In this document: in pieces, positions 1 to 64,000 of the stretch | Numbering within the stretch: the first letter of the stretch is position 1 | Layout: the number at the start of each line of letters is the position of its first letter | Assembly: GCA_903847975.1 (NCBI GenBank) | Contig: CAINFC010000082.1 | Coordinates: 1 to 64,000 of the forward strand | Direction of reading: 5' to 3' | Source: an uncultured Acidobacteriota bacterium | GTDB taxonomy: Bacteria > Acidobacteriota > UBA6911 > CAINFC01 | Length of the DNA: 64,000 nt | Notes under the pieces: model-generated | What the model was told of the DNA's origin: nothing | Databases searched by the model: none | What the model saw: the letters and a program-made list of their open reading frames with translations, nothing else | Position numbers and translations under genes: made by a program

Positions 1-105
1 GAGAAAATAGCCAAACCATTCCAATGGAAATTCACTAGAAAGAATTTGGATGATATGCTCAAGAAGCTTCAGCCCTGGGCTGAGGTCGTTTTAAAATATG
101 CATGA
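1..105 (+). CDS. IS630-family transposase, C-terminal end (partial)
   Basis: Frame 1 is open from the window edge to a TGA at 103-105 and encodes 34 residues containing PFQWKFTRKN followed by a Leu/Lys-rich helix. This ending is typical of IS630-type DDE transposases (family knowledge); the catalytic part lies upstream of the window. Its stop codon overlaps an ATG of the next reading frame (ATGA at 102-105). No terminal inverted repeat could be recognised, so it may be an intact element seen only at its end or a remnant. Confidence 0.6.
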   Translation, partial: EKIAKPFQWKFTRKNLDDMLKKLQPWAEVVLKYA

Positions 106-161
106 AAATAATACGTCATCGAACTTACGAACAAGACCACTTAGGAAGACGATTTTTCAGC

Positions 162-3100
162 ATGGCCTTATCGGCATGCCTGGTATTATCGCTGACGGTT
201 CTTGTCAGTGCGCAAACCAATACCGGTCGTCTTTTGGGATCGGTCGTGGACGCCCAGGGGGGAGTAATCCCCGGGGCTTCTATCACCCTGACCGACAATC
301 AGACGAAACGGGAACGCCAATTAGTTACGGATGAAGCCGGAAATTTCCTGGTTCCGCAGCTGGATCCCGGAAGCTATACGGTAACGACAACCCAGCCGGG
401 TTTTAAAACTTCGACCATCAGCAACGTGGTCATTGAGATCGGCCGGGAATACACTCTGAAGATCAAGCTGGAAGTGGGCGGGGTGGAAACCGTAGTTCAA
501 GTGACCGCCGGGGCCGCCCTGGTCAATGCCGCCAGCGGAGAGGTGAGCAACACCATTACCCAGCGGCAGATCACCCAGCTGCCCCTCAACGGACGCAATC
601 CGTTAAACCTGATGTACATGCAGGCCGGCTCGGCATCCAATCCTTCCCAGAATACTTCCATCAACGGACAGCGCACTGCCTTCACCAATATTACGCACGA
701 TGGAATCAATATTCAGGATGCCTTTATCCGCAGCAACGCCACCGATTTTGCCGCCGGACGTCCTACGGTGGACGATACCGCCGAATTTACCATGGTTTCC
801 CAGAATGCCACCGCCGACCAGGGCGGTTCGGCCCAGATCCGCATGGTCACCCCTCGCGGCAGTTCCGAATATCACGGCGCCCTTTATGAATTCAACCGGA
901 ACTCGGCCCTGGCTGCCAACAGCTTTTTCAACAATCGCTCCGGAGTTGTCCGCCCCTTCCGCAACCGCAATCAGTTCGGCGGAAATTTTGGCGGTCCGGT
1001 TCCCAAGCTGACCAACAAGCTCTTTTTCTATTTTAACTACGAGAAGATGATCGACAAGGTCACCTCTCAGCAAAGCCGGACCATTTTGCTTCCGGAAGCC
1101 CGCAAAGGAATTTTCACCTATCGCGACAACAGCGGAGCCACCAAGACGATCAATCTTTTTACCCTTCTTCCCACGGTAACCGGGATTGACCAGACGATCG
1201 AACAGCGCATTCTTTCCAAAATGCCTACCGCCGGGAATGCGACCGATATCGGCGACCAGATGAACACCACCGGAACCCGTTTCAGTCAAGGCAACGATTC
1301 CACCCGTCCTCAATATACGACCCGCGTGGACTACGAGCTGAGCTCCCATCACATCATCAACGGCGTATGGGCCTGGAATAAAGAGGCCAACCTGCGACCC
1401 GACGTCGATGTCAGCTACGGCGGCGGATTCGGATCCAAACCGGTGACCAACCAGGGTGCCACCAACCGTCGTTTCGTCACGGCCTGGCGGTGGACACCCG
1501 CGGCCCGTTTTTCCAATGAAGTACGCTTCGGCTTTTTCAACAGCGATGTGCCCTTCTATCGCGTAGTCGACCCGCCCGCCTATTTTATCAATCCGGTCCT
1601 GACCAGCAATCCGGATATTACTTTTCTCAACCAGGGGCGCAATGTGCACACTTACAACGTGCAGGATAACGTCGAGTGGCTGATCGGGAAACACAGCCTC
1701 CGCTTTGGTGGCGTCATGCAATGGTTCCAGGTGGATCCCTACAACTATGCCGGAAACGTGCCCACCTGGACCACCGGAACCAATGTGAACACGCCCACCC
1801 TGGCTGCCACCATGTTTCCCGGCGGCATCAGCACCACCCAGCTCAGCACGGCGAATTCGCTCATGGCTCTTCTCGGTGGAGTTATCAGCGCCGGGCAGCA
1901 GTCTTTTAACGTGCCCAACAAGGAAGCCACGGTGTTTACCCCGACGCCGCGGCTGGAAAACTATCGCTACGAAAATCACTCCCTTTACATCAACGACCAG
2001 TGGAGAGCTCGCACCGATCTGACCCTGAACCTGGGCGCGCGGTTTGACCTCCTCACTCCGGCCCGCCTGCTCAACGGCCTGCTGCTGGAGCCGGTCATTC
2101 CCTCCGGCAAGACTCCAATGGAAACCATCCTGAGTCCTACCGGAACCTATAACTATATCGGCGGTAATTCCGGTGCCGAAAACCAGATTCATAAAACCGA
2201 CTGGAACAACATCGCTCCGGTACTCAGCGCGGCCTGGAATCCTCGCCCGCAATCGGGTTTTCTGAAAAAGCTGCTGGGAGAATCGAAAACCGTTTTCCGG
2301 GGAGGCCTGCGTTACAGTTTCGTGAACGATTCCGTCCTTACCGTGGTTCGTGCCGCCAGCCTGCTCAATGCCGGACTCAGCACCACCACGATCGGGGCCA
2401 TCAATCCGGCCACCGGCAACACCGCCTTAAACGCCCGGCTCAACGCTCTGCCGACCATTACTCCTCCGAGCGTGAGGGTGCCCAGAACCTACAGCGACAA
2501 CAACGGCGCCTCCTACAGCAACTTCGGGACGGTGGCCTTGATTGACCCCGAAATACAGGTGCCGCGAACCATGGAATACAACTTCGGCATCCAGCGGGAA
2601 GTGGGTTGGAACACCGTCTTCGAAGTGCGCTATGTCGGCAGCCGCAGCAACAACATGAACCGCGGCCTGGACTACAACCAGGTCGATATCCGCGACAACG
2701 GATTCGCCCAGGATTTCATGCGCGCCCGCCGCAACCTGATTGCCAACGGCAACCCCACGGTCGGGGAAACCCTGACGGTATTTCCGCTGCTCGCCGGCGG
2801 CGGCAATCTGGCCAACACCACCAACCGCAACTATCTGAACAACGGAACCCCGGCGGACATGGCCATCAACTACGTCCAGCTGCTCCAGACCGGTACGGTA
2901 AAATTCCTCCCCAATACGGGCACCGGTCAGGCCTACCTTTTCACCAACGGTTCCAAATACCGGTACAATTCTCTGCAGGTGGAGGCGCGCAAGCGCTTCT
3001 CCAACGGGCTGTTCCTGCTCAGCAACTACTCCTTCCAGAAAGTCCTCACCGACGGGATCGGTACGTCGCAGCAGCTTTTGGAGCCTTACCTGGATAACCG

Positions 3101-3770
3101 GCAGCCGCAACTGGAGTACACCCGGGCCGATTACGACCAGACGCACGTCTTCAATTTCAGCAACATGTACGAACTGCCCTTCGGTCGCAACAAGGCTTTC
3201 CTGAGCGGGGTCCACCCGGCGGTCAATCACCTGATCGGCGGCTGGTCCGTCAACACCATTATCCGGGTTGGTACCGGTGCCCCTATCACGATTACCGACG
3301 CACGGGGAACCTTGAATCGCGGCACCCGATCCGGAAGGCAGACGCCGAACACTTCGCTGAACAAAGAACAGATCAAGAAGCTGCTCGGCCACTTCGAAAC
3401 TTCCCGCGGCATCTATTTCATTAACCCTTCCGTTACCAATCAGGCCACGGGAAGAGCATCCGAAGGATATGGCTCCACGCCTTTTTCCGGCCAGGTGTTC
3501 TTTAACGCCGAGCCCGGTACTACGGGAATGATGGAAAGAGCGATCCTTAACGGGCCGTGGTTCACCCAGTTCGACCTTTCCCTGCACAAGAATATCAACT
3601 TCACCGAACGGATCAAGCTGCAGATCCGCGGCGAAGCCTTTAACCTGACCAATTCGGTTTACTTTGCCCCTGGCCAGACCCAGGACATCGGCAGCACCAG
3701 CTTCGGCCGGGTGACCGGGACCGCTCAGGCCGCCCGGGTCCTGCAGCTGGGAGCGCGGCTGGAGTTCTAA
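162..3770 (+). CDS. TonB-dependent receptor with N-terminal carboxypeptidase-regulatory domain (Oar-like)
   Basis: Outer-membrane beta-barrel receptor of about 1202 residues, presumably importing an oligosaccharide, peptide or metal complex across the outer membrane. A signal peptide (MALSACLVLSLTVLVSAQ) leads into a Cna-B/carboxypeptidase-like domain at roughly residues 20-105 (GRLLGSVVDAQGG, GSYTVTTTQPGF). A plug region follows with LNGRNPLNL, and then a long Asn/aromatic-rich barrel ends in Phe, as outer-membrane proteins do. The start at 162 is preferred because the frame from the ATG at 102 adds 20 charged residues before the signal peptide and overlaps the transposase stop; AGGAAG at 143-148 is a distant possible ribosome site. 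There is no SusD partner. The substrate is unknown. Confidence 0.85.
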   Translation: MALSACLVLSLTVLVSAQTNTGRLLGSVVDAQGGVIPGASITLTDNQTKRERQLVTDEAGNFLVPQLDPGSYTVTTTQPGFKTSTISNVVIEIGREYTLKIKLEVGGVETVVQVTAGAALVNAASGEVSNTITQRQITQLPLNGRNPLNLMYMQAGSASNPSQNTSINGQRTAFTNITHDGINIQDAFIRSNATDFAAGRPTVDDTAEFTMVSQNATADQGGSAQIRMVTPRGSSEYHGALYEFNRNSALAANSFFNNRSGVVRPFRNRNQFGGNFGGPVPKLTNKLFFYFNYEKMIDKVTSQQSRTILLPEARKGIFTYRDNSGATKTINLFTLLPTVTGIDQTIEQRILSKMPTAGNATDIGDQMNTTGTRFSQGNDSTRPQYTTRVDYELSSHHIINGVWAWNKEANLRPDVDVSYGGGFGSKPVTNQGATNRRFVTAWRWTPAARFSNEVRFGFFNSDVPFYRVVDPPAYFINPVLTSNPDITFLNQGRNVHTYNVQDNVEWLIGKHSLRFGGVMQWFQVDPYNYAGNVPTWTTGTNVNTPTLAATMFPGGISTTQLSTANSLMALLGGVISAGQQSFNVPNKEATVFTPTPRLENYRYENHSLYINDQWRARTDLTLNLGARFDLLTPARLLNGLLLEPVIPSGKTPMETILSPTGTYNYIGGNSGAENQIHKTDWNNIAPVLSAAWNPRPQSGFLKKLLGESKTVFRGGLRYSFVNDSVLTVVRAASLLNAGLSTTTIGAINPATGNTALNARLNALPTITPPSVRVPRTYSDNNGASYSNFGTVALIDPEIQVPRTMEYNFGIQREVGWNTVFEVRYVGSRSNNMNRGLDYNQVDIRDNGFAQDFMRARRNLIANGNPTVGETLTVFPLLAGGGNLANTTNRNYLNNGTPADMAINYVQLLQTGTVKFLPNTGTGQAYLFTNGSKYRYNSLQVEARKRFSNGLFLLSNYSFQKVLTDGIGTSQQLLEPYLDNRQPQLEYTRADYDQTHVFNFSNMYELPFGRNKAFLSGVHPAVNHLIGGWSVNTIIRVGTGAPITITDARGTLNRGTRSGRQTPNTSLNKEQIKKLLGHFETSRGIYFINPSVTNQATGRASEGYGSTPFSGQVFFNAEPGTTGMMERAILNGPWFTQFDLSLHKNINFTERIKLQIRGEAFNLTNSVYFAPGQTQDIGSTSFGRVTGTAQAARVLQLGARLEF

Positions 3771-3795
3771 CCGCAAACCTGAGGCAACACGCAAC

Positions 3796-3829
3796 AAAAG
3801 GGCGCTGTCTTTGGAGACAGCGCCCTTTT
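3796..3829. terminator. Bidirectional rho-independent terminator
   Basis: A perfect 15-bp stem (AAAAGGGCGCTGTCT paired with 3815-3829) encloses a TTGG loop. The arms begin with A4 and end with T4, so the structure can end transcription from the receptor gene upstream and from the minus strand. It sits 25 bp after the receptor stop codon. Confidence 0.9.
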
Positions 3830-4142
3830 GTGGGACCGCCTTTTGATAACCCATGCGGTTGTGGGCCATCCCCCGGCAAGCGCATGGATTCCTGCCTTTT
3901 GGTACGACTTCCCCCATTCGCCGGAAGCCGGAATTCCGGGTTAAGGGGATCCGAAAACCCGCAATATTCCCACTTGTGCTCCGGCCACGGCCCTTAACCG
4001 GCGGCTATCCGCAGCTTTGCAAAATACTTTTCACGGCCTGGTTGCATGGCCGGTTCCGGTTCCTGCTTTTTCCTATCCGGAAACCGCGAGGCAGTGGCGG
4101 GACAGGGAGTCCTTTATAGTTTCGAAGGAGGCTTGGGGACCG
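3830..4142. other. Intergenic region with no recognised gene
   Basis: This is the space between the terminator and the end of the convergent sialidase gene. It contains short GC-rich inverted repeats (for example around 3920-3945 and 4040-4065). I see no convincing ribosome site with an open frame, no RNA gene and no family resemblance. Confidence 0.5.
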
Positions 4143-5243
4143 CTAACGGAAATCCCGGAGGAAAAAGCGGACGAAGGTAATTCGTTCGTAGGGTCCGCGT
4201 TCTCCCTTCTCGTAGAGCAGGCCGACTTCATCTCCTTGAAGCGCGACCAGGTTGGAATAGGCGGACGGGCCGGAAAAAATGGTTCGGGAAGCAACCCAGT
4301 TCCGGCCTTCGTCGCGGCTCAAGCGCACGGTCATGTTGACCCGTTTCCTGTCGGCCGGGTTGGAGAACAGGAGCACCCGGCTCTTCCCCTTGCCGCAGGC
4401 GATCAGGCTGGCCTGGCAGACCGGCTCCAGGAGAGCCTCGTCATCCGTCGGCGGGCTCCAGGTCAAGCCCCTGTCCCGGCTGAGCGATACCGCCCGGCGG
4501 TTCCGCCCGGCGTAACTGCGCATATTCAGCATCAGGGTCCCGTCCGCCTGTTCGACAACCGTGGATTCGTTGCAGCCCGGGCCGGCAGTTCCACCCAGTT
4601 GCCAGGTCTTGCCTCGGTCGTCGCTGTAAATCACATGGGAGTAGTGCCTGCCGTTCCAGTCGTGGTCGCAGGGGATTACCAGGCGTCCGCTCCGCAGCTG
4701 AATGCCGTTGACCGGACCGGTGGCATACCAGGACCATTCCGGCTGCTTCACTGCTGCGGTGATATCGACCGGTGCAGACCAGGTCAGGCCGTCATCCCGG
4801 CTGGAGGTGACCCAGACGGTGCGCGTCGGCCCGGACAGTCCCGCGGCAATCTGCTTTTCGGGAACGTCTCCCGGATTGCGGGTCAGCAGCAGCCAGATCG
4901 TTTTGGTGCGGCGATCGACCACCGGAGCCGGATTGCCGATGGTGTCGGCGCCGAAGTCCGCCACGACAACGGCCGGCAGCCAGGTCCGTCCGCCGTCCCG
5001 GCTGCGCCGCAGCAGCAAATCGATATCGCCCCAGTCGCTGGATGCTCCGCGGCGCCCCTCGCAGAAAGCCAGCAGGGTCCCCTTTTCCGAACGCACCAGG
5101 GCCGGAATCCGATAGGTGTGGTAGCCGCCCTCCCCGGAGGTGAAGACATCGATGGATGCCGGGGGCCCCTCGGCTCCTCGAATCCAGGGGCAGCCGGTGA
5201 GCAACGACAGAAAAACAAGAGAATGGAGCCAATGTCTTTTCAT
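4143..5243 (-). CDS. Exo-alpha-sialidase (neuraminidase, GH33-type), lipoprotein
   Basis: Hydrolyses terminal sialic acids from glycoconjugates, probably at the cell surface. The 366-residue protein starts MKRHWLHS with a hydrophobic stretch and a lipobox LLTGC (Cys18). It shows the sialidase YRIP motif (Arg45), an early acidic motif SSDWGD, and five Asp-boxes (SRDGGRTW, SRDDGLTW, SDDRGKTW, SRDRGLTW, SRDEGRNW). Near the C-terminus AYSNL matches the family's nucleophilic Tyr region. The ATG at 5243 was chosen over an upstream in-frame start at 5306 because it places the lipobox correctly. It is the last gene of a four-gene operon, 50 bp after the lyase gene, which supports sialic-acid scavenging. 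Residue assignments come from motif recall, not alignment. Confidence 0.88.
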   Translation of the reverse strand: MKRHWLHSLVFLSLLTGCPWIRGAEGPPASIDVFTSGEGGYHTYRIPALVRSEKGTLLAFCEGRRGASSDWGDIDLLLRRSRDGGRTWLPAVVVADFGADTIGNPAPVVDRRTKTIWLLLTRNPGDVPEKQIAAGLSGPTRTVWVTSSRDDGLTWSAPVDITAAVKQPEWSWYATGPVNGIQLRSGRLVIPCDHDWNGRHYSHVIYSDDRGKTWQLGGTAGPGCNESTVVEQADGTLMLNMRSYAGRNRRAVSLSRDRGLTWSPPTDDEALLEPVCQASLIACGKGKSRVLLFSNPADRKRVNMTVRLSRDEGRNWVASRTIFSGPSAYSNLVALQGDEVGLLYEKGERGPYERITFVRFFLRDFR

Positions 5244-5293
5244 TCTAATTTCCCAATTCTCGGTTCGGTAAATCCCTGGATCTTGACCCGGGG

Positions 5294-6208
5294 TCAGGAC
5301 AGCCATTCAAAAAAGCCGAGCCGTTCCAGGTCGGAGCGTAACGCCGCACGCTGGGCGGCGGTGAGGTTGGTGTTGGGGAGCCGCGCCGGTCCCACATCCA
5401 CGCCCAGAAAGTCCATTAGCGCCTTGGCCGCCCCCATGTACCCGTAGCCCGCCAGCGTCTTGACCAGGTCCACCGAGCGCAGCTGCTCCCGCCTCGCCGC
5501 GGCGAGATCCCCGGCCGCCGCGGCGGCCATCACCCGATGATAGATTTTGGCGGCAAAGCAGTAGCTGCTGCCCACGGCGCCCTGCGCCCCGAGCGACAGG
5601 GCGGCCAGCAGGAATTCGTCATTCCCCCAGGGAATATCGAAGGCCCCGTCCTCCAGCCGCAGGCATTGCTGGTACTGCATAAGATCGGGATTGGTGAACT
5701 TGATCCCCGCCAGGTTCGGGATCCGCTCCCGGCCCCGAAGGAGAAACTCCGGCATGGGCATCGGCACCCCGGTCATGGAAGGAATGTCGTAATAATAGAA
5801 GGGCAGCTCCGGGGCGGCGGAAGCGATTTCCGCGCAGCAGGCTACCAGGACCTCCAGGTCGCGCGGCTTGAAATAGCAGGGAGTCAGCGCGGCGAAAGCC
5901 AGGGCGCCCAGCCCGCCGGCCTGGGAAGCCAGCTGCCTGGCCTCCGAAAGGCAGTTGGAGCCCACATGCACGACCACCTGCAATGCGGTGCCGCGCACCA
6001 CCTCCATCCAGCGTCGGGCCAGGCCAAGCCGCTCCTCGAGGGTCAGGGAATGGCTTTCCCCGGTGGTACCGCCGATAAAGGTGATACGCAGGTCCTGTTT
6101 GAGAAAATGCTCCGCCTGCTTTTCCACGGCCGAAAGATTCAGCGAACCGTCCGGCCGAAACGGAGTATGCGCTGCGGCCACCAGGCCCTTCAAACGAAGT
6201 CGTGTCAT
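5294..6208 (-). CDS. nanA: N-acetylneuraminate lyase-type aldolase (DapA superfamily)
   Basis: Predicted cytoplasmic class I aldolase cleaving N-acetylneuraminate to N-acetylmannosamine and pyruvate. The 304-residue length fits the DapA/NAL superfamily. The sequence has GGTTGESHSL, a YYYDIPSMTG segment carrying the active-site Tyr, and a Schiff-base Lys in AGIKFTNPDL. These look closer to animal-type neuraminate lyases (GTTGEGLSL, LKFSDTDL) than to dihydrodipicolinate synthase. The ATG at 6208 is preceded by a strong GAGAGGAG site; longer in-frame extensions upstream lie inside the transporter gene and are rejected. It lies 11 bp after the MFS gene and upstream of the sialidase. A related keto-deoxy-sugar aldolase remains possible. 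Confidence 0.82.
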   Translation of the reverse strand: MTRLRLKGLVAAAHTPFRPDGSLNLSAVEKQAEHFLKQDLRITFIGGTTGESHSLTLEERLGLARRWMEVVRGTALQVVVHVGSNCLSEARQLASQAGGLGALAFAALTPCYFKPRDLEVLVACCAEIASAAPELPFYYYDIPSMTGVPMPMPEFLLRGRERIPNLAGIKFTNPDLMQYQQCLRLEDGAFDIPWGNDEFLLAALSLGAQGAVGSSYCFAAKIYHRVMAAAAAGDLAAARREQLRSVDLVKTLAGYGYMGAAKALMDFLGVDVGPARLPNTNLTAAQRAALRSDLERLGFFEWLS

Positions 6209-6219
6209 TCTTTCTCCTC

Positions 6220-7500
6220 TCAACCATCGTTCCGGCATGGCTTGACCAGGAACAAAGTCAAACCTGCCAATAAAATGAGCCCGGCCACTACCTGAAAGGT
6301 AGTCAGAAAGGGAACCTGAGCGTCCTTTAGCCTTCCGCCCACATAAATCATGAATCCGCCGGTAAGGGTGCTTACAAAATTCAACAGGCCATATCCGCTG
6401 GCCCGGAAACGGGAATCGACCACATTGCAGACAGCGGGCATCAGGTTGGAATCCAGATTGCCCTGGGAGGTGCCCACCATGACAATGGATGCCAGAATCC
6501 AGGGAATCGACTGCGCCCACCCGATGCCGAAGAGACAGGGGGCCGCCAGGCAGAACCCGATGGCCGGAACCAGGGACCGGGCCCGCGGATTGCTCTGGCT
6601 CCAGCGGTCGGCGGTCCATCCGGCCAGCAGCATGCCGGCAAAGGCCGCCAGATTGAAAAAGGCGGTGCCATAAATTCCGGCCCGGGCCAGATCCACCCGG
6701 AGTTCGCTGTTAAAGAACATCGGCAGCCAGTTCCGGATCGTCCAGATGGAGGCGCCCACCAGGGCGTTGGTCAGCAGCAGCAGCAGAAAGCTTCGCGAGG
6801 AAAGCAGAGCTTTCAAAGTCGCGCCCAGCCGTACTTTTTCCCCGGGGCGTCCGCTCAGCCCCGGACCGAAATCTCTTCGCCTCGGCCGGGGCAGCGCCAG
6901 GAGCAGCAGAAAGGTATAGGCCACTCCCGCCAGGCCAAACAGCTGAAACCCGAATCTCCATCCGTAGTTCTGGGCCAGCCACCCTCCCAGTCCTCCCAAT
7001 ACCGCTCCGGCATAGGCTCCGCTCAGGTGCAGCCCCGTGGCCCGGGAGCGGGTTCTCCCGCTGTGAAATTCCACGATCATGGCCACCGCGGCGGGGATGT
7101 AGAAGGCTTCGCTGATGCCCATCAGGGCCCGGGCGGTGAGCATCTCGGCGAAGGTCCGGGCATATCCGGTCAACCAGGTAACCAGCGACCAGACCAGCAG
7201 GCTTCCCATAATGATTCGTTTTCGATCGAAACGGTCGGCCAGAAATCCGGAGAAGGGGCTCAGCAGGCCGTAAATCCAAAGAAACAGGGAGGAAAAAAGA
7301 CCGAAGTCCGCATCGCCGATCTGCAGCTCCCCTTTGATGGGCGCGCCCATGGTGATGATGAGCTGCCGGTCGAGGTAATTGAAGCAGGCCACCACCCACA
7401 GAAGGCCGACGAGCAGCCAGGCCCGAAAGGAAGATTCCTCCCGCCCGACCCCGTCCGGGTCATATCCCGATTCGATCGCACCTTTTGTCATGACGGCCAC
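6220..7500 (-). CDS. MFS transporter, probable sialic acid or sugar-acid importer
   Basis: Inner-membrane major facilitator of 426 residues with about 12 hydrophobic segments. After TM1 (WLLVGLLWVVACF) comes NYLDRQ, a common MFS opening, and the loop 2-3 signature is recognisable as GFLADRFDRKRI. The start is a GTG at 7500 behind GAGAGG; an ATG at 7491 is an alternative. It begins 10 bp after the stop of the outer-membrane receptor gene and ends 11 bp before the lyase, so it is translationally tied to both. The position suggests it moves the sugar released by the sialidase from periplasm to cytoplasm; substrate specificity is inferred from context only. Confidence 0.82.
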   Translation of the reverse strand: MAVMTKGAIESGYDPDGVGREESSFRAWLLVGLLWVVACFNYLDRQLIITMGAPIKGELQIGDADFGLFSSLFLWIYGLLSPFSGFLADRFDRKRIIMGSLLVWSLVTWLTGYARTFAEMLTARALMGISEAFYIPAAVAMIVEFHSGRTRSRATGLHLSGAYAGAVLGGLGGWLAQNYGWRFGFQLFGLAGVAYTFLLLLALPRPRRRDFGPGLSGRPGEKVRLGATLKALLSSRSFLLLLLTNALVGASIWTIRNWLPMFFNSELRVDLARAGIYGTAFFNLAAFAGMLLAGWTADRWSQSNPRARSLVPAIGFCLAAPCLFGIGWAQSIPWILASIVMVGTSQGNLDSNLMPAVCNVVDSRFRASGYGLLNFVSTLTGGFMIYVGGRLKDAQVPFLTTFQVVAGLILLAGLTLFLVKPCRNDG

Positions 7501-7510
7501 GCAACGCCTC

Positions 7511-10500
7511 TCAGAAGATATACTTTAGCGCAAATTGGATGTTGCGTCCTCCGCTGGCGGCCTGAATTTTTCCGAAGTTGGCATTGCTGAGAACGCTGAC
7601 TGGATTACTCAAGACCTTGTGATTCAGTGCGTTGAAGAGCTCGAAGCGGAAGTTGATCTTCTGGCGCTCGGTGAGAGAAAAGGTTTTATGCAGGGCGGCG
7701 TCATAGGTCAGGCCGGAAGGACCGTAAAAGGTATTGAATCCGAGAGTCCCAAAGCGCTTCAGCTTGGCCGGCGTGGCCGAATCGAAGGCCGCCGGGTTGA
7801 GCCACGTCAGGCCGCTGGCGTTTTTCAGGTAGGGTTCGGTGCCGGCGACCCGATCCGGGCGGGCGCCGTCGCTGCGACCGTTGCCGATCAGATCGCGCCC
7901 CGCGGTGACATTGATCGGCATGCCGGAACGCCACGACAGGATGCCCTGAAACGCCCATCCGCCCAGCACGCCCCGGGCCAGGGCGTGTTCCTGGACCCAG
8001 GGAATTTGCGGCACCTGGTAGGAATATACGGAAACCAGCCGGTGGCGCGTGTCGCCGGCTTTCGGCCCGTAGGAGCCGGCGACGTTACTGTAGTCCTGCA
8101 CCGAGGTATCGTAGGTGATGGTCCCGTCGGCTCCGCCGTACTGCATGGCTTTGGCAAGGGTGTAATGGATATCCGCGGCCAGCCCGCGGCCCATTCTTTT
8201 GTTGAGCGACAGCTGCAGGGCATGGTACGAACTGCTGGCCGAGTTCTCGCGAAACACGATTTCGCCCATATCCGTCCGCGGCCGCTTGCCGGTGGCGGGA
8301 TCGATCAAATTGAAGGTTCGCGTGGTGTAGAGATGCACCCCGCGGCTGCCGACATAGGAAGCCTGCGCGGCCAGGGTGGAGGTCAGCGCCGATTGCAGGC
8401 TCAGGTTCCATTGCCCGGAGTATTCATCCTTGCGATTGAAATCGGTAATGCTGCGGCTCAGGATGAAACTGGCGGGCAGAAGATTGGGATTGGCTACGAT
8501 GGCCATCACATAGCTTTGAGGGAAAGGAAAGGCGATGTTAACCGAGCTGGGCACATCCGTCGGGGCAAAGGTGGCGGTCAGCGGCAGTCGGGGGTCGGCA
8601 AAAGCCATATCGTAATAAAGGATCGGCTGCGGCGGCCCATAGGTCAGGCCCGCTCCGAAGCGCACCACCAGTTTCTGATTGCCGATGGTATCCCAGACCA
8701 TACCGAAGCGCGGCGCCCAGTTATTTTTGTCGCCGGCATAGTAGCCTTCCTTGTTACTGGGCCCGAAAGGCCCGAAGGGATCGGATCCGGTGACATTGAA
8801 GGCGCCGGTGAGCGGCTCGTAATATTCGTAGCGCACCCCGGTATTCAGCTGCAGCCGGGGGTGGACCCGCCAGTCATCCTGCACATAGCCGGCATAGTTG
8901 GTGGTGAAGTTGTGCTTGCTGGTGTTGAAAATCAGCTGGATGCGCGCCGCCTTGTCGGCGATCAGATCGTCGGTGGTATTGTAGGTATGGGTTGGCAGAC
9001 CGCCCTGAATGCGGTAGCTGCGCACTTCGCGGATATCCACTCCCGCTTTCAGCGTGTGCCGGCCGCGAATCATGGTCAGGTTATCGACGAAGGAGAAGGT
9101 GTTGGTGGTGAAATGAATAAAGCTGGCCAGGCTGGCGCTCAAACTGCCGGTGGTGACGGTCAGAAAGCCGGAAAGCTGGCTGAAGCCGGTGTAGTTGCGA
9201 TCCAGATCGGCACGGTTGAAGCCCACCCGGACTTCGTTGAACATGGCCGGCGAGAGAGCAAAGGTGTCCTGCAGGGCCAGGTTGTGGGTCCGATTGGGAT
9301 AAACCTGCGGGTTGCCGGGCAGCAGCTGCGGGTTGGTGAAGTTCTGATGATTGTAGCTGTAGCGCCCGCTGATGCGGTGCTGCCCCAGCATCCAGTCGAT
9401 CCGGGAGAGATAGGTGTGCTCGTTGTTTTTGGTCTGGTCGTTCCGGCGGTGCAATCCGATCAGGGGATTGCTGGTGGCCGTATAGCTGGTGGGCAGCAAA
9501 GCGAGCGTGGAGCGTATGTTCTGCGGAACCCGCGACAGCAGGGCAGGCGTGGGGACATTCCCGGTGATGGTCGTTCCGCGGGTGACGATCGCTCCCTCAT
9601 AGTTGAAAAAGAAGAACAGCTTGTCTCGACGGATGGGTCCGCCCAGGTTGCCCCCGAACTGATTCCAGCGCAACGGCGGCTTCTTCAGTCCCGAGAAGTT
9701 GGAGAAAAAGCTGTTGGCATCCAAGGCATCGTTGCGGAAATATTCGAAGGCCGTTCCGTGCCACTGGTTGGTGCCCGATTTGGTGGTGATGTTCAATACC
9801 CCGCCGGTGGCCCGGCCGTATTCGGCGGAAAAGGCGCTGCTGGTGGCCTTGAACTCCTGGATGGCCTCGACGCTGACCGCATTGATCAGCACGCCGCTGG
9901 CGCCGGCCGCGGCGCCGCCGGTGGCGTTGACCTCCCCGAACGACATATCCACGCCATCCAGGAGCAGATTGTTCCCCAGGGCGGGCGAACCGTTGAACTC
10001 GATGCCGCCGCGTCCGCCGGCCCCGCTGGACGGGGCGTTGACCACTCCCGCCTGCAACCCGACCAGCTGCTGGTAGTTGCGCCCGTTGAGCGGCATCGAG
10101 TCGGTCTTGTTCTGGTCGATCACCACGCCCAGGTCGGTGGTGGTGGCGTTGATGAGCGGCATGCCGCCTTCCACCGTGACGGTTTCCGTGGTCCCCCCCA
10201 CGGTGAGATTGAAATCGAAGCGCGGCCGGGTTCCGGTATTCAGCTCGAAGGAATCGCTGCGGCGCGGTACAAAGCCTGCGGCGGTCACCTCAACGACATA
10301 CCGTCCGGCAGACAGCAGGGGAAATTCATAATACCCCTGACTGTTGGTGGTAACCGTGTGGCTGATATTGGTGGACGTGTTGGTGGCCTTCACCGTCGCC
10401 TGCGGCACCACTGCTCCGCTCGGATCGACGACGGTTCCCACCAGCGACCCGCCGCCGATCTGAGCCGGTGCCAGCAGGAAGAAGGCAGACAGCAGAAGGG

Positions 10501-10543
10501 CCAGCCAGGCAGTTGTCACGGCTGATCGATAGAGCTTACCCAT
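7511..10543 (-). CDS. TonB-dependent receptor with N-terminal carboxypeptidase-regulatory domain
   Basis: Outer-membrane receptor of 1010 residues and first gene of the sialic-acid-type operon. It has a signal peptide (residues 1-27, ending APA), a Cna-B-like domain (about 29-115: GSLVGTVVDPSGAVV, GRYVVEVTAAGF), a plug with MPLNGRNYQQL and LLLDGVDMS, and a barrel ending KYIF. The ATG at 10543 is preceded by a GGAGGAACACC site. It is related in layout to the receptor at 162-3770 but clearly different in sequence, so the two probably take different ligands. No SusD-type lipoprotein accompanies it; the cell-surface sialidase may supply its substrate. Expression probably depends on the promoter and palindrome directly upstream. 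Confidence 0.87.
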   Translation of the reverse strand: MGKLYRSAVTTAWLALLLSAFFLLAPAQIGGGSLVGTVVDPSGAVVPQATVKATNTSTNISHTVTTNSQGYYEFPLLSAGRYVVEVTAAGFVPRRSDSFELNTGTRPRFDFNLTVGGTTETVTVEGGMPLINATTTDLGVVIDQNKTDSMPLNGRNYQQLVGLQAGVVNAPSSGAGGRGGIEFNGSPALGNNLLLDGVDMSFGEVNATGGAAAGASGVLINAVSVEAIQEFKATSSAFSAEYGRATGGVLNITTKSGTNQWHGTAFEYFRNDALDANSFFSNFSGLKKPPLRWNQFGGNLGGPIRRDKLFFFFNYEGAIVTRGTTITGNVPTPALLSRVPQNIRSTLALLPTSYTATSNPLIGLHRRNDQTKNNEHTYLSRIDWMLGQHRISGRYSYNHQNFTNPQLLPGNPQVYPNRTHNLALQDTFALSPAMFNEVRVGFNRADLDRNYTGFSQLSGFLTVTTGSLSASLASFIHFTTNTFSFVDNLTMIRGRHTLKAGVDIREVRSYRIQGGLPTHTYNTTDDLIADKAARIQLIFNTSKHNFTTNYAGYVQDDWRVHPRLQLNTGVRYEYYEPLTGAFNVTGSDPFGPFGPSNKEGYYAGDKNNWAPRFGMVWDTIGNQKLVVRFGAGLTYGPPQPILYYDMAFADPRLPLTATFAPTDVPSSVNIAFPFPQSYVMAIVANPNLLPASFILSRSITDFNRKDEYSGQWNLSLQSALTSTLAAQASYVGSRGVHLYTTRTFNLIDPATGKRPRTDMGEIVFRENSASSSYHALQLSLNKRMGRGLAADIHYTLAKAMQYGGADGTITYDTSVQDYSNVAGSYGPKAGDTRHRLVSVYSYQVPQIPWVQEHALARGVLGGWAFQGILSWRSGMPINVTAGRDLIGNGRSDGARPDRVAGTEPYLKNASGLTWLNPAAFDSATPAKLKRFGTLGFNTFYGPSGLTYDAALHKTFSLTERQKINFRFELFNALNHKVLSNPVSVLSNANFGKIQAASGGRNIQFALKYIF

Positions 10544-10571
10544 GGTGTTCCTCCGTTGGAATGTCGTTTGA

Positions 10572-10583
10572 ATTATCGATAAT
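10572..10583. promoter_or_regulatory. Operator palindrome 1 (GntR-type site) at the receptor operon start
   Basis: A perfect 12-bp palindrome, ATTATCGATAAT, is identical to the copy at 10634-10645. It lies about 10 bp downstream of the predicted -10 box of the minus-strand operon, covering the likely start of transcription. The two palindrome centres are 62 bp apart, close to six helical turns. Binding by the adjacent FCD-type regulator is inferred. Confidence 0.75.
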
Positions 10584-10592
10584 CATGAACCC

Positions 10593-10622
10593 ATGTTAAA
10601 ATCTGTTGTCTGTGTTTGTCAA
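10593..10622 (-). promoter_or_regulatory. Predicted sigma-70 promoter of the receptor-MFS-lyase-sialidase operon
   Basis: On the minus strand TTGACA (10617-10622) is followed after 18 bp by TAACAT (10593-10598). Its -35 box overlaps the -35 box of the divergent regulator promoter, and operator 1 lies immediately downstream, which suits repression by blocking initiation. Confidence 0.6.
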
Positions 10623-10645
10623 GCATTTTATCGATTATCGATAAT
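10616..10645 (+). promoter_or_regulatory. Predicted sigma-70 promoter of the GntR regulator
   Basis: TTGTCA (10616-10621) is followed after 18 bp by GATAAT (10640-10645). The -10 box is part of operator 2, so the regulator would repress itself. Transcription would begin near 10652, about 20 nt before the ATG at 10671. Confidence 0.55.
10634..10645. promoter_or_regulatory. Operator palindrome 2 overlapping the regulator -10 box
   Basis: This is the second exact copy of ATTATCGATAAT. A further partial half site (TTATCGAT, 10628-10635) abuts it on the left, making an extended, overlapping target. Its position inside the predicted regulator promoter points to autoregulation. Confidence 0.72.
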
Positions 10646-10670
10646 TTTTCCAGGAAGGCACACGCTCCCT

Positions 10671-11423
10671 ATGAAAACCGGAATCTATAAGCGCATGGAA
10701 ACCTCGATACCGTCGGCCCCCCTGGTTCAAACCGGGTCTTTCGTTCTGGCCGATTCGCTGAAGACCCAGATGGCCGCCATCATTAAAGAGATGATTTTCA
10801 ACGGCCAGCTCAAGCCGGGGGATGCCTTGCGGGAATTGCATCTGGCCCGCAAGTTCCAGGTGAGCCAGGCCACCGTTCGCGAGGCCCTGCTGGAACTGGA
10901 GCAGCACGGACTGGCGGTGCGGCTGGCCAATCGCAGCACCACTGTAACCCGGCTGTCCCCGGGAGAAGTCCGCGACCGGCTGGAAATCCGCTCCCAGCTG
11001 GAACCCTTGGCCTGTATCCGTGCCGCCGGCCATCTGCAAGGGGATGATTTCCGGTATCTCGGCCGCCTGGCGACCAAAATCTCGAGAGACCACCGTAGCC
11101 CCAACTACAGTTTCTACGAGACGAGCCTGACCGATTACCAGTTTCACCGCTACCTCTGGCAGAAGTCGGGAAGCACGATTCTGTGCGCCACACTGGAACA
11201 GGTGACCCTTCCGCTCTTTGCCTTCATCGGCCTGCTGCGCCAGGCCGGCCTGGAAGAGAGGCGGCCCAGCGACACCCACAAGCCGATCCTCGAGGCCTTA
11301 CGCAGCGGGGAGGCAGATCCCATTACCCACGCCGTGCGCCAGCACTTTAAAAACTCCTATAATCACTTCCTGGAAAGCGAGTCCGAAAATCTTCAGACGC
11401 TGCTGGCCGGCCAGAGCGGATAG
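10671..11423 (+). CDS. GntR-family transcriptional regulator, FadR/FCD subgroup (NanR-like)
   Basis: A 250-residue DNA-binding regulator. The N-terminal winged helix spans about residues 23-85 (AAIIKEMIFNGQLKPG, QVSQATVREALLELE). An all-helical FCD domain follows at about 95-240, with Asp/His positions of the metal-binding pocket (DYQFHRYLW, a His in THKPILEAL, a late QHFKN). The ATG at 10671 has AGGAAGG 12 nt upstream; an earlier in-frame ATG at 10593 is rejected because operator 2 and the predicted promoter would fall within the coding sequence. It is divergent from the sialidase operon, as expected for its local repressor, with the sugar or an aldolase intermediate as likely inducer. The ligand is inferred. 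Confidence 0.88.
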   Translation: MKTGIYKRMETSIPSAPLVQTGSFVLADSLKTQMAAIIKEMIFNGQLKPGDALRELHLARKFQVSQATVREALLELEQHGLAVRLANRSTTVTRLSPGEVRDRLEIRSQLEPLACIRAAGHLQGDDFRYLGRLATKISRDHRSPNYSFYETSLTDYQFHRYLWQKSGSTILCATLEQVTLPLFAFIGLLRQAGLEERRPSDTHKPILEALRSGEADPITHAVRQHFKNSYNHFLESESENLQTLLAGQSG

Positions 11424-11762
11424 CCCGGCAAATAGCAGTGGATGGGCCCGGTTCCCACCCGGCCATGAATATCGAAGGTGCAAAAAATCCGAGAAACATC
11501 CGAAAACAAACTTACCAGCGAAAACCGTTTTGAGTACAGCCTTTTAGGCTGCGCGCCGCGAGCAGGATTCCGCTTGTACCAGACAAGCTAAAGCTCGAAC
11601 TCCAAACAGATTTCGTTTGGGAGATGGTTACGCGTCGAGAACCCCAAAGTCAGGGCTTCCGTGAAATTTTCGCGATTTCACCTAAGATGGGTTTGCCGTT
11701 CCGTCCGGCCGACCAGGTTTTCCGTGGCGCGGGCTCCGGTCGGCAGGAGCTGCCGTTTCCGG
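11424..11762. other. Convergent intergenic region with small hairpins only
   Basis: This 339-bp space separates the regulator from the convergent ABC ATPase. Short inverted repeats are visible: CAGCCT/AGGCTG (11537-11551) and GTGAAAT/ATTTCAC (11661-11681), neither followed by a clear T-run. No gene, tRNA or mobile-element end was recognised. Confidence 0.5.
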
Positions 11763-12437
11763 TCATTTCGCGGCGCGGCAGTCCGATTCGATTTTCCCCT
11801 GCTTCATGGTGAGAATCCGGTCCGCCAGGGCGTCCGCTTTTTCCTCATGAGTCACCAGCAGCACGGTTCCCCCCTCTTTGGCAAACTGCTTCAACCGGGC
11901 CAGAACCATCCGGGCATTTTCGGCATCCAGATTTCCGGTGATCTCGTCGGCCAGCAGAAGTGCCGGGCGGCAGAGCAGCGCGCGCGCCAGGGCGGTCCGC
12001 TGCTTCTCGCCGGCACTGAGCTCGGCCGGGGTATGGGAGGCGCGCTCCTCCAGACCCAGCTCCGATAGCAGGACCCGCGCGGCTTTTTCCGAACCCGACG
12101 CCGGATCCGCCACTGCGGCAACTCTTACATTTTCCAGGACGGTGAGATAGGGAATCAGGTGATATTGCTGAAACACGAATCCGACCCGCGCGGCCCGGAA
12201 GGCAGCGCGCGCTTCGGGGTTCATGGCGTAGAGATCCCGGCCCTGCAGGGTTACCGTCCCGGAGTCGGGGCGCAGCAATCCGCCGGCGGAAAGCAGCAGG
12301 GTCGTTTTCCCGCAGCCGCTCGGCCCTTTAACCAGAAGAAATTCCCCGGGATCCGCCTGCAGGGAAACCTGCTGCAGCGCAGCGATGTCCCGGCCGGCTT
12401 TATGGTAAACCTTGCTGACCAGATCCAGACAAATCAT
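11763..12437 (-). CDS. ABC transporter ATP-binding protein, MacB/LolD type
   Basis: Cytoplasmic ATPase of 224 residues powering the neighbouring FtsX-like permease. Walker A is GPSGCGKTT (about residues 38-46), the Q-loop region is GFVFQQYHLIPYLTV, the signature is LSAGEKQR, and Walker B reads LLLADEITGNLD, where the family usually has ADEPTGNLD. The switch His is in LLVTHEEKA. It follows the permease gene by 49 bp on the same strand. The MacB/LolD subgroup does not import sugars; its members work on lipoproteins, cell-division signals or efflux by mechanotransmission, so export or lipoprotein handling is the likeliest role. Confidence 0.88.
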   Translation of the reverse strand: MICLDLVSKVYHKAGRDIAALQQVSLQADPGEFLLVKGPSGCGKTTLLLSAGGLLRPDSGTVTLQGRDLYAMNPEARAAFRAARVGFVFQQYHLIPYLTVLENVRVAAVADPASGSEKAARVLLSELGLEERASHTPAELSAGEKQRTALARALLCRPALLLADEITGNLDAENARMVLARLKQFAKEGGTVLLVTHEEKADALADRILTMKQGKIESDCRAAK

Positions 12438-12486
12438 TTTCCCCGAACCATTTCCTTCCCAACCCGCTCGCGCACCGGGCTATCCG

Positions 12487-13749
12487 TTATTCTTCCCTCA
12501 GAATTTCCGCCGGGTCCTGGTTGGCCGCCCAGGTGGCCGGAAGATAGGCCGCCGCCATGGCCAGCAGGGAGGCCAGCAGGGTCACGGCCAGGCACGACTC
12601 CCAATGAAAAAGGGAGAGAGACCATCGCCCCGTCCAGACGCCGATCCCCACCACACCGAAGACATAACCGGCTACCGCTCCCCCCAGGCCGGCCAGCAGC
12701 GCTTTCCCCAGGAAAAGAACGCGGATTCTTCCCCGCCCGTAGCCGACCGCCCGCAGAATGCCGATCTCGCTTTTCCGGTCGCGGACGTTACCGAAGAAAA
12801 GAAAAGCGATCCAGACCATACCGACGCCGATCACCGCGGGAATCAGGACCGCGGCCAGCTGCTCCTGCTCGGCCTTCATGCGCCCGCGGTGCTCCTTTTC
12901 GGAGGCCAGGCTCTCCCTGGCCTCGCGCGCCGCGCGGTCCCTGGCTTCCGCCCGGGTCAGAACATTGGATCCCTTCTCGATGACCTGCACCCCGGGCAGG
13001 ATGCCGGCCACTTCCGCCCGGACGTTGGCCAGGTCGTCATTCAGGCAGTGGCACTTCAGCGCCAGGATGGCATTGACCTGGCCCGGCCGGCGGAGCAGCC
13101 GCTGCACCTCCCGCAAATCCATCCAGACGGTGATGTCGTCCTGATCGCCGCGCGGCGGATTGCATTCGCCCACCCGGTACGACCGCCCCAGAAAGACAAC
13201 CTCATCCCCTTTCTTCAGGCGCAGGCCGCGGTGCAGCTCGTAGCCCAGCTCGACGGTCCCGGCCGGCACGGCAACCATGATGGGTTCCCGAAGGGTCTCG
13301 CGCAACACGGGAACCTCGCCGCGGACCCCTGCCAGGATTACCTTCCGGCCGGTTTCCTTCCACACCAGCTTCTGCTGCAGGCTGGGCATCATGTGCCGGA
13401 TGAAAAGGCTGGGATAAGCCGCCAGCCGGGACACGTATTCTTCCGGCATGAACTCCCCGGGAACCCCCGATTCGTAGAGCTCGCCGAGCTTCTGCTTTTC
13501 CGGAAGGATGAGCAGGTTGAATCCGAGGTACTTCATGATCTTCCGGTAATCGTCTTCGAGGAGCGCCATCCTTTGGACCGTCTCTTTTTCCTTGGCGGCC
13601 AGAACCTCCTGCGTGGTCCGGTCATGAATCCGCAAGCCGGTCGTAACGGCGGAGATAACGGCCACCGCCAGGGCCACCGAAGCAATCGCCAGGGCAAAAT
13701 GGATCTTCCTTCCGCGGATTTCCTTCCGAACCAGGCACCAGACGTTCAT
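12487..13749 (-). CDS. FtsX/MacB-like ABC transporter permease
   Basis: A 420-residue integral membrane protein with one N-terminal transmembrane helix (about 16-38), a large periplasmic region (about 40-280), and three C-terminal helices (about 288-310, 330-360, 375-400). This is the MacB/LolCE plan. An alkaline coiled segment with repeated Arg/Ala/Glu precedes TM2. The tail AANQDPAEILREE matches the end of many MacB-like permeases. The start overlaps the stop of the upstream gene by 4 bp (ATGA at 13746-13749), so the two are translationally coupled. The substrate is unknown. Confidence 0.85.
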   Translation of the reverse strand: MNVWCLVRKEIRGRKIHFALAIASVALAVAVISAVTTGLRIHDRTTQEVLAAKEKETVQRMALLEDDYRKIMKYLGFNLLILPEKQKLGELYESGVPGEFMPEEYVSRLAAYPSLFIRHMMPSLQQKLVWKETGRKVILAGVRGEVPVLRETLREPIMVAVPAGTVELGYELHRGLRLKKGDEVVFLGRSYRVGECNPPRGDQDDITVWMDLREVQRLLRRPGQVNAILALKCHCLNDDLANVRAEVAGILPGVQVIEKGSNVLTRAEARDRAAREARESLASEKEHRGRMKAEQEQLAAVLIPAVIGVGMVWIAFLFFGNVRDRKSEIGILRAVGYGRGRIRVLFLGKALLAGLGGAVAGYVFGVVGIGVWTGRWSLSLFHWESCLAVTLLASLLAMAAAYLPATWAANQDPAEILREE

Positions 13750-14957
13750 TTTTCCTTCCTATGAAACAAGAGCGATACGACGAATACCGAAAGAAGGCCG
13801 ACCAGCACGGTGACCAGTACCGTCCAGGTCCAGCGGGGCGAAGCGGCCTGCGGCGGCGCGGCATCTCCCTGCGGAGCAGAGGCGCTGCCGGTCATCACCA
13901 CCACCTTGCCTTTCTGCTCCTGCGGCCTTTCGGCCGGCGGCACAGGTTCGCCTGCCGCCGGCTCCTTGCGGGGCGGGGCGGGTTTGGAAAACGCCGCGGG
14001 GGGAGCCACCGGTGCGGGAAGGGATTTTATTTCCGGTTTTCCCGGAAAAAATCCTGCCAATCCGGAAATCGGAGGAGGCGCTTCCGCCGATACCCAGGAA
14101 GAGGAGCCCGCAATTTTCTCCCATTCGGCCATAAAAAGAAGATCTCGGCCGGGATTGCTTTCCTTTACCGTGCAGGAGCACCAGCCGATCATCGAAGCGC
14201 AGGCGGTGCGCAGATTTTCCGCATCGATTCCCTTGCCGACCAGGGCGTACATGGCTCTCCCCCTGCCGAAAACGGGAAAAGCCATCGCCTGCCGGTAAAA
14301 AAGCAGGTCCGGCTCCGTATCGCGCAAAAGGCGCACGAAAATCTCCTCTTCCGGATCGTTCTGGGCGACCGGCACCGCGGAAAAGCGGACTCCGCGGTTG
14401 AGAACGTGAATGTCGAGAGGCTTTCCTTCGGCATCGGTGGCCTCCTCGGGCAGTTTCAGCTCCCGTGTCAAAGCAGACAGCTGCTCTTCCAGGAACCGGG
14501 TCAGGCGGGCATCTTCGGCCGGATCTCCCCTGACCAGCAGCACCCAGACCGCTGCATCCCCTTTTTGAATCCGGTCGATGACCTGGCGGCGGGCGGGGGA
14601 GTCCACCAGCTTCCTCACATTTTCGGTGGTCAAAGCCCCTTCCCAGATCGCCCGGTTGGACCGGTACTCCGCCGGAGGAAAAAGCCGGATCCGGAGCGGC
14701 GCGCCGGGGGAGGCTTCCGCGGACGGGACTTCGCGGATCTGCAGGTTGGCCCCCTGCCGGATGGCAGCCTGCAAAGCCTGCATCGCATCGGTTGGCACAG
14801 ATCCCGGTTCCCGGTCTCCCGATATTTCCAGCACATAGGGCGAAGAGGGCCAGCGCTCCAGGGCGTATCGGAAGACCGGCGTGGTGCAGGCGGCCGCGCG
14901 GTCCCGGCAGGCAAGCGCCAGCAGAAGGATCGCGGCTATCTTTCCGGCACCCGACAT
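13746..14957 (-). CDS. Unknown secreted, C-terminally membrane-anchored protein coupled to ABC permease
   Basis: Not recognised as a named family. The 403-residue product begins MSGAGKIAAILLLALAC, a signal peptide that could be lipoprotein-type (LALAC) or end at AAAC. A mixed alpha/beta region of about 270 residues follows, with a CSC motif (WCSCTVK). Then comes a Pro/Ala/Lys-rich linker of about 85 residues, a transmembrane helix (WTWTVLVTVLVGLLSVFVVS), and a short basic tail, FHRKEK. The ATG at 14957 has GGGAGG 6 nt upstream; an in-frame start at 15044 was rejected. The 4-bp overlap with the permease suggests it is a dedicated periplasmic partner of that transporter. Confidence 0.65.
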   Translation of the reverse strand: MSGAGKIAAILLLALACRDRAAACTTPVFRYALERWPSSPYVLEISGDREPGSVPTDAMQALQAAIRQGANLQIREVPSAEASPGAPLRIRLFPPAEYRSNRAIWEGALTTENVRKLVDSPARRQVIDRIQKGDAAVWVLLVRGDPAEDARLTRFLEEQLSALTRELKLPEEATDAEGKPLDIHVLNRGVRFSAVPVAQNDPEEEIFVRLLRDTEPDLLFYRQAMAFPVFGRGRAMYALVGKGIDAENLRTACASMIGWCSCTVKESNPGRDLLFMAEWEKIAGSSSWVSAEAPPPISGLAGFFPGKPEIKSLPAPVAPPAAFSKPAPPRKEPAAGEPVPPAERPQEQKGKVVVMTGSASAPQGDAAPPQAASPRWTWTVLVTVLVGLLSVFVVSLLFHRKEK

Positions 14958-15052
14958 ACGTTCCTCCCAAGACTTGTGGAGCGGCATCTGCCTCTTTCCC
15001 GCATCCGGTAAGTATACCTTATGGAATGAGCCCAATTTTTTCACCTCCCGGT

Positions 15053-15081
15053 TTGACTTCCCGGTGCCGCAGCTATACCAT
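15053..15081 (+). promoter_or_regulatory. Predicted promoter of the SGNH-like hydrolase gene
   Basis: TTGACT (15053-15058) and TACCAT (15076-15081) are separated by 17 bp, about 48 bp before the gene. This is a sequence match only. Confidence 0.4.
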
Positions 15082-15128
15082 AGTAGCCAGCACCTTATTT
15101 ATCAACCTGTTATCCGTGGGTGATCGCT

Positions 15129-16091
15129 ATGTCTACACCTGGCCGCCTGGTTACCGGTTTGATCTTTTTTAGCCTTGCCTCTTTCGCTGCATCCCTGCAT
15201 GCCCCGGATCCCGTTTCGCCGGCAAGTACGGTAAAACTGATTTTCATCCATCATTCCACGGGAGGCGAGTGGCTGGCGGATGGCTCCGGAGGACTGGGGA
15301 CGGCCCTCATGAACAACCGCTACTTCGCAAGCGCCACGAACTACAACTGGGGACCGGACGCCGTAGGCGACCGCACGGATATCTACAACTGGCCGGAGTG
15401 GTTTACGGGGCACAACAAGACGGCGATTCTGCACGACCTCTTCCTGGAATCCGGGCAGAGCAACGGGGACCCTTTCCCGGACTTCGGCGCCTGGTCCCGC
15501 CTGGCCACCGATCCGGGGGGAGAAAACCAGATCGTCCTTTTCAAATCGTGCTTCCCCAACTCCAACCTGGATGGGAACCCGGACGACCCGCCGCTGTCCG
15601 AGGAAAACTCCTATGAGCTGAGTGTGGCCAATGCCAAGGCGGTCTACATCAAGATCCTGACCTACTTTCAGACCCGGCAGGACAAGCTTTTCGTTGTCAT
15701 CACCGCCCCTCCCCTGCGCCAGGCGGAAACCACCCCGGAAAGCGCGGCCAATGCCCGGGCTTTCAACAACTGGCTTTTCGACCGCAGCAGCGGCTGGCTG
15801 AAGAATTACACTTTCTTCAACGTGGCTGTCTTTGACTACTACAACGTCCTGACGAGCAACGGAGGGGATGTCGACACCAACGACACCAGCTCGGCCTCGG
15901 GCAATCACCACCGCTGGTACAACGGCGCCGAGCAGCACGCGCAGTCCCTTTCCAACAACTACTCTTCCTATCCCAGCGGGGACAGTCATCCGACGGCTGC
16001 AGGACACCAGAAGGCCACGGCGGAGTTTCTCCCCCTGCTCAATTATTTCTATGCCCGCTGGAAAGGGACCGCCCCCCCACCCTCTCGGTAA
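15129..16091 (+). CDS. Secreted SGNH-hydrolase-like protein
   Basis: A 320-residue exported protein with a signal peptide of about 25 residues (MSTPGRLVTGLIFFSLASFAAS). The mature part opens VKLIFIHHSTGGEWL, where HHSTG stands at the place of the GDS block of SGNH/GDSL hydrolases. It ends with SGDSHPTAAGHQKA, which resembles the catalytic Asp-x-x-His block V (DSHPTAAGH). Between them, FKSCFPNSN may supply an oxyanion Asn. The reaction is unknown; deacylation of a polysaccharide or ester is plausible. The start is either GTG 15120 or ATG 15129. It lies alone, divergent from the ABC operon. Confidence 0.6.
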   Translation: MSTPGRLVTGLIFFSLASFAASLHAPDPVSPASTVKLIFIHHSTGGEWLADGSGGLGTALMNNRYFASATNYNWGPDAVGDRTDIYNWPEWFTGHNKTAILHDLFLESGQSNGDPFPDFGAWSRLATDPGGENQIVLFKSCFPNSNLDGNPDDPPLSEENSYELSVANAKAVYIKILTYFQTRQDKLFVVITAPPLRQAETTPESAANARAFNNWLFDRSSGWLKNYTFFNVAVFDYYNVLTSNGGDVDTNDTSSASGNHHRWYNGAEQHAQSLSNNYSSYPSGDSHPTAAGHQKATAEFLPLLNYFYARWKGTAPPPSR

Positions 16092-16224
16092 AGACGTATC
16101 TTCCGGCCGTCCTCCGCACCCCCTGACCGGTTTCGGACCCCTCCGGAATGCTGCAACGAAAGTTTGGTTATCCGCCATCCGATTGTTGCATGGGGATGTC
16201 CCCCCTCAATTTTCCCGGAATTTC

Positions 16225-16254
16225 TTGCTTCGCCAAGGCCCGGTTGAATACAAT
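16225..16254 (+). promoter_or_regulatory. Predicted promoter of the LamG-domain protein gene
   Basis: TTGCTT (16225-16230), an 18-bp spacer and TACAAT (16249-16254) lie about 28 bp before the start codon. The upstream gene ends at 16091, so an independent promoter is reasonable. Confidence 0.42.
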
Positions 16255-16281
16255 AAAGGTCTGGAACTCAGAAGGGAACCC

Positions 16282-17016
16282 ATGGAACCGGAAGGGAATC
16301 ATAGATATTTCCGGCTTTGCCGCGCCGTACTCCTGCTGTCGGCTTTTCTCGCCGGCCCGGCAAGCGGCTGGACGGAAGCGGTCCGCGCGCAGGAGAGCGG
16401 CCTGGTGCTTTCCTACGGGTTCGAGGAAGGAAGCGGCACAACCGTCGATTCCGCCCCGCCGGGCCGGACCGGCACGCTTTTCCATACCGAATGGATCCCG
16501 AACGCCCGGTCCGGAAACGGACTCAGCTTCAACGGCAGCGACAGCTATGCCGCAAGCCCGGCCGAGGGGCTTCCGGCATTCAACGCGCCGCAAACCATCT
16601 CCTTCTGGGTTATGACGAGCGGACGGGCCATGACCCGGCAGTCGGTGGTCACGCTGCTCAGCCGCACCCAACCGCTTTCCCTGCAAATCGGATTCAAGGA
16701 CTCCATGGCCGGCGTATGGCAGCGCAACGGAAGCTGGCTGGTCATGGGAATGCAGCCATCAGCCGGGAAATGGCATCATTTCGCCTACACCTACGACGGG
16801 CAGACCCATCGCTTTTATGTGGACGGAGCGGAATCGGGGAGTTCCACCATCGCTCCCCGCGCCGCCGTGGCGGACACCTTCGAAATCGGGCGCGGCTGGG
16901 CGGAATCGGAGTATTTCCGCGGCAGCCTCGACGAAGTCAGAATTTTCGATCGCGCCCTGGCCCCGACGGAAATCCAGGCGCTCCTGGCCGCCGGAGCCGC
17001 CGCCCCGAACCCCTGA
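16282..17016 (+). CDS. Secreted LamG/concanavalin-like domain protein
   Basis: A 244-residue exported protein made almost wholly of one laminin-G/concanavalin-A-like jellyroll. After the signal peptide (about residues 1-37) come the hallmarks of the LamG_3 type: LVLSYGFEEGSGTTVDSA, NGLSFNGSDSYA, KWHHFAYTYDGQTHRFYVDG, and the closing FRGSLDEVRIFDRALAPTEI. Such domains bind carbohydrate or protein and are usually one module of a larger protein, so a single-domain secreted form is slightly unusual. The ATG at 16282 is preceded by AGAAGGGAA. The binding target is unknown. Confidence 0.72.
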   Translation: MEPEGNHRYFRLCRAVLLLSAFLAGPASGWTEAVRAQESGLVLSYGFEEGSGTTVDSAPPGRTGTLFHTEWIPNARSGNGLSFNGSDSYAASPAEGLPAFNAPQTISFWVMTSGRAMTRQSVVTLLSRTQPLSLQIGFKDSMAGVWQRNGSWLVMGMQPSAGKWHHFAYTYDGQTHRFYVDGAESGSSTIAPRAAVADTFEIGRGWAESEYFRGSLDEVRIFDRALAPTEIQALLAAGAAAPNP

Positions 17017-17039
17017 TCCCCCTCTGCCGACGGCAAGGC

Positions 17040-17924
17040 TCAGTGCTGCGCGGGGGAAGCCTTCCCTGCCGCCGAGCTCTGCACCAGGTTCGAAAGGGTG
17101 GCGGCCAGGATGAGCAGTCCGCCCAGCAAAGCCAGCTGCACCGGTCTTTCGCCGTGCACCAGAAAGGTCCAGACCGGGTTGAGGGCCGGTTCCGCCAGAA
17201 CCAGCAGCGAGGTTTCCAGCGCCGACAGGCGACGGACGGCATAGGTCAGCAATAGATAGGCCACCGCGATCTGCACGGTTCCCAGATAAGCCAGCACCAT
17301 CCAGTCCGCGGCACCGATCTCTCCCAGAGGGAAGGCCTGCGGCAAGGTGGCCAGGCAGGCCACCAGATTGCCCGCGGAAACCGCGGCGATCGCGGAGCCG
17401 CCGCTGCCCTCCCGGCTGCCCAGCCGGCGCAGGGCCACCAGCGTAAAGGCCCAGGCAATCCCGGTAATCACCCCGACCCAGTTTCCCTTCACCGGGTCCG
17501 GGGCGGTAGCCGACTGGGACTGGCCGGCCAGGAGAACCATGCCCATTCCTGCCGCCATGAAGGCCATGACCGCCAGGTCCCGCCTCCGGACCGGCTCGCG
17601 GAGCAGCCAGGGGCTCAGGATCAAAAGGTATAGCGGGCCGGTGCACTGCAGGAAAATGGCGTTGGCCGAGGTGGTCAACTTATTAGCCACCACGAAGGTG
17701 ACCAAAGTGGCGGCATAGGCCAGGGAGGCAAGGATCACTTCCGGGTTCCAGCGGCGGCGGGATGTGGGAACCAGAAGCAGCAGGGTGGCGGCGGCAATTC
17801 CCGACCGGAAGCAGGCTACCTGCCAGCCGGTGAGGGAAGCGGCCTTGATGGCCGCGCCCCCGGTGGAAAAAAGCAGGGCCGCCGCCAGGGCGGCCAGGCG
17901 ATAGGAGAGAAGAGAAGGAGGCAT
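17040..17924 (-). CDS. EamA-family (DMT superfamily) permease
   Basis: An inner-membrane protein of 294 residues with ten hydrophobic segments arranged as two EamA repeats. The first begins ALLFSTGGAAIKAASLTGWQ, and the second, KGNWVGVITGIAWAFT, opens at about residue 145. Members export or import amino acids and metabolites, and no substrate can be assigned. It starts 9 bp after the stop of the oligopeptidase gene on the same strand, so the pair is probably co-transcribed; an amino-acid or peptide-product exporter would fit but is speculative. Confidence 0.78.
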   Translation of the reverse strand: MPPSLLSYRLAALAAALLFSTGGAAIKAASLTGWQVACFRSGIAAATLLLLVPTSRRRWNPEVILASLAYAATLVTFVVANKLTTSANAIFLQCTGPLYLLILSPWLLREPVRRRDLAVMAFMAAGMGMVLLAGQSQSATAPDPVKGNWVGVITGIAWAFTLVALRRLGSREGSGGSAIAAVSAGNLVACLATLPQAFPLGEIGAADWMVLAYLGTVQIAVAYLLLTYAVRRLSALETSLLVLAEPALNPVWTFLVHGERPVQLALLGGLLILAATLSNLVQSSAAGKASPAQH

Positions 17925-17933
17925 GACGCCGTA

Positions 17934-20039
17934 TTACGCTCCCTGGCCGGCCGGCTTGCGGTGCAAGCGCCCCCACCGCTCCAGCAGAAACGCATATTCG
18001 AAGGCCAGCTCCTTCCAGGCGTCGTAGCGGCCGGAAGCGCCTCCGTGCCCGGCATCCATGTTGGTTTTGAGCAGCAGCGGCTCGGCGTCGGTTTTAAGCG
18101 TCCGCAGGCGGGCCACGTACTTGGCCGGCTCCCAGTACATCACCTGGCTGTCGTGCAGGCTGGTGGTCAGCAGCATGGCCGGGTAAGCCTTGGCCTCCAG
18201 GTTGCTGTAGGGGCAGTACCGTCGCATGTACCCGTAGTCTTCCCGCAGGTTGGGATTCCCCCACTCTTCATATTCGCCGATGGTCAGCGGCAGAGAGGCA
18301 TCCAGCATGGTATTGAGCACATCGACAAAAGGGACATGGCTGACGATGGCCTTCCACAGATCGGGGCGCATGTGGGCCACGGCTCCCACCAGCAGCCCGC
18401 CGGCACTTCCTCCGGTGGCGGCGATATTACCGGCCCGGGTGTACCTGCGCTCCGCCAGGCACTCCGCCACCGAGATAAAGTCCGTGAAGCTGTTTAGCTT
18501 CTGCATCATCCGCCCGGCGTCGTGCCACGGCTTTCCCAGGTCCCCGCCTCCGCGAACATGAGCCAGGGCAAAGATAACTCCGCGGTCGAGCAGGCTCAGG
18601 CGTTGCGACCGGAAGGTGACCGGCAGGGGAATCCCGTAAGCCCCGTAGCCCTGCAGGAGCAGGGGGGCGCTGCCGTCCAGCGGCGTGCTGCGGTGAAACA
18701 CCAGGGACACGGGGATTTGCGCCCCGTCGGCAGCGGGTGCCAGAATCCGGCGGGATTCGTACTGCTCCGGGTCGTAGCCGGCCAGGACTTCCTCCCGCTT
18801 GAGGAGCAGGGAGCTGCGGGCATCCATGTCCAGCTCGTAGACCGAGCGGGGAGTAACCAGAGAAACATAATTGTAGCGGAGAGCGCCGGTGTCGAACTCC
18901 GCGTTGACCGCCGGGGTGATTTCGTAAGCCGGCTCGGGAAAGGGCACGGAGAAGGATTCCCCGCTTTCCAATTCGGTGACCACCAGACGGGGCAGGCCCT
19001 CCGAACGCTCCCAGCGCGCGTAATGCCGGGCAAAGAACTCCACCCCTTCCAGCATCACGCCGGGGCGGCAGGAGAGAACTTCACGAACGCCTCCCTCCCC
19101 GGGGTCGGCCGCAGGGACCGAGATCAGCCGGAAGTTCCGGCCGCGGTCGTTGATCCGCAAGTAGAAAAGGTCCTGGTGGTGATCGGTTTCATACTCGACT
19201 TCCGGTTGCCTCGGCAGGATGGTTTTCCAGTCGCCCCGGGTCTGCCCGGCCGGAACAAACCGTGTTTCCGAGGTGGTGTGGCTGTGAATATCCAGGCACA
19301 GAAAGCAGCCGCTGCGGGTCCGGAATACGGCGACCGTGAAGCTCTCGTCCTTTTCTTCGTATACAAGATCATGCTCCCCGGAAGACATCGAATAGCGGTA
19401 AAGGCGCCAGGGCCGCTTGGTCTGCTCCTCCTCGACCGTGTAAAACAGGGTCCGGCTGTCGGCGGCCCAGGCTGCGCTGCCCACTCTTTCCGCCAGGGGG
19501 TTGGAAACCTCTCCGGTTTCCAGGTTCTTGACATGGAGCGTGTACTGCCGGTATCCGACCGGATCGAGGGAATAGGCCAGGAGCCGGCTGTCATCGCTGA
19601 CCGCAAAGCACTCCATGGCCATGAATTTCCGCCCCTCCGACAGCTGATTCAGATCGAGCAGCAGCTCCTCGGGAGACTCCATGGAACCGCGGCGGCGGGC
19701 GTGGATCAAATACTGCTTTCCCTCTTCGCTGCGGGAGTAATAGAGATAGCCGCGAAAACGGTAGGGAACGCTCCGGTCGGTCTGGCGGATGCGGGCCAGC
19801 ATTTCCCCGTAGAGCTCTTCCCGGACCGCTTCCGTAGGCTTCATCACCGCTTCGGTATAGCGGTTTTCGGCCTCCAGGTAAAGCCGCACGTTGGGATTGT
19901 CCCGTTCCCGGAGCCAGTAAAAGGGGTCTTCCCGCCGGTCGCCGTGAATGGAAACGACCCGCTCGATCTGCAGGGCCACCGGCGGGACGCAGGCGGCTCC
20001 AGGCATACCGGACTTCGGTTCCTTGTCTTCTTCAGTCAT
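17934..20039 (-). CDS. ptrB: Oligopeptidase B (S9A prolyl-oligopeptidase family)
   Basis: A serine peptidase cleaving short peptides after basic residues, normally cytoplasmic. The 701-residue length is typical. An N-terminal seven-bladed propeller (about 60-420) precedes the alpha/beta-hydrolase domain. The catalytic Ser is in GGSAGG, Asp in SLHDSQVMYWEP, and His in MDAGHGGASGRYD. The family opening HGDRREDPFYWLRERDNP is present. The ATG at 20039 is preferred to a TTG at 20051. No signal peptide is seen. Nearby VRGGGDLGKPWHDAGR is the usual stretch before the nucleophile elbow. It is followed by an EamA permease 9 bp downstream. Confidence 0.92.
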   Translation of the reverse strand: MTEEDKEPKSGMPGAACVPPVALQIERVVSIHGDRREDPFYWLRERDNPNVRLYLEAENRYTEAVMKPTEAVREELYGEMLARIRQTDRSVPYRFRGYLYYSRSEEGKQYLIHARRRGSMESPEELLLDLNQLSEGRKFMAMECFAVSDDSRLLAYSLDPVGYRQYTLHVKNLETGEVSNPLAERVGSAAWAADSRTLFYTVEEEQTKRPWRLYRYSMSSGEHDLVYEEKDESFTVAVFRTRSGCFLCLDIHSHTTSETRFVPAGQTRGDWKTILPRQPEVEYETDHHQDLFYLRINDRGRNFRLISVPAADPGEGGVREVLSCRPGVMLEGVEFFARHYARWERSEGLPRLVVTELESGESFSVPFPEPAYEITPAVNAEFDTGALRYNYVSLVTPRSVYELDMDARSSLLLKREEVLAGYDPEQYESRRILAPAADGAQIPVSLVFHRSTPLDGSAPLLLQGYGAYGIPLPVTFRSQRLSLLDRGVIFALAHVRGGGDLGKPWHDAGRMMQKLNSFTDFISVAECLAERRYTRAGNIAATGGSAGGLLVGAVAHMRPDLWKAIVSHVPFVDVLNTMLDASLPLTIGEYEEWGNPNLREDYGYMRRYCPYSNLEAKAYPAMLLTTSLHDSQVMYWEPAKYVARLRTLKTDAEPLLLKTNMDAGHGGASGRYDAWKELAFEYAFLLERWGRLHRKPAGQGA

Positions 20040-20118
20040 TGGTCTCGTCAAAAATTTTCAAGCTTACCCCATCCGGGTCCGGAATTGAAGGCCGGAAGCG
20101 GCAGGCAACCCCGGCGTC

Positions 20119-20180
20119 TTCCCGGTCTTCCCGTCTTCCTGTGAACAAACAGGCTCACAGGAAGAAAGGAAGAGCGGGAA
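20119..20180 (+). repeat. Dispersed intergenic hairpin repeat, copy 1
   Basis: The left arm 20119-20144 and right arm 20155-20180 are each 26 nt and pair at 23 of 26 positions around a 10-nt loop. The right arm core GGAAGAAAGGAAGAGCGGG recurs in the copies at 34.0, 44.4 and 63.4 kb. This copy is between the divergent ptrB and permease genes. There is no flanking T-run, so a terminator role is not supported. Confidence 0.85.
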
Positions 20181-20321
20181 AAGAGGCGTAGGGGCCTGTC
20201 ACCAGGAGTTGGTGTGACTTAATGCCGGGACACCCGGGAAGGAGGATTTCCGGACAGTTCCCGGGGATCGCCGGCCACTTTTTGCCTTTTCTGCGAACTT
20301 CCTTCTCTTACGGCGAATGCA

Positions 20322-20351
20322 TTGATTTTTTGCAGGCTCGTCCTGGATAAT
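20322..20351 (+). promoter_or_regulatory. Predicted promoter of the ureide-permease-like/ribokinase pair
   Basis: TTGATT (20322-20327), an 18-bp spacer and GATAAT (20346-20351) lie 32 bp before the ATG at 20383. A GAGAGGAAGG ribosome site follows. Confidence 0.45.
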
Positions 20352-20382
20352 AGAGGATCCCAAAGAGAGGAAGGATACGGAA

Positions 20383-21384
20383 ATGGTTATCGTCGAATCT
20401 TACCTGACCGCGGTGCTGATGTGCTTCATTACCATGCTGTGCTGGGGTTCCTGGGCCAACACCCAGAAACTGGCCGGTAAAAAGTGGCCTTTCCAGCTCT
20501 TCTATTGGGATTACGCCCTGGGCGTTTTCCTGCTTTCCCTGATCCTGGCCTTTACCATGGGCAGCACCGGCGGTGCGGGAAGGTCTTTTCTGGCCGATCT
20601 TTCCCAGGCGGATTCCGGCTCGCTGGGCTCCGCCTTCCTGGGCGGCCTGATTTTTAATTTATCCAACATCCTGCTGGTAGCGGCCATCGATATCGCCGGC
20701 ATGGCGGTCGCCTTCCCCATCGGAGTCGGCCTGGCTCTGGCCCTGGGGGTGATCAGCACCTACTGGACCAAGCCGGAAGGAAATCCGGTTCTTCTCTTTT
20801 TGGGGGTATGCGGAGTCGTTGTGGCCATCCTTCTCGACGCCCTGGCCTATCGGCGGCTCACCTCGGGACAGAAGACCACCACCAAAGGGATCGTCATTTC
20901 CGTGCTGGCCGGTTTCCTGATGGGCTTCTTCTACCGCTTTGTAGTCGCCGCCATGGCCGCCGACTTCGCTCATCCCGAGGCCGGAAAGCTGGGCCCGTAT
21001 TCGGCAGTGGTTCTTTTTTCCGGCGGGCTGCTGCTATCCAATTTCCTGTGGAACAGCCTGGTGATGTGGAAGCCTTTTACCGGAGACCCGGTCCCCATGG
21101 GCGATTACTTCCGCAAAGGCGACCTGCGGCTTCACCTGACCGGAATCCTGGGCGGCATCATCTGGAATATCGGCATGTCTTTCAGCATCGTCGCCTCCGG
21201 GGCAGCTGGCCCGGCGATCTCCTACGGACTGGGCCAGGGGGCGACCATGGTGGCCGCCTTCTGGGGGGTGTTCATCTGGAAGGAGTTCCAGAGCGCTCCC
21301 CGGGGCACCGGCCGGCTGCTGGCCTGGATGTTCCTGTCTTACGCCGCCGGACTGGCCCTGCTCATTCTCGCCCGGATTGCCTGA
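20383..21384 (+). CDS. Ureide-permease-like / GRP-type sugar transporter (DMT superfamily)
   Basis: A ten-helix inner-membrane transporter of 333 residues. The opening MVIVESYLTAVLMCFITMLC, followed by WGSWANTQKLAGKKW and FYWDYALGV, resembles plant ureide permeases (PF07168-like). The general plan also fits GRP/RbsU sugar uptake proteins. Helices are rich in Gly (GMAVAFPIGVGLALALGVI). The ribokinase gene begins 34 bp downstream on the same strand, which favours import of ribose, a nucleoside or a related compound that the kinase then phosphorylates. The name and substrate are inferred from recalled sequence style and context. Confidence 0.72.
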   Translation: MVIVESYLTAVLMCFITMLCWGSWANTQKLAGKKWPFQLFYWDYALGVFLLSLILAFTMGSTGGAGRSFLADLSQADSGSLGSAFLGGLIFNLSNILLVAAIDIAGMAVAFPIGVGLALALGVISTYWTKPEGNPVLLFLGVCGVVVAILLDALAYRRLTSGQKTTTKGIVISVLAGFLMGFFYRFVVAAMAADFAHPEAGKLGPYSAVVLFSGGLLLSNFLWNSLVMWKPFTGDPVPMGDYFRKGDLRLHLTGILGGIIWNIGMSFSIVASGAAGPAISYGLGQGATMVAAFWGVFIWKEFQSAPRGTGRLLAWMFLSYAAGLALLILARIA

Positions 21385-21418
21385 CCCTGCGCCCCCGATA
21401 AAAGAAAGGAGAAGCCGC

Positions 21419-22360
21419 ATGACCGTACCGATTGTTGTCATAGGAAGCCTGAACATGGACTTCGTTGTGCAGATGCCCCGGCTGCCGGAAAGAGGACAAA
21501 CCCTCTGCGGAGAAGGGTTTCAGATGCTGCCCGGCGGGAAAGGCGCCAACCAGGCCTGCGCCGCCGGCCGCCTCGGAGGCCGGGTCCGGATGCTCGGCCG
21601 GGTCGGAGCGGACATCTTCGGAGAGCAGCTCCGCCTCAGCCTGCAATCCGCGGGAGTGGACGCCGGAATGGTCCTGGCCACGGAGGGCACCGCCACCGGA
21701 GTCGCCCTGATCTTCGTGGAATCCGGCGGGCAAAACATGATCGTCATCGCCGCCGGGGCCAACGGGAAGCTTTCCCCGGAAGACCTGCTGTCTGCCCAGG
21801 CGGCCTTTGCGCCCGGGCTGCTTCTGCTGCAGCTGGAGACGCCCCTGGAAACCGTAGCGGCAGCGGCCGCCCTTGGAAAAAGCCGCGGCATGACCGTCCT
21901 CCTGGACCCGGCTCCGGCGCAGGCCCTCCGCCGTAACCTGCTGGAGCATGTCGACCTGCTCACCCCGAACGAAACCGAAGCCCTCGCCTTGCTGGGCCGC
22001 CCGGGCCGCGACCTGCCCCTGGCCGAAGCCGGAAAAATCGCCCGCGAACTGCTCCTCCTGGGTCCGCGCAGCGTCATTCTCAAGCTGGGATCCAAGGGAG
22101 CCTGGTGGACCGACGGGGTGCGGGACCGGCACTTTCCGGCAATCCCGGTGCAGGCCATCGACGCCACCGCCGCCGGAGACACCTTCAATGGCGCTCTGGC
22201 CGTTGCCCTGGCGGAAGGCAAAGCGATGGAGGAAGCCATCCCCTTTGCCAACGCCGCAGCGGCACTCTCGGTCACACGGCTGGGAGCCCAGGCCTCGATC
22301 CCGGACCGGGAGGAGACCGAACGCCTGTTGCGGACTACATCCCTTTACGGGCAAAAATGA
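21419..22360 (+). CDS. rbsK: Ribokinase (PfkB family)
   Basis: Phosphorylates ribose (or a closely related sugar) at the 5 position with ATP. The 313-residue protein has the PfkB signature 1 around GGKGANQACAAGRLG and signature 2 DATAAGDTFNGAL, with the catalytic Asp in AAGD. The N-terminus VVIGSLNMDFV is characteristic of ribokinase. The ATG at 21419 follows AAAGGAGAAG at good spacing; an earlier in-frame start at 21377 overlaps the end of the transporter region without a ribosome site. It is co-oriented with the transporter. The 3-prime end overlaps the convergent sugar transferase gene by 26 bp. Confidence 0.9.
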   Translation: MTVPIVVIGSLNMDFVVQMPRLPERGQTLCGEGFQMLPGGKGANQACAAGRLGGRVRMLGRVGADIFGEQLRLSLQSAGVDAGMVLATEGTATGVALIFVESGGQNMIVIAAGANGKLSPEDLLSAQAAFAPGLLLLQLETPLETVAAAAALGKSRGMTVLLDPAPAQALRRNLLEHVDLLTPNETEALALLGRPGRDLPLAEAGKIARELLLLGPRSVILKLGSKGAWWTDGVRDRHFPAIPVQAIDATAAGDTFNGALAVALAEGKAMEEAIPFANAAAALSVTRLGAQASIPDREETERLLRTTSLYGQK

Positions 22361-23759
22361 TTTTTACGGTGTCGACCAGAATCAGAAAATCGAGCCAGAG
22401 CGAGTAATTGTGGATGTAGTAGAGGTCGTACTTTAGCTTGTTATAGGCGTCCGTGTCGTAATAGCCGTTGACCTGCGCCAGCCCGGTAATGCCGGGCTTG
22501 ACCCGCAGCCGCTCCCGATACCCGGGGACCTGCTGCTGGAAATCCCGGACAAAAACCGGCCGCTCCGGCCGGGGGCCGATAAAGCTCATCTCTCCGCGAA
22601 AAACGTTCACCAGCTGCGGAATCTCATCCAGCCTGGTTTTTCGCAACCAACGCCCGACGGGCGTGATCCGCGGGTCATCCTGCCCGGTGAGAACCGCACC
22701 GGTCCCCTTTTCGGCGTCCCGGACCATGGTGCGGAATTTTACGATCCGGAACAGGGTTTCGTTCTTCCCCACCCTTTCCTGCAGGTAAAAAACCGGCCTT
22801 CCGTAGGAAATCCACAGGTAAACGCCCAGGATCAGGAACAGAGGGCTGAGCAGCAGCAGCAGGGCCAGCGAGAAGGCCAGGTCCAGAACCCGCTTGAGCA
22901 GCATGCGGGAGGGAGGATTCGGGTCGTCGGCCACTTCGATCAGGGGAACATCCTGGATCTTCAGGTGCCTGGGCTTGCCGATCAGGATTTCGTACACGTT
23001 GGGCAAAAGGGACCAGCGGATATTTTCCTGCTCGGCGATGGCCAGAGAATCCAGGATTTCCTCCTGCCAGCTCCTTCCGAAGGAGAGCACCACCTCCTCC
23101 GGCCGGCACTTCTGCAGGAGGACGGGCAGCTCTTCGACCGGACCGAGCACCGGATAGCCGGCGAACTGTTCCGTGAACCCCGGCGGGGACCCGGCAGACA
23201 ACTCTCCCGGAGGATCGCCTGGGGTCTTCACCAGGCCTACGATCTCCAGGCCCAAACCCGGGGACTTTTCGATGAGCCGGATCAGCTGCTCGGAAGCATG
23301 GTTGCAGCCGATAATCGCCAGGCGGCGACGGGACCGCGCCTGAAACAGCTTCCAGAGCAGACCACGCCAGAGGGTCAGAAGGAAGGTGTTCAGAATCCAG
23401 AGAATCGGGAATAGGGTCCGGGGGAAAAGGGTATTGCTGAACAACCCGTAGAACACACTCAGAAAAAGGACCTGGATTCCGGCGCCGAAAGAAACCGGGA
23501 GCAGCGTTTCCCTGGGGGGCTGGTTCCAGAGGTGGTCGTAAAACCCCAGCACATAGAGGAAAAGCAGCTGCGAGAGGAACAGGGCCGTCCAATAGTGTGT
23601 CAGGTGCTGAAACCGGCTGAAGGGCATGATCCCCATGGCAAAAGGGAAGGGAACCTGCGAGCGGATATAAAAGCAGAGCAGGTAGGCCAGCAACACTGCC
23701 AGAAGATCTCCGGCAACCGCCAGAAACAACTTCGTGGTCTTGTACGGTTCGACCACCAT
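22335..23759 (-). CDS. Exopolysaccharide polyprenyl glycosylphosphotransferase (WcaJ/WbaP-like)
   Basis: A membrane enzyme that starts polysaccharide repeat synthesis by moving a sugar-1-phosphate onto undecaprenyl phosphate. The 474 residues comprise four N-terminal helices, a Rossmann-like CoA-binding-type region (about 140-255), one more helix (about 280-305), and the catalytic bacterial sugar-transferase domain. That domain shows [45 protein letters not shown] and [12 protein letters not shown]. It is last in the minus-strand polysaccharide cluster, 4 bp after the GT2 gene. A second enzyme of the same type is at 26382-27734, so the cluster may start two chains or carry a redundant copy. 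Confidence 0.9.
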
Positions 23760-23763
23760 TGTT

Positions 23764-24657
23764 CTAGGTCCTGGAACCGACCCGCTTGTCGCGCCGGACG
23801 GGATAAAGTGCCAGGTTCCAGGCCCCCAGCAGAAAAATTCCGGCCTGTATCAGGGCATTGGCCGGCCAGGATTGCTGGGGGGCAACATGCTTGCGATGAA
23901 AGATGTACATGGCCCGATAAAATTCGTAGAGTGCACGATAATTCCCCTGTCGGCTGGATTCCCCTTTGGCGTGAACGGCAACGGCCTGGGGCTGGTATCG
24001 GATTTTCCAGCCGGCCGCCCGGCAGCGCAGGCAAAAATCCAGATCCTCCCCGTACATGAAAAACGCCTCGTCGAAGTAGCCGACCTTTTTCAGAATCGAC
24101 TGTCGAATCAGCATGAAGCTGCCGGACACGGCTTCCACCTCCATGCTCTGGTTCATATCCTCCGAGTAATTGTAGTGGGCTTTTCGGCCCAGCAGGCGGG
24201 CCAGTGCGGTTTTAGGAGTCGGAATCTTGCGGCGGCAGGCCCACTGAAACTGTCCATCGGGGTACAGCAGCTTTCCCCCCAGAATACCTGCGGAATTCAG
24301 GCTGTCGCCAAAACGAACCAGGTCCGCCAGGGCCGAGTTCTGCACCCGGGTGTCCGGGTTGATCAGCGCGATCCAGCGCCCGCGGGCCCTACGCAGGGAA
24401 GGATTGATCCCCCGGGCGAACCCGACGTTGCGCGAATTGGGGATCCAGTGAATGCTCTGGAAAGTTCCGATCACGTTCATGGCTTTCTGAAAGCTGTCGT
24501 CGCTGGAGGCATTGTCAATGGCAAACAGCTCGCACTCCAGGCCGGAGGCGCTGACCAGGGCGGCAGACAGGGAAGAAAGAAGATGGTCTCCCGAGTTGTA
24601 ATTCAGAACCAGGATGGAGAGATCTACAGGTGTTTGCTTTTCGGCAGATGGCTTCAT
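23764..24657 (-). CDS. Glycosyltransferase family 2 (rhamnosyltransferase-like)
   Basis: A 297-residue GT-A enzyme that adds a sugar from a nucleotide donor to the growing polysaccharide repeat, on the cytoplasmic face. SILVLNYNSG opens the domain and FAIDNASSDDS carries the first acidic motif. ALINPDTRV is the DxD-like site, and GYFDEAFFMYGEDLDFCLR is the acceptor-side motif shared with WbbL-type rhamnosyltransferases. Longer in-frame extensions to 25032 run across the neighbouring gene and are rejected; the ATG at 24657 overlaps the upstream stop by 4 bp (ATGA). A basic C-terminus with a hydrophobic helix may attach it to the membrane. Confidence 0.87.
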   Translation of the reverse strand: MKPSAEKQTPVDLSILVLNYNSGDHLLSSLSAALVSASGLECELFAIDNASSDDSFQKAMNVIGTFQSIHWIPNSRNVGFARGINPSLRRARGRWIALINPDTRVQNSALADLVRFGDSLNSAGILGGKLLYPDGQFQWACRRKIPTPKTALARLLGRKAHYNYSEDMNQSMEVEAVSGSFMLIRQSILKKVGYFDEAFFMYGEDLDFCLRCRAAGWKIRYQPQAVAVHAKGESSRQGNYRALYEFYRAMYIFHRKHVAPQQSWPANALIQAGIFLLGAWNLALYPVRRDKRVGSRT

Positions 24658-26054
24658 GACAGGTAAAAAATGGGGATCAGATATTGAAAGAATACGCTCC
24701 AGCACAACAGCAGAGAAACTGCCGCCCAAAACCGGACCCCAAACAGCCCGTCCGAGTTCCGCTCCAGCCACTGCCATCCGGAGAGGCCGGAGAGCCAGAG
24801 AACGGCAATCGACGGCATGGCACTCAGCAGATAGCGCCCTTCCGGATTCGGTCGATGGGGGCCGTAGGCGATGAGCACGGAAAGAAAGATCCAGAAAAAC
24901 CACAAACCGTGAAGCCAAAGACAGGGGATGGCAAAGGCTTGGCCGTTTGTTTTGCGACGCAGAAAATTCCAGACCGCCCCAAAGCATCCCAGGAAGACCA
25001 CCCCGAGCGACAGGGCCAGAAAGGAAAGCCACCCCGGGCTCAATTTATATACCAGGGATCCCAGGGCCATCCAGAAGGTGGTGAATAAAATCAGGCCATA
25101 GCGGGCCCAGACCTGCCAATCAAGATGCGCAAATTCCTCCACCTTGGCCAGATGGGGATTGCTCAGCAGGCGCCACCCCAGCAGTTCCGGGTAGTGGTAC
25201 AGAAGAAGGGCAGCCGAAACGATCACCGCCAGAAAAAGCAGGAGAAATCCGGAAACCGCTTCCATGGTCCCCTGCCTTTTCCAGCGCGGCCAGAAAATCA
25301 GAGGCACGGAAAGCGACACGAACGGCAGGAGAACGATCATCTTGCGTAGCAGGTAAAGGGAAATACCGGCCAGGGCAAGCAGGGTAAGCAGAAAGACCCA
25401 ACCGGCCGCCGTTCGGGAGCCGTCTCGAAAGCACAAAGCAGCCCGGACAACCAGAAGCAGGGCGCCGAGGCTGAGCAGAAAACCGAGGTTGTCGGCATGC
25501 AAGGAGGCTGCCAGAAAGGAAAGCTGGGGATGAAGTCCGTAGAACAGGACCAGGAGGTGCCGTGGAATTTCCGAGGAGCGGGAGGGAAGCATGGCCCCGG
25601 CCAGCTGGTAGAGGAGGATCACGCAGGCCATGTGCATCAGGAGCGACAGGAACCGGCCGGCGTAAAGGCGCCCCAGGAGGTTTTCCGAGGGAATCCATCG
25701 GATCAACACGGAAAAAGGGAGGTAGGCCGCTGCCGGCTCATAGAGAATCGAGGCCCCGGAAGGCAGATTGGCTTCGGACAGGGTGGAAACCGAAGGAGGA
25801 GGCTCCTTCCGGTCATAGAACTTCCAGGCCTGGAACTGCCTCATGGAAGATACGATGCGCCCCTGCAGGGCGGGATCCTGGCCGTAAGCCGGCGGCCAGA
25901 AAGGACTTTCCGAGACGAGGGCGGCGGCTTCAAAGCGTGTCGGCTCGTCCGGCCCCTGCCAGGGGGGAAGCAGCAGCACAAAAAGGATCCCCTTGACGAA
26001 AATCAGGGCCAGAATCAGCCAGGAAGTAGAAATCGGCATCCGGAGGAGCGTCAT
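24654..26054 (-). CDS. DUF2142-like polytopic membrane protein of the polysaccharide cluster
   Basis: A 466-residue membrane protein with roughly 10-12 helices. After the first helix the loop PPWQGPDEPTRFEAA has the acidic PDEP element typical of DUF2142 and GT-C-like proteins, where a loop Asp/Glu can act on lipid-linked sugars. The later loop AYGPHRPNPEGRYLL is also family-like. It overlaps its upstream and downstream neighbours by 4 bp each, so it belongs to the same translational unit as the small membrane protein and the GT2. The role could be a membrane glycosyltransferase or polymerase; activity is not shown. Confidence 0.65.
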   Translation of the reverse strand: MTLLRMPISTSWLILALIFVKGILFVLLLPPWQGPDEPTRFEAAALVSESPFWPPAYGQDPALQGRIVSSMRQFQAWKFYDRKEPPPSVSTLSEANLPSGASILYEPAAAYLPFSVLIRWIPSENLLGRLYAGRFLSLLMHMACVILLYQLAGAMLPSRSSEIPRHLLVLFYGLHPQLSFLAASLHADNLGFLLSLGALLLVVRAALCFRDGSRTAAGWVFLLTLLALAGISLYLLRKMIVLLPFVSLSVPLIFWPRWKRQGTMEAVSGFLLLFLAVIVSAALLLYHYPELLGWRLLSNPHLAKVEEFAHLDWQVWARYGLILFTTFWMALGSLVYKLSPGWLSFLALSLGVVFLGCFGAVWNFLRRKTNGQAFAIPCLWLHGLWFFWIFLSVLIAYGPHRPNPEGRYLLSAMPSIAVLWLSGLSGWQWLERNSDGLFGVRFWAAVSLLLCWSVFFQYLIPIFYLS

Positions 26055-26392
26055 GAGGGATTCCGAATGTATTGCTTCAGCAGCTGATCCGCCGGTTTGT
26101 ACTGGAGAGCCTGTCGGGCATGATAATCGTTGATTGCACTTCCCTGCCGGATGTCAAAGGAAAACAAAACCAGATGATAACTGTACCCCAGAGAATCCAG
26201 AATCCGGTCGGCCGGATTCCTGGGCTCCCCCGGAGCCGGGAGCGTATAAAAAAGTCCCCCATAAAATGCGAAAAAACAAATCCCGAGAAGCAGAAGCGAA
26301 GTCTTCCACCGGGAGCGCAGGATGGCTAAGGAAATTCTTGGAATCACCGCATTTCTGTCCTTATTGCTTGGATCGCCAGGTTCAGTAGGCAT
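26051..26392 (-). CDS. Small single-span membrane protein, unknown
   Basis: A 113-residue protein without a recognised family. A basic N-terminus (about 1-30) is followed by one transmembrane helix (TSLLLLGICFFAFYGGLFY). The outer segment of about 60 residues is probably periplasmic and contains Tyr/His-rich NDYHARQALQYKPADQLLK. It overlaps the preceding sugar transferase by 11 bp and the following DUF2142-like gene by 4 bp (ATGA), which supports it being truly translated as part of the operon. It may be an assembly or regulatory subunit of the polysaccharide machinery; function unknown. Confidence 0.6.
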   Translation of the reverse strand: MPTEPGDPSNKDRNAVIPRISLAILRSRWKTSLLLLGICFFAFYGGLFYTLPAPGEPRNPADRILDSLGYSYHLVLFSFDIRQGSAINDYHARQALQYKPADQLLKQYIRNPS

Positions 26393-27734
26393 TCCGCCAG
26401 GCCCGAAAAAGAGTCAGGAACAGAATCCGGATATCGAGCCAGATGGAAAAGTGCTGGATGTAATAGAGATCGTATCGGATCCTCTCCTCCAGCGAGGTAT
26501 TGCCCCGAAGCCCGTGAATCTGCGCCCAGCCGGTCAACCCCGACTTAATCTTATACCGCAAATAGTAATTCGGAATATGCCGGCGGAAATCCTCGATCAG
26601 GTGAGCCATTTCCGGTCGGGGCCCGACAAACGACATGTCTCCGCGCAAAATGTTGAAAAGCTGCGGAAGCTCGTCCAGGCTGGAAGACCGCAGCCAGGAG
26701 CCGACGCGGGTTCGCCGCGGATCCTGCTTTTGGGTCCAGGCGGTCACCGCCTTTTTTTCGGCATCCGGAACCATGGAGCGGAACTTGAACATGGTAAACA
26801 CCCGTCCGTCCAGGCTCATGCGCTGCTGCCGGAAAAGGATGGGCCAGCCGGAATCGAGCAGGATGAGAAGGGCAATCAGCAGAAAAAGGGGCGAGAGAAG
26901 AAGGAAGGCCAGTAGGCACAGGGTGATGTCCATGGTTCGCTTGATAATCAGGCTCCAGCCATAAACAGGAGACCTTCTCAGGTGAATCAGCGGAAAAATG
27001 CCGGCATGCTCGATCTCGAAACCCAGAAAGGTGAATTCCCCCCAGTCCGGGATGAATTTGATGTCGACCAGATCGTCCTCCAGGCGCTCCAGCAGAGCTT
27101 TAAGGGCAGGATATTCGAGCTGGGGACAAAGGATCAGCGCCTCGTCCGGCCTGGCTTCTTCCAGCGGAAATCGAGCGGCTCCCGCCAGATCGACAATGTC
27201 AACCAGATCGGTCCCCGGGTGCAGCAAAAGGTAACTCTCCGCCAGTTTCCGGGACGGCTCTCCGCCGCCGAAAATGAGAACCCGGCGGTTTTTCCCGAAT
27301 TTGAGCCACCGCCGGCTTCGCATCCACCGGATGGAGCCGTGGAAAAGGAAAAGCCCCAAAAAAGCGAAACAGAAAAAAAGCAGCAGAACCAGGCGGGAAT
27401 AGCGGTCCCGGTAAAGGAAATAGGTTACAGCAATCAGAACGGGACCTGCCGTAAAAAAGGCATAAAACAGGGCCCGGACCTCCTGCCACCATTTTTCGGA
27501 AAGAGCGGCTGGATAGACGCTCCTGCGCAGAGCCCAGCTGAAAACAATCAGCGAAATCAGAACCGGAGCAAGGTAAATATCCGCCGGATGGACTACCAGG
27601 CCCTCTTTGCCCATGGGCAGGCCAATCCACCCGGAATGAAACCGTAACCAGTAAGCCGTGGCCCAGGAAACAACGATTGCCACCATGTCTCCCCCATAAA
27701 GAAGGGAGGTTTGAAAACGCATTTCCCGGGTCAT
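26382..27734 (-). CDS. Undecaprenyl-phosphate sugar phosphotransferase (WcaJ/GumD-like), second copy
   Basis: A 450-residue integral membrane enzyme initiating polysaccharide synthesis on undecaprenyl phosphate. It has four N-terminal helices (about 12-130), a nucleotide-binding-like region (RVLIFGGGEPSRKL, about 148-160), and a re-entrant helix near 265-290. The catalytic motifs are FRQQRMSLDGRVFTMFKFRS, DELPQLFNILRGDMS, VGPRPEMAHLI and KSGLTGWAQIHG. Compared with the copy at 22335-23759 the motifs differ in detail, so this is not a recent duplicate. The gene begins 36 bp after the Wzz-like gene and leads the overlapping small-protein/DUF2142/GT2 set. Confidence 0.9.
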   Translation of the reverse strand: MTREMRFQTSLLYGGDMVAIVVSWATAYWLRFHSGWIGLPMGKEGLVVHPADIYLAPVLISLIVFSWALRRSVYPAALSEKWWQEVRALFYAFFTAGPVLIAVTYFLYRDRYSRLVLLLFFCFAFLGLFLFHGSIRWMRSRRWLKFGKNRRVLIFGGGEPSRKLAESYLLLHPGTDLVDIVDLAGAARFPLEEARPDEALILCPQLEYPALKALLERLEDDLVDIKFIPDWGEFTFLGFEIEHAGIFPLIHLRRSPVYGWSLIIKRTMDITLCLLAFLLLSPLFLLIALLILLDSGWPILFRQQRMSLDGRVFTMFKFRSMVPDAEKKAVTAWTQKQDPRRTRVGSWLRSSSLDELPQLFNILRGDMSFVGPRPEMAHLIEDFRRHIPNYYLRYKIKSGLTGWAQIHGLRGNTSLEERIRYDLYYIQHFSIWLDIRILFLTLFRAWRNAY

Positions 27735-27770
27735 GAAGGGCTATTCACCTCGGAATGCCGCTCCTTTATT

Positions 27771-29414
27771 TCAAAGCCGACCTGCCGCGACGGGAGATCG
27801 GAACGGCACCACATAGCTGGCATGGACCAGGCAACCGATGATCGTCATGGTCACCACCATGAAAACAAAAACGAATCCGCCGATCAGCAGCTTCCGGTAA
27901 TCGAGAGCCCGGGAAGTGGTGACTACCGCCGGTTCGGTAGAGTAAAGCACCGCTTTCGGGTTGAGCATCTGCCGGGAAAGCTCATTATAGAAGAGCTGCA
28001 GCTGATCGACGGTTTTGATGATGTCGTTGAGAATTCCTTCAAACCGCGGACGGAAGGTGGAGAGCAGCTGCTGCCGGTCCTCGCTGCTCAGGGTGGAGCC
28101 GCCCTTCCCCTGGACAGCCTTCAGGGTCGTCTCGTAGTATTTTGTTTTTCGCTCAAGCTCCACCTTTTCCAGGCCGGCGGTATTCATGTCTTCCACCATT
28201 TTCTGCCTGAATTTGGTGTCCTCGTTCCGGTTGGCGATGCTGATGATCCGGTCCAGAAAGGACTCCCCGAACTGCGGAATCAGGGCCGGAACGTTCATTT
28301 CTCCGGAAGAGGCCCTCTGGCTCCCGGAAGTGCCGGGGAAGGAGCTGCCGAGCCCCGAGGGAGTAGCCGCAGGCTTTTCCTGCATGTAGACCCTCATGGA
28401 ATCCTCGTAGGTGCGGACCCGCTGCGAAGCGGTTTCCGTGGCCAGGTTGTTCTGAAAAAACTGGCTTTGCAGATAGTTGACCGTCAGGGCCGGATCGCGG
28501 CTGATGCCGGCGGCCCGGATCATGCCGGAAAGCGGCTCCAGGCGGAACTGGTTGGCGTCCTCCAGCAGGCTGCGGATCTCCGCCAGCGAAATCTGGTTTT
28601 CGCCGACGCGAAGCGTGGAAGCGCCGGGAATTTTCTGCAGCTTATCGATGCTTTTCAGGACCTTTTCCACGCGGTTGCGAAGGATATCGATGGCGATCAG
28701 ATAATCTTCTCCGAGCAAAGTCTCCTTCTGGAAGATGTTGGTGCTGTAGACATCGGTCTTGAACCGCAGGGCGCCCTTGATTTTGTCGGCCTGCATGGCC
28801 CAGGCGCCCAGGATGTCGCTCAGCACCTTGTTGACCAGGGGACGGGGCACCAGGGAGAAGGTTTTATCGAACACCATGTACAGATCGAAAGTCGGAGTCA
28901 GCAGGGCTTTGCGCTTCATCTGGAACTCCTCCTGAATCCGCTGCCGGTCCACGGCGTTGAGCCGGGTGTCGGAGAGCCGGGCGCTGTACTCTTTTTCCAG
29001 GAGCTGCACCTCCATATTGGTCTGAATCACGGAGAGGGATTTCTGGAAAGCCTCAAAAAGGAAATAATCCTTGAGATTATTCGCATCATAGACTTCCGCG
29101 ATAACCGGAGGAGCAATGATATCCGCGCTGCTGAACGGGGAGCCGTTCGGGTAAAGGTTGGTATTGGCTCCTTCAAATTCCAGCCGGAAGCGGATGGAGG
29201 CCATGTTTTCCGTGGGCACCAGCAGAAATAAAAGGCAGAAGACGAGGATCACCAGGCCGCAGGAAGCCAGAAAGGAGCGGAAGACCATTCTCCGATAGGG
29301 GGCCAGGCGGCGCAGGATATCGGCGAAAGAAACAGAGGTCTCCTCCGGGTAAAGGCCCCCTCCGGCCTGTGTTTCCAGGTTATTTTGCTTGGACGTATTC
29401 GTTGCTTCGTTCAT
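27771..29414 (-). CDS. Wzz-like polysaccharide chain-length/export protein
   Basis: A polysaccharide co-polymerase-like inner-membrane protein of about 547 residues. TM1 (about 50-72, LASCGLVILVFCLLFLLV) and TM2 near the C-terminus (LIGGFVFVFMVVTMTIIGC) bracket a large periplasmic region of predicted helices and coiled coil (about 75-500), the Wzz/PCP plan. No tyrosine-kinase domain follows TM2. It is longer than the usual Wzz (about 330) and contains a Ser/Gly-rich break near residues 355-375. The start at 29414 is one of two close ATGs (also 29426) behind AGGGAG. It is the first gene of the exopolysaccharide series. Confidence 0.7.
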   Translation of the reverse strand: MNEATNTSKQNNLETQAGGGLYPEETSVSFADILRRLAPYRRMVFRSFLASCGLVILVFCLLFLLVPTENMASIRFRLEFEGANTNLYPNGSPFSSADIIAPPVIAEVYDANNLKDYFLFEAFQKSLSVIQTNMEVQLLEKEYSARLSDTRLNAVDRQRIQEEFQMKRKALLTPTFDLYMVFDKTFSLVPRPLVNKVLSDILGAWAMQADKIKGALRFKTDVYSTNIFQKETLLGEDYLIAIDILRNRVEKVLKSIDKLQKIPGASTLRVGENQISLAEIRSLLEDANQFRLEPLSGMIRAAGISRDPALTVNYLQSQFFQNNLATETASQRVRTYEDSMRVYMQEKPAATPSGLGSSFPGTSGSQRASSGEMNVPALIPQFGESFLDRIISIANRNEDTKFRQKMVEDMNTAGLEKVELERKTKYYETTLKAVQGKGGSTLSSEDRQQLLSTFRPRFEGILNDIIKTVDQLQLFYNELSRQMLNPKAVLYSTEPAVVTTSRALDYRKLLIGGFVFVFMVVTMTIIGCLVHASYVVPFRSPVAAGRL

Positions 29415-29521
29415 AAACGCTACCATCTCCCTTGTTGGCTTTGAAAACCCCAATTCTACCATGAACACGGACGGCTTCCAGACGGAGCTTCGCCCCGCCA
29501 GGCGGCAGCGGAGAAGCAGTC

Positions 29522-30922
29522 TTATCGCGTGCGGATGTGAAGCCGTTTAATCTTTTCGTTGAGAGTGGTGGCATTGATTTTGAGAATGTGGGCCGCCTTC
29601 TTCTGATTTCCGTCGCATTGGTGCAGGGCCCGAAGAATCAGATTCCGCTCGAAATTCTCCACTTCCTCTTTCAGGGAAATGTCCTTTTTGAGGTCGACCA
29701 TTGACAGCAGCTCCTTTTCGGAGCCGGTCTGGATGGCCTTGGGCAGAGATCCCGAAGTAATGGTGGTCCCGTTGGTCAGAACCACCGCCCGTTCGATTAC
29801 GTTTTCCAGCTCCCGCACGTTGCCCGGCCACTCATGTTCCATGAGCAGCATCATCGCCTCTTCATTGATGGAGGAGATGCTCCGGCCGTTCTCCTCGTTG
29901 TATTTCTTGATGAAGTGGCTGGCCAGGAGAGGAATATCTTCCTTCCGCTCCCTGAGCGGCGGCAAGGTGACATTGATGACATTCAGGCGATAGTACAAGT
30001 CGTCCCGGAAGCGGTTTTCCTTGACGGCCTGCTTCAGATCCAGGTTGGTGGCGGCAATGATCCGCACGTCCACGCGAATACTCTCCAGGCCTCCCAGCCG
30101 GCGGAACTCGCGCTCCTGCAGAACGCGCAGCAGTTTGGCCTGCATTTCAAAACTGATGGACCCGACCTCATCCAGAAAGATGCTGCCGCCGTGGGCCATC
30201 TCGAACAGGCCTTTTTTGGTGCTGGCCGCACCGGTAAACGCGCCTTTGACATGCCCGAACAGCTCGCTTTCCAGAAGCTCGCTGGGGATGTTCCCGCAGT
30301 TGACGGCGATGAACGGCTGGTCGGCGCGTGGGCTGCAAACATGAATCGCCTTGGCCACCAGCTCCTTGCCGGTCCCGCTCTCGCCGTAGATGAGGACCGT
30401 GCTGCGGCTGGGCCCCACGTGGGTGATAAAGTCGAAGATGGTCTGAATGCGGGCGCTTTTACCCACGATATTGTGAAAATCGAACCGCTCCTTGAAGTTG
30501 GCCTTGAGCTGCAGGTTTTCCAGAGTCAGCCAGCGGCGCTGGATGCCGTTGGCCACCGCCAGAAGGATCTCATCGTTCTTGAACGGCTTGGTGATAAAAT
30601 CGAAAGCTCCCAGCCGGGTGGCCTTGACCGCCTGCTCCACGGTTCCGAAGGCGGTAATGATCACCACCGCCAGATAAGGGTCCGAACGCTGCAAATCCCG
30701 CATGACGTCGATTCCGTTGGCGTCGGGCAGCATGAGATCCAGCAGTACCAGATCAAAAGAGGTATCGGTTATTTTCTCCCGGGCCTCCTGTGCGGTGGCC
30801 ACCAGCTGCACGTTATATCCGTCTTCTTCCAGCAGGGTTTTGAGAACATCCCGCATCACTTCTTCGTCGTCCACGACCAGAACACAGCCTTTTCCGTTTT
30901 GTAAGAGCGAGGGTTTCATCAT
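29522..30922 (-). CDS. Sigma-54-dependent response regulator (NtrC family)
   Basis: A 466-residue enhancer-binding activator. The receiver domain is at about residues 12-125, with VVDDEE, the phospho-acceptor Asp in LVLLDLMLPD, and Lys in ITKPFKND. The AAA+ domain (about 150-380) has Walker A YGESGTGKE, the sigma-54 contact loop GAFTGA, Walker B GGSIFLDEVG and an Arg-finger region. A Fis-type helix-turn-helix ends the protein (NQKKAAHILKINATTLNEKI). It lies 46 bp downstream of the histidine kinase gene and directly upstream of the Wzz-like gene, so control of polysaccharide synthesis is the natural inference. Confidence 0.93.
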   Translation of the reverse strand: MMKPSLLQNGKGCVLVVDDEEVMRDVLKTLLEEDGYNVQLVATAQEAREKITDTSFDLVLLDLMLPDANGIDVMRDLQRSDPYLAVVIITAFGTVEQAVKATRLGAFDFITKPFKNDEILLAVANGIQRRWLTLENLQLKANFKERFDFHNIVGKSARIQTIFDFITHVGPSRSTVLIYGESGTGKELVAKAIHVCSPRADQPFIAVNCGNIPSELLESELFGHVKGAFTGAASTKKGLFEMAHGGSIFLDEVGSISFEMQAKLLRVLQEREFRRLGGLESIRVDVRIIAATNLDLKQAVKENRFRDDLYYRLNVINVTLPPLRERKEDIPLLASHFIKKYNEENGRSISSINEEAMMLLMEHEWPGNVRELENVIERAVVLTNGTTITSGSLPKAIQTGSEKELLSMVDLKKDISLKEEVENFERNLILRALHQCDGNQKKAAHILKINATTLNEKIKRLHIRTR

Positions 30923-30968
30923 AATGATTCCATAGGTAATTGCATGGTCTGATTACGGCGGACGGCTC

Positions 30969-33791
30969 TCAGTGCACGTGCGCCAGAGGAAGCTTCACCT
31001 GAAAATGAGTACCGGCTCCCGGCGTGCTTTCCACGAAAATGCGGCCGGAGTGCTCCTGGACGATCCCATAGCTGACCGCCAGTCCCAGACCGGTGCCTTT
31101 GCCGATCTCCTTGGTGGTGTAAAAAGGATCGTATATGTGCCGGAGAACCTCCTCGGACATACCCCGGCCGGTATCGATAATATCAATACAAATATGATTC
31201 TGTTCCGAGCGGGAGCAGATTTCGATCCGCCCCCCGGAGGGCATGGCGTCGCGGGCATTCAGCAGCAGGTTGACCACCACCTGCTGCAGCTTGCTGCTGT
31301 TGCCGTAGGCCGCGGGCAGATTGTCTTCCAGATTTTTCTGGATGGAAATCTGGCTTTTTAAAAGCTGGTGCTCCAGTAGTGCCAGGCTGTCCAAAATGAT
31401 CATGTTGATGTCCACCTGAGCAAAAAGGCCCTCGCTCAACCGCGAGAAGTTGAGCAGGTTGTTGACAATCTCCGAGGCACGAAAGGTCTGCTTTTCGATT
31501 TTGGTCAACAGCGAATGGCGCGTGTCCTCGGGCGGAGTCTGTTTCAGCAGCATCTGGGTGTAGCTGGAAATCCCGGCAATCGGAGTGTTGACCTCGTGGG
31601 CCACACCGGCAGCCAGCAAACCGATGGAGCTGAGCTTTTCGGCCTGCAGCAGCTGCTTTTCCAGGCGCACCTTTTCGGTAATTTCCTCAAACACCATGAG
31701 CGAGCCGATCAACACTCCCTGCTGGTCGTTAAAGGGGATCACCGTGATATTCACGATCAGGGGATGCCCGTTGCGCGAGCCCAAAAAGTAGTGGGACAGC
31801 TGGGCCATGCGCTGCGGGCCGACATCTCCCGGCCCGGTGGCGGCCTGGATGGCTCGCAGGACATCGGCGGGGAAGACGTCGCTCAGGTTGCTGCCGATCA
31901 GGGCATGGCGCTTGATCCCCAATATGGATTCGAAGGCGTTATTGCAGGCTTTTACCCGACCGTCGATATCCGTGGACAGAATGCCGATGTGAATGTTCTC
32001 GATGATGTTCTCATTGAAAATGCGCAGCTGCTCCAGCTTTTCCGCCTCCCGCTGCAGGCTGTGGTACAGCGAAGCGTTGTCCAGGGCGATGGCCGCATAG
32101 CCGCCCAGCGCTTCGAGAAGCTCGATGTCCTCGCTGGAATAGAATCCGCCCCTCGACGGCTTCCCCAGGAGCAGCACGCCCACCACCCTTCCCCGGCTGG
32201 AAAAGGGGAGAATGAGACGGACCCCCTTTTTTTCCAGATCGCTCGACACCTTGTCCTGGGAAGAAGGGTCCGGGCCTTCCGCGGCCTGGAAGAGAGTGGT
32301 TCCGGCCGGATGGTAGCGCAGCGTCCATCCCTGCGGCAGGGAGGCGAATCCGGAATTGTTCATCAGGGTAAACAGCCCCGGCTCCTCATGCGATGCGGTC
32401 AGCAGGGCGGCGGCATCCGTTTCAAAGGTGGATTTGATCCGGGTCATGATCTGAGAAGTAAGCTTTTCAATGCTGATTTCCCGGGTGAGAGCCCGCGCAA
32501 AGTCAGCCAGCGACTCGCGGTAATCGTATTTTTCACGATAAAAAGCCCGGTCCAGCAGCTCCTGGATTTTCTTCTGCAGCGGAGAAAAAAGAAAGGCGAT
32601 CAGCAGGGCGACCGTACCCAGGGCGATGGCGCTGCCGTCCGGCAGAAGGCGGGAAAGGAACCGGCTCCCCAGTGCCACCAGCAGGAAATATCCCCCCAGA
32701 GTGATCCCTGCCGCCAAGGCATAGGTGAGCCCGCGCTTGAAAATAATATCGACATCCATCAGCTTGTAGCGGACGATGGCATACCCGAAGCTGATGGGAA
32801 TGAGGATCAAGAAGAGGCTGGAGGCCTCCTGGTAGGGGTTGGGCTCTTTCCCCGTCAGGAAGGGGATCACGTAAAGCAATAGAAAAGGGAAAATGGCGGC
32901 CGAGGTGCCGAGCGCGATCCATTTAAGCTGCTGGCGTCGTATCTGGTCCTGTTCGGTCAGAAAGCGGGCGGCCACAGCAAACGCCGCACAAAGAAAGAAG
33001 GCCGCAAAGAAAAAAATATGTATCTTATCGAGCCATTCGCTGGACTTCAGGTTGAGCGGCAGGCCCAGCCGGGTCATTCTTCCCTGACTCCAGAGCACCT
33101 GGATTCCGGATAAAAGAACGAATGGCAGGTAGCACATCGGAATGAGCCATGGCCGCCGACGGGCCCAGATGTGCTTGTCCGGAAAGTTAAGGCAAAAATG
33201 AAGAAAAACCGCCGGCAGAACCAGAATGGTCACGGAGGAAGACCAGTAGGCCAGATAATCCAGGGCAGACAGCTTGTTGGTGTAGGTAAACAGATAAAGA
33301 ATGTAGGAAAGCAGGCAGACGGCAAAAAAATGGTGGGCCCCCGGCGACCGGTAGTGCCGAATGCCGATAAAAACACCGACGATCAGGTAAGTGAAAGCCA
33401 AAACGCTCTGGAAAAAATCGGCGGCGGCAAAGGTCGGATTTCTGCGGATGGCCACCGAAACCATGACGGGCTCCGGCTGGTTCGCACGCAGGATTTTGTA
33501 GGCTGCGGAAGAGCCGATCGCCAGGGAGTACAAGACGTCAAAATAATCGCGCTCGGAAGAAACGGTTTTGCCGTTCACCTCCAGAACAATATCCCCCGGG
33601 GCGATCGCCAGATCAGCGGCATTCACCACCGCATATTGCGCCTCCAGCCCCCGGGATGTGAGCTGCCAGAAAAAACCGTCCGTAGGCTCGCTCCATCTTG
33701 TCCGGTCGGCCAGATTAAGCACTCCCAGAAAGGTGGCAATGAAAGCGATACTGGCCACCAGGGTTATTTTCATTTTTGCTACGTGGTACAT
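30969..33791 (-). CDS. Multi-domain membrane histidine kinase (PDZ, 8-TM, GAF, PAS, HisKA, HATPase)
   Basis: A 940-residue sensor kinase. The order is TM1 (about 8-28), a PDZ-like periplasmic domain (about 35-115, GDIVLEVNGKTV), and a block of seven or eight helices (about 120-365). A GAF domain (about 425-590), a PAS domain (about 600-720), and HisKA with phospho-His in GVAHEVNTPIAG follow. The HATPase domain has N, G1 and G2 boxes (NLLLNARDA, DTGRGMSEE, GTGLGLAV). The ATG at 33791 with GGTGAG upstream is preferred to a TTG at 33815. The layout recalls PrsK-type kinases of polysaccharide/PEP-CTERM systems. Its partner is the regulator just downstream. Confidence 0.88.
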   Translation of the reverse strand: MYHVAKMKITLVASIAFIATFLGVLNLADRTRWSEPTDGFFWQLTSRGLEAQYAVVNAADLAIAPGDIVLEVNGKTVSSERDYFDVLYSLAIGSSAAYKILRANQPEPVMVSVAIRRNPTFAAADFFQSVLAFTYLIVGVFIGIRHYRSPGAHHFFAVCLLSYILYLFTYTNKLSALDYLAYWSSSVTILVLPAVFLHFCLNFPDKHIWARRRPWLIPMCYLPFVLLSGIQVLWSQGRMTRLGLPLNLKSSEWLDKIHIFFFAAFFLCAAFAVAARFLTEQDQIRRQQLKWIALGTSAAIFPFLLLYVIPFLTGKEPNPYQEASSLFLILIPISFGYAIVRYKLMDVDIIFKRGLTYALAAGITLGGYFLLVALGSRFLSRLLPDGSAIALGTVALLIAFLFSPLQKKIQELLDRAFYREKYDYRESLADFARALTREISIEKLTSQIMTRIKSTFETDAAALLTASHEEPGLFTLMNNSGFASLPQGWTLRYHPAGTTLFQAAEGPDPSSQDKVSSDLEKKGVRLILPFSSRGRVVGVLLLGKPSRGGFYSSEDIELLEALGGYAAIALDNASLYHSLQREAEKLEQLRIFNENIIENIHIGILSTDIDGRVKACNNAFESILGIKRHALIGSNLSDVFPADVLRAIQAATGPGDVGPQRMAQLSHYFLGSRNGHPLIVNITVIPFNDQQGVLIGSLMVFEEITEKVRLEKQLLQAEKLSSIGLLAAGVAHEVNTPIAGISSYTQMLLKQTPPEDTRHSLLTKIEKQTFRASEIVNNLLNFSRLSEGLFAQVDINMIILDSLALLEHQLLKSQISIQKNLEDNLPAAYGNSSKLQQVVVNLLLNARDAMPSGGRIEICSRSEQNHICIDIIDTGRGMSEEVLRHIYDPFYTTKEIGKGTGLGLAVSYGIVQEHSGRIFVESTPGAGTHFQVKLPLAHVH

Positions 33792-33874
33792 GCTCGTCTC
33801 ACCGGAATCGGACAATGCAAATCAGGGGCCATATTTTTTCGGTAAGAAAACTCCTTCAACTTAATTAAACTATT

Positions 33875-33904
33875 ATTTTACAATAACTTACAAATAACAT
33901 TCAA
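33875..33904 (-). promoter_or_regulatory. Predicted promoter of the kinase/regulator pair in an AT-rich patch
   Basis: On the minus strand TTGAAT (33899-33904), an 18-bp spacer and TAAAAT (33875-33880) lie about 85 bp before the kinase start. The surrounding 33840-33960 stretch is strikingly AT-rich for this window. Confidence 0.42.
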
Positions 33905-34003
33905 AAAACCGCACGCATTGCATCCAAATAGTTGAATAAACAAATCAATTTATTGGATTTCCTGGCGGGAATCAGGAGAGATGGCGGAAAAAAATCTCCT
34001 GCC

Positions 34004-34067
34004 TTCCCGGTCTCTCCGCCTTCCTGTGCGCCTAAACGTTTCACAGGAAGATGAGGAAGAGCGGGAA
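34004..34067 (+). repeat. Dispersed intergenic hairpin repeat, copy 2
   Basis: The left arm 34004-34029 and right arm 34041-34067 (TCACAGGAAGATGAGGAAGA followed by GCGGGAA) form a long imperfect stem. The right arm is nearly identical to copy 1. It sits immediately 3-prime of the DAHP-synthase-like gene, 15 bp from its stop, in the same + strand orientation as the other copies. Confidence 0.82.
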
Positions 34068-34081
34068 GAAATGCGGGAAAA

Positions 34082-35047
34082 TCAGAGGGTGCGAGATGCG
34101 CGGCTGATCTGCTGGATCCGGAGAGATAAATCCCGAAATGTTTCCGGCTCAAGCCGCCGGCAGTTGAATTCCCGGCCCAGTTCCACGGAAAGGCCCTCGA
34201 CTCCCAGAGCCGCTGCACTCCGGGCGACCCATTGGATTTTTTGACGGGTGAAGCCGGAACCGACCAGGTCTACCACGATGGGGAGGTGCGTCGATTGCCG
34301 CCATCGAATCAGAAAATCGATATCCAGGGAAGGCTGGGCCGTTTTTTCTTTTCCGGACCGAATCGCCAGCGCTACATGGCGGTGGCCGGCACGAAGCAGC
34401 CCGTCGGCAGCCAGCAGGATCTCATCCAGCGGCAGGTTCGAGGAAGACCGGAGAACCAGGGGCTTCCCGGTTTCCGCCAGTTGCTCCAGGAAACGTCGGG
34501 TACGCCAGGCAGAGGGATGCAGCAGAAATCCGTCTGCGGAACCAGGCACCCGAGGCCAGGATTGCCCGTCGAGAACATCCGCCAGCAGAAAACAGGAAAT
34601 GGCCGGACTCATCCGGTTCATTTTTTCCCTCAGAGCATCGCAGACCGAAGCAGCCTGCGGAGAGCAAACCCTCAGGATGGCCGACCCGGTTTCCTCGAGA
34701 CAGAACGGGAGCACCTCTTCTCCTCCCCCTGGCAATGGTTCGCATAAGCAGGGGATGACGGGCGCTTCTGCCCCACCCAGCTCGACCTTTCCCAGGAGAA
34801 CTCTGGTTCCCGAGGGACAGGCACGCCTATCCGCCAGGCGATAAGGTCGGGTAATTTCCACTACCTGCCGGACCCCACCGGAAAGTTCCACCTCCACCGT
34901 ATCCAGGGGTTCGCCCTGACCGATCGCCCCCAGGATGACAAATTCCTCACCGGTGGAGCGGTGCACATCCCAGCCGTTCCGGATCAGCAGGGCAATCACC
35001 CTGTCGATCTGCTCCACAGTGGCAGTTCGTTCCATAACAACGATCAT
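34082..35047 (-). CDS. Degenerate DAHP-synthase homologue (probable non-catalytic)
   Basis: A 321-residue protein with the layout of type I-beta DAHP synthases. A ferredoxin-like regulatory domain (about 1-68: MIVVMERTATVEQID, GEEFVILGAIG) and the linker RPYRLADR lead to a barrel of near-normal length. However, the catalytic motifs are missing. The AGPCSVES strand reads IPCLCEPL, no LRGGAYKPRTSPYSF equivalent is present, the KRGM site reads RSSSN, and the DPSH metal motif reads DLVGS. It starts behind AAGGAAG, 36 bp after the chorismate mutase gene. A regulatory partner of that enzyme is a reasonable idea; decay to a pseudogene is less likely because the frame is intact. Confidence 0.7.
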   Translation of the reverse strand: MIVVMERTATVEQIDRVIALLIRNGWDVHRSTGEEFVILGAIGQGEPLDTVEVELSGGVRQVVEITRPYRLADRRACPSGTRVLLGKVELGGAEAPVIPCLCEPLPGGGEEVLPFCLEETGSAILRVCSPQAASVCDALREKMNRMSPAISCFLLADVLDGQSWPRVPGSADGFLLHPSAWRTRRFLEQLAETGKPLVLRSSSNLPLDEILLAADGLLRAGHRHVALAIRSGKEKTAQPSLDIDFLIRWRQSTHLPIVVDLVGSGFTRQKIQWVARSAAALGVEGLSVELGREFNCRRLEPETFRDLSLRIQQISRASRTL

Positions 35048-35083
35048 TGGCGCTTCCTTACTGCCTTTCCCCGGCTACCGGCT

Positions 35084-35380
35084 TCATGCCTCTTCGGACT
35101 TTCGTTCTTCTTCCTTTTCCATGGTGAGCCTTTCCGCCCGGCGGGATTCATCGATAATGCGCTCGAAAAGCCGCCGTACGGCTTCATCCATCAACGGTCC
35201 CCGGTTGCTTTGCAGAACATGCCGAAGCACCTGAGCCTCCCGGTCCGGCTGGTAAAGAGCGATCTGCTGAACTCTTTTCAGCTTGCCGATCTCCAGAGCG
35301 CAGCGACAGCGTTCGTTCAGCAGCTCCACCAGGCGCTCATCCAGGGCATCAATCTTCTCTCGCCAGAAATCTATGTCCAT
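35084..35380 (-). CDS. Chorismate mutase, monofunctional AroQ type
   Basis: Converts chorismate to prephenate, the first step towards phenylalanine and tyrosine. The 98-residue all-helical protein begins MDIDFWREKIDALDERLVE. It keeps the AroQ active-site positions: early Arg (WREK), Arg in NERCRCA, Lys in EIGKLK, Arg/Glu in PDREAQVL, and a late Glu in RIIDES. An in-frame GTG at 35437 would add 19 residues; the ATG at 35380 matches where the family domain usually starts, though neither has a strong ribosome site. It is co-directional with the DAHP-synthase-like gene downstream. Confidence 0.85.
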   Translation of the reverse strand: MDIDFWREKIDALDERLVELLNERCRCALEIGKLKRVQQIALYQPDREAQVLRHVLQSNRGPLMDEAVRRLFERIIDESRRAERLTMEKEEERKSEEA

Positions 35381-35596
35381 GCCGTTCAACCAGAGATTTT
35401 TCTCGGAATTCCCATTGCGCACCAAGTATTCGGACACTCACCATCATGGCAAATGTCGCCAGGCTTGTCAATAGAGGGATAGAGTCCGCTCAAAGAGCAG
35501 GCGGCAAATCCAAAACGGGAGGCGGATCTAAAGTTATTCCGACAGGAGCCGATAAAATGGTGTGTTAAAAAGAGCCAAGTACCAGGGAAACAAAAA

Positions 35597-35833
35597 GTGA
35601 TTGATCCTCCTTTTAAAGAATGGGAAGAGCGCCTGCAGATGCTTTTGCAGGCCTTGTGGATCAGCCGCCAGCTTCGCCAGGATGCCTCCTGTTTGCAGCA
35701 GGCCGGGATGGATCCCCAGCGGATTCGGCTTCTTTTTCAAAAGGCGGAGTCCTTTGAAGCCCAGGGGGAGGTTCTCCTGCGTCCCTTCCCCCGAAAAAGG
35801 TGGAATTCCTTTCCTACCTATTTCTGGAATTAG
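35597..35833 (+). CDS. Possible small protein of unknown function
   Basis: A 78-residue frame starting at GTG with AGGGAAAC about 7 nt upstream. The product is Leu/Gln/Arg-rich and predicted helical (KEWEERLQMLLQALWISRQL), so it looks protein-like rather than a random shadow. It stands alone on the plus strand in the gap between chorismate mutase and ispF. An overlapping minus-strand frame of 136 codons (35534-35944) runs into ispF and looks less protein-like. No family was recognised. Confidence 0.35.
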   Translation: MIDPPFKEWEERLQMLLQALWISRQLRQDASCLQQAGMDPQRIRLLFQKAESFEAQGEVLLRPFPRKRWNSFPTYFWN

Positions 35834-35858
35834 CCAGCCGCGGCCAGGCAGGTAGGAA

Positions 35859-36356
35859 TCACAACGGCTGGGGTTCAATCCGCTGCCGCTTCCGAACCAA
35901 GGCAATCGCCTGGCAGGCGATGGCTTCCTCCCGTCCGATCGCATCCATTTTTTCGTTGGTTCCCGCTTTCACGCTCACCTGGTCGGGGGATATCTGCAGC
36001 GCGGAGGCAATATTCTCGCGCATGGAGAGAAGGAATGGGGCAAGCCGGGGTTTTTCCGCCAGAATGGTGGAATCCACATTGACAACCTCCCAACCGGCGG
36101 AGGCCAGCAGATCCCGAATGCGCCGCAGAAAATAAAGGCTGCAGGTTCCCCGCCAGCAGGGGTCGTTGTCCGGGAAGTGCTTGCCGATATCGCCTTGCGC
36201 GGCAGCACCCAGGAGGGCATCGCAAACGGCATGGACCAGGGCATCGGCATCGGAATGGCCCAACAGTCCCGTGGGATGGGCGATTTCCACCCCGCCCAGG
36301 ATCAGCTTGCGGCCGGGAACCAGGCGATGGATATCATACCCCTGTCCGATTCTCAT
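35859..36356 (-). CDS. ispF: 2-C-methyl-D-erythritol 2,4-cyclodiphosphate synthase
   Basis: MEP-pathway enzyme cyclising CDP-methylerythritol phosphate to MEcPP with release of CMP. The 165-residue protein starts MRIGQGYDIHRL, with the zinc-binding Asp/His of GYDIH and a second His in LGHSDADALVHA. Family motifs GAAAQGDIGKHFPD and the C-terminal KAGTNEKMDAIGREE are present. The ATG at 36356 lies 2 bp after the ispD stop; an ATG at 36368 would overlap it. It acts two steps after IspD in the same pathway, and the two genes are transcribed together. Confidence 0.95.
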   Translation of the reverse strand: MRIGQGYDIHRLVPGRKLILGGVEIAHPTGLLGHSDADALVHAVCDALLGAAAQGDIGKHFPDNDPCWRGTCSLYFLRRIRDLLASAGWEVVNVDSTILAEKPRLAPFLLSMRENIASALQISPDQVSVKAGTNEKMDAIGREEAIACQAIALVRKRQRIEPQPL

Positions 36357-36358
36357 CG

Positions 36359-37069
36359 CTATTTCCATCGGGGATGAGCCAGAAGCCATCGGGCCCAAAC
36401 CATATCGCTGGGCACGGTTATTTTCAGGTTTCGCCGGGATCCGGGAACCACGGCAACCGGCCTGCCCAGGCGCTCGACCAGAGAAGCCTCATCCGTTCCC
36501 TGAAAGCCCTCGGATTCCGCTTTTTGCAGCGCTTCCTCGAGAACGGTTCGACGGAAAACCTGCGGGGTCTGCACCGCCGCGATGCATTCCCGGGGGATAG
36601 TCTCCGCGATCAGGTCGGAGCCAGGCTGCCTGCGCTTCAGCGTGTCCGTCAAGGGGAGACCGGGAATGGCCGCCCCGGTCTCCCCGGCCCGGCGAAGCAG
36701 GGAAAGGAAAAGGGGCCGGTCCAGGAGGGGCCGCGCGGCGTCATGCACCGCCACCCACTGGCACTGCGCAGCCATCCCGGCGAAGGCATTGGCCACCGAG
36801 GCCTGGCGGGATTCCCCTCCCTGCAGCCAGCAGATCCCGCCCTCGGGCAGCGAAAAACGGCGGGTCCAGGCCGAAAAGCCTTTGGCGGCGGAAGGTGGGA
36901 GAGCTACCACAATCTGTGACACCTCCGGCTGCCGGCTGAAAAAGCGGAGGCTGTGAATCAGCACAGGAATGCCTGCCAGGGGAAGAAACTGCTTCGGCCG
37001 GGTCCCGCCAAAGCGCGACCCGGCCCCTGCCGCGGGGATGATGACCCCCACCGCTTTCCCGGTTTTCAC
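36359..37069 (-). CDS. ispD: 2-C-methyl-D-erythritol 4-phosphate cytidylyltransferase
   Basis: Couples CTP with methylerythritol 4-phosphate to make CDP-ME in the MEP isoprenoid pathway. The 236 residues include the nucleotide-binding opening [38 protein letters not shown], and the substrate-side TPQVFRR and GTDEASLVE motifs. The start overlaps the upstream PIN/TRAM gene by 4 bp (ATGA at 37066-37069). Gene order yacL-like, ispD, ispF is common in bacteria. Confidence 0.95.
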
Positions 37070-38136
37070 GCTGTCTTGCCTTGTGCTTTGAATGACCGTT
37101 CCGGAACGGCGCGCTGGTCGCTGCGCTCGTTGTCTCCCGGATCGAGTGCGGATTCATCAAAGCGCCCGAAAATCATTTTACCGGCCGTGGTTTGCAGCAC
37201 GCTGGTCACAGCAACGGCCACATTTTTGCCGATCATCTTCCGGGCGTTATCGACCACTACCATGGTTCCGTCATCCAGGTAGGCAATTCCCTGGTTGGGC
37301 TCCTTCCCTTCTTTCAGGATGAACACCTTCATCAGCTCGCCCGGCAGAACCACCGGCTTTAAAGTATTGGCCAGCTCGTTGATATTGAGCACTTCCACTC
37401 CACGCAGCTGGGCCACTTTATTGAGGTTGAAATCGTTGGTTACGATTTTCCCTCCGATTTTCTTGGCCAGCTCGATAAGCTTCAGATCCACTTCGCGAAT
37501 GTCAGGGAAATCCGTTTCAATGATATCCACGGTACTGCTGGTCTTCTTCTGAATTCTCTGAAGGATGTCCAGCCCCCGGCGCCCGCGGTTCCGCTTGATG
37601 GAATCCGTCGAGTCGGCTACCTGTTGCAACTCGCGCAGCACAAACTGCGGAACGACCAGCACTCCCTCCAGAAACCCGGTGTCCAGAATATCCGCGATCC
37701 GGCCGTCGATAATAACACTGGTGTCCAAAATCTTATGAAAGCGTCGACTATTGCTTTTATCCAATAAAAAGAGACCTTCCAGCGCAGAGACATCCAGGAA
37801 TTGGCCTTTCTGGGCTCCCACTACCAGCCCCACGTAGGTCATCAGTATCAGAACGGACATCTGTATAAATTGGGCCGTTACGGGCTCCAGCGCCATGCGC
37901 GATATGACCTGACTGATCAGGCTCGCCCCGATGATTCCGCCGATGGATCCCAGAGCGGATCCGATCAGGGTTTTAACGGAAAGAGTGCTGACGCGGATTT
38001 CCCCCAGAACAATGGCTAGACCGGTCATCAAACCGGCAATCAGACTGTTCCCGGGGCTCAGATGAAACGGCTGAATAATCAGGCCGCAAAAACCCAGGAT
38101 AATCACCATCATCAGACGAATGAGCCATGTCCCCAT
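37066..38136 (-). CDS. YacL-type PIN/TRAM-domain membrane protein
   Basis: A 356-residue protein with four N-terminal helices (about 5-110) tying a cytoplasmic PIN nuclease-like domain (about 135-255) to the membrane. The PIN acidic residues are visible in [16 protein letters not shown], a central Glu in FVLRELQQ, and [25 protein letters not shown]-binding domain follows (about 275-335, [20 protein letters not shown]), then a charged tail. The start has a perfect AAAGGAGGTG site. It is widely found next to ispD; the RNA substrate is unknown. Confidence 0.88.
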
Positions 38137-38195
38137 ATCGTCCTCACCTCCTTTCTTACCCGTTAAGGGATATCTCTAACGTCTAGAGAATTGTT

Positions 38196-38224
38196 ATTTT
38201 ATTGTATCCCGAAAAAATAAACAA
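38196..38224 (-). promoter_or_regulatory. Predicted promoter of the yacL-ispD-ispF operon
   Basis: On the minus strand TTGTTT (38219-38224), a 17-bp spacer and TAAAAT (38196-38201) lie 60 bp before the yacL-like start, in an AT-rich gap. Confidence 0.48.
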
Positions 38225-38244
38225 CGTTCTTTTGGTGGCCTGGA

Positions 38245-39528
38245 TCACGAGCCCGGCCCGTGGCTTGCCAGGTCCGGATGGAACCCGTAGATCCGGACAA
38301 TCCGAGGGCTCAATGCCGTCAGAATTTCATAGGGAATCGTTTGGAGCCGTTCGGCAAGATCCCCGGCATCGGCCGAAGCCGATCCTTTTCCGCCGAAAAG
38401 GACCACTTCCTCCCCGGCGGCCACACCGGGAATCGCGCTGACATCCGCCGTGATGGTATCCATGCTGACGCGGCCAACCACAGGAGCCGCAAGGTCCCGG
38501 ACAAAAATCCGTCCGCAATTGGACCACGAACGGGAAAAACCGTCTCCATAGCCGACAGGGATGACTGCAATCCGCAAGTCTTTATCTGCCACAAAAGTGC
38601 CGCCATATCCAACCGCTTGACCCGCTTTGACCTCCTTGACCATGGTGATCCGGCTTTTCAGCGAGAGAGCCGGGCGCAGCCTCCCCTGTCCGTTTTTCCC
38701 CTTGGGATCATACCCGTAAAGAGAAATGCCGGGCCGGACCAGGCTGAAGTGCGATTCCTTCCAGTAAAGAACTCCGGCGCTGTTGGCCAGGTGAACCCAG
38801 CGGGGCGCAAGTCCGAAGTCTGACAGCGCGGCCAAAGCGCTCCGGAAAAGATCGATCTGCCGCCGGGTTGGTCCGGATTCATCGGAATCGGCACAGGCCA
38901 GATGGCTGAACACCCCTTCACACCGTACCGCAGGGGAAAACCGGCGCGCCGCTCCCAGAAAGTCGCCCAGTTCCCCGCCCGGCAGGCCCAGGCGATGCAT
39001 GCCTGTGTCCAGCTTGAGATGGTAGGAACCCGGCTTTCCTCTCCGCGCGCATTCTTCAGCAAGCCGGATCAGCGCCTCCGTGGCGCTGACCGACGGGATC
39101 AGATCCGCCTGCAGGGCGGCTGCCTCCTGTCCCGGCCAGAGCCCGTTCAGGATCAGGACAGGCTTTTTGACTCCTGCCTTCCGCAGAAGCAGCCCCTCTT
39201 CCAGGATAGCTACGGCGAACATTTCCACTCGCGGCTGAAGGAAGCGGGATACAGGGACCATTCCGTGGCCATAGGCGTTATCCTTGACTACCGCCGCCAA
39301 ACTGCAGTTTTCGGGCAGAAAGGACTTCAAAACTCCCAGATTCCACTCCAGCGAAGACCAGTCCACCTCGATCCAGGTAGGACGAAATCCCTGCGGCCAG
39401 GTGGCGGGCCGGGGACGGTCCAGAACCGCCCAGGGGGCAAGCCACCGGTTACAACGGCTGCTCGAACGGATGCGTCCGTTTGCATTCCGCGGCAGCATGG
39501 ACGAATGTTTCATTTCATCGTTTTTCAC
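38245..39528 (-). CDS. alr: Alanine racemase
   Basis: A PLP enzyme interconverting L- and D-alanine for peptidoglycan. The PLP Lys is in AAVVKDNAYGHG (Asp where Ala is usual). The catalytic Tyr is in AVGYGGTFV, and GRVSMDTITADV and PVGYGDGFSR complete the C-terminal beta domain. The protein has about 427 residues from a GTG at 39528 that overlaps the epimerase stop (GTGA); an ATG at 39513 is also possible. Either start leaves a basic 40-50-residue extension before WIEVDWSSLEWNL that is longer than in most alanine racemases. Confidence 0.92.
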   Translation of the reverse strand: MKNDEMKHSSMLPRNANGRIRSSSRCNRWLAPWAVLDRPRPATWPQGFRPTWIEVDWSSLEWNLGVLKSFLPENCSLAAVVKDNAYGHGMVPVSRFLQPRVEMFAVAILEEGLLLRKAGVKKPVLILNGLWPGQEAAALQADLIPSVSATEALIRLAEECARRGKPGSYHLKLDTGMHRLGLPGGELGDFLGAARRFSPAVRCEGVFSHLACADSDESGPTRRQIDLFRSALAALSDFGLAPRWVHLANSAGVLYWKESHFSLVRPGISLYGYDPKGKNGQGRLRPALSLKSRITMVKEVKAGQAVGYGGTFVADKDLRIAVIPVGYGDGFSRSWSNCGRIFVRDLAAPVVGRVSMDTITADVSAIPGVAAGEEVVLFGGKGSASADAGDLAERLQTIPYEILTALSPRIVRIYGFHPDLASHGPGS

Positions 39529-40502
39529 TGCCCGGCATCCGGTCGGGTCCGCTCGAACTCAATCACCCGCTTCAGGATCTGGTCCAGGCTCAGGGAATTC
39601 CGGTAGCGGATCACGGACTTCAGCTTGCCGATGTTGGGCACGCGACGCTGCATGTCTTCGAAGCCCTCCATGTAAGCCTGATCCAGGGGAATGCACTGGA
39701 TGTCCGAGGCGCTGCCCGTCAGGCGCTTCACGCGCTGGGCCAGCTCCAGAATGGAAACTTCCTGCTCTCCGCCAATATTGAAGATCTGTCCTTCCGCCCG
39801 AGGCTCGAAAAGAAGCCGGACGATCGCCGGAGCCACATCGCCCACGAAAGTAAACGTTCGTGTCTGGGAGCCGTCCCCGTAGACCGTGATCGTCTCGCCG
39901 CGCAGGGCCTGGCGCACAAATCGGGGAATAACCATGCCGTAGCGGCCCGTCTGGCGGGGGCCTACCGTATTGAAAAACCGGCCGATCACCACGGGCAGCC
40001 CGGTGGTTCGATGATAGGCCAGAGCGAAGAACTCGTCCATGGCTTTGGAACCGGCGTAACTCCAGCGCGAGATAGTGGTCGACCCGTAGATACGGTCATC
40101 CTCCTCGCGGAGCGGCACCGCGGAGTTCCGCCCGTACACTTCGGATGTGGAGGCGATAAAGATCTTTTTTCGGAAGCGATTGGCATATTCCAGCACGATT
40201 TCCGTACCCTGGATATTGGTGTGCAGGGATTCCAGAGGTTTATCCACGATCAGCTGCACACCGACCGCCGCCGCCAGGTGGACCACGCTTTCGCAGGTAG
40301 CCGTCAGCTCCAGCACCACGTTTCTCTGCAGAACGGAGCCCCGGACGAAATGGAAATGACGGTGGTTCTGAATCGACTGCAGGTTGGACAGGGACCCGGT
40401 GCTCAGGTTGTCCAGGCCGTAGACCTCATGCCCTTCCGCCACAAGCTCTTCACAAAGATAAGAACCGATAAACCCCGCTGCTCCCGTAACCAAAACTCGC
40501 AC
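39525..40502 (-). CDS. NAD-dependent nucleotide-sugar epimerase/decarboxylase (extended SDR)
   Basis: A 325-residue cytoplasmic enzyme acting on a UDP- or dTDP-sugar, probably supplying building blocks for surface polysaccharide. GTG start: VRVLVTGAAGFIGS gives the NAD-binding GxxGxxG at the very N-terminus, followed by GLDNLSTG. Catalytic positions are STSEVYG and the YxxxK in YAGSKAMDE; FNTVGPRQ and GDGSQTRTFTFVGD follow. It resembles UDP-glucose 4-epimerase and UDP-glucuronate decarboxylase equally, so specificity is open. A GAGGTG site precedes the GTG at 40502. It is coupled to alr by a 4-bp overlap. Confidence 0.88.
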   Translation of the reverse strand: MRVLVTGAAGFIGSYLCEELVAEGHEVYGLDNLSTGSLSNLQSIQNHRHFHFVRGSVLQRNVVLELTATCESVVHLAAAVGVQLIVDKPLESLHTNIQGTEIVLEYANRFRKKIFIASTSEVYGRNSAVPLREEDDRIYGSTTISRWSYAGSKAMDEFFALAYHRTTGLPVVIGRFFNTVGPRQTGRYGMVIPRFVRQALRGETITVYGDGSQTRTFTFVGDVAPAIVRLLFEPRAEGQIFNIGGEQEVSILELAQRVKRLTGSASDIQCIPLDQAYMEGFEDMQRRVPNIGKLKSVIRYRNSLSLDQILKRVIEFERTRPDAGQ

Positions 40503-40606
40503 CGCACACCTCACAGAATTTGTATTAAAATGAAACCGGTTAACCGAAAGTATATCTGCCCGGCAGCGGGCAAGCAACCTCAGCAAGGAAAACAGCCTTA
40601 TTTTTT

Positions 40607-42892
40607 ATGGGAAATACAGATTCAGGCGGCCCGCTTTCCGCGGGACGATCCGCCGGCCTTTCCTTCAAAATCGGCTTCGGGCTGCTGATCTTTTTTCTGC
40701 TCTCCCTGATCGGCACGCAGCTTTTTCTCAGGCAGACCTCGGTGGGATCCGAGCGTTTCCTCCCGGGGACCATGCTGCTGATGTACCTGACCCTGCTGGT
40801 TGTGGTCTTCGTCTTGATCCTGCTCCTGCTGCTGACGCGGCAGGTCGTCAAAATGTACTTCGAAAGCCGCCAGCACCTTCCGGGGACCAAATTCAAAGTA
40901 AGGCTTCTGGTTGCTTTCGGAGCTCTGTCCCTCATGCCGGCGCTGCTGCAGATGTTTCTTGCCTACAGCCTGATCAGCCGAAGCATCGACCGCTGGTTCA
41001 GCGCCCCTGCGGAACAGATGCTGGTCTATGCCGATTCTCTGGCCGCCAGTTTTTACCAGGAAATGATGGCCCGCCTGGAAAGGCAGTCCCGGTTTCTGGC
41101 AAACCAGGTCGCCGAAGGATTGAAGCGAGAATCCAGGCAGGACGGCGCCTGGTCCGACTGGGAGCGCTTTCTGCTGCCCTACCGGGAGTTCTTTTCCGGC
41201 GACACGGTGCTCCTGGTTCTGTCCCGCGACTGGCAACCGGACCCCTCCCGGCCCTGGAATTCCCTGCCCGAGGACTTGAAAAAAGCGATCGGCGCCGGCT
41301 TCGACGGGGAGAGCACCGCCCACCTGAAAAAATCCACCGCTCAGGATGTGGTCCTGTGCGCTTCGCCGGTTTTTTCCGCCACGCGATCCGTAGCGGGAGT
41401 CCTGCTTTGGGAGCACATCATTCCCCAAAGCATTTCCTTCAAGGCCTACAGCGTGAAGGAAGCCTACCAGAAATACATGGCCCTGCGGGAGCGCCAGCGC
41501 GAGTACCGCTGGATGTATATGCTCATTCTGGCCCTGGCCACCCTGGTGATCCTGTTCGGATTTTCCTGGTTCGCCGTTTATGTGGCCAAGCGCATCACCC
41601 TTCCCATTCAAGCCCTGGCGGAGGGTGCGGTTCAGGTGGCCAACGGGGATCTGAGCTACCGCGTCCGTTGCGAAACCTCGGATGAGCTGCAGCGCCTGGT
41701 GGACTCCTTCAACCGCATGACCGAGGACCTGCAGGAAAACCGGCGTCAGATCGAGTCCGCCTATGCACAGCTGGACGAGCGCCGGCGCTATATTGAAACC
41801 CTTCTGGAGCACATACCCTCCGGGGTCATCTCCACCGATGCCGCCCTGCAGGTAACCACCGTCAACCACGCCGCCTCGGAGCTGTTGCACATTCCGCGGG
41901 AGGGTTCGGCAGGTAAATCCCTGCAAAGCGTGCTCGACCCGCTTCTGTACAGCTCCTGCAAGGCCCTGGCGGAACGGGCCGACTACACTGGGCAATGTAC
42001 CGGCGAAACCGAATGGCTGGACGGGCAGAGCAAGCGGAACCTGGCCATCGCCGCCGCCCGGCTGGATGACCCGGAAGGGAAGATGAGCGGCATCATTCTG
42101 CTGGTGGATGATTTCACCGAACTGATCCGGGCCGAAAAAATGGCTGCCTGGCAGGAGGTGGCCAGACGCCTGGCCCACGAGTTTAAAAATCCGCTGACTC
42201 CGATTCAGCTGCAGGCGGAAATCATCGGACGCCAGGCCCGGCGCTGTCTGTCCCCGGCCGAACCGTCCCTGCTGCCGGCCGCGCCGCCACCGGAAGAGGA
42301 AAGGAAACAGATCGGGGGGATTCTGGAAAAGGGTACCGGCATCATCCTGCAGGAAGTGCGCACTCTGACCCGGCTGGTCAATGAGTTCCGCCAATTCGCC
42401 CAGATGCCCGTCTCCAACCCGTTGCCCAGCGATCTGCACGCCATCCTCCAGGCCGCGCTGCTTACCTTCGAGGGGCGGTGGGACGACATTGTTGTGGAAA
42501 AGAAGCTGGATGCCGGCCTGCCAACCCTGATGCTGGATCCGGACCAGATCAAGCGGGCGCTGGTCAATCTGGTTGAAAACGCGCTGACGGCGCTGGCGGA
42601 TATCGAGGGGACTAGAAATCTTACTTTTCTGACGAAACACGAGCCCGGCTACCGCCGGGTCCTCCTGGAGATTGCCGACACCGGATGCGGCATTCAGAAG
42701 GCAGACCAGGAAAACCTTTTCCTTCCCTATTTTTCGCGCACCCGCAAAGGGACCGGACTGGGTCTGGCCATCGTCAAGCAGATCATCGACGAGCACCATG
42801 GCAGCATACGGCTGCTTCCCAACCATCCTCGGGGAGCCCGGGCCATCCTTCATTTCCCGGTTCACCCCCCGCAGGGGGCCGACGGGGTATGA
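40607..42892 (+). CDS. NtrY-like membrane histidine kinase
   Basis: A 761-residue sensor kinase. Two helices (about 20-43 and 55-75) and a third near 105-125 come before a periplasmic domain (about 128-300), then a fourth helix (about 302-327). HAMP (about 325-380), PAS (about 395-505), HisKA with phospho-His in RRLAHEFKNPLTPIQ, and HATPase (NLVENALTAL, DTGCGIQKA, GTGLGLAIV) follow. The NtrY-type features are the multiple early helices and the HEFKNPLTP H-box. It begins in the space divergent from the epimerase gene, and the response regulator starts 15 bp after its stop. Confidence 0.88.
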   Translation: MGNTDSGGPLSAGRSAGLSFKIGFGLLIFFLLSLIGTQLFLRQTSVGSERFLPGTMLLMYLTLLVVVFVLILLLLLTRQVVKMYFESRQHLPGTKFKVRLLVAFGALSLMPALLQMFLAYSLISRSIDRWFSAPAEQMLVYADSLAASFYQEMMARLERQSRFLANQVAEGLKRESRQDGAWSDWERFLLPYREFFSGDTVLLVLSRDWQPDPSRPWNSLPEDLKKAIGAGFDGESTAHLKKSTAQDVVLCASPVFSATRSVAGVLLWEHIIPQSISFKAYSVKEAYQKYMALRERQREYRWMYMLILALATLVILFGFSWFAVYVAKRITLPIQALAEGAVQVANGDLSYRVRCETSDELQRLVDSFNRMTEDLQENRRQIESAYAQLDERRRYIETLLEHIPSGVISTDAALQVTTVNHAASELLHIPREGSAGKSLQSVLDPLLYSSCKALAERADYTGQCTGETEWLDGQSKRNLAIAAARLDDPEGKMSGIILLVDDFTELIRAEKMAAWQEVARRLAHEFKNPLTPIQLQAEIIGRQARRCLSPAEPSLLPAAPPPEEERKQIGGILEKGTGIILQEVRTLTRLVNEFRQFAQMPVSNPLPSDLHAILQAALLTFEGRWDDIVVEKKLDAGLPTLMLDPDQIKRALVNLVENALTALADIEGTRNLTFLTKHEPGYRRVLLEIADTGCGIQKADQENLFLPYFSRTRKGTGLGLAIVKQIIDEHHGSIRLLPNHPRGARAILHFPVHPPQGADGV

Positions 42893-42907
42893 TAATATTC
42901 CGAGACT

Positions 42908-44278
42908 ATGAGACCGTCGATCCTGATTATCGATGACGAACAGAACATCTGCCAGTCCTTGCTGGGTATCCTGGAGCCGGAAGGATACGAGACGCTCGCG
43001 GTTTCCAGCGGAGAGGATGGACTGGAAGCCCTGGCCCGGCGCCGGTTTGACCTGGCTCTCCTGGATATCATGCTTCCGGGGATTGACGGACTGGAAACCC
43101 TGTCCCGGGTCAAGGCTATTCGCCCCAACTGCCAGGTGATCATCATTTCCGGGCACGGAACCATCGAGACCGCCGTGCGGGCCACCAAGCTGGGGGCCTT
43201 CGATTTCATGGAAAAACCTTTATCCATGGAAAAAACCCTGTTGGTGGTCAAGAACGCCCTGCACCGGAAAAAGCTGGAAGAGGAGAACCTTCAGCTGCGC
43301 GAAGAGATGGAAAAGGGCTGTGTGATGATAGGGGATTCCATTCCGATGCAGGCCCTCCGGCAGCAGATCGACTTTGCCGCTCCCACGGACGCCAGGATTC
43401 TGATTTTCGGGGAGAACGGCACGGGAAAAGAGCTGGTAGCTCGTTTGCTGCATTACCGGAGCCAACGGCGCCAGAACCGTTTCGTCGCGGTTAACTGTGC
43501 CGCCATACCCGAGGAGCTGATCGAAAGCGAGCTGTTCGGTCATGTCAAGGGCTCCTTCACCGGAGCCAACGAAGACAAGGACGGAAAATTTGTCCTGGCG
43601 GACGGCGGCACCCTGTTCCTGGACGAGGTCGGCGACATGAGCCTGCGGACGCAGTCCAAGATTTTACGCGTGCTGGAAGAGCTGCAAATCGAAGCCGTCG
43701 GCGGAAAAGCCTCTCAGAAAGTGGACGTGCGGGTCATCTCCGCCACCAACAAGAATCTGGACGACGAGATTGAAAAGGGAAACTTCCGGGAGGACCTCCT
43801 GTATCGCCTGGAGGTCATTCCATTCCTGGTCCCCCCGCTGCGGGAGCGGACGGAGGACATCGAAACCCTGGCCGGCTTTTTCGCCCGCGAGTTCTGCGAA
43901 AAGTACGGCAAGCCGCATATCCGCTTCACCCCCCAGGCCATGGAAGCCCTGCAGCAGTACTCCTGGCCCGGAAACGTCCGCGAGCTGAGGAACCTTATCG
44001 AGCGGGTGGTGATCATGGTTCCGAGAACCACCATCGACCTTTCCGACCTGCCGCCCTACACCCTGCAAAGCGCAACGGCACCCTCCGCGGCGGAAGCGGA
44101 AGGAGAGGAAAGCCTGAAAACCGCCCGGGAAGGGTTCGAGCGCGAATTCATCCTGCGCCGCATCCGGGAGTGCGGAGGCAATATTTCCGGTGCGGCGCGC
44201 AGCCTGGGAATCGAGCGCAGCTACCTCTACGAAAAGATGCGGCGCCTGGATATTCCCATCCCCAAAAAGGAAAGCTGA
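42908..44278 (+). CDS. NtrX-like sigma-54 response regulator with GSFTGA variant loop
   Basis: A 456-residue activator. The receiver domain (about 1-120) has IIDDEQN and phospho-Asp in LLDIMLPG. The AAA+ domain (about 145-375) has Walker A FGENGTGKE, Walker B GGTLFLDEVG, and a sigma-54 contact loop reading GSFTGA in place of the usual GAFTGA. The Fis-like helix-turn-helix (NISGAARSLGIERSYLYEKM) is close to the NtrX consensus. It is paired with the NtrY-like kinase. Targets are not visible in the sequence; nitrogen, redox or envelope control are all known for this family. Confidence 0.9.
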   Translation: MRPSILIIDDEQNICQSLLGILEPEGYETLAVSSGEDGLEALARRRFDLALLDIMLPGIDGLETLSRVKAIRPNCQVIIISGHGTIETAVRATKLGAFDFMEKPLSMEKTLLVVKNALHRKKLEEENLQLREEMEKGCVMIGDSIPMQALRQQIDFAAPTDARILIFGENGTGKELVARLLHYRSQRRQNRFVAVNCAAIPEELIESELFGHVKGSFTGANEDKDGKFVLADGGTLFLDEVGDMSLRTQSKILRVLEELQIEAVGGKASQKVDVRVISATNKNLDDEIEKGNFREDLLYRLEVIPFLVPPLRERTEDIETLAGFFAREFCEKYGKPHIRFTPQAMEALQQYSWPGNVRELRNLIERVVIMVPRTTIDLSDLPPYTLQSATAPSAAEAEGEESLKTAREGFEREFILRRIRECGGNISGAARSLGIERSYLYEKMRRLDIPIPKKES

Positions 44279-44444
44279 TTCTTACCTGTTTTTCAGAAGT
44301 CATTATTATGACTTCTCAGAACTCATACGATTTTTTCAATTCAGTTCCGGGTCGATTCCGCCCTTTTGGCGAGGTCATCCTTCCCGACAAGCAGGTAAAA
44401 AGTCCCTCTTCCCTTCCGAAATGCACAGTCAGCTTCTTTTTCCC

Positions 44445-44508
44445 TTCCCGTTCTTCCCGTCTCCCTGTGAAAAGACCGGGCTCACAGGAAGAAAGGAAGA
44501 GCGGGGAA
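44445..44508 (+). repeat. Dispersed intergenic hairpin repeat, copy 3
   Basis: The left arm 44445-44470 and right arm 44482-44508 again carry GGAAGAAAGGAAGAGCGGGG on the right. This copy is in the convergent gap between the NtrX-like gene and dacB. No T-run follows on either strand. Confidence 0.83.
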
Positions 44509-44548
44509 AAATCGGTAAGAGCTGTGGGTGGAACTTTTTGCCGTGGCG

Positions 44549-46120
44549 TCAGTCCTGGGCTTCTGCTTTTTTTCCTCGCGCCAGGCCGGCCAGGAGTTCC
44601 GCGGCGGCGTCCTGCACCTTTTCCGCCTGCCGGTGCGGGACGGTAAAATGGTTGGCGATCATGCTGAATCCCAACAGCTCTCCATCCCGGGCACGCACAA
44701 AACCGGATAGAGAGCGGACGTTGGCCAGGGTGCCCGTTTTAGCATGAACGTTATTCTCCGCCGGCCCTCCTTTCAACCGTGAGGCAAGCGTGCCATCCAC
44801 TCCGCCGACCGGAAGAGACTGGTAATAAGTGGAAAATTCCGGAACCTGGACCAGGAAGCGAAACAGGCGCAGCAGCATTTCCGGCTTCAGAAAGTTATAG
44901 CGGGACAATCCGGAACCATCCATCATTACATAGTCGCCCGGAGGAATCGCCATCCCCTGCAGGATTTCCTGGACGGCCTGCCTTCCCGCCCGGAAGGAGC
45001 CATCACCGGAGCATTCCTTTCCCAGAATGCGCAGGAGGGTTTCCGCATAAAGGTTCTGGCTCTCTTTCAGCAGCACCGCCAGGATCTTTTCCAGCGGTGG
45101 GGACTCATGCATCCACAGCAACACGGCGGCACCCCTGTCCGGCTTGGGGTTCAGGTCATCCGCATCCACCGCTTTCCCGGAAACATGGATTCCTTCTCTC
45201 GCGAGAATGTGCCGCAGCTGATCGGCAAAGAACAGGGTGGGATTGTGCACCGCGACCTTCACCCGCGCAGGGGCTTCGCCAAGGGCAATCTGTCCCTGCA
45301 TTCGAACCCGGTTGCCTTCCACGTCCCTTTGGATGGAAATGTCCGTTTCCGCTCCTGCCTCGACCGTCCGCACATTGTTCTCCACCTGGATCAGCCCGGG
45401 AGCCGGAAACATTTCGAATCCGGCAAGCTGACCCTGCCGGCCACCAGCAGCAACCCGGATCTCGACGACATTCTCATTGAATTGCAGCGCTCCCGCTTCG
45501 GCGCTATAGCTATAGCCAGCCTGATCCCAGGCCCAGCCGTACCCCAGAGAAGGCTCTTCCAAAAGATCGTCGTCGCCGATGATATCTCCCTTAATTTCCC
45601 GGATGCCGGCTTCTTTCAGACGGGCGGCCCAGTTTACGAAGACGGCATACAGATCGTCCGGGGCAAACCGGAGGGAGAGAGTAGGATCGCCTCCCCCTTC
45701 CACAATCAGGCTGCCTTCCAGCACTCCCTGGCGGACAGCCCCCTGCGCCAGAACCCGGGTTTTAACGCGATAATCTTTCCCCAGGCGGAGAAGCGCAGCC
45801 GCTCCGGTCAGCAGCTTCATATTCGAGGCCGGCATGAAAAGCTTCTCCGCGTTGCGCCGGTAGAGGACTTCTCCGGTATCCATCGACTGAACCATGACAC
45901 CCCAGAAAGCATTTTGAAATTCGGGCGCATCGAAAAGCGCATCCAGCTGCCTCGCCAGTTCCGTGCCCGCGGCAGGCGGGGTTTCTGTCCCTTTGGGAGT
46001 GAGAGGAACTTTTGCCTTCCTGGGGGTGCATCCGGAAAAAAGTAAAAAGACCGCCAGGGCCAGGCAGAGGGGGGCGGTAAGGTTGATTCGGACGGCGACC
46101 GGCATTCCCGCTCTAGCCAT
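44549..46120 (-). CDS. dacB: D-alanyl-D-alanine carboxypeptidase/endopeptidase (PBP4, DacB type), lipoprotein
   Basis: A peptidoglycan hydrolase of the S13 family, 523 residues. The N-terminal helix ends LLFSGC, a lipobox, so it is likely an anchored lipoprotein. Active-site motifs are SxxK in MPASNMKLL, SxN in KESQNLYAE, and KTG in VHAKTGTL, the three expected of PBP4. The long insertion between SxxK and SxN is normal for the family. The ATG at 46120 has GGGGAAG upstream and overlaps the end of the prepilin peptidase gene by 8 bp; a longer frame to 46270 is rejected, and M6 at 46105 is an alternative start. Confidence 0.92.
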   Translation of the reverse strand: MARAGMPVAVRINLTAPLCLALAVFLLFSGCTPRKAKVPLTPKGTETPPAAGTELARQLDALFDAPEFQNAFWGVMVQSMDTGEVLYRRNAEKLFMPASNMKLLTGAAALLRLGKDYRVKTRVLAQGAVRQGVLEGSLIVEGGGDPTLSLRFAPDDLYAVFVNWAARLKEAGIREIKGDIIGDDDLLEEPSLGYGWAWDQAGYSYSAEAGALQFNENVVEIRVAAGGRQGQLAGFEMFPAPGLIQVENNVRTVEAGAETDISIQRDVEGNRVRMQGQIALGEAPARVKVAVHNPTLFFADQLRHILAREGIHVSGKAVDADDLNPKPDRGAAVLLWMHESPPLEKILAVLLKESQNLYAETLLRILGKECSGDGSFRAGRQAVQEILQGMAIPPGDYVMMDGSGLSRYNFLKPEMLLRLFRFLVQVPEFSTYYQSLPVGGVDGTLASRLKGGPAENNVHAKTGTLANVRSLSGFVRARDGELLGFSMIANHFTVPHRQAEKVQDAAAELLAGLARGKKAEAQD

Positions 46121-46961
46121 TGCTTCCCCAAAAACCGAGGTACCAGTCGAGAATCTCCGGCCCGAAAAGGAGAACCACCAGGGCGGAAAGCCCGAGAAAG
46201 ACCCCGAACGGCAGCTGAAACTGCATGTCCAGCCGGCGCACCCGGATGTAAACCAGCCCGAACAAGGCACCGGAAAAGGAGCCCAGAAAAATGGTCAGCA
46301 GGACATATTTCCAACCCAGAAAGGCGCCGACCATGGCCATCATTTTGACATCTCCAAACCCCAATCCCTCCACCTTGCGAAGCCGGAAATAGACCTCCGC
46401 AACCAGCCACAGCAGGCCGCCTCCCACGATCAGGCCCAGGACGGAGCCGACCAAGGGCAGGGCGGTCCCTTGCCAATCGGGGGGCAGAGCCCAGGCCGCC
46501 AGGCTTTGCGCCAGGGGATCGGAATAGAAGACCGGATCCTGCCAGAAGGAAAGAACCAGCCCCAGCAGGGCCCCCGGCAAGGTGATCACGTCCGGGAGAA
46601 TCATGTGGTCCAGGTCGATAAAAATAAGGGCCACGATCATGCAGGTCAGCGGCACCATGGGCAACAGAACCCAGGAAGGACCAAAGCGCCACAGCAGCGC
46701 CAGAAAAAGGAAGGCTGTGCCCGTTTCCACCAGCGGGTAGCGAATCGAGATGGTGGATTTGCAGGTTCGGCAACAGCCCAGAAGCCGCAGGTAGCTTATA
46801 ACCGGGATGTTGTCATACCAGCGGATCAGGGCACCGCAGCCAGGGCAATGAGACCGCTTCAGCAGGGATTCCTGGCGCGGGATCCGCCAGATGCAGGCAT
46901 TCAGAAAGCTGCCGGCCACCAGGCCATAGAGAATAAAAATGAAAGCGATTCCGAAATTCAT
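46113..46961 (-). CDS. pilD: Prepilin peptidase / N-methyltransferase (PilD/GspO type)
   Basis: An inner-membrane aspartic protease that cleaves type IV prepilin leaders and methylates the new N-terminus. The 282-residue length and eight helices fit. The N-terminal methylase domain carries a four-Cys zinc motif (CPGC and CRTC, about residues 39-70), and the protease Asp residues are in FIDLDHMILPD and GFGDVKMM. The start codon is 46961. No pilin or secretion genes accompany it here, so its substrates are elsewhere. It shares an operon with dacB, which overlaps its 3-prime end. Confidence 0.94.
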   Translation of the reverse strand: MNFGIAFIFILYGLVAGSFLNACIWRIPRQESLLKRSHCPGCGALIRWYDNIPVISYLRLLGCCRTCKSTISIRYPLVETGTAFLFLALLWRFGPSWVLLPMVPLTCMIVALIFIDLDHMILPDVITLPGALLGLVLSFWQDPVFYSDPLAQSLAAWALPPDWQGTALPLVGSVLGLIVGGGLLWLVAEVYFRLRKVEGLGFGDVKMMAMVGAFLGWKYVLLTIFLGSFSGALFGLVYIRVRRLDMQFQLPFGVFLGLSALVVLLFGPEILDWYLGFWGSNG

Positions 46962-47012
46962 GCGAATATATTAATTCATTTCCTTTCCCCTTGCGAAGAG
47001 GCAATGGGGGCC

Positions 47013-47053
47013 AAAAACAAAAAGCCCCGAACCCGCCTGGGCGGATTCGGGGC
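47013..47053 (-). terminator. Rho-independent terminator of the tolC-like gene
   Basis: On the minus strand a 14-bp GC-rich stem (47024-47037 with 47040-47053, one mismatch) is followed by TTTTTGTTTTTGG. It starts about 34 bp after the stop of the efflux gene. Confidence 0.85.
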
Positions 47054-47086
47054 CGCAACGTTTCGGTTACCCGATGTTCGGGGAAT

Positions 47087-48829
47087 TTATTTCGCGGAAG
47101 GTCCGGCGTCAGGCTGGGACTTGGCGATCTCAATATCGTTCTTGTCCAGGGTTTTGAACATCGCCTTGTAAAGCGCGGAAAGCGATTTTCGGTAGTTGAC
47201 CAGCGACTGAAGTTCGGAACCCTGCGCCTGTTCGTACTGATCCTGACGGGTCAGCACCATGAAGGTGGTGGTCAGACCGGCTTCAAACCTTTTGTTCTCT
47301 CCATCCAGCTGGTCCCGGGCCAGCTGCAACCCTTTCTTGGCGGTCTCCACCATCTGGCGGTTGGTCTGAATGGCCTCGTAGGCATTGCGGACATCCACCT
47401 GAATGGTCTGCTCGGTATCCCGCAGCCGCTTCTGGTACTGCTGCTTGGCAATCAGCTGCTGGGCCAGGTTGGCTTCGACGCTGCGGTTGCGCACAGGAAT
47501 AGTAACCTGCAGGCCGACGGAGTAGTTCCGGAAGTCAAAGGTCATGATCTGGCCGTAGGCGGTGAACATGTTGCCGATAAACCTCGGCAAGACCTTGCCT
47601 TCGCCGACGGAGGTCACATCCCCCGCCTGCCCGATCGAACCCAGACTGGTGATCAGGTCCACCTGCGGGCGCTTCTGGTTCCGATAGAAATTTTCGTTGA
47701 CATCCAGCTTGGTAATTTCGTTTTTCATCTTCCGGATTTCGGGACGGTTGGTGAGCGCGGAGTCCACGGCTTCCGCCAGGGTGACGTCGCTCTGGATATA
47801 AACCGGCTCATCGGTGGGGATCAAAATGTTGTCCCAGAGCGAAGAGTGGGCATCCCGGGAAATGAACTGCTTCATCCGGTTCTGGATGGTGCTGATCCGC
47901 TCCAGGGCCGAGATCATAGTCTGCTCGCGGGTGGAGACCGTCGATTCCGCGTTGGTAATTTCGATCGGGGCCAGGGTGCCGATCTCCACCCTCCGCCGGT
48001 TGTTATCCAGCTGGATCTTGGCCAGCTCCAGGGAGTTGCGGCGGATTTCATGATCGCGGATGGCGTAAACCAGGTCCCAGTAGGCATCCTGCACGTTCTT
48101 GATCACCGTGGTGACCTGGTCTTCGAACGTAATGTCGTTGGTATTGGCGTCCAGCTTGGTAAGCTTGATCTGCCGGGCGGCGCTGTTGGTGCGGAAATTC
48201 TTCATCAGAGGCTGGGTAAAGCGGAAGGTGAAACCGGCATTGTAGCTGGGACTGAAAAAGGAGCTGTTGGAATTCGTCGTGCCCCGCGTGGTATCCCAGG
48301 AAAGGGACCAGTTCCCGCCGGTCGGAATCACCTGCTGAAGCCCGAAGCTGTAAAGCAGATTGCCCCTGGTCAGATTGGAGCCCTGCAGCGACTGGTTGTA
48401 CGGGCTGGTGTTCGGAGTGACATTCGAATTGAGGGTGACCGAGGAAACCAGAGCCGGATCGTAAACGCCCTGGTCGCCCCGCATGCGCTGAAAATAGTTT
48501 TCCGACTCGTAGTCGGAAATGGCAATGGTCAGATTGTTCTCCAGGGCCATTTTGACTGCATCGCGCAGCGTGAGCCGAAACCCCTTTCCGGAGGTTTCCG
48601 CCTTGGCCACAAAGGAGTCCTGCTTGGGAGCCGGGTTGGTAATTTCCTTGGGCTGCGGCGGAGAGGGAGGCGTAGCCACCTGGTCGGCCGGGGTGGCGGG
48701 AACCGCAGGCTGCTGCGCCGCAAGGTTCAGACAAAAAAGACTAAAAATGGCGATGAAATACACTAAAGCCATATAATTGCTCCGCTGTAAGGTCCGACAA
48801 AGCCTTGCAACATTTTCAGTTTTCATCAT
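47087..48829 (-). CDS. TolC-family outer-membrane efflux protein
   Basis: An outer-membrane channel subunit of 580 residues for type I secretion or drug efflux. A signal peptide (about 1-38) is followed by a Pro-rich stretch (about 40-60) and two OEP repeats of beta strands and long helices. The first is near LTLRDAVKMALENNLTIAIS, and the second (about residue 330) is VTLAEAVDSALTNRPEIRKM. These repeated LxEAVxxALxNN elements are diagnostic. The start has an AGGAGTT ribosome site; MM gives two possible starts 3 bp apart. No membrane-fusion or pump gene is adjacent. Confidence 0.9.
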   Translation of the reverse strand: MMKTENVARLCRTLQRSNYMALVYFIAIFSLFCLNLAAQQPAVPATPADQVATPPSPPQPKEITNPAPKQDSFVAKAETSGKGFRLTLRDAVKMALENNLTIAISDYESENYFQRMRGDQGVYDPALVSSVTLNSNVTPNTSPYNQSLQGSNLTRGNLLYSFGLQQVIPTGGNWSLSWDTTRGTTNSNSSFFSPSYNAGFTFRFTQPLMKNFRTNSAARQIKLTKLDANTNDITFEDQVTTVIKNVQDAYWDLVYAIRDHEIRRNSLELAKIQLDNNRRRVEIGTLAPIEITNAESTVSTREQTMISALERISTIQNRMKQFISRDAHSSLWDNILIPTDEPVYIQSDVTLAEAVDSALTNRPEIRKMKNEITKLDVNENFYRNQKRPQVDLITSLGSIGQAGDVTSVGEGKVLPRFIGNMFTAYGQIMTFDFRNYSVGLQVTIPVRNRSVEANLAQQLIAKQQYQKRLRDTEQTIQVDVRNAYEAIQTNRQMVETAKKGLQLARDQLDGENKRFEAGLTTTFMVLTRQDQYEQAQGSELQSLVNYRKSLSALYKAMFKTLDKNDIEIAKSQPDAGPSAK

Positions 48830-48945
48830 TTCATTAACTCCTAAAATAAAATTCCAATGCCACCCGAAGACATGGTAGATTACGTCCGTTTCAGCTAAAA
48901 AGTTTCGGATATTTTAAGACAACCGGACGGAAATAGGTAGATCCA

Positions 48946-49383
48946 ATGAAAGCCGTAGTGCAGAGGGTGACCTGTGCCTGGGTCGAAGTCGAGGGAAAAA
49001 AGGTGTCGGAAATCGGCAAAGGAGCCCTCGTTTTGCTGGGGGTGGCCCGCGGAGACACCATGGATGCGGCCGACCGGCTGTGCGAAAAAATCCTGGAGCT
49101 CCGTTTTTTCGACGACTCCGAGGGCAAGCTTAATTTATCCCTGGAAGATATCCAGGGATCCCTGCTGGTCGTTTCCCAGTTCACCCTTCTCGGAGATTGC
49201 CGCAAAGGCCGCCGGCCCTCCTACAGCCAGGCGGCGCCCGCGGCCGAAGCCAGGGAACTGTATGCCCGCTTTGTGGAGCGCTGCCGGCAATCCCGCCTGA
49301 AGGTGGAGGAGGGCGTGTTTCAGGCCCAGATGAAGGTCGGCCTGGTCAATGACGGTCCGGTGACCCTTCTGCTGGAGATCTGA
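48946..49383 (+). CDS. dtd: D-aminoacyl-tRNA deacylase
   Basis: Hydrolyses D-amino acids (and glycine on tRNA-Ala) from mischarged tRNA, as a cytoplasmic dimer. The 145 residues match the family length. MKAVVQRVTCAWVEVEG opens the protein, SQFTLLGDCRKGRRPS carries the catalytic SQxxL motif, and NDGPVTLLLEI carries the cross-subunit GPVT (Gly-cisPro) motif. AGGTAG precedes the ATG by a few bases. It is divergent from tolC and convergent with sixA, ending 3 bp before it. Confidence 0.96.
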   Translation: MKAVVQRVTCAWVEVEGKKVSEIGKGALVLLGVARGDTMDAADRLCEKILELRFFDDSEGKLNLSLEDIQGSLLVVSQFTLLGDCRKGRRPSYSQAAPAAEARELYARFVERCRQSRLKVEEGVFQAQMKVGLVNDGPVTLLLEI

Positions 49384-49386
49384 GCC

Positions 49387-49905
49387 TCACTCCGCCTTTC
49401 GGGCCAGCCGCCGCAGAACCAGCGGCGGAAGCAGCCACTGCAGGCAACCCGCTCCGACCGCAAATTCCCGGGGAAAAACGATCCCTGCCACCGCGGCTTT
49501 CTTGAATTCCACGGAGGCCCGATCCCCGCCGCTAATCAGAAAAGAGGCGATCAGCGCCAGGTCCGGCATGTGGCCTACCGCTATGGTGGGAACCGCCTTC
49601 TGCTTCCGCAGCCAGCGCAGCTGCCCATGGACATCCTCCCCGGCAGCCAGCTCGTCGGCCAGCTCGACTTCCATCGCCTTGCCGAAAACATCGGAAATGA
49701 TGTCGGCCGTCTGCCGGGCCCGGCAGTAAGGACTGCTGACGATGCGCTGCACCTCCCCACCGACCAGCTGCTTCAATCCGCAGGCCACGATCCTGGTCTT
49801 CTCCAGGCCTTCTTCGGAGAGCATCCGGTCCGCGTCGAAACGGACGCCGTTTTCTCCCAGGTTGACGGCGATTCCGTGCCGCACCAGGTAAAGATTTGTG
49901 CTCAT
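49387..49905 (-). CDS. sixA: SixA-type phosphohistidine phosphatase
   Basis: A small histidine-phosphatase-superfamily enzyme (172 residues) removing phosphate from phosphohistidine proteins. The RHG motif is in YLVRHGIAV near residue 9. A second conserved Arg is in SSPYCRARQTADI, and the distal His in VGHMPDLALIAS. It is last in a ppx-ppk1-sixA run, 15 bp after ppk1. The SixA/PPK pairing recurs in bacteria; a link through phospho-His chemistry is an inference. Confidence 0.88.
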   Translation of the reverse strand: MSTNLYLVRHGIAVNLGENGVRFDADRMLSEEGLEKTRIVACGLKQLVGGEVQRIVSSPYCRARQTADIISDVFGKAMEVELADELAAGEDVHGQLRWLRKQKAVPTIAVGHMPDLALIASFLISGGDRASVEFKKAAVAGIVFPREFAVGAGCLQWLLPPLVLRRLARKAE

Positions 49906-49920
49906 TTCGCTCCTCCCTTT

Positions 49921-52062
49921 CTAGACGTCTTTTTCCAGGGCACGGTGCGGCTCGAAGACCGTCCGCTTCGGCTGCCGCGAAAGCCTGGCTTCCTCTTTGA
50001 AACGAAGGTAAAGCTGTTCCTGGCTCCGAAAGGCCGACATCTGCCGGGCGGGGCGCAGCCGGACATAGGCACCGTCCTTCTGCAGCTGCCAGGAGTTGCG
50101 GTTATCTTCAAAGTAGGAGCTCAGCACCTCGGTAAGAGCCGTTCGCGCCGAAAGGTCCTCAATGGGCACCAGCAGCTCGATGCGCCGGTCCAGGTTGCGC
50201 GGCATCCAGTCCGCGCTGGAGATAAAAACCTTTTCCTCCCCTCCCTGGTGGAAGTAAAAGATCCGGCTGTGCTCCAGGAAGCGATCCACAATGCTGACCA
50301 CCGAGATGTTCTCGCTCAGGCCTTTTATTCCCGGGCAGAGGCAGCAGAAACCGCGGACGTTCAGAAGCACGGGAACGCCCGCCTGGGAAGCCTGGTACAG
50401 GGCCTGAATGATTTCCGGATCCTCCAGGGAGTTCATCTTGGCCATGATCCGGCTGTCCTGCCCGGACTGCTTGCGCTGGGTTTCGCTGGCGATCAGATCC
50501 AGGATCTTCTGCCGCAAACCGGTGGGTGCGGCTTCCAGCTTCTGGAAGCCGACCGGAACGGAGTAGCCGGAGACGGCATTGAAAAAAGCGGTGGCATCCG
50601 CCCCCAGGATGGAATCGCAGGTCATGTAGCCCACGTCGCTGTATTGCCGGGCGGTCTTTTCATTGTAGTTGCCGGTTCCGAAATGGATGTAGCGCACAAT
50701 CCCCTGCGGCTCGCGCCGGACCACAATGCAGATCTTGGCGTGGGTTTTCAGTCCCTTGATGCCGTAGATCACCTGCACCCCCGCCTCTTCCAGCTGCTTC
50801 GCCCAACCGATATTCCGGGCTTCGTCAAACCGGGCCTTCAGCTCCACGATCACGGTGATGTGCTTTCCCTGCTCCGCCGCCCGGCGCAAAGCGGCGACAA
50901 TGGGACTTTCCGCGCTGGTCCGGTAAAGAATCTGCTTGATGGCCAGCACCGCCGGGTCTTCGGCGGCCTCCTCCAGCAGGCGGACCACCGGGTCAAAGCT
51001 CTGAAACGGATGGAAGAGCAGCAGATTCCGCCGGGTAATTTCCTCAAAAATCGTCTTGCGCGGGTCCATGCCGGAAACCGGCTGGGGAGGCCACGGTGCG
51101 TGGTGCAGCCGGTCATATCCGGGAAGCGAAGCCAGCCTCCGGAAAGCGGACAAATCCAAGGGCCCTTCGATGCGGAACACATCTTCCTCGCGCACCCGGA
51201 GATGACGGCACAAGATACGATGGAGAGTGGAAGACGCGGAATAGTCCAGTTCCAGCCGAACGCAGTTCCCGGTCTTTCGGGATCGCAGGAGAGATTCCAT
51301 CTGCTCCAGAAAATCTTCCCCGTCATCCTCGTCCACGCTGAGATCCGCATTCCGGGTGATTCGGAAAGGAGCGGACTCCAGAACCTTCTCCTCGGGAAAA
51401 TACTCCTCCAGAAAATGGACCAGGATGTCCTCCAGCAGGACGTAGGTGTTTCCGCGCTCCTCCGGAAGGAAAACAAACCGGTCCAGGCGGGTTCCCAAAG
51501 GAAGAAGGACAAAGCGTTCCTTGCGGGGAGGCCGCCGGCCCCGGACTCGAATGGCCAGGGTCAGCCCCAGATTCATCAGCAGCGGAAAAGATCGCCCCGG
51601 CCCCAGTCCGATCGGCGAAAGGACCGGAAGGACCGCCTTTTGAAAATACTGTTGTAAAAACTCATATTGCGGGGTGGGCAGCTTGTCCGGCATGGCGCGC
51701 CGTATGCCGGCCTGCTGCAATTCGGGCTCCACGTGCTCCCGGTAGCAGACGTACTGCTCCAGGACCATTTCCCGGACCCGCTTGAGGATCCGGGACAGCA
51801 GCTCCTCCTGGGCTATTCCGGATCCGTTTCTCCGGAAGACCCCTTCTTCCACCAGCATGCGGACCCCGGCCACGCGAACCATGAAGAACTCATCCAGGTT
51901 GGAAGCGGTAATCGAAAGGAACTGCACCCGCTCCAGAAGAGGGATGGCGACGTCCTTGGCTTCCTCCAGAACCCGCTGGTTGAATTCCATCCAGCTCAGT
52001 TCACGGTTGAACAGGGCTGCTTCCTGGACCGGACGATCTCCCTTACGTCTGCCTTTGTTCAT
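49921..52062 (-). CDS. ppk1: Polyphosphate kinase 1
   Basis: Reversibly makes inorganic polyphosphate from ATP. The 713-residue protein begins with the usual N domain (FNRELSWMEFNQRVLEEA, DEFFMVRVAG). The catalytic phospho-His region is LKTHAKICIVVRR, with GTGNYNEKTARQYSD following. A second phospholipase-D-like half is marked by FYFHQGGEEKVFISSADWMP and NLDRRIELLVP. It lies 27 bp after the ppx gene, so synthesis and breakdown of polyphosphate are encoded together. Confidence 0.96.
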   Translation of the reverse strand: MNKGRRKGDRPVQEAALFNRELSWMEFNQRVLEEAKDVAIPLLERVQFLSITASNLDEFFMVRVAGVRMLVEEGVFRRNGSGIAQEELLSRILKRVREMVLEQYVCYREHVEPELQQAGIRRAMPDKLPTPQYEFLQQYFQKAVLPVLSPIGLGPGRSFPLLMNLGLTLAIRVRGRRPPRKERFVLLPLGTRLDRFVFLPEERGNTYVLLEDILVHFLEEYFPEEKVLESAPFRITRNADLSVDEDDGEDFLEQMESLLRSRKTGNCVRLELDYSASSTLHRILCRHLRVREEDVFRIEGPLDLSAFRRLASLPGYDRLHHAPWPPQPVSGMDPRKTIFEEITRRNLLLFHPFQSFDPVVRLLEEAAEDPAVLAIKQILYRTSAESPIVAALRRAAEQGKHITVIVELKARFDEARNIGWAKQLEEAGVQVIYGIKGLKTHAKICIVVRREPQGIVRYIHFGTGNYNEKTARQYSDVGYMTCDSILGADATAFFNAVSGYSVPVGFQKLEAAPTGLRQKILDLIASETQRKQSGQDSRIMAKMNSLEDPEIIQALYQASQAGVPVLLNVRGFCCLCPGIKGLSENISVVSIVDRFLEHSRIFYFHQGGEEKVFISSADWMPRNLDRRIELLVPIEDLSARTALTEVLSSYFEDNRNSWQLQKDGAYVRLRPARQMSAFRSQEQLYLRFKEEARLSRQPKRTVFEPHRALEKDV

Positions 52063-52089
52063 ATACCTCCCGAATAACCCACGGACCCT

Positions 52090-53673
52090 TTAACTGCCCT
52101 GCAGCTGGATCTCCATGCCGTATACCTGCATAAACAGGTTTGATTTCTCCTTGAGCCGGTGCTTCTCCAGGTCCAGGTTTCCCGCGCCGTTGGCGGTGAT
52201 GACCAGGCTTCCGGGTTCCAGGGTGAATTGGAGATCATCCAGGCTCTGGGCGTGCTGCATGTCCATGGCGTCTGCAACCCGCAGGAGGGCCGCCAGCTTC
52301 AGCACCCGGATGCGCATCTCCCGCGACAGCGCCCCGTACATTTCGTGGTCCGCCTGGGGCAGGGCGCGCCGGTGGTAGCGGGCGATCAGGGCGGCCAGCA
52401 GGAGCTCCTCGGATCCCAGGCCAAACAGCCCGCTGTTGGAAATGATGTAGCAGGAGTGTTTGTGGTGCCCGCTGCGGTTGATGTAAACCCCGGTCTCGTG
52501 GAGCAGCGCGGCGACCGAAAGGATCAGCTCGTCGCGGGAGTCCAGGCGGTGCTCCGACTGCATGAGCCGGAAAAGTTTTCCGCTGACTTCGGCGACATAG
52601 CGGGCGTGATCGGCATCGACCGCGTAACGCCGCCCCAGCGCCCGGGCCGAATGAATGATCTGCTTCTTGAAATCGTTGGTCCAGGAGCCGCCGGAGGACA
52701 TTTCCGCCAGGATGCCGCTGCGGATATTGGCCTCTCCCACCAGGATCTCCTGCAGCCCCAGCTCGGCGGCCAGGTAGTCGTAGACCAGCAGGGCCGGACC
52801 CAGCGTTTCCGCATCCGAATAGGTGATCTGGTAGGCCCGGACCAGCTCGTCCGTCGACTTCACCAGGATCTTTTCGGTAAACCGGGACAGCGATTCCCGG
52901 GAAAGCCGCGCCAGGCCCTTGGCGTTCCACTGCGCCTTGAGCCGCGAGCAGGCAAACCGCGCGTCGCCGCCCAGGGCCACCAGCCGGACCTTTTTGACCG
53001 GAGCGATGCTTTCCAGAATCTGCTCCACGGTCTGTCCGACCTGGATGCGCATGATTTCCATGGCCCGCAGGCCCGGGGCGTGCAGCTGGGTGATGATCTG
53101 GTGCAGCCGCAGGGAGCCGAGCCGGTAGAGATGGGCATTGCTGACCCTGCCGCGCCGGAACAGCAGGGCCTCCGTGCTTCCTCCGCCCACCTCGATCACC
53201 AGGATGTCTTCCTTTTTCCAGAAATCCTCCGAAACCAGCGCAGGACGAATCGCCTGGTAGATATAGCGATTCACTTCCGACTGGTCGATGGCCCGGATGA
53301 AAAACCCGGTGGCCACCAGAATGCGATCCAGAAAGGCCTCCCGGTTTGCGGCTTCGCGGACGGCGCTGGTGGCCACCGCCGTGATCTGGCTGTCTTTGAC
53401 AATATCGTATTCTTCCAGCTTGCGCCGGAACAGCCGCAGCACCCGGACGCAATCCTCCGTGGTTTCGTGCTCGATTCTTCCCTGGGTAAAGGTGTCCTTG
53501 CCCACCGCCACCGCCATCTGCAGGGAATCCAGTATTTCGAAACGGTTGCGCCCTCTCAGCTGGGCGATGGCCATGCGGATCGAGGAGGTCCCCAGCTCGA
53601 TCACCGCGATCGGCCGGATATCCGGTGACGGTCGGGCTCGCCCTTCGGTGCCCTTCGGTGTGTGCGTTTCCAT
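52090..53673 (-). CDS. ppx: Ppx/GppA-family exopolyphosphatase
   Basis: A 527-residue exopolyphosphatase or pppGpp phosphatase. The sugar-kinase/actin fold appears at about 22-330 with phosphate-1 VIELGTSSIRMA (Glu where Asp is usual), ATSAVREAANREAFL, and phosphate-2 VIEVGGGSTEAL. A C-terminal HD-type domain follows at about 340-490 (DADHARYVAEVSGKLF, ALLHETGVYINRSGHHKHS). The start at 53673 is backed by an AGGAGG site. It precedes ppk1 and sixA on the same strand and sits 12 bp after a ROK kinase, giving a compact phosphate-energy cluster. Confidence 0.92.
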   Translation of the reverse strand: METHTPKGTEGRARPSPDIRPIAVIELGTSSIRMAIAQLRGRNRFEILDSLQMAVAVGKDTFTQGRIEHETTEDCVRVLRLFRRKLEEYDIVKDSQITAVATSAVREAANREAFLDRILVATGFFIRAIDQSEVNRYIYQAIRPALVSEDFWKKEDILVIEVGGGSTEALLFRRGRVSNAHLYRLGSLRLHQIITQLHAPGLRAMEIMRIQVGQTVEQILESIAPVKKVRLVALGGDARFACSRLKAQWNAKGLARLSRESLSRFTEKILVKSTDELVRAYQITYSDAETLGPALLVYDYLAAELGLQEILVGEANIRSGILAEMSSGGSWTNDFKKQIIHSARALGRRYAVDADHARYVAEVSGKLFRLMQSEHRLDSRDELILSVAALLHETGVYINRSGHHKHSCYIISNSGLFGLGSEELLLAALIARYHRRALPQADHEMYGALSREMRIRVLKLAALLRVADAMDMQHAQSLDDLQFTLEPGSLVITANGAGNLDLEKHRLKEKSNLFMQVYGMEIQLQGS

Positions 53674-53685
53674 CCGTCCTCCTGT

Positions 53686-54675
53686 TTATTTCCTGGACTT
53701 GGGCCCGTTTTCCCGGGCCCATGCTGCGGCGCCGGTTGCCGTGGCGTGATCCCCCAGCCGGGCGGTTACCACCCGGAAGGAATTTCGGTAGGTAGGCATC
53801 ACCCGGCTGCGCGCGGTGCGCGTCACTTCCTGGAGGAAGAGGTCCGGCATGGCCTCCACCAGACCGCCGCCCAGCAGGACGACGTCCGGAGCCAGCAGCT
53901 GGATGGCGTTGGCCACGCCGATGCCGATCCAGCGCGCCGCTTCTTCCAGGATGGACCGGATCGACTGGTCTCCGGCGGAAATGGCTCGAGCCAGGGAGGA
54001 GCTACGGATCTGCGACAGGTCCGTGCCCACCTCCTGCGCCAGGTGAGGGGCATCGCCGCGGTAAATCGCCGTAGCCGCTGCTGCGGCAATGGCCAGGCGG
54101 CTGGCCAGAGCTTCCAGGCAGCCCCGCTGGCCGCACCCGCATAAAGGCCCGTCGGGTTGCACCTGGCAATGGCCTATCTCGAAGCAGGATCCCGTCTTTC
54201 CCCGAATGATCCGCCCCTCATAGATGCAGCCGCCTCCGATGCCGGTGCCCGGAAATACGCCGATCGCACAGCGGGCACCGCGGGCGGCGCCAAAGCTATA
54301 TTCCCCGTACACGCCGGCGTCCACATCGTTGGAAATCACCGTCGGACACGGGTAGCGTTTCTCCAAAATCCTCTTCAGCGGAAGATTTTTCCACCCCATA
54401 TTGGGGCTTTCCAGCAGAACGCCCTTGTTGAGGTCCAGAGGACCGGGAACTGCCACGCCGATGCCCAGAAGGGACTCTCCGGGAACGCCGCATTCGGCCA
54501 GCGTCTGCTCCACGGTTTCGATGATGCGCGACACGCCGTTCTCCGCTCCTCCCCCGCCGGCCTTGGTTTTCCGCCGTTTTTCCCCCACAACCCGGAATTC
54601 GGAATCGAAGACCAGCCCGAGCATTTTGGTGGCTCCCAGGTCGAATCCCACCCAGTATTTCGCTTGTTTTCGCAT
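53686..54675 (-). CDS. ROK-family sugar kinase (glucokinase-like)
   Basis: Phosphorylates a hexose or N-acetyl-hexosamine using ATP (or polyphosphate in some relatives). The 329-residue protein has the ATP-binding opening VGFDLGATKMLGL, the sugar-binding VISNDVDAGVYGE, the GIGGGCIYEG stretch, and the ROK zinc/His motif FEIGHCQVQPDGPLCGCGQRG. The ATG at 54675 is preceded by AAAGGAA; the frame upstream to 54750 is not needed. Twelve bp separate it from ppx. Its neighbour ppk1 raises the possibility of a polyphosphate glucokinase, but no decisive residue is visible. Confidence 0.85.
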   Translation of the reverse strand: MRKQAKYWVGFDLGATKMLGLVFDSEFRVVGEKRRKTKAGGGGAENGVSRIIETVEQTLAECGVPGESLLGIGVAVPGPLDLNKGVLLESPNMGWKNLPLKRILEKRYPCPTVISNDVDAGVYGEYSFGAARGARCAIGVFPGTGIGGGCIYEGRIIRGKTGSCFEIGHCQVQPDGPLCGCGQRGCLEALASRLAIAAAAATAIYRGDAPHLAQEVGTDLSQIRSSSLARAISAGDQSIRSILEEAARWIGIGVANAIQLLAPDVVLLGGGLVEAMPDLFLQEVTRTARSRVMPTYRNSFRVVTARLGDHATATGAAAWARENGPKSRK

Positions 54676-54828
54676 TTCCTTTTCCCTCTCTTCCCGCCGA
54701 TCAGCATTTTGGGACGGCTTCCTGATGCTTCCTGCAGGGGCACAGCGCACCGGTCCCCCGCAGAAAGTTGCACGTCTTCGGTGCGGCTCCGCGGACGGCG
54801 CATCCCCTTGCCTCGACCGCCCGGTCCG

Positions 54829-55986
54829 CTAAACGGGGTAGGAGTCGTGGTCCGTGACGATCGGGCGCACCCACCCCAGATTCGGCGGCAGCTCCTCCAT
54901 CGGGCCCATCCATTTCAGCTGGCGTTCGATATCCGCATGCAGCTGGTATTTTTTCTGAACGGCGGCTATTTGGGTACCCCGAATGTCAATCCGGGAAAGG
55001 TCCCACTGCCCGATACCCACTTCGCCGCAGTACTTCAGCCATCCGAGCCAGTTGTGGTCGATCCCCATGGTTTCCGCCGCCACGCGGTCCGCGGCCAGGT
55101 AGTCCGTGGAGGCAATGGCTATGCGGGAAGCGACAGGAGTCCCTCCGGCCGGCCCGTTCCCCTCCATGCCTTCATATCCGTCAATGACCGTGGCCCCCCA
55201 GAAGGGCTGCATCTTCTGCGCCGTCAGGAACATGTTGTAGAGGCACTGGCGAACACCCACATGATAGCGGCGCTTGTCGTTCCAGCGGGTGGTCTCCTTG
55301 GGGGCCTGGTGCAGGGGCGCGCCCAGAACCATGTTTTTGATCGAAAGGGTAGCTACGGTTACATTATGGGTCTTCAGGATCGCCGAGCAGAGAATGAAGG
55401 CATCGGGATCGAACAGCCTCGCCGCCAGACGAACCGGAGCTACATGCAGGTCGAAATTGACGAGCGGCAGAAGCACGTACTTGGCCTCTTCGTTCAGGTC
55501 GATCAGGCTGACTTTTTGGGATTTATGTTCCCTGGCCACCGCGGGATATCCGAAGTTGTTGAACCCCTCCATGGTATTTCCCGCCGAAGACTCCGCAATA
55601 TAAACCGGCCCCTTGAACCGCGGCGCCAGATAATCGAGAATGCCGTGCAGCGCGTCGGCATGGGTGGCACCGAGCTGAATCGTGGTCGTGACATTGTTCG
55701 GCTTGATGACCACATACTTCTTTTTTTTCAGCCTCGGCCGGATCTGGTCGTCAATGGCCACCAGGGAGTCATAAATAATTTTGCGCCGGCTGTCTCCCTG
55801 AACCAGGGAAGCAATGGAACGCTGCGCCACCGGAGGGAAGGGATCCGGGTGCCCGAAAGTTCGACGGTTTCTTTGTTGCGGGGCATCTTTGGGCGGCTGG
55901 GCTGCCGCAAGACGGCTCCCGACCATGGAACCGGCAGCGGCTCCCGCCAGTTGAAACAGATAGCGGCGGTTGAGGATAGACGACAT
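54829..55986 (-). CDS. DUF362-domain protein with Tat-like signal
   Basis: A 385-residue exported protein of the DUF362 family, whose function is not established. The N-terminus NRRYLFQLAGAAAGSMVG has the twin Arg and hydrophobic run of a Tat-type leader. DUF362 features include VVIKPNNV, VYIAESSAG near a Gly/Ser loop, DPDAFILCSAILKTHNVTVA and STDYLAADRVAAETMGI. No ferredoxin-type Cys clusters follow, unlike many relatives. It stands 137 bp after holB and 153 bp before the ROK kinase, so it is probably its own transcription unit. Confidence 0.82.
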   Translation of the reverse strand: MSSILNRRYLFQLAGAAAGSMVGSRLAAAQPPKDAPQQRNRRTFGHPDPFPPVAQRSIASLVQGDSRRKIIYDSLVAIDDQIRPRLKKKKYVVIKPNNVTTTIQLGATHADALHGILDYLAPRFKGPVYIAESSAGNTMEGFNNFGYPAVAREHKSQKVSLIDLNEEAKYVLLPLVNFDLHVAPVRLAARLFDPDAFILCSAILKTHNVTVATLSIKNMVLGAPLHQAPKETTRWNDKRRYHVGVRQCLYNMFLTAQKMQPFWGATVIDGYEGMEGNGPAGGTPVASRIAIASTDYLAADRVAAETMGIDHNWLGWLKYCGEVGIGQWDLSRIDIRGTQIAAVQKKYQLHADIERQLKWMGPMEELPPNLGWVRPIVTDHDSYPV

Positions 55987-56123
55987 TGGTTTGCTCCTTT
56001 TGCTAAATTGTTTTTACCGGGAGCCATGCTCCGCCATGGCTCCTGCAAAAAACGGCTGCCCCGGTACGGACGCCGCGGAGCGCGTCCCACCGCAACAAGA
56101 CTTCCGGAAACCTTTCGGCAAGA

Positions 56124-57167
56124 CTAGGATTCCGATTTCCCGCCGGCAATGGCACGACAGGTCAAGAAAAAGTTCTCCAGGGCGATCGGGCATCTGATAT
56201 TATGATCCAATCTTCGGCATAATTCACCTGCTTCCCGGGCTATGTCCAGCCATGGACGCATATCCATGGATTCGCCGGCGCCCCCCCCTATCTGATCCGC
56301 CAACCGATCGCGCAAGGCATGCAGAAACTCGGAAAGCCACTCCCGACTGATGGCCACAGCCTGGGAGGAAGCGGAAATTTCCGTTTCCAGCGCAGAATCG
56401 GAGTTCCGGGCCGCATACTGGCTCAGATTCAAAAGACGTTTGTCTCCCAGCATCCGCTCCAGCATTCTGGCGACTTCCGAGAAAGGCTCGTTGGCCAGGG
56501 CCGCTTGCAAAAATCGCCGGGCATAATCCTCCATGTCCTCCTTGGCACGCAGGTCGATTCCGGAAGCCCGGGATATTCTCCCTTCGGCCCGACGGGCCCG
56601 CTGCAGAGCCTCTTCGGCCGTGAACCCGCCCGTCTTTTGGAGAATGGCGACCACTTCCTCCACCCGCAAAGGAGCAAAACGAAACAGCTGGCAGCGCGAC
56701 CGGATGGTCTGCAAAAGGGCATCCGGATGGTGGGAAATCAAAATCAGTTTTGAAAAGGGGAGCGGCTCTTCCAGGATCTTGAGCAGCGCGTTGGCGGTTT
56801 CCACTTTCATCGCATGCGCCTTTTCAAGAATGAATACCTTAAAGTCCGCGTAAAAAGGCACGACGGCAGCCTCCTGGATCATTGCACGAACCGCTTCCAT
56901 CCGGATAAAATTCCCATCCGGCTGAAGGGTAACAATATCCGGGTGTTGATCGCCCAGGATCAGGCGGCAGTTTTTGCAATGCCCGCACCCCCCGTCCTGA
57001 CGTCGCTCCCGGCAATTTAAACCGGCTGCCAGGTGCCGGGCCACCAGCCGCTTGCCGACCCCGTCCGGCCCGCAAAAAAGCATGGCATGGGGAAGCCTGT
57101 CCCTCTCCAGGCCGCGACGGAGCATATCGATGCAGCGCCGGTGGCCGATAATTTCGTCGAAGGGCAC
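56124..57167 (-). CDS. holB: DNA polymerase III subunit delta-prime
   Basis: A clamp-loader subunit, 347 residues, starting at GTG behind AGAGGG. The AAA+ fold shows a Walker-A-like GPDGVGKRLVA, a zinc-binding Cys set CGHCKNC together with the upstream CRERR Cys, and a Walker-B-like FILEKAHAM. Sensor 1 is ANALLKILEEP and the SRC motif is in IRSRCQLFRF. The C-terminal helical domain shows little family signal. It begins 4 bp after the tmk stop, the very common tmk-holB arrangement, so both are co-translated. Confidence 0.93.
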   Translation of the reverse strand: MPFDEIIGHRRCIDMLRRGLERDRLPHAMLFCGPDGVGKRLVARHLAAGLNCRERRQDGGCGHCKNCRLILGDQHPDIVTLQPDGNFIRMEAVRAMIQEAAVVPFYADFKVFILEKAHAMKVETANALLKILEEPLPFSKLILISHHPDALLQTIRSRCQLFRFAPLRVEEVVAILQKTGGFTAEEALQRARRAEGRISRASGIDLRAKEDMEDYARRFLQAALANEPFSEVARMLERMLGDKRLLNLSQYAARNSDSALETEISASSQAVAISREWLSEFLHALRDRLADQIGGGAGESMDMRPWLDIAREAGELCRRLDHNIRCPIALENFFLTCRAIAGGKSES

Positions 57168-57171
57168 GGCG

Positions 57172-57882
57172 CTACCCTCTACTCCGCCCGCGGACTGCCG
57201 GCCGGGCCGGAACCGCCTCCCAAAGAGTCCGGGTCACCCTCCAGACCCGGTCGTGCACCTTTTCCGGCGGAGCGTCCGCCGGAATTAGGCGGAAGCGGTC
57301 GGGTTCTTCCGCAGCAAACCGGCGGTAGGCACGGCGCACGCGGCGGTGGAAGGCCAGGCATTCCGCTTCGAACCGCCCCTGGGAGCTATTCTCCTCGGAA
57401 TTTCTGCGGCGGGCCCTCTCCAGGCCGACCTCCACCGGAAGATCGAAAACCAGGGTCAGATCCGGCCTGCGCAATTGCAGGCTTTGGGCGAGAACCTGCA
57501 GCAGCGAGGGCGAAATCCCGCGGGCCGCTCCCTGGTAGGCGCGGGTGGCATCCTGGTAGCGGTCGCAGAGCACATGGATCCCGTCCCGCAGGGCAGGCTC
57601 GACGACCTCCTTCAGGTCCTGGATGCGGTCGGCCAGGTAGAGCAGCAACTCCGCCTCCGGCACCCGGCCGGGCCCTTTTTCCGCCAGCAGGATGGCGCGC
57701 ACCTCCCGGCCGAACGGGGTTCCTCCGGGCTCCCGGGTGGCGATGAAAGGAATCCGGCTGCGGGTCAGCTGCTCGCCAAGCAGCCGGAGCTGCAGGCTTT
57801 TTCCGGAGCCCTCGATCCCTTCGAAGGTAACAAACTTTCCGCGTCGGGAGCGGGCAGGGAATACAGCAGGGGAGGGATTCAT
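57172..57882 (-). CDS. tmk: Thymidylate kinase
   Basis: Phosphorylates dTMP to dTDP. The 236-residue protein carries a P-loop [12 protein letters not shown] and the REPGGTPFG motif. Where most bacteria have DRFxDSTxAYQG it reads [17 protein letters not shown] lid-like basic ERARRRN follows. The start overlaps the deoC stop by 4 bp (ATGA at 57879-57882). The N-terminus is about 12 residues longer than usual and the C-terminus ends in an Arg/Ala-rich tail. Coupling to deoC links deoxynucleoside breakdown with dTMP activation, though co-location may be accidental. Confidence 0.94.
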
Positions 57883-58736
57883 CCGGCGTTCTGCACGATT
57901 TTCAAACTGGCGCTGGCGCCGATGCGCGTGGCTCCGGCTTCAATCATCGCGCGGGTTGTAGCCTGGTCGCGGATGCCGCCGGCCGCCTTGATCCCCATTT
58001 CCGGCCCCACCACGCGGCGCATCAGCTGGACATCCTGCACCGTGGCTCCGCCCGGGCCGAAGCCGGTGCTGGTCTTGACAAAGTCGGCGCCGGCTTCCCG
58101 GGCCAGAAGGCAGGCTTTCACTTTTTCTTCCTCGTTCAGCAGCGCGGCTTCAATGATCACCTTGCTGTGGGCCCCCATCTCGCGGCAGGCGTCGGCCACC
58201 GCCTGGATATCCTTGCGCACCAGGGCGTCCTTCCCCGACTTGAGAGCGCCGATGTGGATCACCATGTCGATTTCCCCGGCTCCGTCGAAAACGGCCCGGC
58301 GCGTTTCATATACCTTGGCGTCGGTGACCGAGACTCCCAGGGGGAAGCCCACCACGCTGCAGACCACTACCCGGCTTCCCCGGACCGCTTCAGCGGCCAG
58401 CCGCACCCAGGCCGGATTGATGCATACGGCCGCAAAGTTCTGCTCCACGGCTTCGCGGCAGAGCTTCAGGACATCCGTTTCGGTGGCTTCCGGCTTGAGC
58501 AGGGTATGGTCGATAAACCCGGCCAGTTCATGAACCGCCGCGGCGGCGGCACGGCACACCCCCACCCGGCAGGCTCCGCAGTCCAGCAGCAACTGCAGGC
58601 ATCCGGAGCAATGGCTGAGGCACGAGGCGTGCTGGCAGGCACCGGTTTCCAGAGAAACGGGCAGCTGCAGGCGGCGGCAGACTTCCGCGGTGATTTGGCG
58701 GACCAGGTCGGACTGGGGTGCGGTTGGTTCCATCAT
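57879..58736 (-). CDS. deoC: Deoxyribose-phosphate aldolase with N-terminal targeting-like helix and Cys cluster
   Basis: Class I aldolase splitting 2-deoxyribose 5-phosphate into glyceraldehyde 3-phosphate and acetaldehyde. The barrel begins near residue 75 with [11 protein letters not shown]. The Schiff-base Lys is in FVKTSTGFG, the partner Lys in [10 protein letters not shown], and CSVVGFPLG is also present. Before it lie about 70 extra residues: an amphipathic helix ([15 protein letters not shown], residues 10-24) and eight Cys, seven of them between 34 and 61 (spacing C-x4-C-x3-C-x2-C-x6-C-x2-C-x4-C). The start is ATG 58736 (or 58733, or TTG 58751). It sits 11 bp after rpiB. The extension resembles microcompartment-targeted enzymes. 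Confidence 0.9.
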
Positions 58737-58747
58737 GGCGTTCGGGC

Positions 58748-59539
58748 TCAAAGATTGAGGTTGCGCAGATACTTGGCTTCCACGGCGCTGATTTTCTTCA
58801 CCCGCCGGGCATGGCGTTCTTCGCCGAAGGGAGTGTCCAGCCAGGTTTGCAGAATCCGGCAGGCGGCGGCGGCATCCAGCATCCGGCCTCCGAGAGTGAG
58901 AACGTTGGCGAAGTTGTGCTCCCGGCTGTTGCGGGCCGAAGCCTCATCCCAGCAGCATGCCGCACGGATGCCGGGAACCTTGTTGGCCACCATGCAGGAG
59001 CCGATGCCTGCGCCGTCGACCATCACTCCCGCGAAGCACTCCCGGCGGGCCACACTCATGGCCACCGCCAGGGCCAGATCCGGGTAGTCCACCGGATCAC
59101 GGCCGAAAGCCCCGAAGTCCCGGACCGGGTAGCCGGCCTCCTGGAGGTGGCTTTTCAAATTTTCTTTCAGATCGAATCCGCCATGGTCCGCTCCCAGGGC
59201 AATCGACTGCTCCTTCATCCCGGCGGGAATCAGGGAGATCTGCCGGTCTGCGGCAAATTCGCGCGCCAGGTCCGTGAGAATCGCCTTGGGCGGCAGCAGA
59301 AAGGTCCCCCCGAAGCGGACCGACTCCAGATCCTCCCGCGTCAGGATCACCGGACGGCTGGAATCTGCGGCCGGAACCGGGATCGCCCGGTGGACAGCGG
59401 GAGCCCCCTCCGCCGGAGCCGCTCGGGGAGCGGGAGCCGCCGGGGCGGGCTCCGGGACAGCAGGCGCCATTCCCAGCCGCTTCTCCAGCGCCTCCAGGAC
59501 CAGCTTTTCGATTCTTTTTTGTAATTCCTGGGCATCCAT
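58748..59539 (-). CDS. rpiB: RpiB/LacA-family sugar-phosphate isomerase with microcompartment-like N-terminal extension
   Basis: Probable ribose 5-phosphate isomerase B of 263 residues, about 110 longer than usual. Residues 1-20 ([20 protein letters not shown]) form an amphipathic helix. A Pro/Ala linker (25-59) and a small motif domain follow (62-107: [26 protein letters not shown]) of the kind seen in microcompartment-associated proteins. The isomerase domain starts near 113 ([13 protein letters not shown]) and ends with [16 protein letters not shown]. In place of the catalytic Cys of the E. coli enzyme (ICGTG) it reads VDGAG (Asp175). ATG 59539 is preferred over 59587. It precedes deoC. 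Confidence 0.85.
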
Positions 59540-59632
59540 AGGTTTGTTGCAAGGCTCCCGCGTGCGATCCGCACCAAAGCACTCCATTTTAACTCAAACC
59601 GGACAGACAAGGAAACGATTCCTTCGTCGGAC

Positions 59633-60451
59633 TCATGAGGTCAATTCATGGAGCAGCGCCCCTTCGAGGAGGCACATCTGCTTTTCTTCCCGGACCTTTC
59701 CCTCGCGGCCAAGCACAAAAAGGCATTCGGCGCGCAATTTTCTTTCATCCGTTTGAATATAGGCGGAATGAATGCTTGCCTCATGCAGCGAAAGGGTGAG
59801 CGCCGCCCGGAAAACCAGGCCCACATGGTCCGGGCACTCCAGCCGGAGAATGCCGGTGCCTTCCCTGGGAAGCAGTTCGTGGCTGATCTGGATCTGGGCG
59901 GCCGGAAGAGGCGCAAAGTGCAGCCGGTCGGCCTCCCGGGACAGCAGCCCGGTCTCCCTGGCGATCTGCTCCTCCAGCCCCGCCTGGAACTGGCGTTTCT
60001 GTCCATCCGTCTCCAGGAGGTGATGCGTGTCGGCAATGAGGAAGCAGTCCAGCGCCAGACCGTGGGCATGGGTGAACACTTCCGCCTCCCGGATGTTCAG
60101 ATAGGACTGCACCAGGCAGAGGGTGATCTGGGCCAGAAGATAGGGGTGGTCCCCGGTCAGGACGGTCAGGGTGTAATCGAACTCCCTGGGGGACAAAATG
60201 GTGACCGGCCGCCCCGACTGGTAGTTGCGGAAGGAAATGTAATGCTTGACCACATCGCGCGGCGGAAAGCGAAGTATGTACTCGTCGGGCAAAGCGGCGA
60301 CAAACCTCGAAAACTCTTCGGTCGGAATTTTTCCGGGAAAAAGGAGAAAAGCTTCGGCAATCTGGCGCCGCAGGGAAGCCGCTTCCTTGCTTTCCTGCCA
60401 TGCCCGGACGCGGCGCTGTTCCAGGAGGGCTTTCAGGCTGCCGGCGCTCAT
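59633..60451 (-). CDS. Stand-alone tandem ACT-domain protein related to the GlnD C-terminus
   Basis: A 272-residue cytoplasmic protein. The N-terminal 75 residues are helical. The segment AALPDEYILRFPPRDVVKHY is like the helix just before the ACT domains in GlnD (PII uridylyltransferase). ACT 1 (about 80-150) has LTVLTGDHPYLLAQITLCLV and REAEVFTHAHGLALDCFLI, and ACT 2 (about 200-270) has RLECPDHVGLVFRAALTL. The nucleotidyltransferase and HD domains of GlnD are absent, so it cannot uridylylate. It may sense glutamine or another small molecule for a separate partner. It overlaps the ruvC stop by 4 bp. Confidence 0.72.
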   Translation of the reverse strand: MSAGSLKALLEQRRVRAWQESKEAASLRRQIAEAFLLFPGKIPTEEFSRFVAALPDEYILRFPPRDVVKHYISFRNYQSGRPVTILSPREFDYTLTVLTGDHPYLLAQITLCLVQSYLNIREAEVFTHAHGLALDCFLIADTHHLLETDGQKRQFQAGLEEQIARETGLLSREADRLHFAPLPAAQIQISHELLPREGTGILRLECPDHVGLVFRAALTLSLHEASIHSAYIQTDERKLRAECLFVLGREGKVREEKQMCLLEGALLHELTS

Positions 60452-60960
60452 CTTTCCCCCTCCTGGCGGGCAGCCAGAATCGCCTGGCGCGTGGATTGGT
60501 TCTGGGCGTGGCAGATGGCGACCGCCAGAGCATCCGCTGCGTCGAAGGGCGAGGGTGCCTGTTCCAGCTTCAGGATGATCCGCACCATTTCCTGCACCTG
60601 CTGCTTTTCCGCGCGGCCGTATCCGGTCACGGACTTTTTTACTTCCAGGGGAGAATACTCGAAAACCGGCACTCCCCTTTCCGATGCGCAGAGCATAACC
60701 ACCCCGCGGGCATGCGCCAGTCGCAGGGCGCTTTTGACATTCACCGCAAAAAAGAGGTCCTCCAGAGCCAAGGCCTCAACGGGATGATCCGCCAATATCT
60801 TCCGGACTTTCTCCGCCAGAAAAGCCAGCCGGTCCGGGAGGCTCCGCCGCGAAGGGAGACGGATCGCACCGCAATCCAGGAATAAATGCCTTGTGCCGTT
60901 GGATTCCAGCAGGCCGTACCCTGCTGTCTCTGTGCCCGGATCGATGCCCAATATAATCAT
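60448..60960 (-). CDS. ruvC: Crossover junction endodeoxyribonuclease RuvC
   Basis: Resolves Holliday junctions as a dimer with RuvAB. The 170-residue protein begins IILGIDPGTETAGYG (first catalytic Asp). The acidic Glu is in LALEDLFFAVN, the loop YSPLEVKKSVTGYGRAEKQQV matches the family, and the last acids are in FDAADALAVAICH. It starts 33 bp after yebC, the usual yebC-ruvC order, but the ruvA/ruvB genes that often follow are replaced here by the ACT-domain gene. Confidence 0.96.
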   Translation of the reverse strand: MIILGIDPGTETAGYGLLESNGTRHLFLDCGAIRLPSRRSLPDRLAFLAEKVRKILADHPVEALALEDLFFAVNVKSALRLAHARGVVMLCASERGVPVFEYSPLEVKKSVTGYGRAEKQQVQEMVRIILKLEQAPSPFDAADALAVAICHAQNQSTRQAILAARQEGER

Positions 60961-60993
60961 GGAAAGCCGGCGGACAGGATCCGGGAGGGATCG

Positions 60994-61743
60994 TCAGGTA
61001 TTGATCGCTTCCATCTCCGCGGGGCTGATGTCAAAGTTCGCCCAGACGTGCTGCACGTCTTCGTGCTCTTCCAGGGCTTCCATCAGTTTCAGCATGGACT
61101 GGGCGCTCTTTCCTTCGAGCTGTATGTAATTCTGGGGAACCATGGCGATTTCCGAAGCCGCCAGCTTCAGGGCTTTCTTTTCCAGCTCTTCCTTTACGGC
61201 GTAAAAGCTCTCCGGTGCGGTAAAAACCTCGAAGTTTTCCCCATCGTCGCGCATGTCGTCCGCGCCGGCTTCCAGAACCAGCTCCATAAGCTCATCTTCC
61301 GTTTTCGAGGCCTTTTCGACTACCAGGTAGCCCTTTTTCTGGAACATCCAGGCCACGCTGCCGCTCTCCCCCATGTTCCCGCCATAGCGGGAGAAGAGGT
61401 GGCGGATTTCCGCAACGGTGCGATTCTTGTTGTCCGTCACCACATCGCAATAAACCGCAACGCCGCCCGGGCCGTACCCTTCGTAGGTCACCTCTTCGTA
61501 AGAAACTCCCGGCAGCTCTCCGGTACCGCGCTGGATGGCCCGCTTGATATTGTCCGCGGGCATATTGGCAGCCTTGGCGGTATTGACGACCGTGCGGAGC
61601 CGTGAATTGGAATCCAGATCCCCTCCGCCCATTCGGGCAGCGACGGTAATTTCTTTCAGCAGGCGGGTGAATATCCTGCCGCGCTTGGAATCGGTAGCGG
61701 CCTTCTTATGCTTGATGGAATGCCATTTTGAATGACCGGACAT
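60994..61743 (-). CDS. yebC: YebC/PmpR-family regulatory/translation factor
   Basis: A 249-residue protein of the TACO1/YebC family. MSGHSKWHSIKHKKAATDSK is the classic N-terminus. GGGDLDSNSRLRTVVNTAKA, MPADNIKRAIQRG, and YEGYGPGGVAVYCDVVTDN complete the family markers. Members act as transcriptional regulators or help ribosomes translate proline stretches. It appears to head the minus-strand series that continues through ruvC. Confidence 0.96.
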   Translation of the reverse strand: MSGHSKWHSIKHKKAATDSKRGRIFTRLLKEITVAARMGGGDLDSNSRLRTVVNTAKAANMPADNIKRAIQRGTGELPGVSYEEVTYEGYGPGGVAVYCDVVTDNKNRTVAEIRHLFSRYGGNMGESGSVAWMFQKKGYLVVEKASKTEDELMELVLEAGADDMRDDGENFEVFTAPESFYAVKEELEKKALKLAASEIAMVPQNYIQLEGKSAQSMLKLMEALEEHEDVQHVWANFDISPAEMEAINT

Positions 61744-62015
61744 ATCATAGCTCCCAGTAAAAAAATCTCAATAATGAAGGGTGCCGGTCCGGCGCTTTCG
61801 GCTTTCCAACCAACCTGGGAAAAAGAAGCCGGAAAAATCCGTTTCCGGAGTCCCCGTTTCCCGGAATCCTGCGGTCGGCCGCACTCTTATTTCCCGGTAC
61901 CCCAAACCTCTGAATACTAACACAACCGGGAATCGGGAGCAAAGCCATTCTTCTGGTAATGGCGGCTTGTTTCGGTTATGCTTGGCGGGACGATCGACAG
62001 AAAGGAACCTCGTTT

Positions 62016-62591
62016 ATGGCGGATCTGGAATTGGAACAAACCTTTGCCGAAAGGAGAGCACTTCTTCAGGGGCATTTCCTGCTTGCCTCCGGAAAGCACA
62101 GCAGCGGATATCTGCAGTGCGCGCTGGTGCTTCAGTATCCCGGGCTGGCCGCTCAGCTCGGAGCCCGGATCGGAGAGCGGCTGCGCGGGGCCGGCCTCTG
62201 TCCTCCTACGGTGATCAGCCCGGCCCTGGGCGGATTGATCCTGGGACACGAGGTGGCGCGTGCCCTCGAGGCCAGGTTCCTCTTCGTGGAGCGGACCGAC
62301 GGACCGTTTTCCCTTCGCCGCGGCTTTACCTTGGCGCCCGGGGAAGAGGTGGTGGTCGTGGAGGATGTGATCACCACCGGCCTCTCCACCCGGGAATGCG
62401 CCCAGGTGGCCGAGCGGGCCGGAGCCCGGGTGATCGGCGCCGCCTCCCTCGTGGACCGCAGCGGGGGAACCACCGACCTGGGATACCCGACTTTCTCTCT
62501 GTGGCACCTTACCCTCCCCGCCTGGGACCCGGCGGAGTGCCCGCTCTGCAGGCAAGGAATACCATGCGTAAAGCCCGGGAGCAGAAAGTAG
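62016..62591 (+). CDS. pyrE: Orotate phosphoribosyltransferase
   Basis: Transfers ribose 5-phosphate from PRPP to orotate in pyrimidine synthesis. The 191-residue protein has LLQGHFLLASGKHSSGYLQ at the substrate end, ERTDGPFSLRRGF, and the PRPP loop VVVVEDVITTGLST. The C-terminal segment CPLCRQGIPCVKPGSRK is common in this subgroup and could bind metal. The ATG at 62016 follows AAAGGAAC; an in-frame ATG at 61959 lacks a ribosome site. The 3-prime end overlaps truA by 28 bp. Confidence 0.92.
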   Translation: MADLELEQTFAERRALLQGHFLLASGKHSSGYLQCALVLQYPGLAAQLGARIGERLRGAGLCPPTVISPALGGLILGHEVARALEARFLFVERTDGPFSLRRGFTLAPGEEVVVVEDVITTGLSTRECAQVAERAGARVIGAASLVDRSGGTTDLGYPTFSLWHLTLPAWDPAECPLCRQGIPCVKPGSRK

Positions 62592-63346
62592 TTCCGGCGC
62601 GAGCGGCCAACGTTCGCCTGCTTCTGCAGTATGACGGCAGCCGCTATGCCGGCTGGCAGATCCAATCGAACGCAGTGACCATCCAGGGCACTCTGGCGCA
62701 GGCCATCGGGCGGATTTGCGGGGAGCCCGTTTCGCCCTCCGGGTCGGGGCGAACGGACGCCGGCGTGCATGCCCGCGGGCAGGTGGCCAATTTTCACACT
62801 GCCCGCATCCTGGAACCGGCGGTATGGATGCGGGCCCTGAACCGGATGCTGCCCTCCGACATTCGGGTGTGCCGCGTGACCCGGGCTTCCGCCGGATTTC
62901 ACGCCCGCAAGGATGCGGTTTCCAAGAAGTACGCCTACCAGATCTATCGGGGGAAAGTTCTTCCTCCCTGGCAGGCGCCCTATTGCCTCCACTGGCCGAA
63001 TCCGCTCGACCGGGAAGCGATGCAGCGGGCGGCGGACTGCCTGCTGGGCGCTCACGACATGCGCTCCTTCGCCTCTTCGGGCACAACGGTGAAAAATTTT
63101 GTCCGTATCGTAACCAGGAGCCTTTTCCACAGCCGGGGGCCGCTGCTGGTTTACACCATCGAGGCCAACGGTTTCCTGCAGCACATGGTCCGGTCGATTG
63201 TCGGGACTCTGCTGGAGGTAGGTCGGGGACGTTTTACGGCAGATGATTTCCAGGCCATCCTGCAGGCCGGGGACCGAAGCAGGGCCGGCCCTACGGCCCC
63301 GGCTTGCGGCCTTTTTCTGGAACGTGTCTCCTATCGGCGAAAATAA
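62564..63346 (+). CDS. truA: tRNA pseudouridine synthase A (positions 38-40)
   Basis: Modifies uridines 38-40 in the anticodon stem-loop. The 260-residue protein begins its core with VRLLLQYDGSRYAGWQIQ. The catalytic Asp is in SGSGRTDAGVHARGQVANF. FHARKDAVSKKYAYQIYRG, ANGFLQHMVRSIVGTLLEVG and PACGLFLERVSY are family motifs. The ATG at 62564, preceded by AAGGAAT, was chosen because longer in-frame extensions cover pyrE in another frame. It overlaps pyrE by 28 bp, implying coupled translation. Confidence 0.94.
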   Translation: MRKAREQKVVPARAANVRLLLQYDGSRYAGWQIQSNAVTIQGTLAQAIGRICGEPVSPSGSGRTDAGVHARGQVANFHTARILEPAVWMRALNRMLPSDIRVCRVTRASAGFHARKDAVSKKYAYQIYRGKVLPPWQAPYCLHWPNPLDREAMQRAADCLLGAHDMRSFASSGTTVKNFVRIVTRSLFHSRGPLLVYTIEANGFLQHMVRSIVGTLLEVGRGRFTADDFQAILQAGDRSRAGPTAPACGLFLERVSYRRK

Positions 63347-63386
63347 CATTTTCCCCTTCCCCAACACACGGGCGGCTTCTTTCTTC

Positions 63387-63450
63387 CTTCCTGAACTTCC
63401 CGTCTTCCTTTGAAAAGACATGGTTTACAGGAAGATAAGGAAGAGCGGAA
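63387..63450 (+). repeat. Dispersed intergenic hairpin repeat, copy 4
   Basis: The left arm (about 63387-63413) and right arm 63424-63450 (ACAGGAAGATAAGGAAGAGC followed by GGAA) form a long imperfect stem. This is the most diverged copy on the left side but keeps the right-arm core. It lies 3-prime of truA. Confidence 0.75.
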
Positions 63451-63600
63451 TCCCAGCCCTGTGCCGCCTTACGCGGCGCTTCCCAAAGACATGGCACAGC
63501 ACAACGGTACGATTTCCGCTTTTTTGCCCCGTGTGGCTCACACGCAAGTCCCGTCCGACGGCAGAACATAACAATACATACTTTTTGCACCTTCATCAGG

Positions 63601-63606
63601 TATAAT
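63601..63606 (+). promoter_or_regulatory. Possible -10 box for uppS
   Basis: A perfect TATAAT stands in an AT-rich stretch about 150 bp before the proposed uppS start. No good -35 box is at the right distance (TTGCAC at 63585-63590 is too close), so the call is weak. Confidence 0.3.
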
Positions 63607-63753
63607 ATTTTTTATTCACGACAACTTTTTTATACGGCACGGAAATCCGGCCTGGATGCCAGGGCTGAATTTCCAGGCGACACATTGAGGATCGGACTCA
63701 CTTTGATCAATTTGAATGAACTTGCCAGCCCCGGAACACCGGAAAGGGAGTTC

Positions 63754-64000
63754 GTGGAGCAAATCGACTTCTCGCGGCTGCCGCGGCACATAGCGGTCAT
63801 CATGGACGGCAACGGCCGCTGGGCGCAGTCGCGCGGATTGACGCGCATCGAAGGACACCGCGCCGCCGTCAACTCCGTTTCCGAAGTGCTGGAGATTTCC
63901 GCGCGCATGGGAATTTCCGTGCTGACTCTCTACGCTTTCTCGGTGGAGAACTGGAAGCGTCCGCAAGCCGAGGTCCGCACGCTGATGCGGCTGCTCAAAG
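63754..64000 (+). CDS. uppS: Isoprenyl transferase (undecaprenyl diphosphate synthase), N-terminal part
   Basis: cis-Prenyltransferase that builds the undecaprenyl carrier for peptidoglycan and polysaccharides; cut off by the window end. The visible 82 residues begin VEQIDFSRLPRHIAVIMDGN, and MDGNGRWAQSRG holds the catalytic Asp and diphosphate site. GHRAAVNSVSEVLE and LTLYAFSVENWKRP are canonical. The GTG at 63754 is chosen because AAAGGGAG (63743-63750) precedes it and the family starts close to this point; in-frame TTG codons at 63685 and 63703 are alternatives. Confidence 0.92.
   Translation, partial: MEQIDFSRLPRHIAVIMDGNGRWAQSRGLTRIEGHRAAVNSVSEVLEISARMGISVLTLYAFSVENWKRPQAEVRTLMRLLK

Follow-up and report, generated by a model that had tools for sequence, protein, structure and literature searches.

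A predicted sialic acid scavenging operon with its own outer-membrane receptor in an uncultured acidobacterium

The genome of an uncultured acidobacterium contains a compact group of genes that probably forms a regulated operon for scavenging sialic acids (Neu5Ac-type nonulosonates). The genes are found on contig CAINFC010000082.1, in a stretch of 64,000 nucleotides which was analysed as a whole and is here called the window; the assembly comprises 8.13 Mb in 326 contigs and is 99.12% complete. A sialic acid scavenging locus had been proposed in an earlier note, and it is still the best reading, since gene families, active-site positions, the context of related cassettes and a relative of the receptor all agree. 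The locus allows one receptor of a numerous family to be tied to a testable sugar, by means of two operons whose lyases and transporters are otherwise different. As a sialic acid operon in an acidobacterium without an evident epimerase, it would also test the extent to which bacteria not associated with animals depart from the textbook pathway.

Organization of the locus and its regulatory region

Four closely spaced genes occupy positions 10543-4143 of the minus strand in the order receptor, MFS transporter, aldolase and sialidase, and a GntR/FCD gene is divergent from them. All five are open reading frames whose products score above Pfam cut-offs, which bears out the four-gene operon divergent from an FCD-type GntR regulator described earlier; the genes of that description stand, and the starts of three of them (aldolase, sialidase and regulator) have been corrected. 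The features are the following.

7511..10543, minus strand: receptor, first gene, 1010 aa; PF25183 (OMP_b-brl_4), PF13620 (CarboxypepD_reg) and PF00593
6220..7500, minus strand: MFS transporter, second gene, 426 aa; PF07690
5294..6208, minus strand: N-acetylneuraminate-lyase-type class I aldolase (NanA/NPL-like), third gene, 304 aa, ATG at 6208
4143..5243, minus strand: GH33-type sialidase, fourth gene, 366 aa; probable lipoprotein signal
10672..11423, plus strand: GntR/FCD regulator; PF00392 and PF07729; longest reading frame from 10593, start at 10672 preferred
10572-10583: palindrome ATTATCGATAAT, proposed operator 1, overlapping the -10-like GATAAT of the operon promoter
10634-10645: palindrome ATTATCGATAAT, proposed operator 2, overlapping the -10-like GATAAT of the regulator promoter

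The intergenic gaps on the minus strand measure 10, 11 and 50 bases, and sites of the GGAGG/GAGAGG type precede the first three operon genes (receptor, MFS and aldolase). The aldolase starts at 6208, not at 6619, and the best start of the sialidase is 5243. For the regulator, 10672 is more plausible than 10593: it is preceded by AGGAAGG, and the second palindrome falls in the interval from 10593 to 10672. No terminator is claimed 3' of the sialidase gene (folding z-score -0.08; 8 terminator-like sites against a shuffled mean of 8.4).

NanR regulators belong to the GntR/FCD class, as does the regulator of the window, which matches GntR (PF00392) with 55.3 bits and FCD (PF07729) with 49.2 bits. 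Against the NanR model NF003011 it reaches 45.9 of 260 bits, the common part being the GntR/FCD domains only; judged by this score, it is not a NanR equivalog. The divergent promoter region contains two exact copies of the palindrome, spaced 62 bases apart, and both overlap with promoter-like elements; the base composition of the window predicts about 0.08 copies. A third copy with two mismatches (10627-10638) overlaps operator 2. Promoter-like sites number 5, against 2.3 on average in shuffles (sd 1.5), an excess that is only moderate. The palindrome pair is proposed to act as operators. No further exact copy was found in the 8.13-Mb genome, nor any of a reversed control, and unlinked genes could therefore not be tied to the operon through the operator. 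A regulon shared with such genes was considered and rejected on this exact operator, degenerate copies having been sought within the window only. Near the loci of relatives, the core TATCGATA gave scattered matches and no pattern.

Enzymes, transporter and receptor

The sialidase matches BNR_2 with 149.3 bits and carries Asp-box repeats, S-x-D-x-G-x-x-W (PF02012, 43.7 bits against a cut-off of 27), several of which are present in the translation. Its top PDB matches are named sialidases or BNR/Asp-box proteins, and the closest is a sialidase (4bbw, 4.6e-51). Seven positions, R45, D70, E226, R242, R301, Y329 and E345, are the same in all 53 homologues aligned. We take them to be catalytic, comprising the arginine triad (R45/R242/R301), the acid/base aspartate and the Tyr/Glu pair. 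D75 was also considered as the acid/base position and was discarded, as it varies among homologues and the invariant one is D70. With its active-site positions intact in the alignment, the enzyme is predicted to release sialic acid. The sequence LTGC is presumably a lipobox, and the protein is probably anchored as a lipoprotein; of the lipoprotein sialidase proposed earlier, family and active-site positions are thus borne out, and the lipoprotein signal is graded likely. Among the matches listed, 25 stretches of the genome match BNR_2.

The aldolase belongs to the DHDPS family (161.3 bits, Pfam), and its best three PDB matches are named N-acetylneuraminate lyases, the third of which, 6arh, we take to be the human enzyme. 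K170, Y140 and D197 are kept in 82 of 82 relatives and E198 and S214 in 80, with Y (54) or F (28) at position 216. We assume that the Schiff-base lysine K170, the tyrosine Y140 and the G-x-D-E and GS-x-Y sites set NanA/NPL apart from DHDPS; the alignments contrast with those of the DHDPS 5ud6 at these sites. The lyase active-site positions are intact, and lyase function is predicted from them. The scores fall below the NCBIfam cut-offs for NanA equivalogs (131.3 of 281 bits for NF003164, 116.6 of 382 for TIGR00683), models that we presume were built for other NanA subgroups. The sections of PMC2693436 consulted group the NanA of Bacteroidetes, Verrucomicrobia, Planctomycetes and eukaryotes. 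The term animal-type, used earlier for this lyase, fits that grouping, but the closest sequences found are bacterial, and the tree places the window lyase without support. By sequence similarity the enzyme folds are settled. The lyase fold alone leaves the substrate unfixed, because related lyases occur without adjacent MFS, NanM or AGE genes and the two lyases of G024, a genome of the same class, have no sialidase-profile match nearby.

The MFS protein matches PF07690 (MFS_1) with 199.4 bits. Its top NCBIfam match, TIGR00893, gives 137.5 bits, under the cut-off of 395, and the cut-offs for sialate transporters (SHS-type NanT) are not reached (36.9 of 552.9 bits for TIGR00891, 41 of 604 for NF003024). 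It is proposed as the inner-membrane importer of sialic acid. In 48 of 79 loci from the best 80 listed, a relative of it is encoded on the lyase strand, at most 400 bases from the lyase gene.

Such MFS-lyase pairs recur in Planctomycetota and Verrucomicrobiota, frequently accompanied by NanM, sialidase and AGE epimerase, and the lyases of the best 80 loci listed are 55-67% identical to that of the window. The context tally covered 79 of these 80 and left out the window, L015, L016, L017 and L055 (an apparent duplicate of L015); its profiles were built from protein clusters of the same loci, and for L018 the only queries were the core palindrome and the five proteins encoded at the window locus. 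Among the best 80 listed, 41 loci have flanks of 6 kb or more on each side, and in 22 of them an MFS gene lies no more than 600 bases from the lyase. Within 8 kb, these 22 loci contain NanM in 15 cases, sialidase in 14, AGE in 11 and SASA in 5; the corresponding numbers for the other 19 are 0, 2, 0 and 0. The window operon has no NanM gene, and the window receptor has no match at E 1e-10 in the 79 loci. The operon may be a mosaic, with lyase and MFS protein resembling the Planctomycetota/Verrucomicrobiota cassette and the best sialidase and receptor matches being acidobacterial. This reading is tentative, because the sialidase and receptor search covered only Acidobacteriota and lyase-bearing loci.

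The receptor matches OMP_b-brl_4 (PF25183) with 549.8 bits, CarboxypepD_reg (PF13620) with 76.2 and PF00593 with 45, and is proposed as an outer-membrane importer of sialic acid. The sole strong relative found among 396 Acidobacteriota genomes, where the two best first-look candidates per genome were scored, is 58% identical and heads an operon (L148, in genome G378) of receptor, sulfatase, NanM, SSF symporter, sialidase and aldolase. The two sialidases are 54% identical and the aldolases only 30%. A relative at the head of a second operon with NanM, symporter, sialidase and aldolase supports the substrate class predicted for the window receptor, and backs the earlier claim of a definite one. 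Among 13 acidobacterial sialidase regions, NanM and aldolase profiles match in three (L148-L150) and neither does in ten. A receptor more than 50% identical is present in one of the 13, and weaker matches (26-33%) in two more; L149 and L150, which have NanM, sialidase and aldolase, gave no receptor match. The link between receptor and sialic acid depends on one other genome, G378. Receptor-like proteins are very numerous, with 195 first-look candidates in the window genome and 249 in G378, nearly all of them unscored. A narrow literature search returned no receptor of this kind with an assigned substrate, and we know of no such assignment for acidobacterial ones.

Proposed pathway and alternative readings

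Substrate, direction of transport and repression are read from these features as follows. The sialidase, probably lipoprotein-anchored, would free terminal sialic acid from glycans. The receptor would move the sugar, free or within a small sialoside, over the outer membrane with TonB energy and without a SusD partner in the operon, and the MFS protein would carry it through the inner membrane. The lyase would then cleave it to pyruvate and N-acetylmannosamine, and pyruvate is the least that the cell would gain. The GntR/FCD protein may bind the two palindromes and so repress transcription in both directions, with release probably triggered by a ligand from the pathway.

The enzymes that would follow the lyase have been sought genome-wide. 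NanE (PF04131) has no match in the genome, against matches in 8 of 14 control genomes, 6 of them over the cut-off. One AGE-superfamily protein is encoded (L099); of the 117 columns conserved across 22 AGE relatives, it agrees in 39. It has Q where 21 of the 22 have H; as one conserved histidine is kept and another absent, it was rejected as a normal AGE. NagA and six ROK proteins are over their cut-offs. A NagB-like protein (L113) is below every listed NCBIfam NagB cut-off and above the Pfam one. A second protein with a strong Pfam match (L112) was not counted as NagB because its position, between phosphoglucose-isomerase-like and ribose-5-phosphate-isomerase-like genes, reads as that of a 6-phosphogluconolactonase. 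The earlier note had NanK and NanE not adjacent, and suggested looking elsewhere for nanK, nanE, nagA and nagB. Both are indeed absent from the locus, and NagA and ROK proteins occur elsewhere; L113 is uncertain as NagB, and for NanE, undetected in the whole genome, "unlinked" is too mild. With NanE undetected and no convincing AGE epimerase found, it is not evident how N-acetylmannosamine is used, and the step after this sugar is a real gap in this assembly.

One explanation, possible but well short of probable, is a truncated or novel route in which sialic acid is used for pyruvate only and N-acetylmannosamine is let go, or an unknown epimerase acts. It is compatible with the scavenging operon and concerns the last step only. 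The absence of NanE from so complete a genome, the missing histidine in the sole AGE-superfamily protein and the second acidobacterial operon, L148, with no AGE-profile match in 18.4 kb, argue for it. Against it, a gene may be missing from an assembly in 326 contigs, the epimerase searches were at Pfam level, and the ROK proteins and NagA suggest amino-sugar use. The fuller proposal, a SusD-free, one-component OMP_b-brl_4 receptor dedicated to sialic acid import together with pyruvate-only use or an unrecognised N-acetylmannosamine epimerase, is likewise put forward tentatively.

It is unlikely that the operon handles Kdn or a related nonulosonate instead of Neu5Ac. The lyase would then yield mannose and pyruvate, no N-acetylmannosamine epimerase would be needed, and the lack of NanE and of a normal AGE, which related MFS-lyase loci often carry, would be accounted for. 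Neuraminate lyases accept both sugars, and sequence therefore cannot separate Neu5Ac from Kdn. The window sialidase also matches 2xcy (2.1e-37), an extracellular sialidase that we take to be fungal and Kdn-preferring; its best PDB matches, however, 4bbw among them, are sialidases and BNR/Asp-box proteins, and the AGE and NanM of related cassettes fit Neu5Ac. A broader glycan or plant-sugar operon, whose BNR protein would be a hydrolase of a different kind (acting, for example, on Kdo- or Dha-type acids) and whose aldolase would serve ulosonates in general, is most improbable: GH33 includes hydrolases for other ulosonates, the genome has the 25 BNR_2 stretches among the matches listed, and related lyases also occur outside sialidase contexts, but the full sialidase active-site set, the top PDB matches, the NanM and AGE of related cassettes and the receptor relative beside NanM and sialidase all oppose it.

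Comparison with known systems

The scavenging operon shares the predicted lyase reaction with the E. coli-type NanA-NanK-NanE cluster, as presented in the parts of PMC2693436 and PMC10570557 consulted. It differs from this canonical cluster in that NanE is undetected, NanK is unlinked, the transporter is below NanT cut-offs and the regulator does not qualify as a NanR equivalog. The Bacteroidetes NanOU/NanA/NanE-II/RokA system, in the consulted parts of PMC3969230 and PMC10017367, likewise combines a TonB-type receptor, an MFS permease and a neuraminate lyase for sialic acid, and the available text of PMC2693436 puts its NanA in the same broad grouping as that of the window. No SusD-type NanU is present among the four operon genes, and the receptor matches OMP_b-brl_4; the AGE epimerase NanE-II is not in the operon and was not convincingly found in the genome. 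The portion of PMC10017367 consulted presents NanC and NanOU as systems for sialic acid in the outer membrane, and adds that no further uptake system at this membrane had been studied to date.

The Planctomycetota/Verrucomicrobiota cassette resembles the window operon in having the MFS gene directly upstream of NanA, often with a sialidase close by; unlike it, the cassette often adds NanM, AGE or SASA, and the 79 loci gave no match to the window receptor at E 1e-10. The G378 operon has a sulfatase, NanM, an SSF symporter and a distant aldolase (30%), in contrast to the window, and shares with it the receptor (58% identical) and the sialidase (54%).

The operon and its divergent promoter region

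Four closely spaced minus-strand genes and a divergent GntR/FCD gene are present as the earlier note described them, and all five proteins score above the Pfam cut-offs.

Genes of the operon and its divergent regulator (all above Pfam cut-offs)
10543-7511, minus strand: receptor
7500-6220, minus strand: MFS transporter
6208-5294, minus strand: N-acetylneuraminate-lyase-type aldolase (lyase)
5243-4143, minus strand: GH33-type sialidase
10672-11423 (best span), plus strand, opposite to the operon: GntR/FCD regulator

The intergenic gaps from receptor to sialidase are 10, 11 and 50 bases. Both the sequence and comparisons with other genomes give good support for a role in sialic acid scavenging, with every biochemical step predicted. 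A second OMP_b-brl_4/CarboxypepD_reg receptor (102-3770, plus strand; 433.8 and 70.9 bits) faces the operon at its sialidase end. At 20383-22360 (plus strand), a ureide-permease-like gene (PF07168) overlaps a PfkB sugar kinase gene.

The palindrome ATTATCGATAAT occurs at 10572-10583 and 10634-10645. No further exact copy was found in the 8,130,373-base genome, nor any of the reversed control; 0.08 copies are expected from composition. Both divergent promoters have a promoter-like -10 element overlapped by one of the copies, an overlap that is partly built in because the palindrome carries GATAAT on both strands. The divergent region holds five promoter-like sites; shuffled sequences average 2.3 (sd 1.5). 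This arrangement would suit a repressor. The regulator reaches 45.9 of the 260 bits of the NanR equivalog model, below equivalog rank.

Sialidase and lyase

The top solved relative of the sialidase in the PDB is the sialidase 4bbw (4.6e-51). Matches at 1e-5 or better comprise 82 distinct PDB sequences, and the majority of the 60 listed are named sialidase or neuraminidase. Residues R45, D70, E226, R242, R301, Y329 and E345, which we take to be the GH33 catalytic residues, are invariant when aligned with 53 homologues, of which acidobacterial loci supplied 29 and named lyase loci 24. The N-terminus is presumably a lipoprotein signal. Sialidase matches at 1e-45 were present in 22 of 396 Acidobacteriota genomes, counting the source genome and scoring no more than five candidates in each; nine other genomes of the phylum carry sialidases 54-60% identical to that of the window. 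Those inside named lyase loci are 29-43% identical, and since these loci were selected for their lyase and the search for the sialidase itself covered Acidobacteriota, a closer sialidase may exist outside the phylum. The source genome itself, in many contigs, has 25 stretches among the BNR_2 matches listed, two of which (L001 and L002) outscore the operon sialidase.

The three top solved relatives of the lyase are all named N-acetylneuraminate lyases, the third being 6arh, presumably the human enzyme. K170, Y140 and D197 are conserved in all 82 relatives, E198 and S214 in 80. The score lies below the NanA equivalog cut-offs. In a 2009 survey (PMC2693436), NanA of Bacteroidetes, Verrucomicrobia and Planctomycetes was already grouped beside eukaryotic NanA.

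Such lyases are rare among Acidobacteriota. Matches occur in 3 of 38 genomes of the same class at 1e-40 and in 7 of the 396 genomes of the phylum at 1e-60, the source genome counted; at 60% identity or more, only the source genome and G024, of the same class, remain. G024 contains two lyases 61-62% identical to that of the window (L012/L015 and L014/L016), with no sialidase-profile match near either. One of them adjoins a receptor 23-27% identical to the window receptor.

Fate of the predicted product, N-acetylmannosamine

The earlier note had remarked that NanK and NanE do not adjoin the operon. This can be sharpened. The source genome (99.12% complete, 326 contigs) gave no match to NanE (PF04131; 8 of 14 controls positive, 6 above the cut-off). 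Its one AGE-superfamily protein agrees at 39 of the 117 columns that are conserved in a set of 22 AGE relatives. A histidine present in 21 of these 22 is replaced by Q, and another conserved H is kept. The absence of a NanE match and the divergence of this protein make the epimerase the missing step, in the sequenced genome and not merely in the locus. Genome-wide, NagA was found (311.5 bits, cut-off 225.65), six ROK matches exceed the Pfam threshold, and one NagB-like protein stays short of the NCBIfam cut-offs for NagB. PMC10570557, which shows genes for sialic acid catabolism in metagenomes from the environment, mentions nanE of Acidobacteriota.

A glucokinase-like ROK gene lies about 42 kb from the operon (53686-54750, minus strand; TIGR00744, 199 bits, below the cut-off of 260.35). 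On contig C142 of the genome (L166, 6874-11101 and 16607-19917), genes for an MFS protein, a Gfo/Idh oxidoreductase, a NagB-like protein and a protein read as RraA-like stand side by side. Beyond them lie genes read as ABC-transporter-like and one for a SIS-domain protein, and close to the end of the contig there is a ROK gene. Together they are possibly an amino-sugar cluster.

Relatives of the lyase-transporter pair and the receptor

A scan of named genomes gave at least 270 lyase relatives, whose best 80 loci belong mainly to Planctomycetota and Verrucomicrobiota. In 48 of 79 of these loci, the lyase has a same-strand neighbour related to the window MFS no more than 400 bases away. Where flanks reach at least 6 kb on each side, the MFS is within 600 bases in 22 of 41 loci. 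Within 8 kb, these 22 contain NanM (15), sialidase (14), AGE (11) and SASA (5), and the other 19 contain two sialidases, weakly scoring and more than 7 kb away, and no NanM, AGE or SASA; the counts are descriptive, as the neighbour profiles derive from the same loci. Some loci with shorter flanks (L062, L067, L068, L074) lack an adjacent MFS, yet have NanM, sialidase or AGE. In a tree of 87 lyases, the window lyase falls in an unresolved part, and the five closest by path are all MFS-adjacent, from Planctomycetota and Verrucomicrobiota. Nan genes of Planctomycetota are reported in PMC11929135.

A strong receptor relative was found in one of the 396 Acidobacteriota genomes (G378, 58% identical), with the two best first-look candidates scored per genome. 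At its locus, L148, it is followed by genes for a sulfatase and NanM, a frame that encodes both an SSF symporter and a sialidase, and an aldolase of the DHDPS family with 30% identity to the window lyase. L148 is also the source of the top-scoring sialidase relative. Receptor and sialidase thus recur jointly, but with a different lyase and inner transporter. What is mainly new in favour of the receptor's proposed substrate is this co-occurrence, seen in one genome; L149 and L150, similar loci with NanM, sialidase and aldolase, gave no receptor match. Single open frames join the symporter and sialidase in L148 (5745-8507) and NanM and an SSF symporter in L149 (5440-8019), as true fusions or read-through neighbours.

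At title and abstract level, no paper was found to describe such a receptor of Acidobacteriota in a sialic acid operon. The TonB-type sialic acid system NanOU, described in PMC3969230 and PMC10017367, has a SusD partner, whereas the window operon has none among its genes; as judged from sequence, it combines a Planctomycetota/Verrucomicrobiota-like lyase-transporter pair with a sialidase and receptor that, among the matches seen, resemble acidobacterial proteins most closely.
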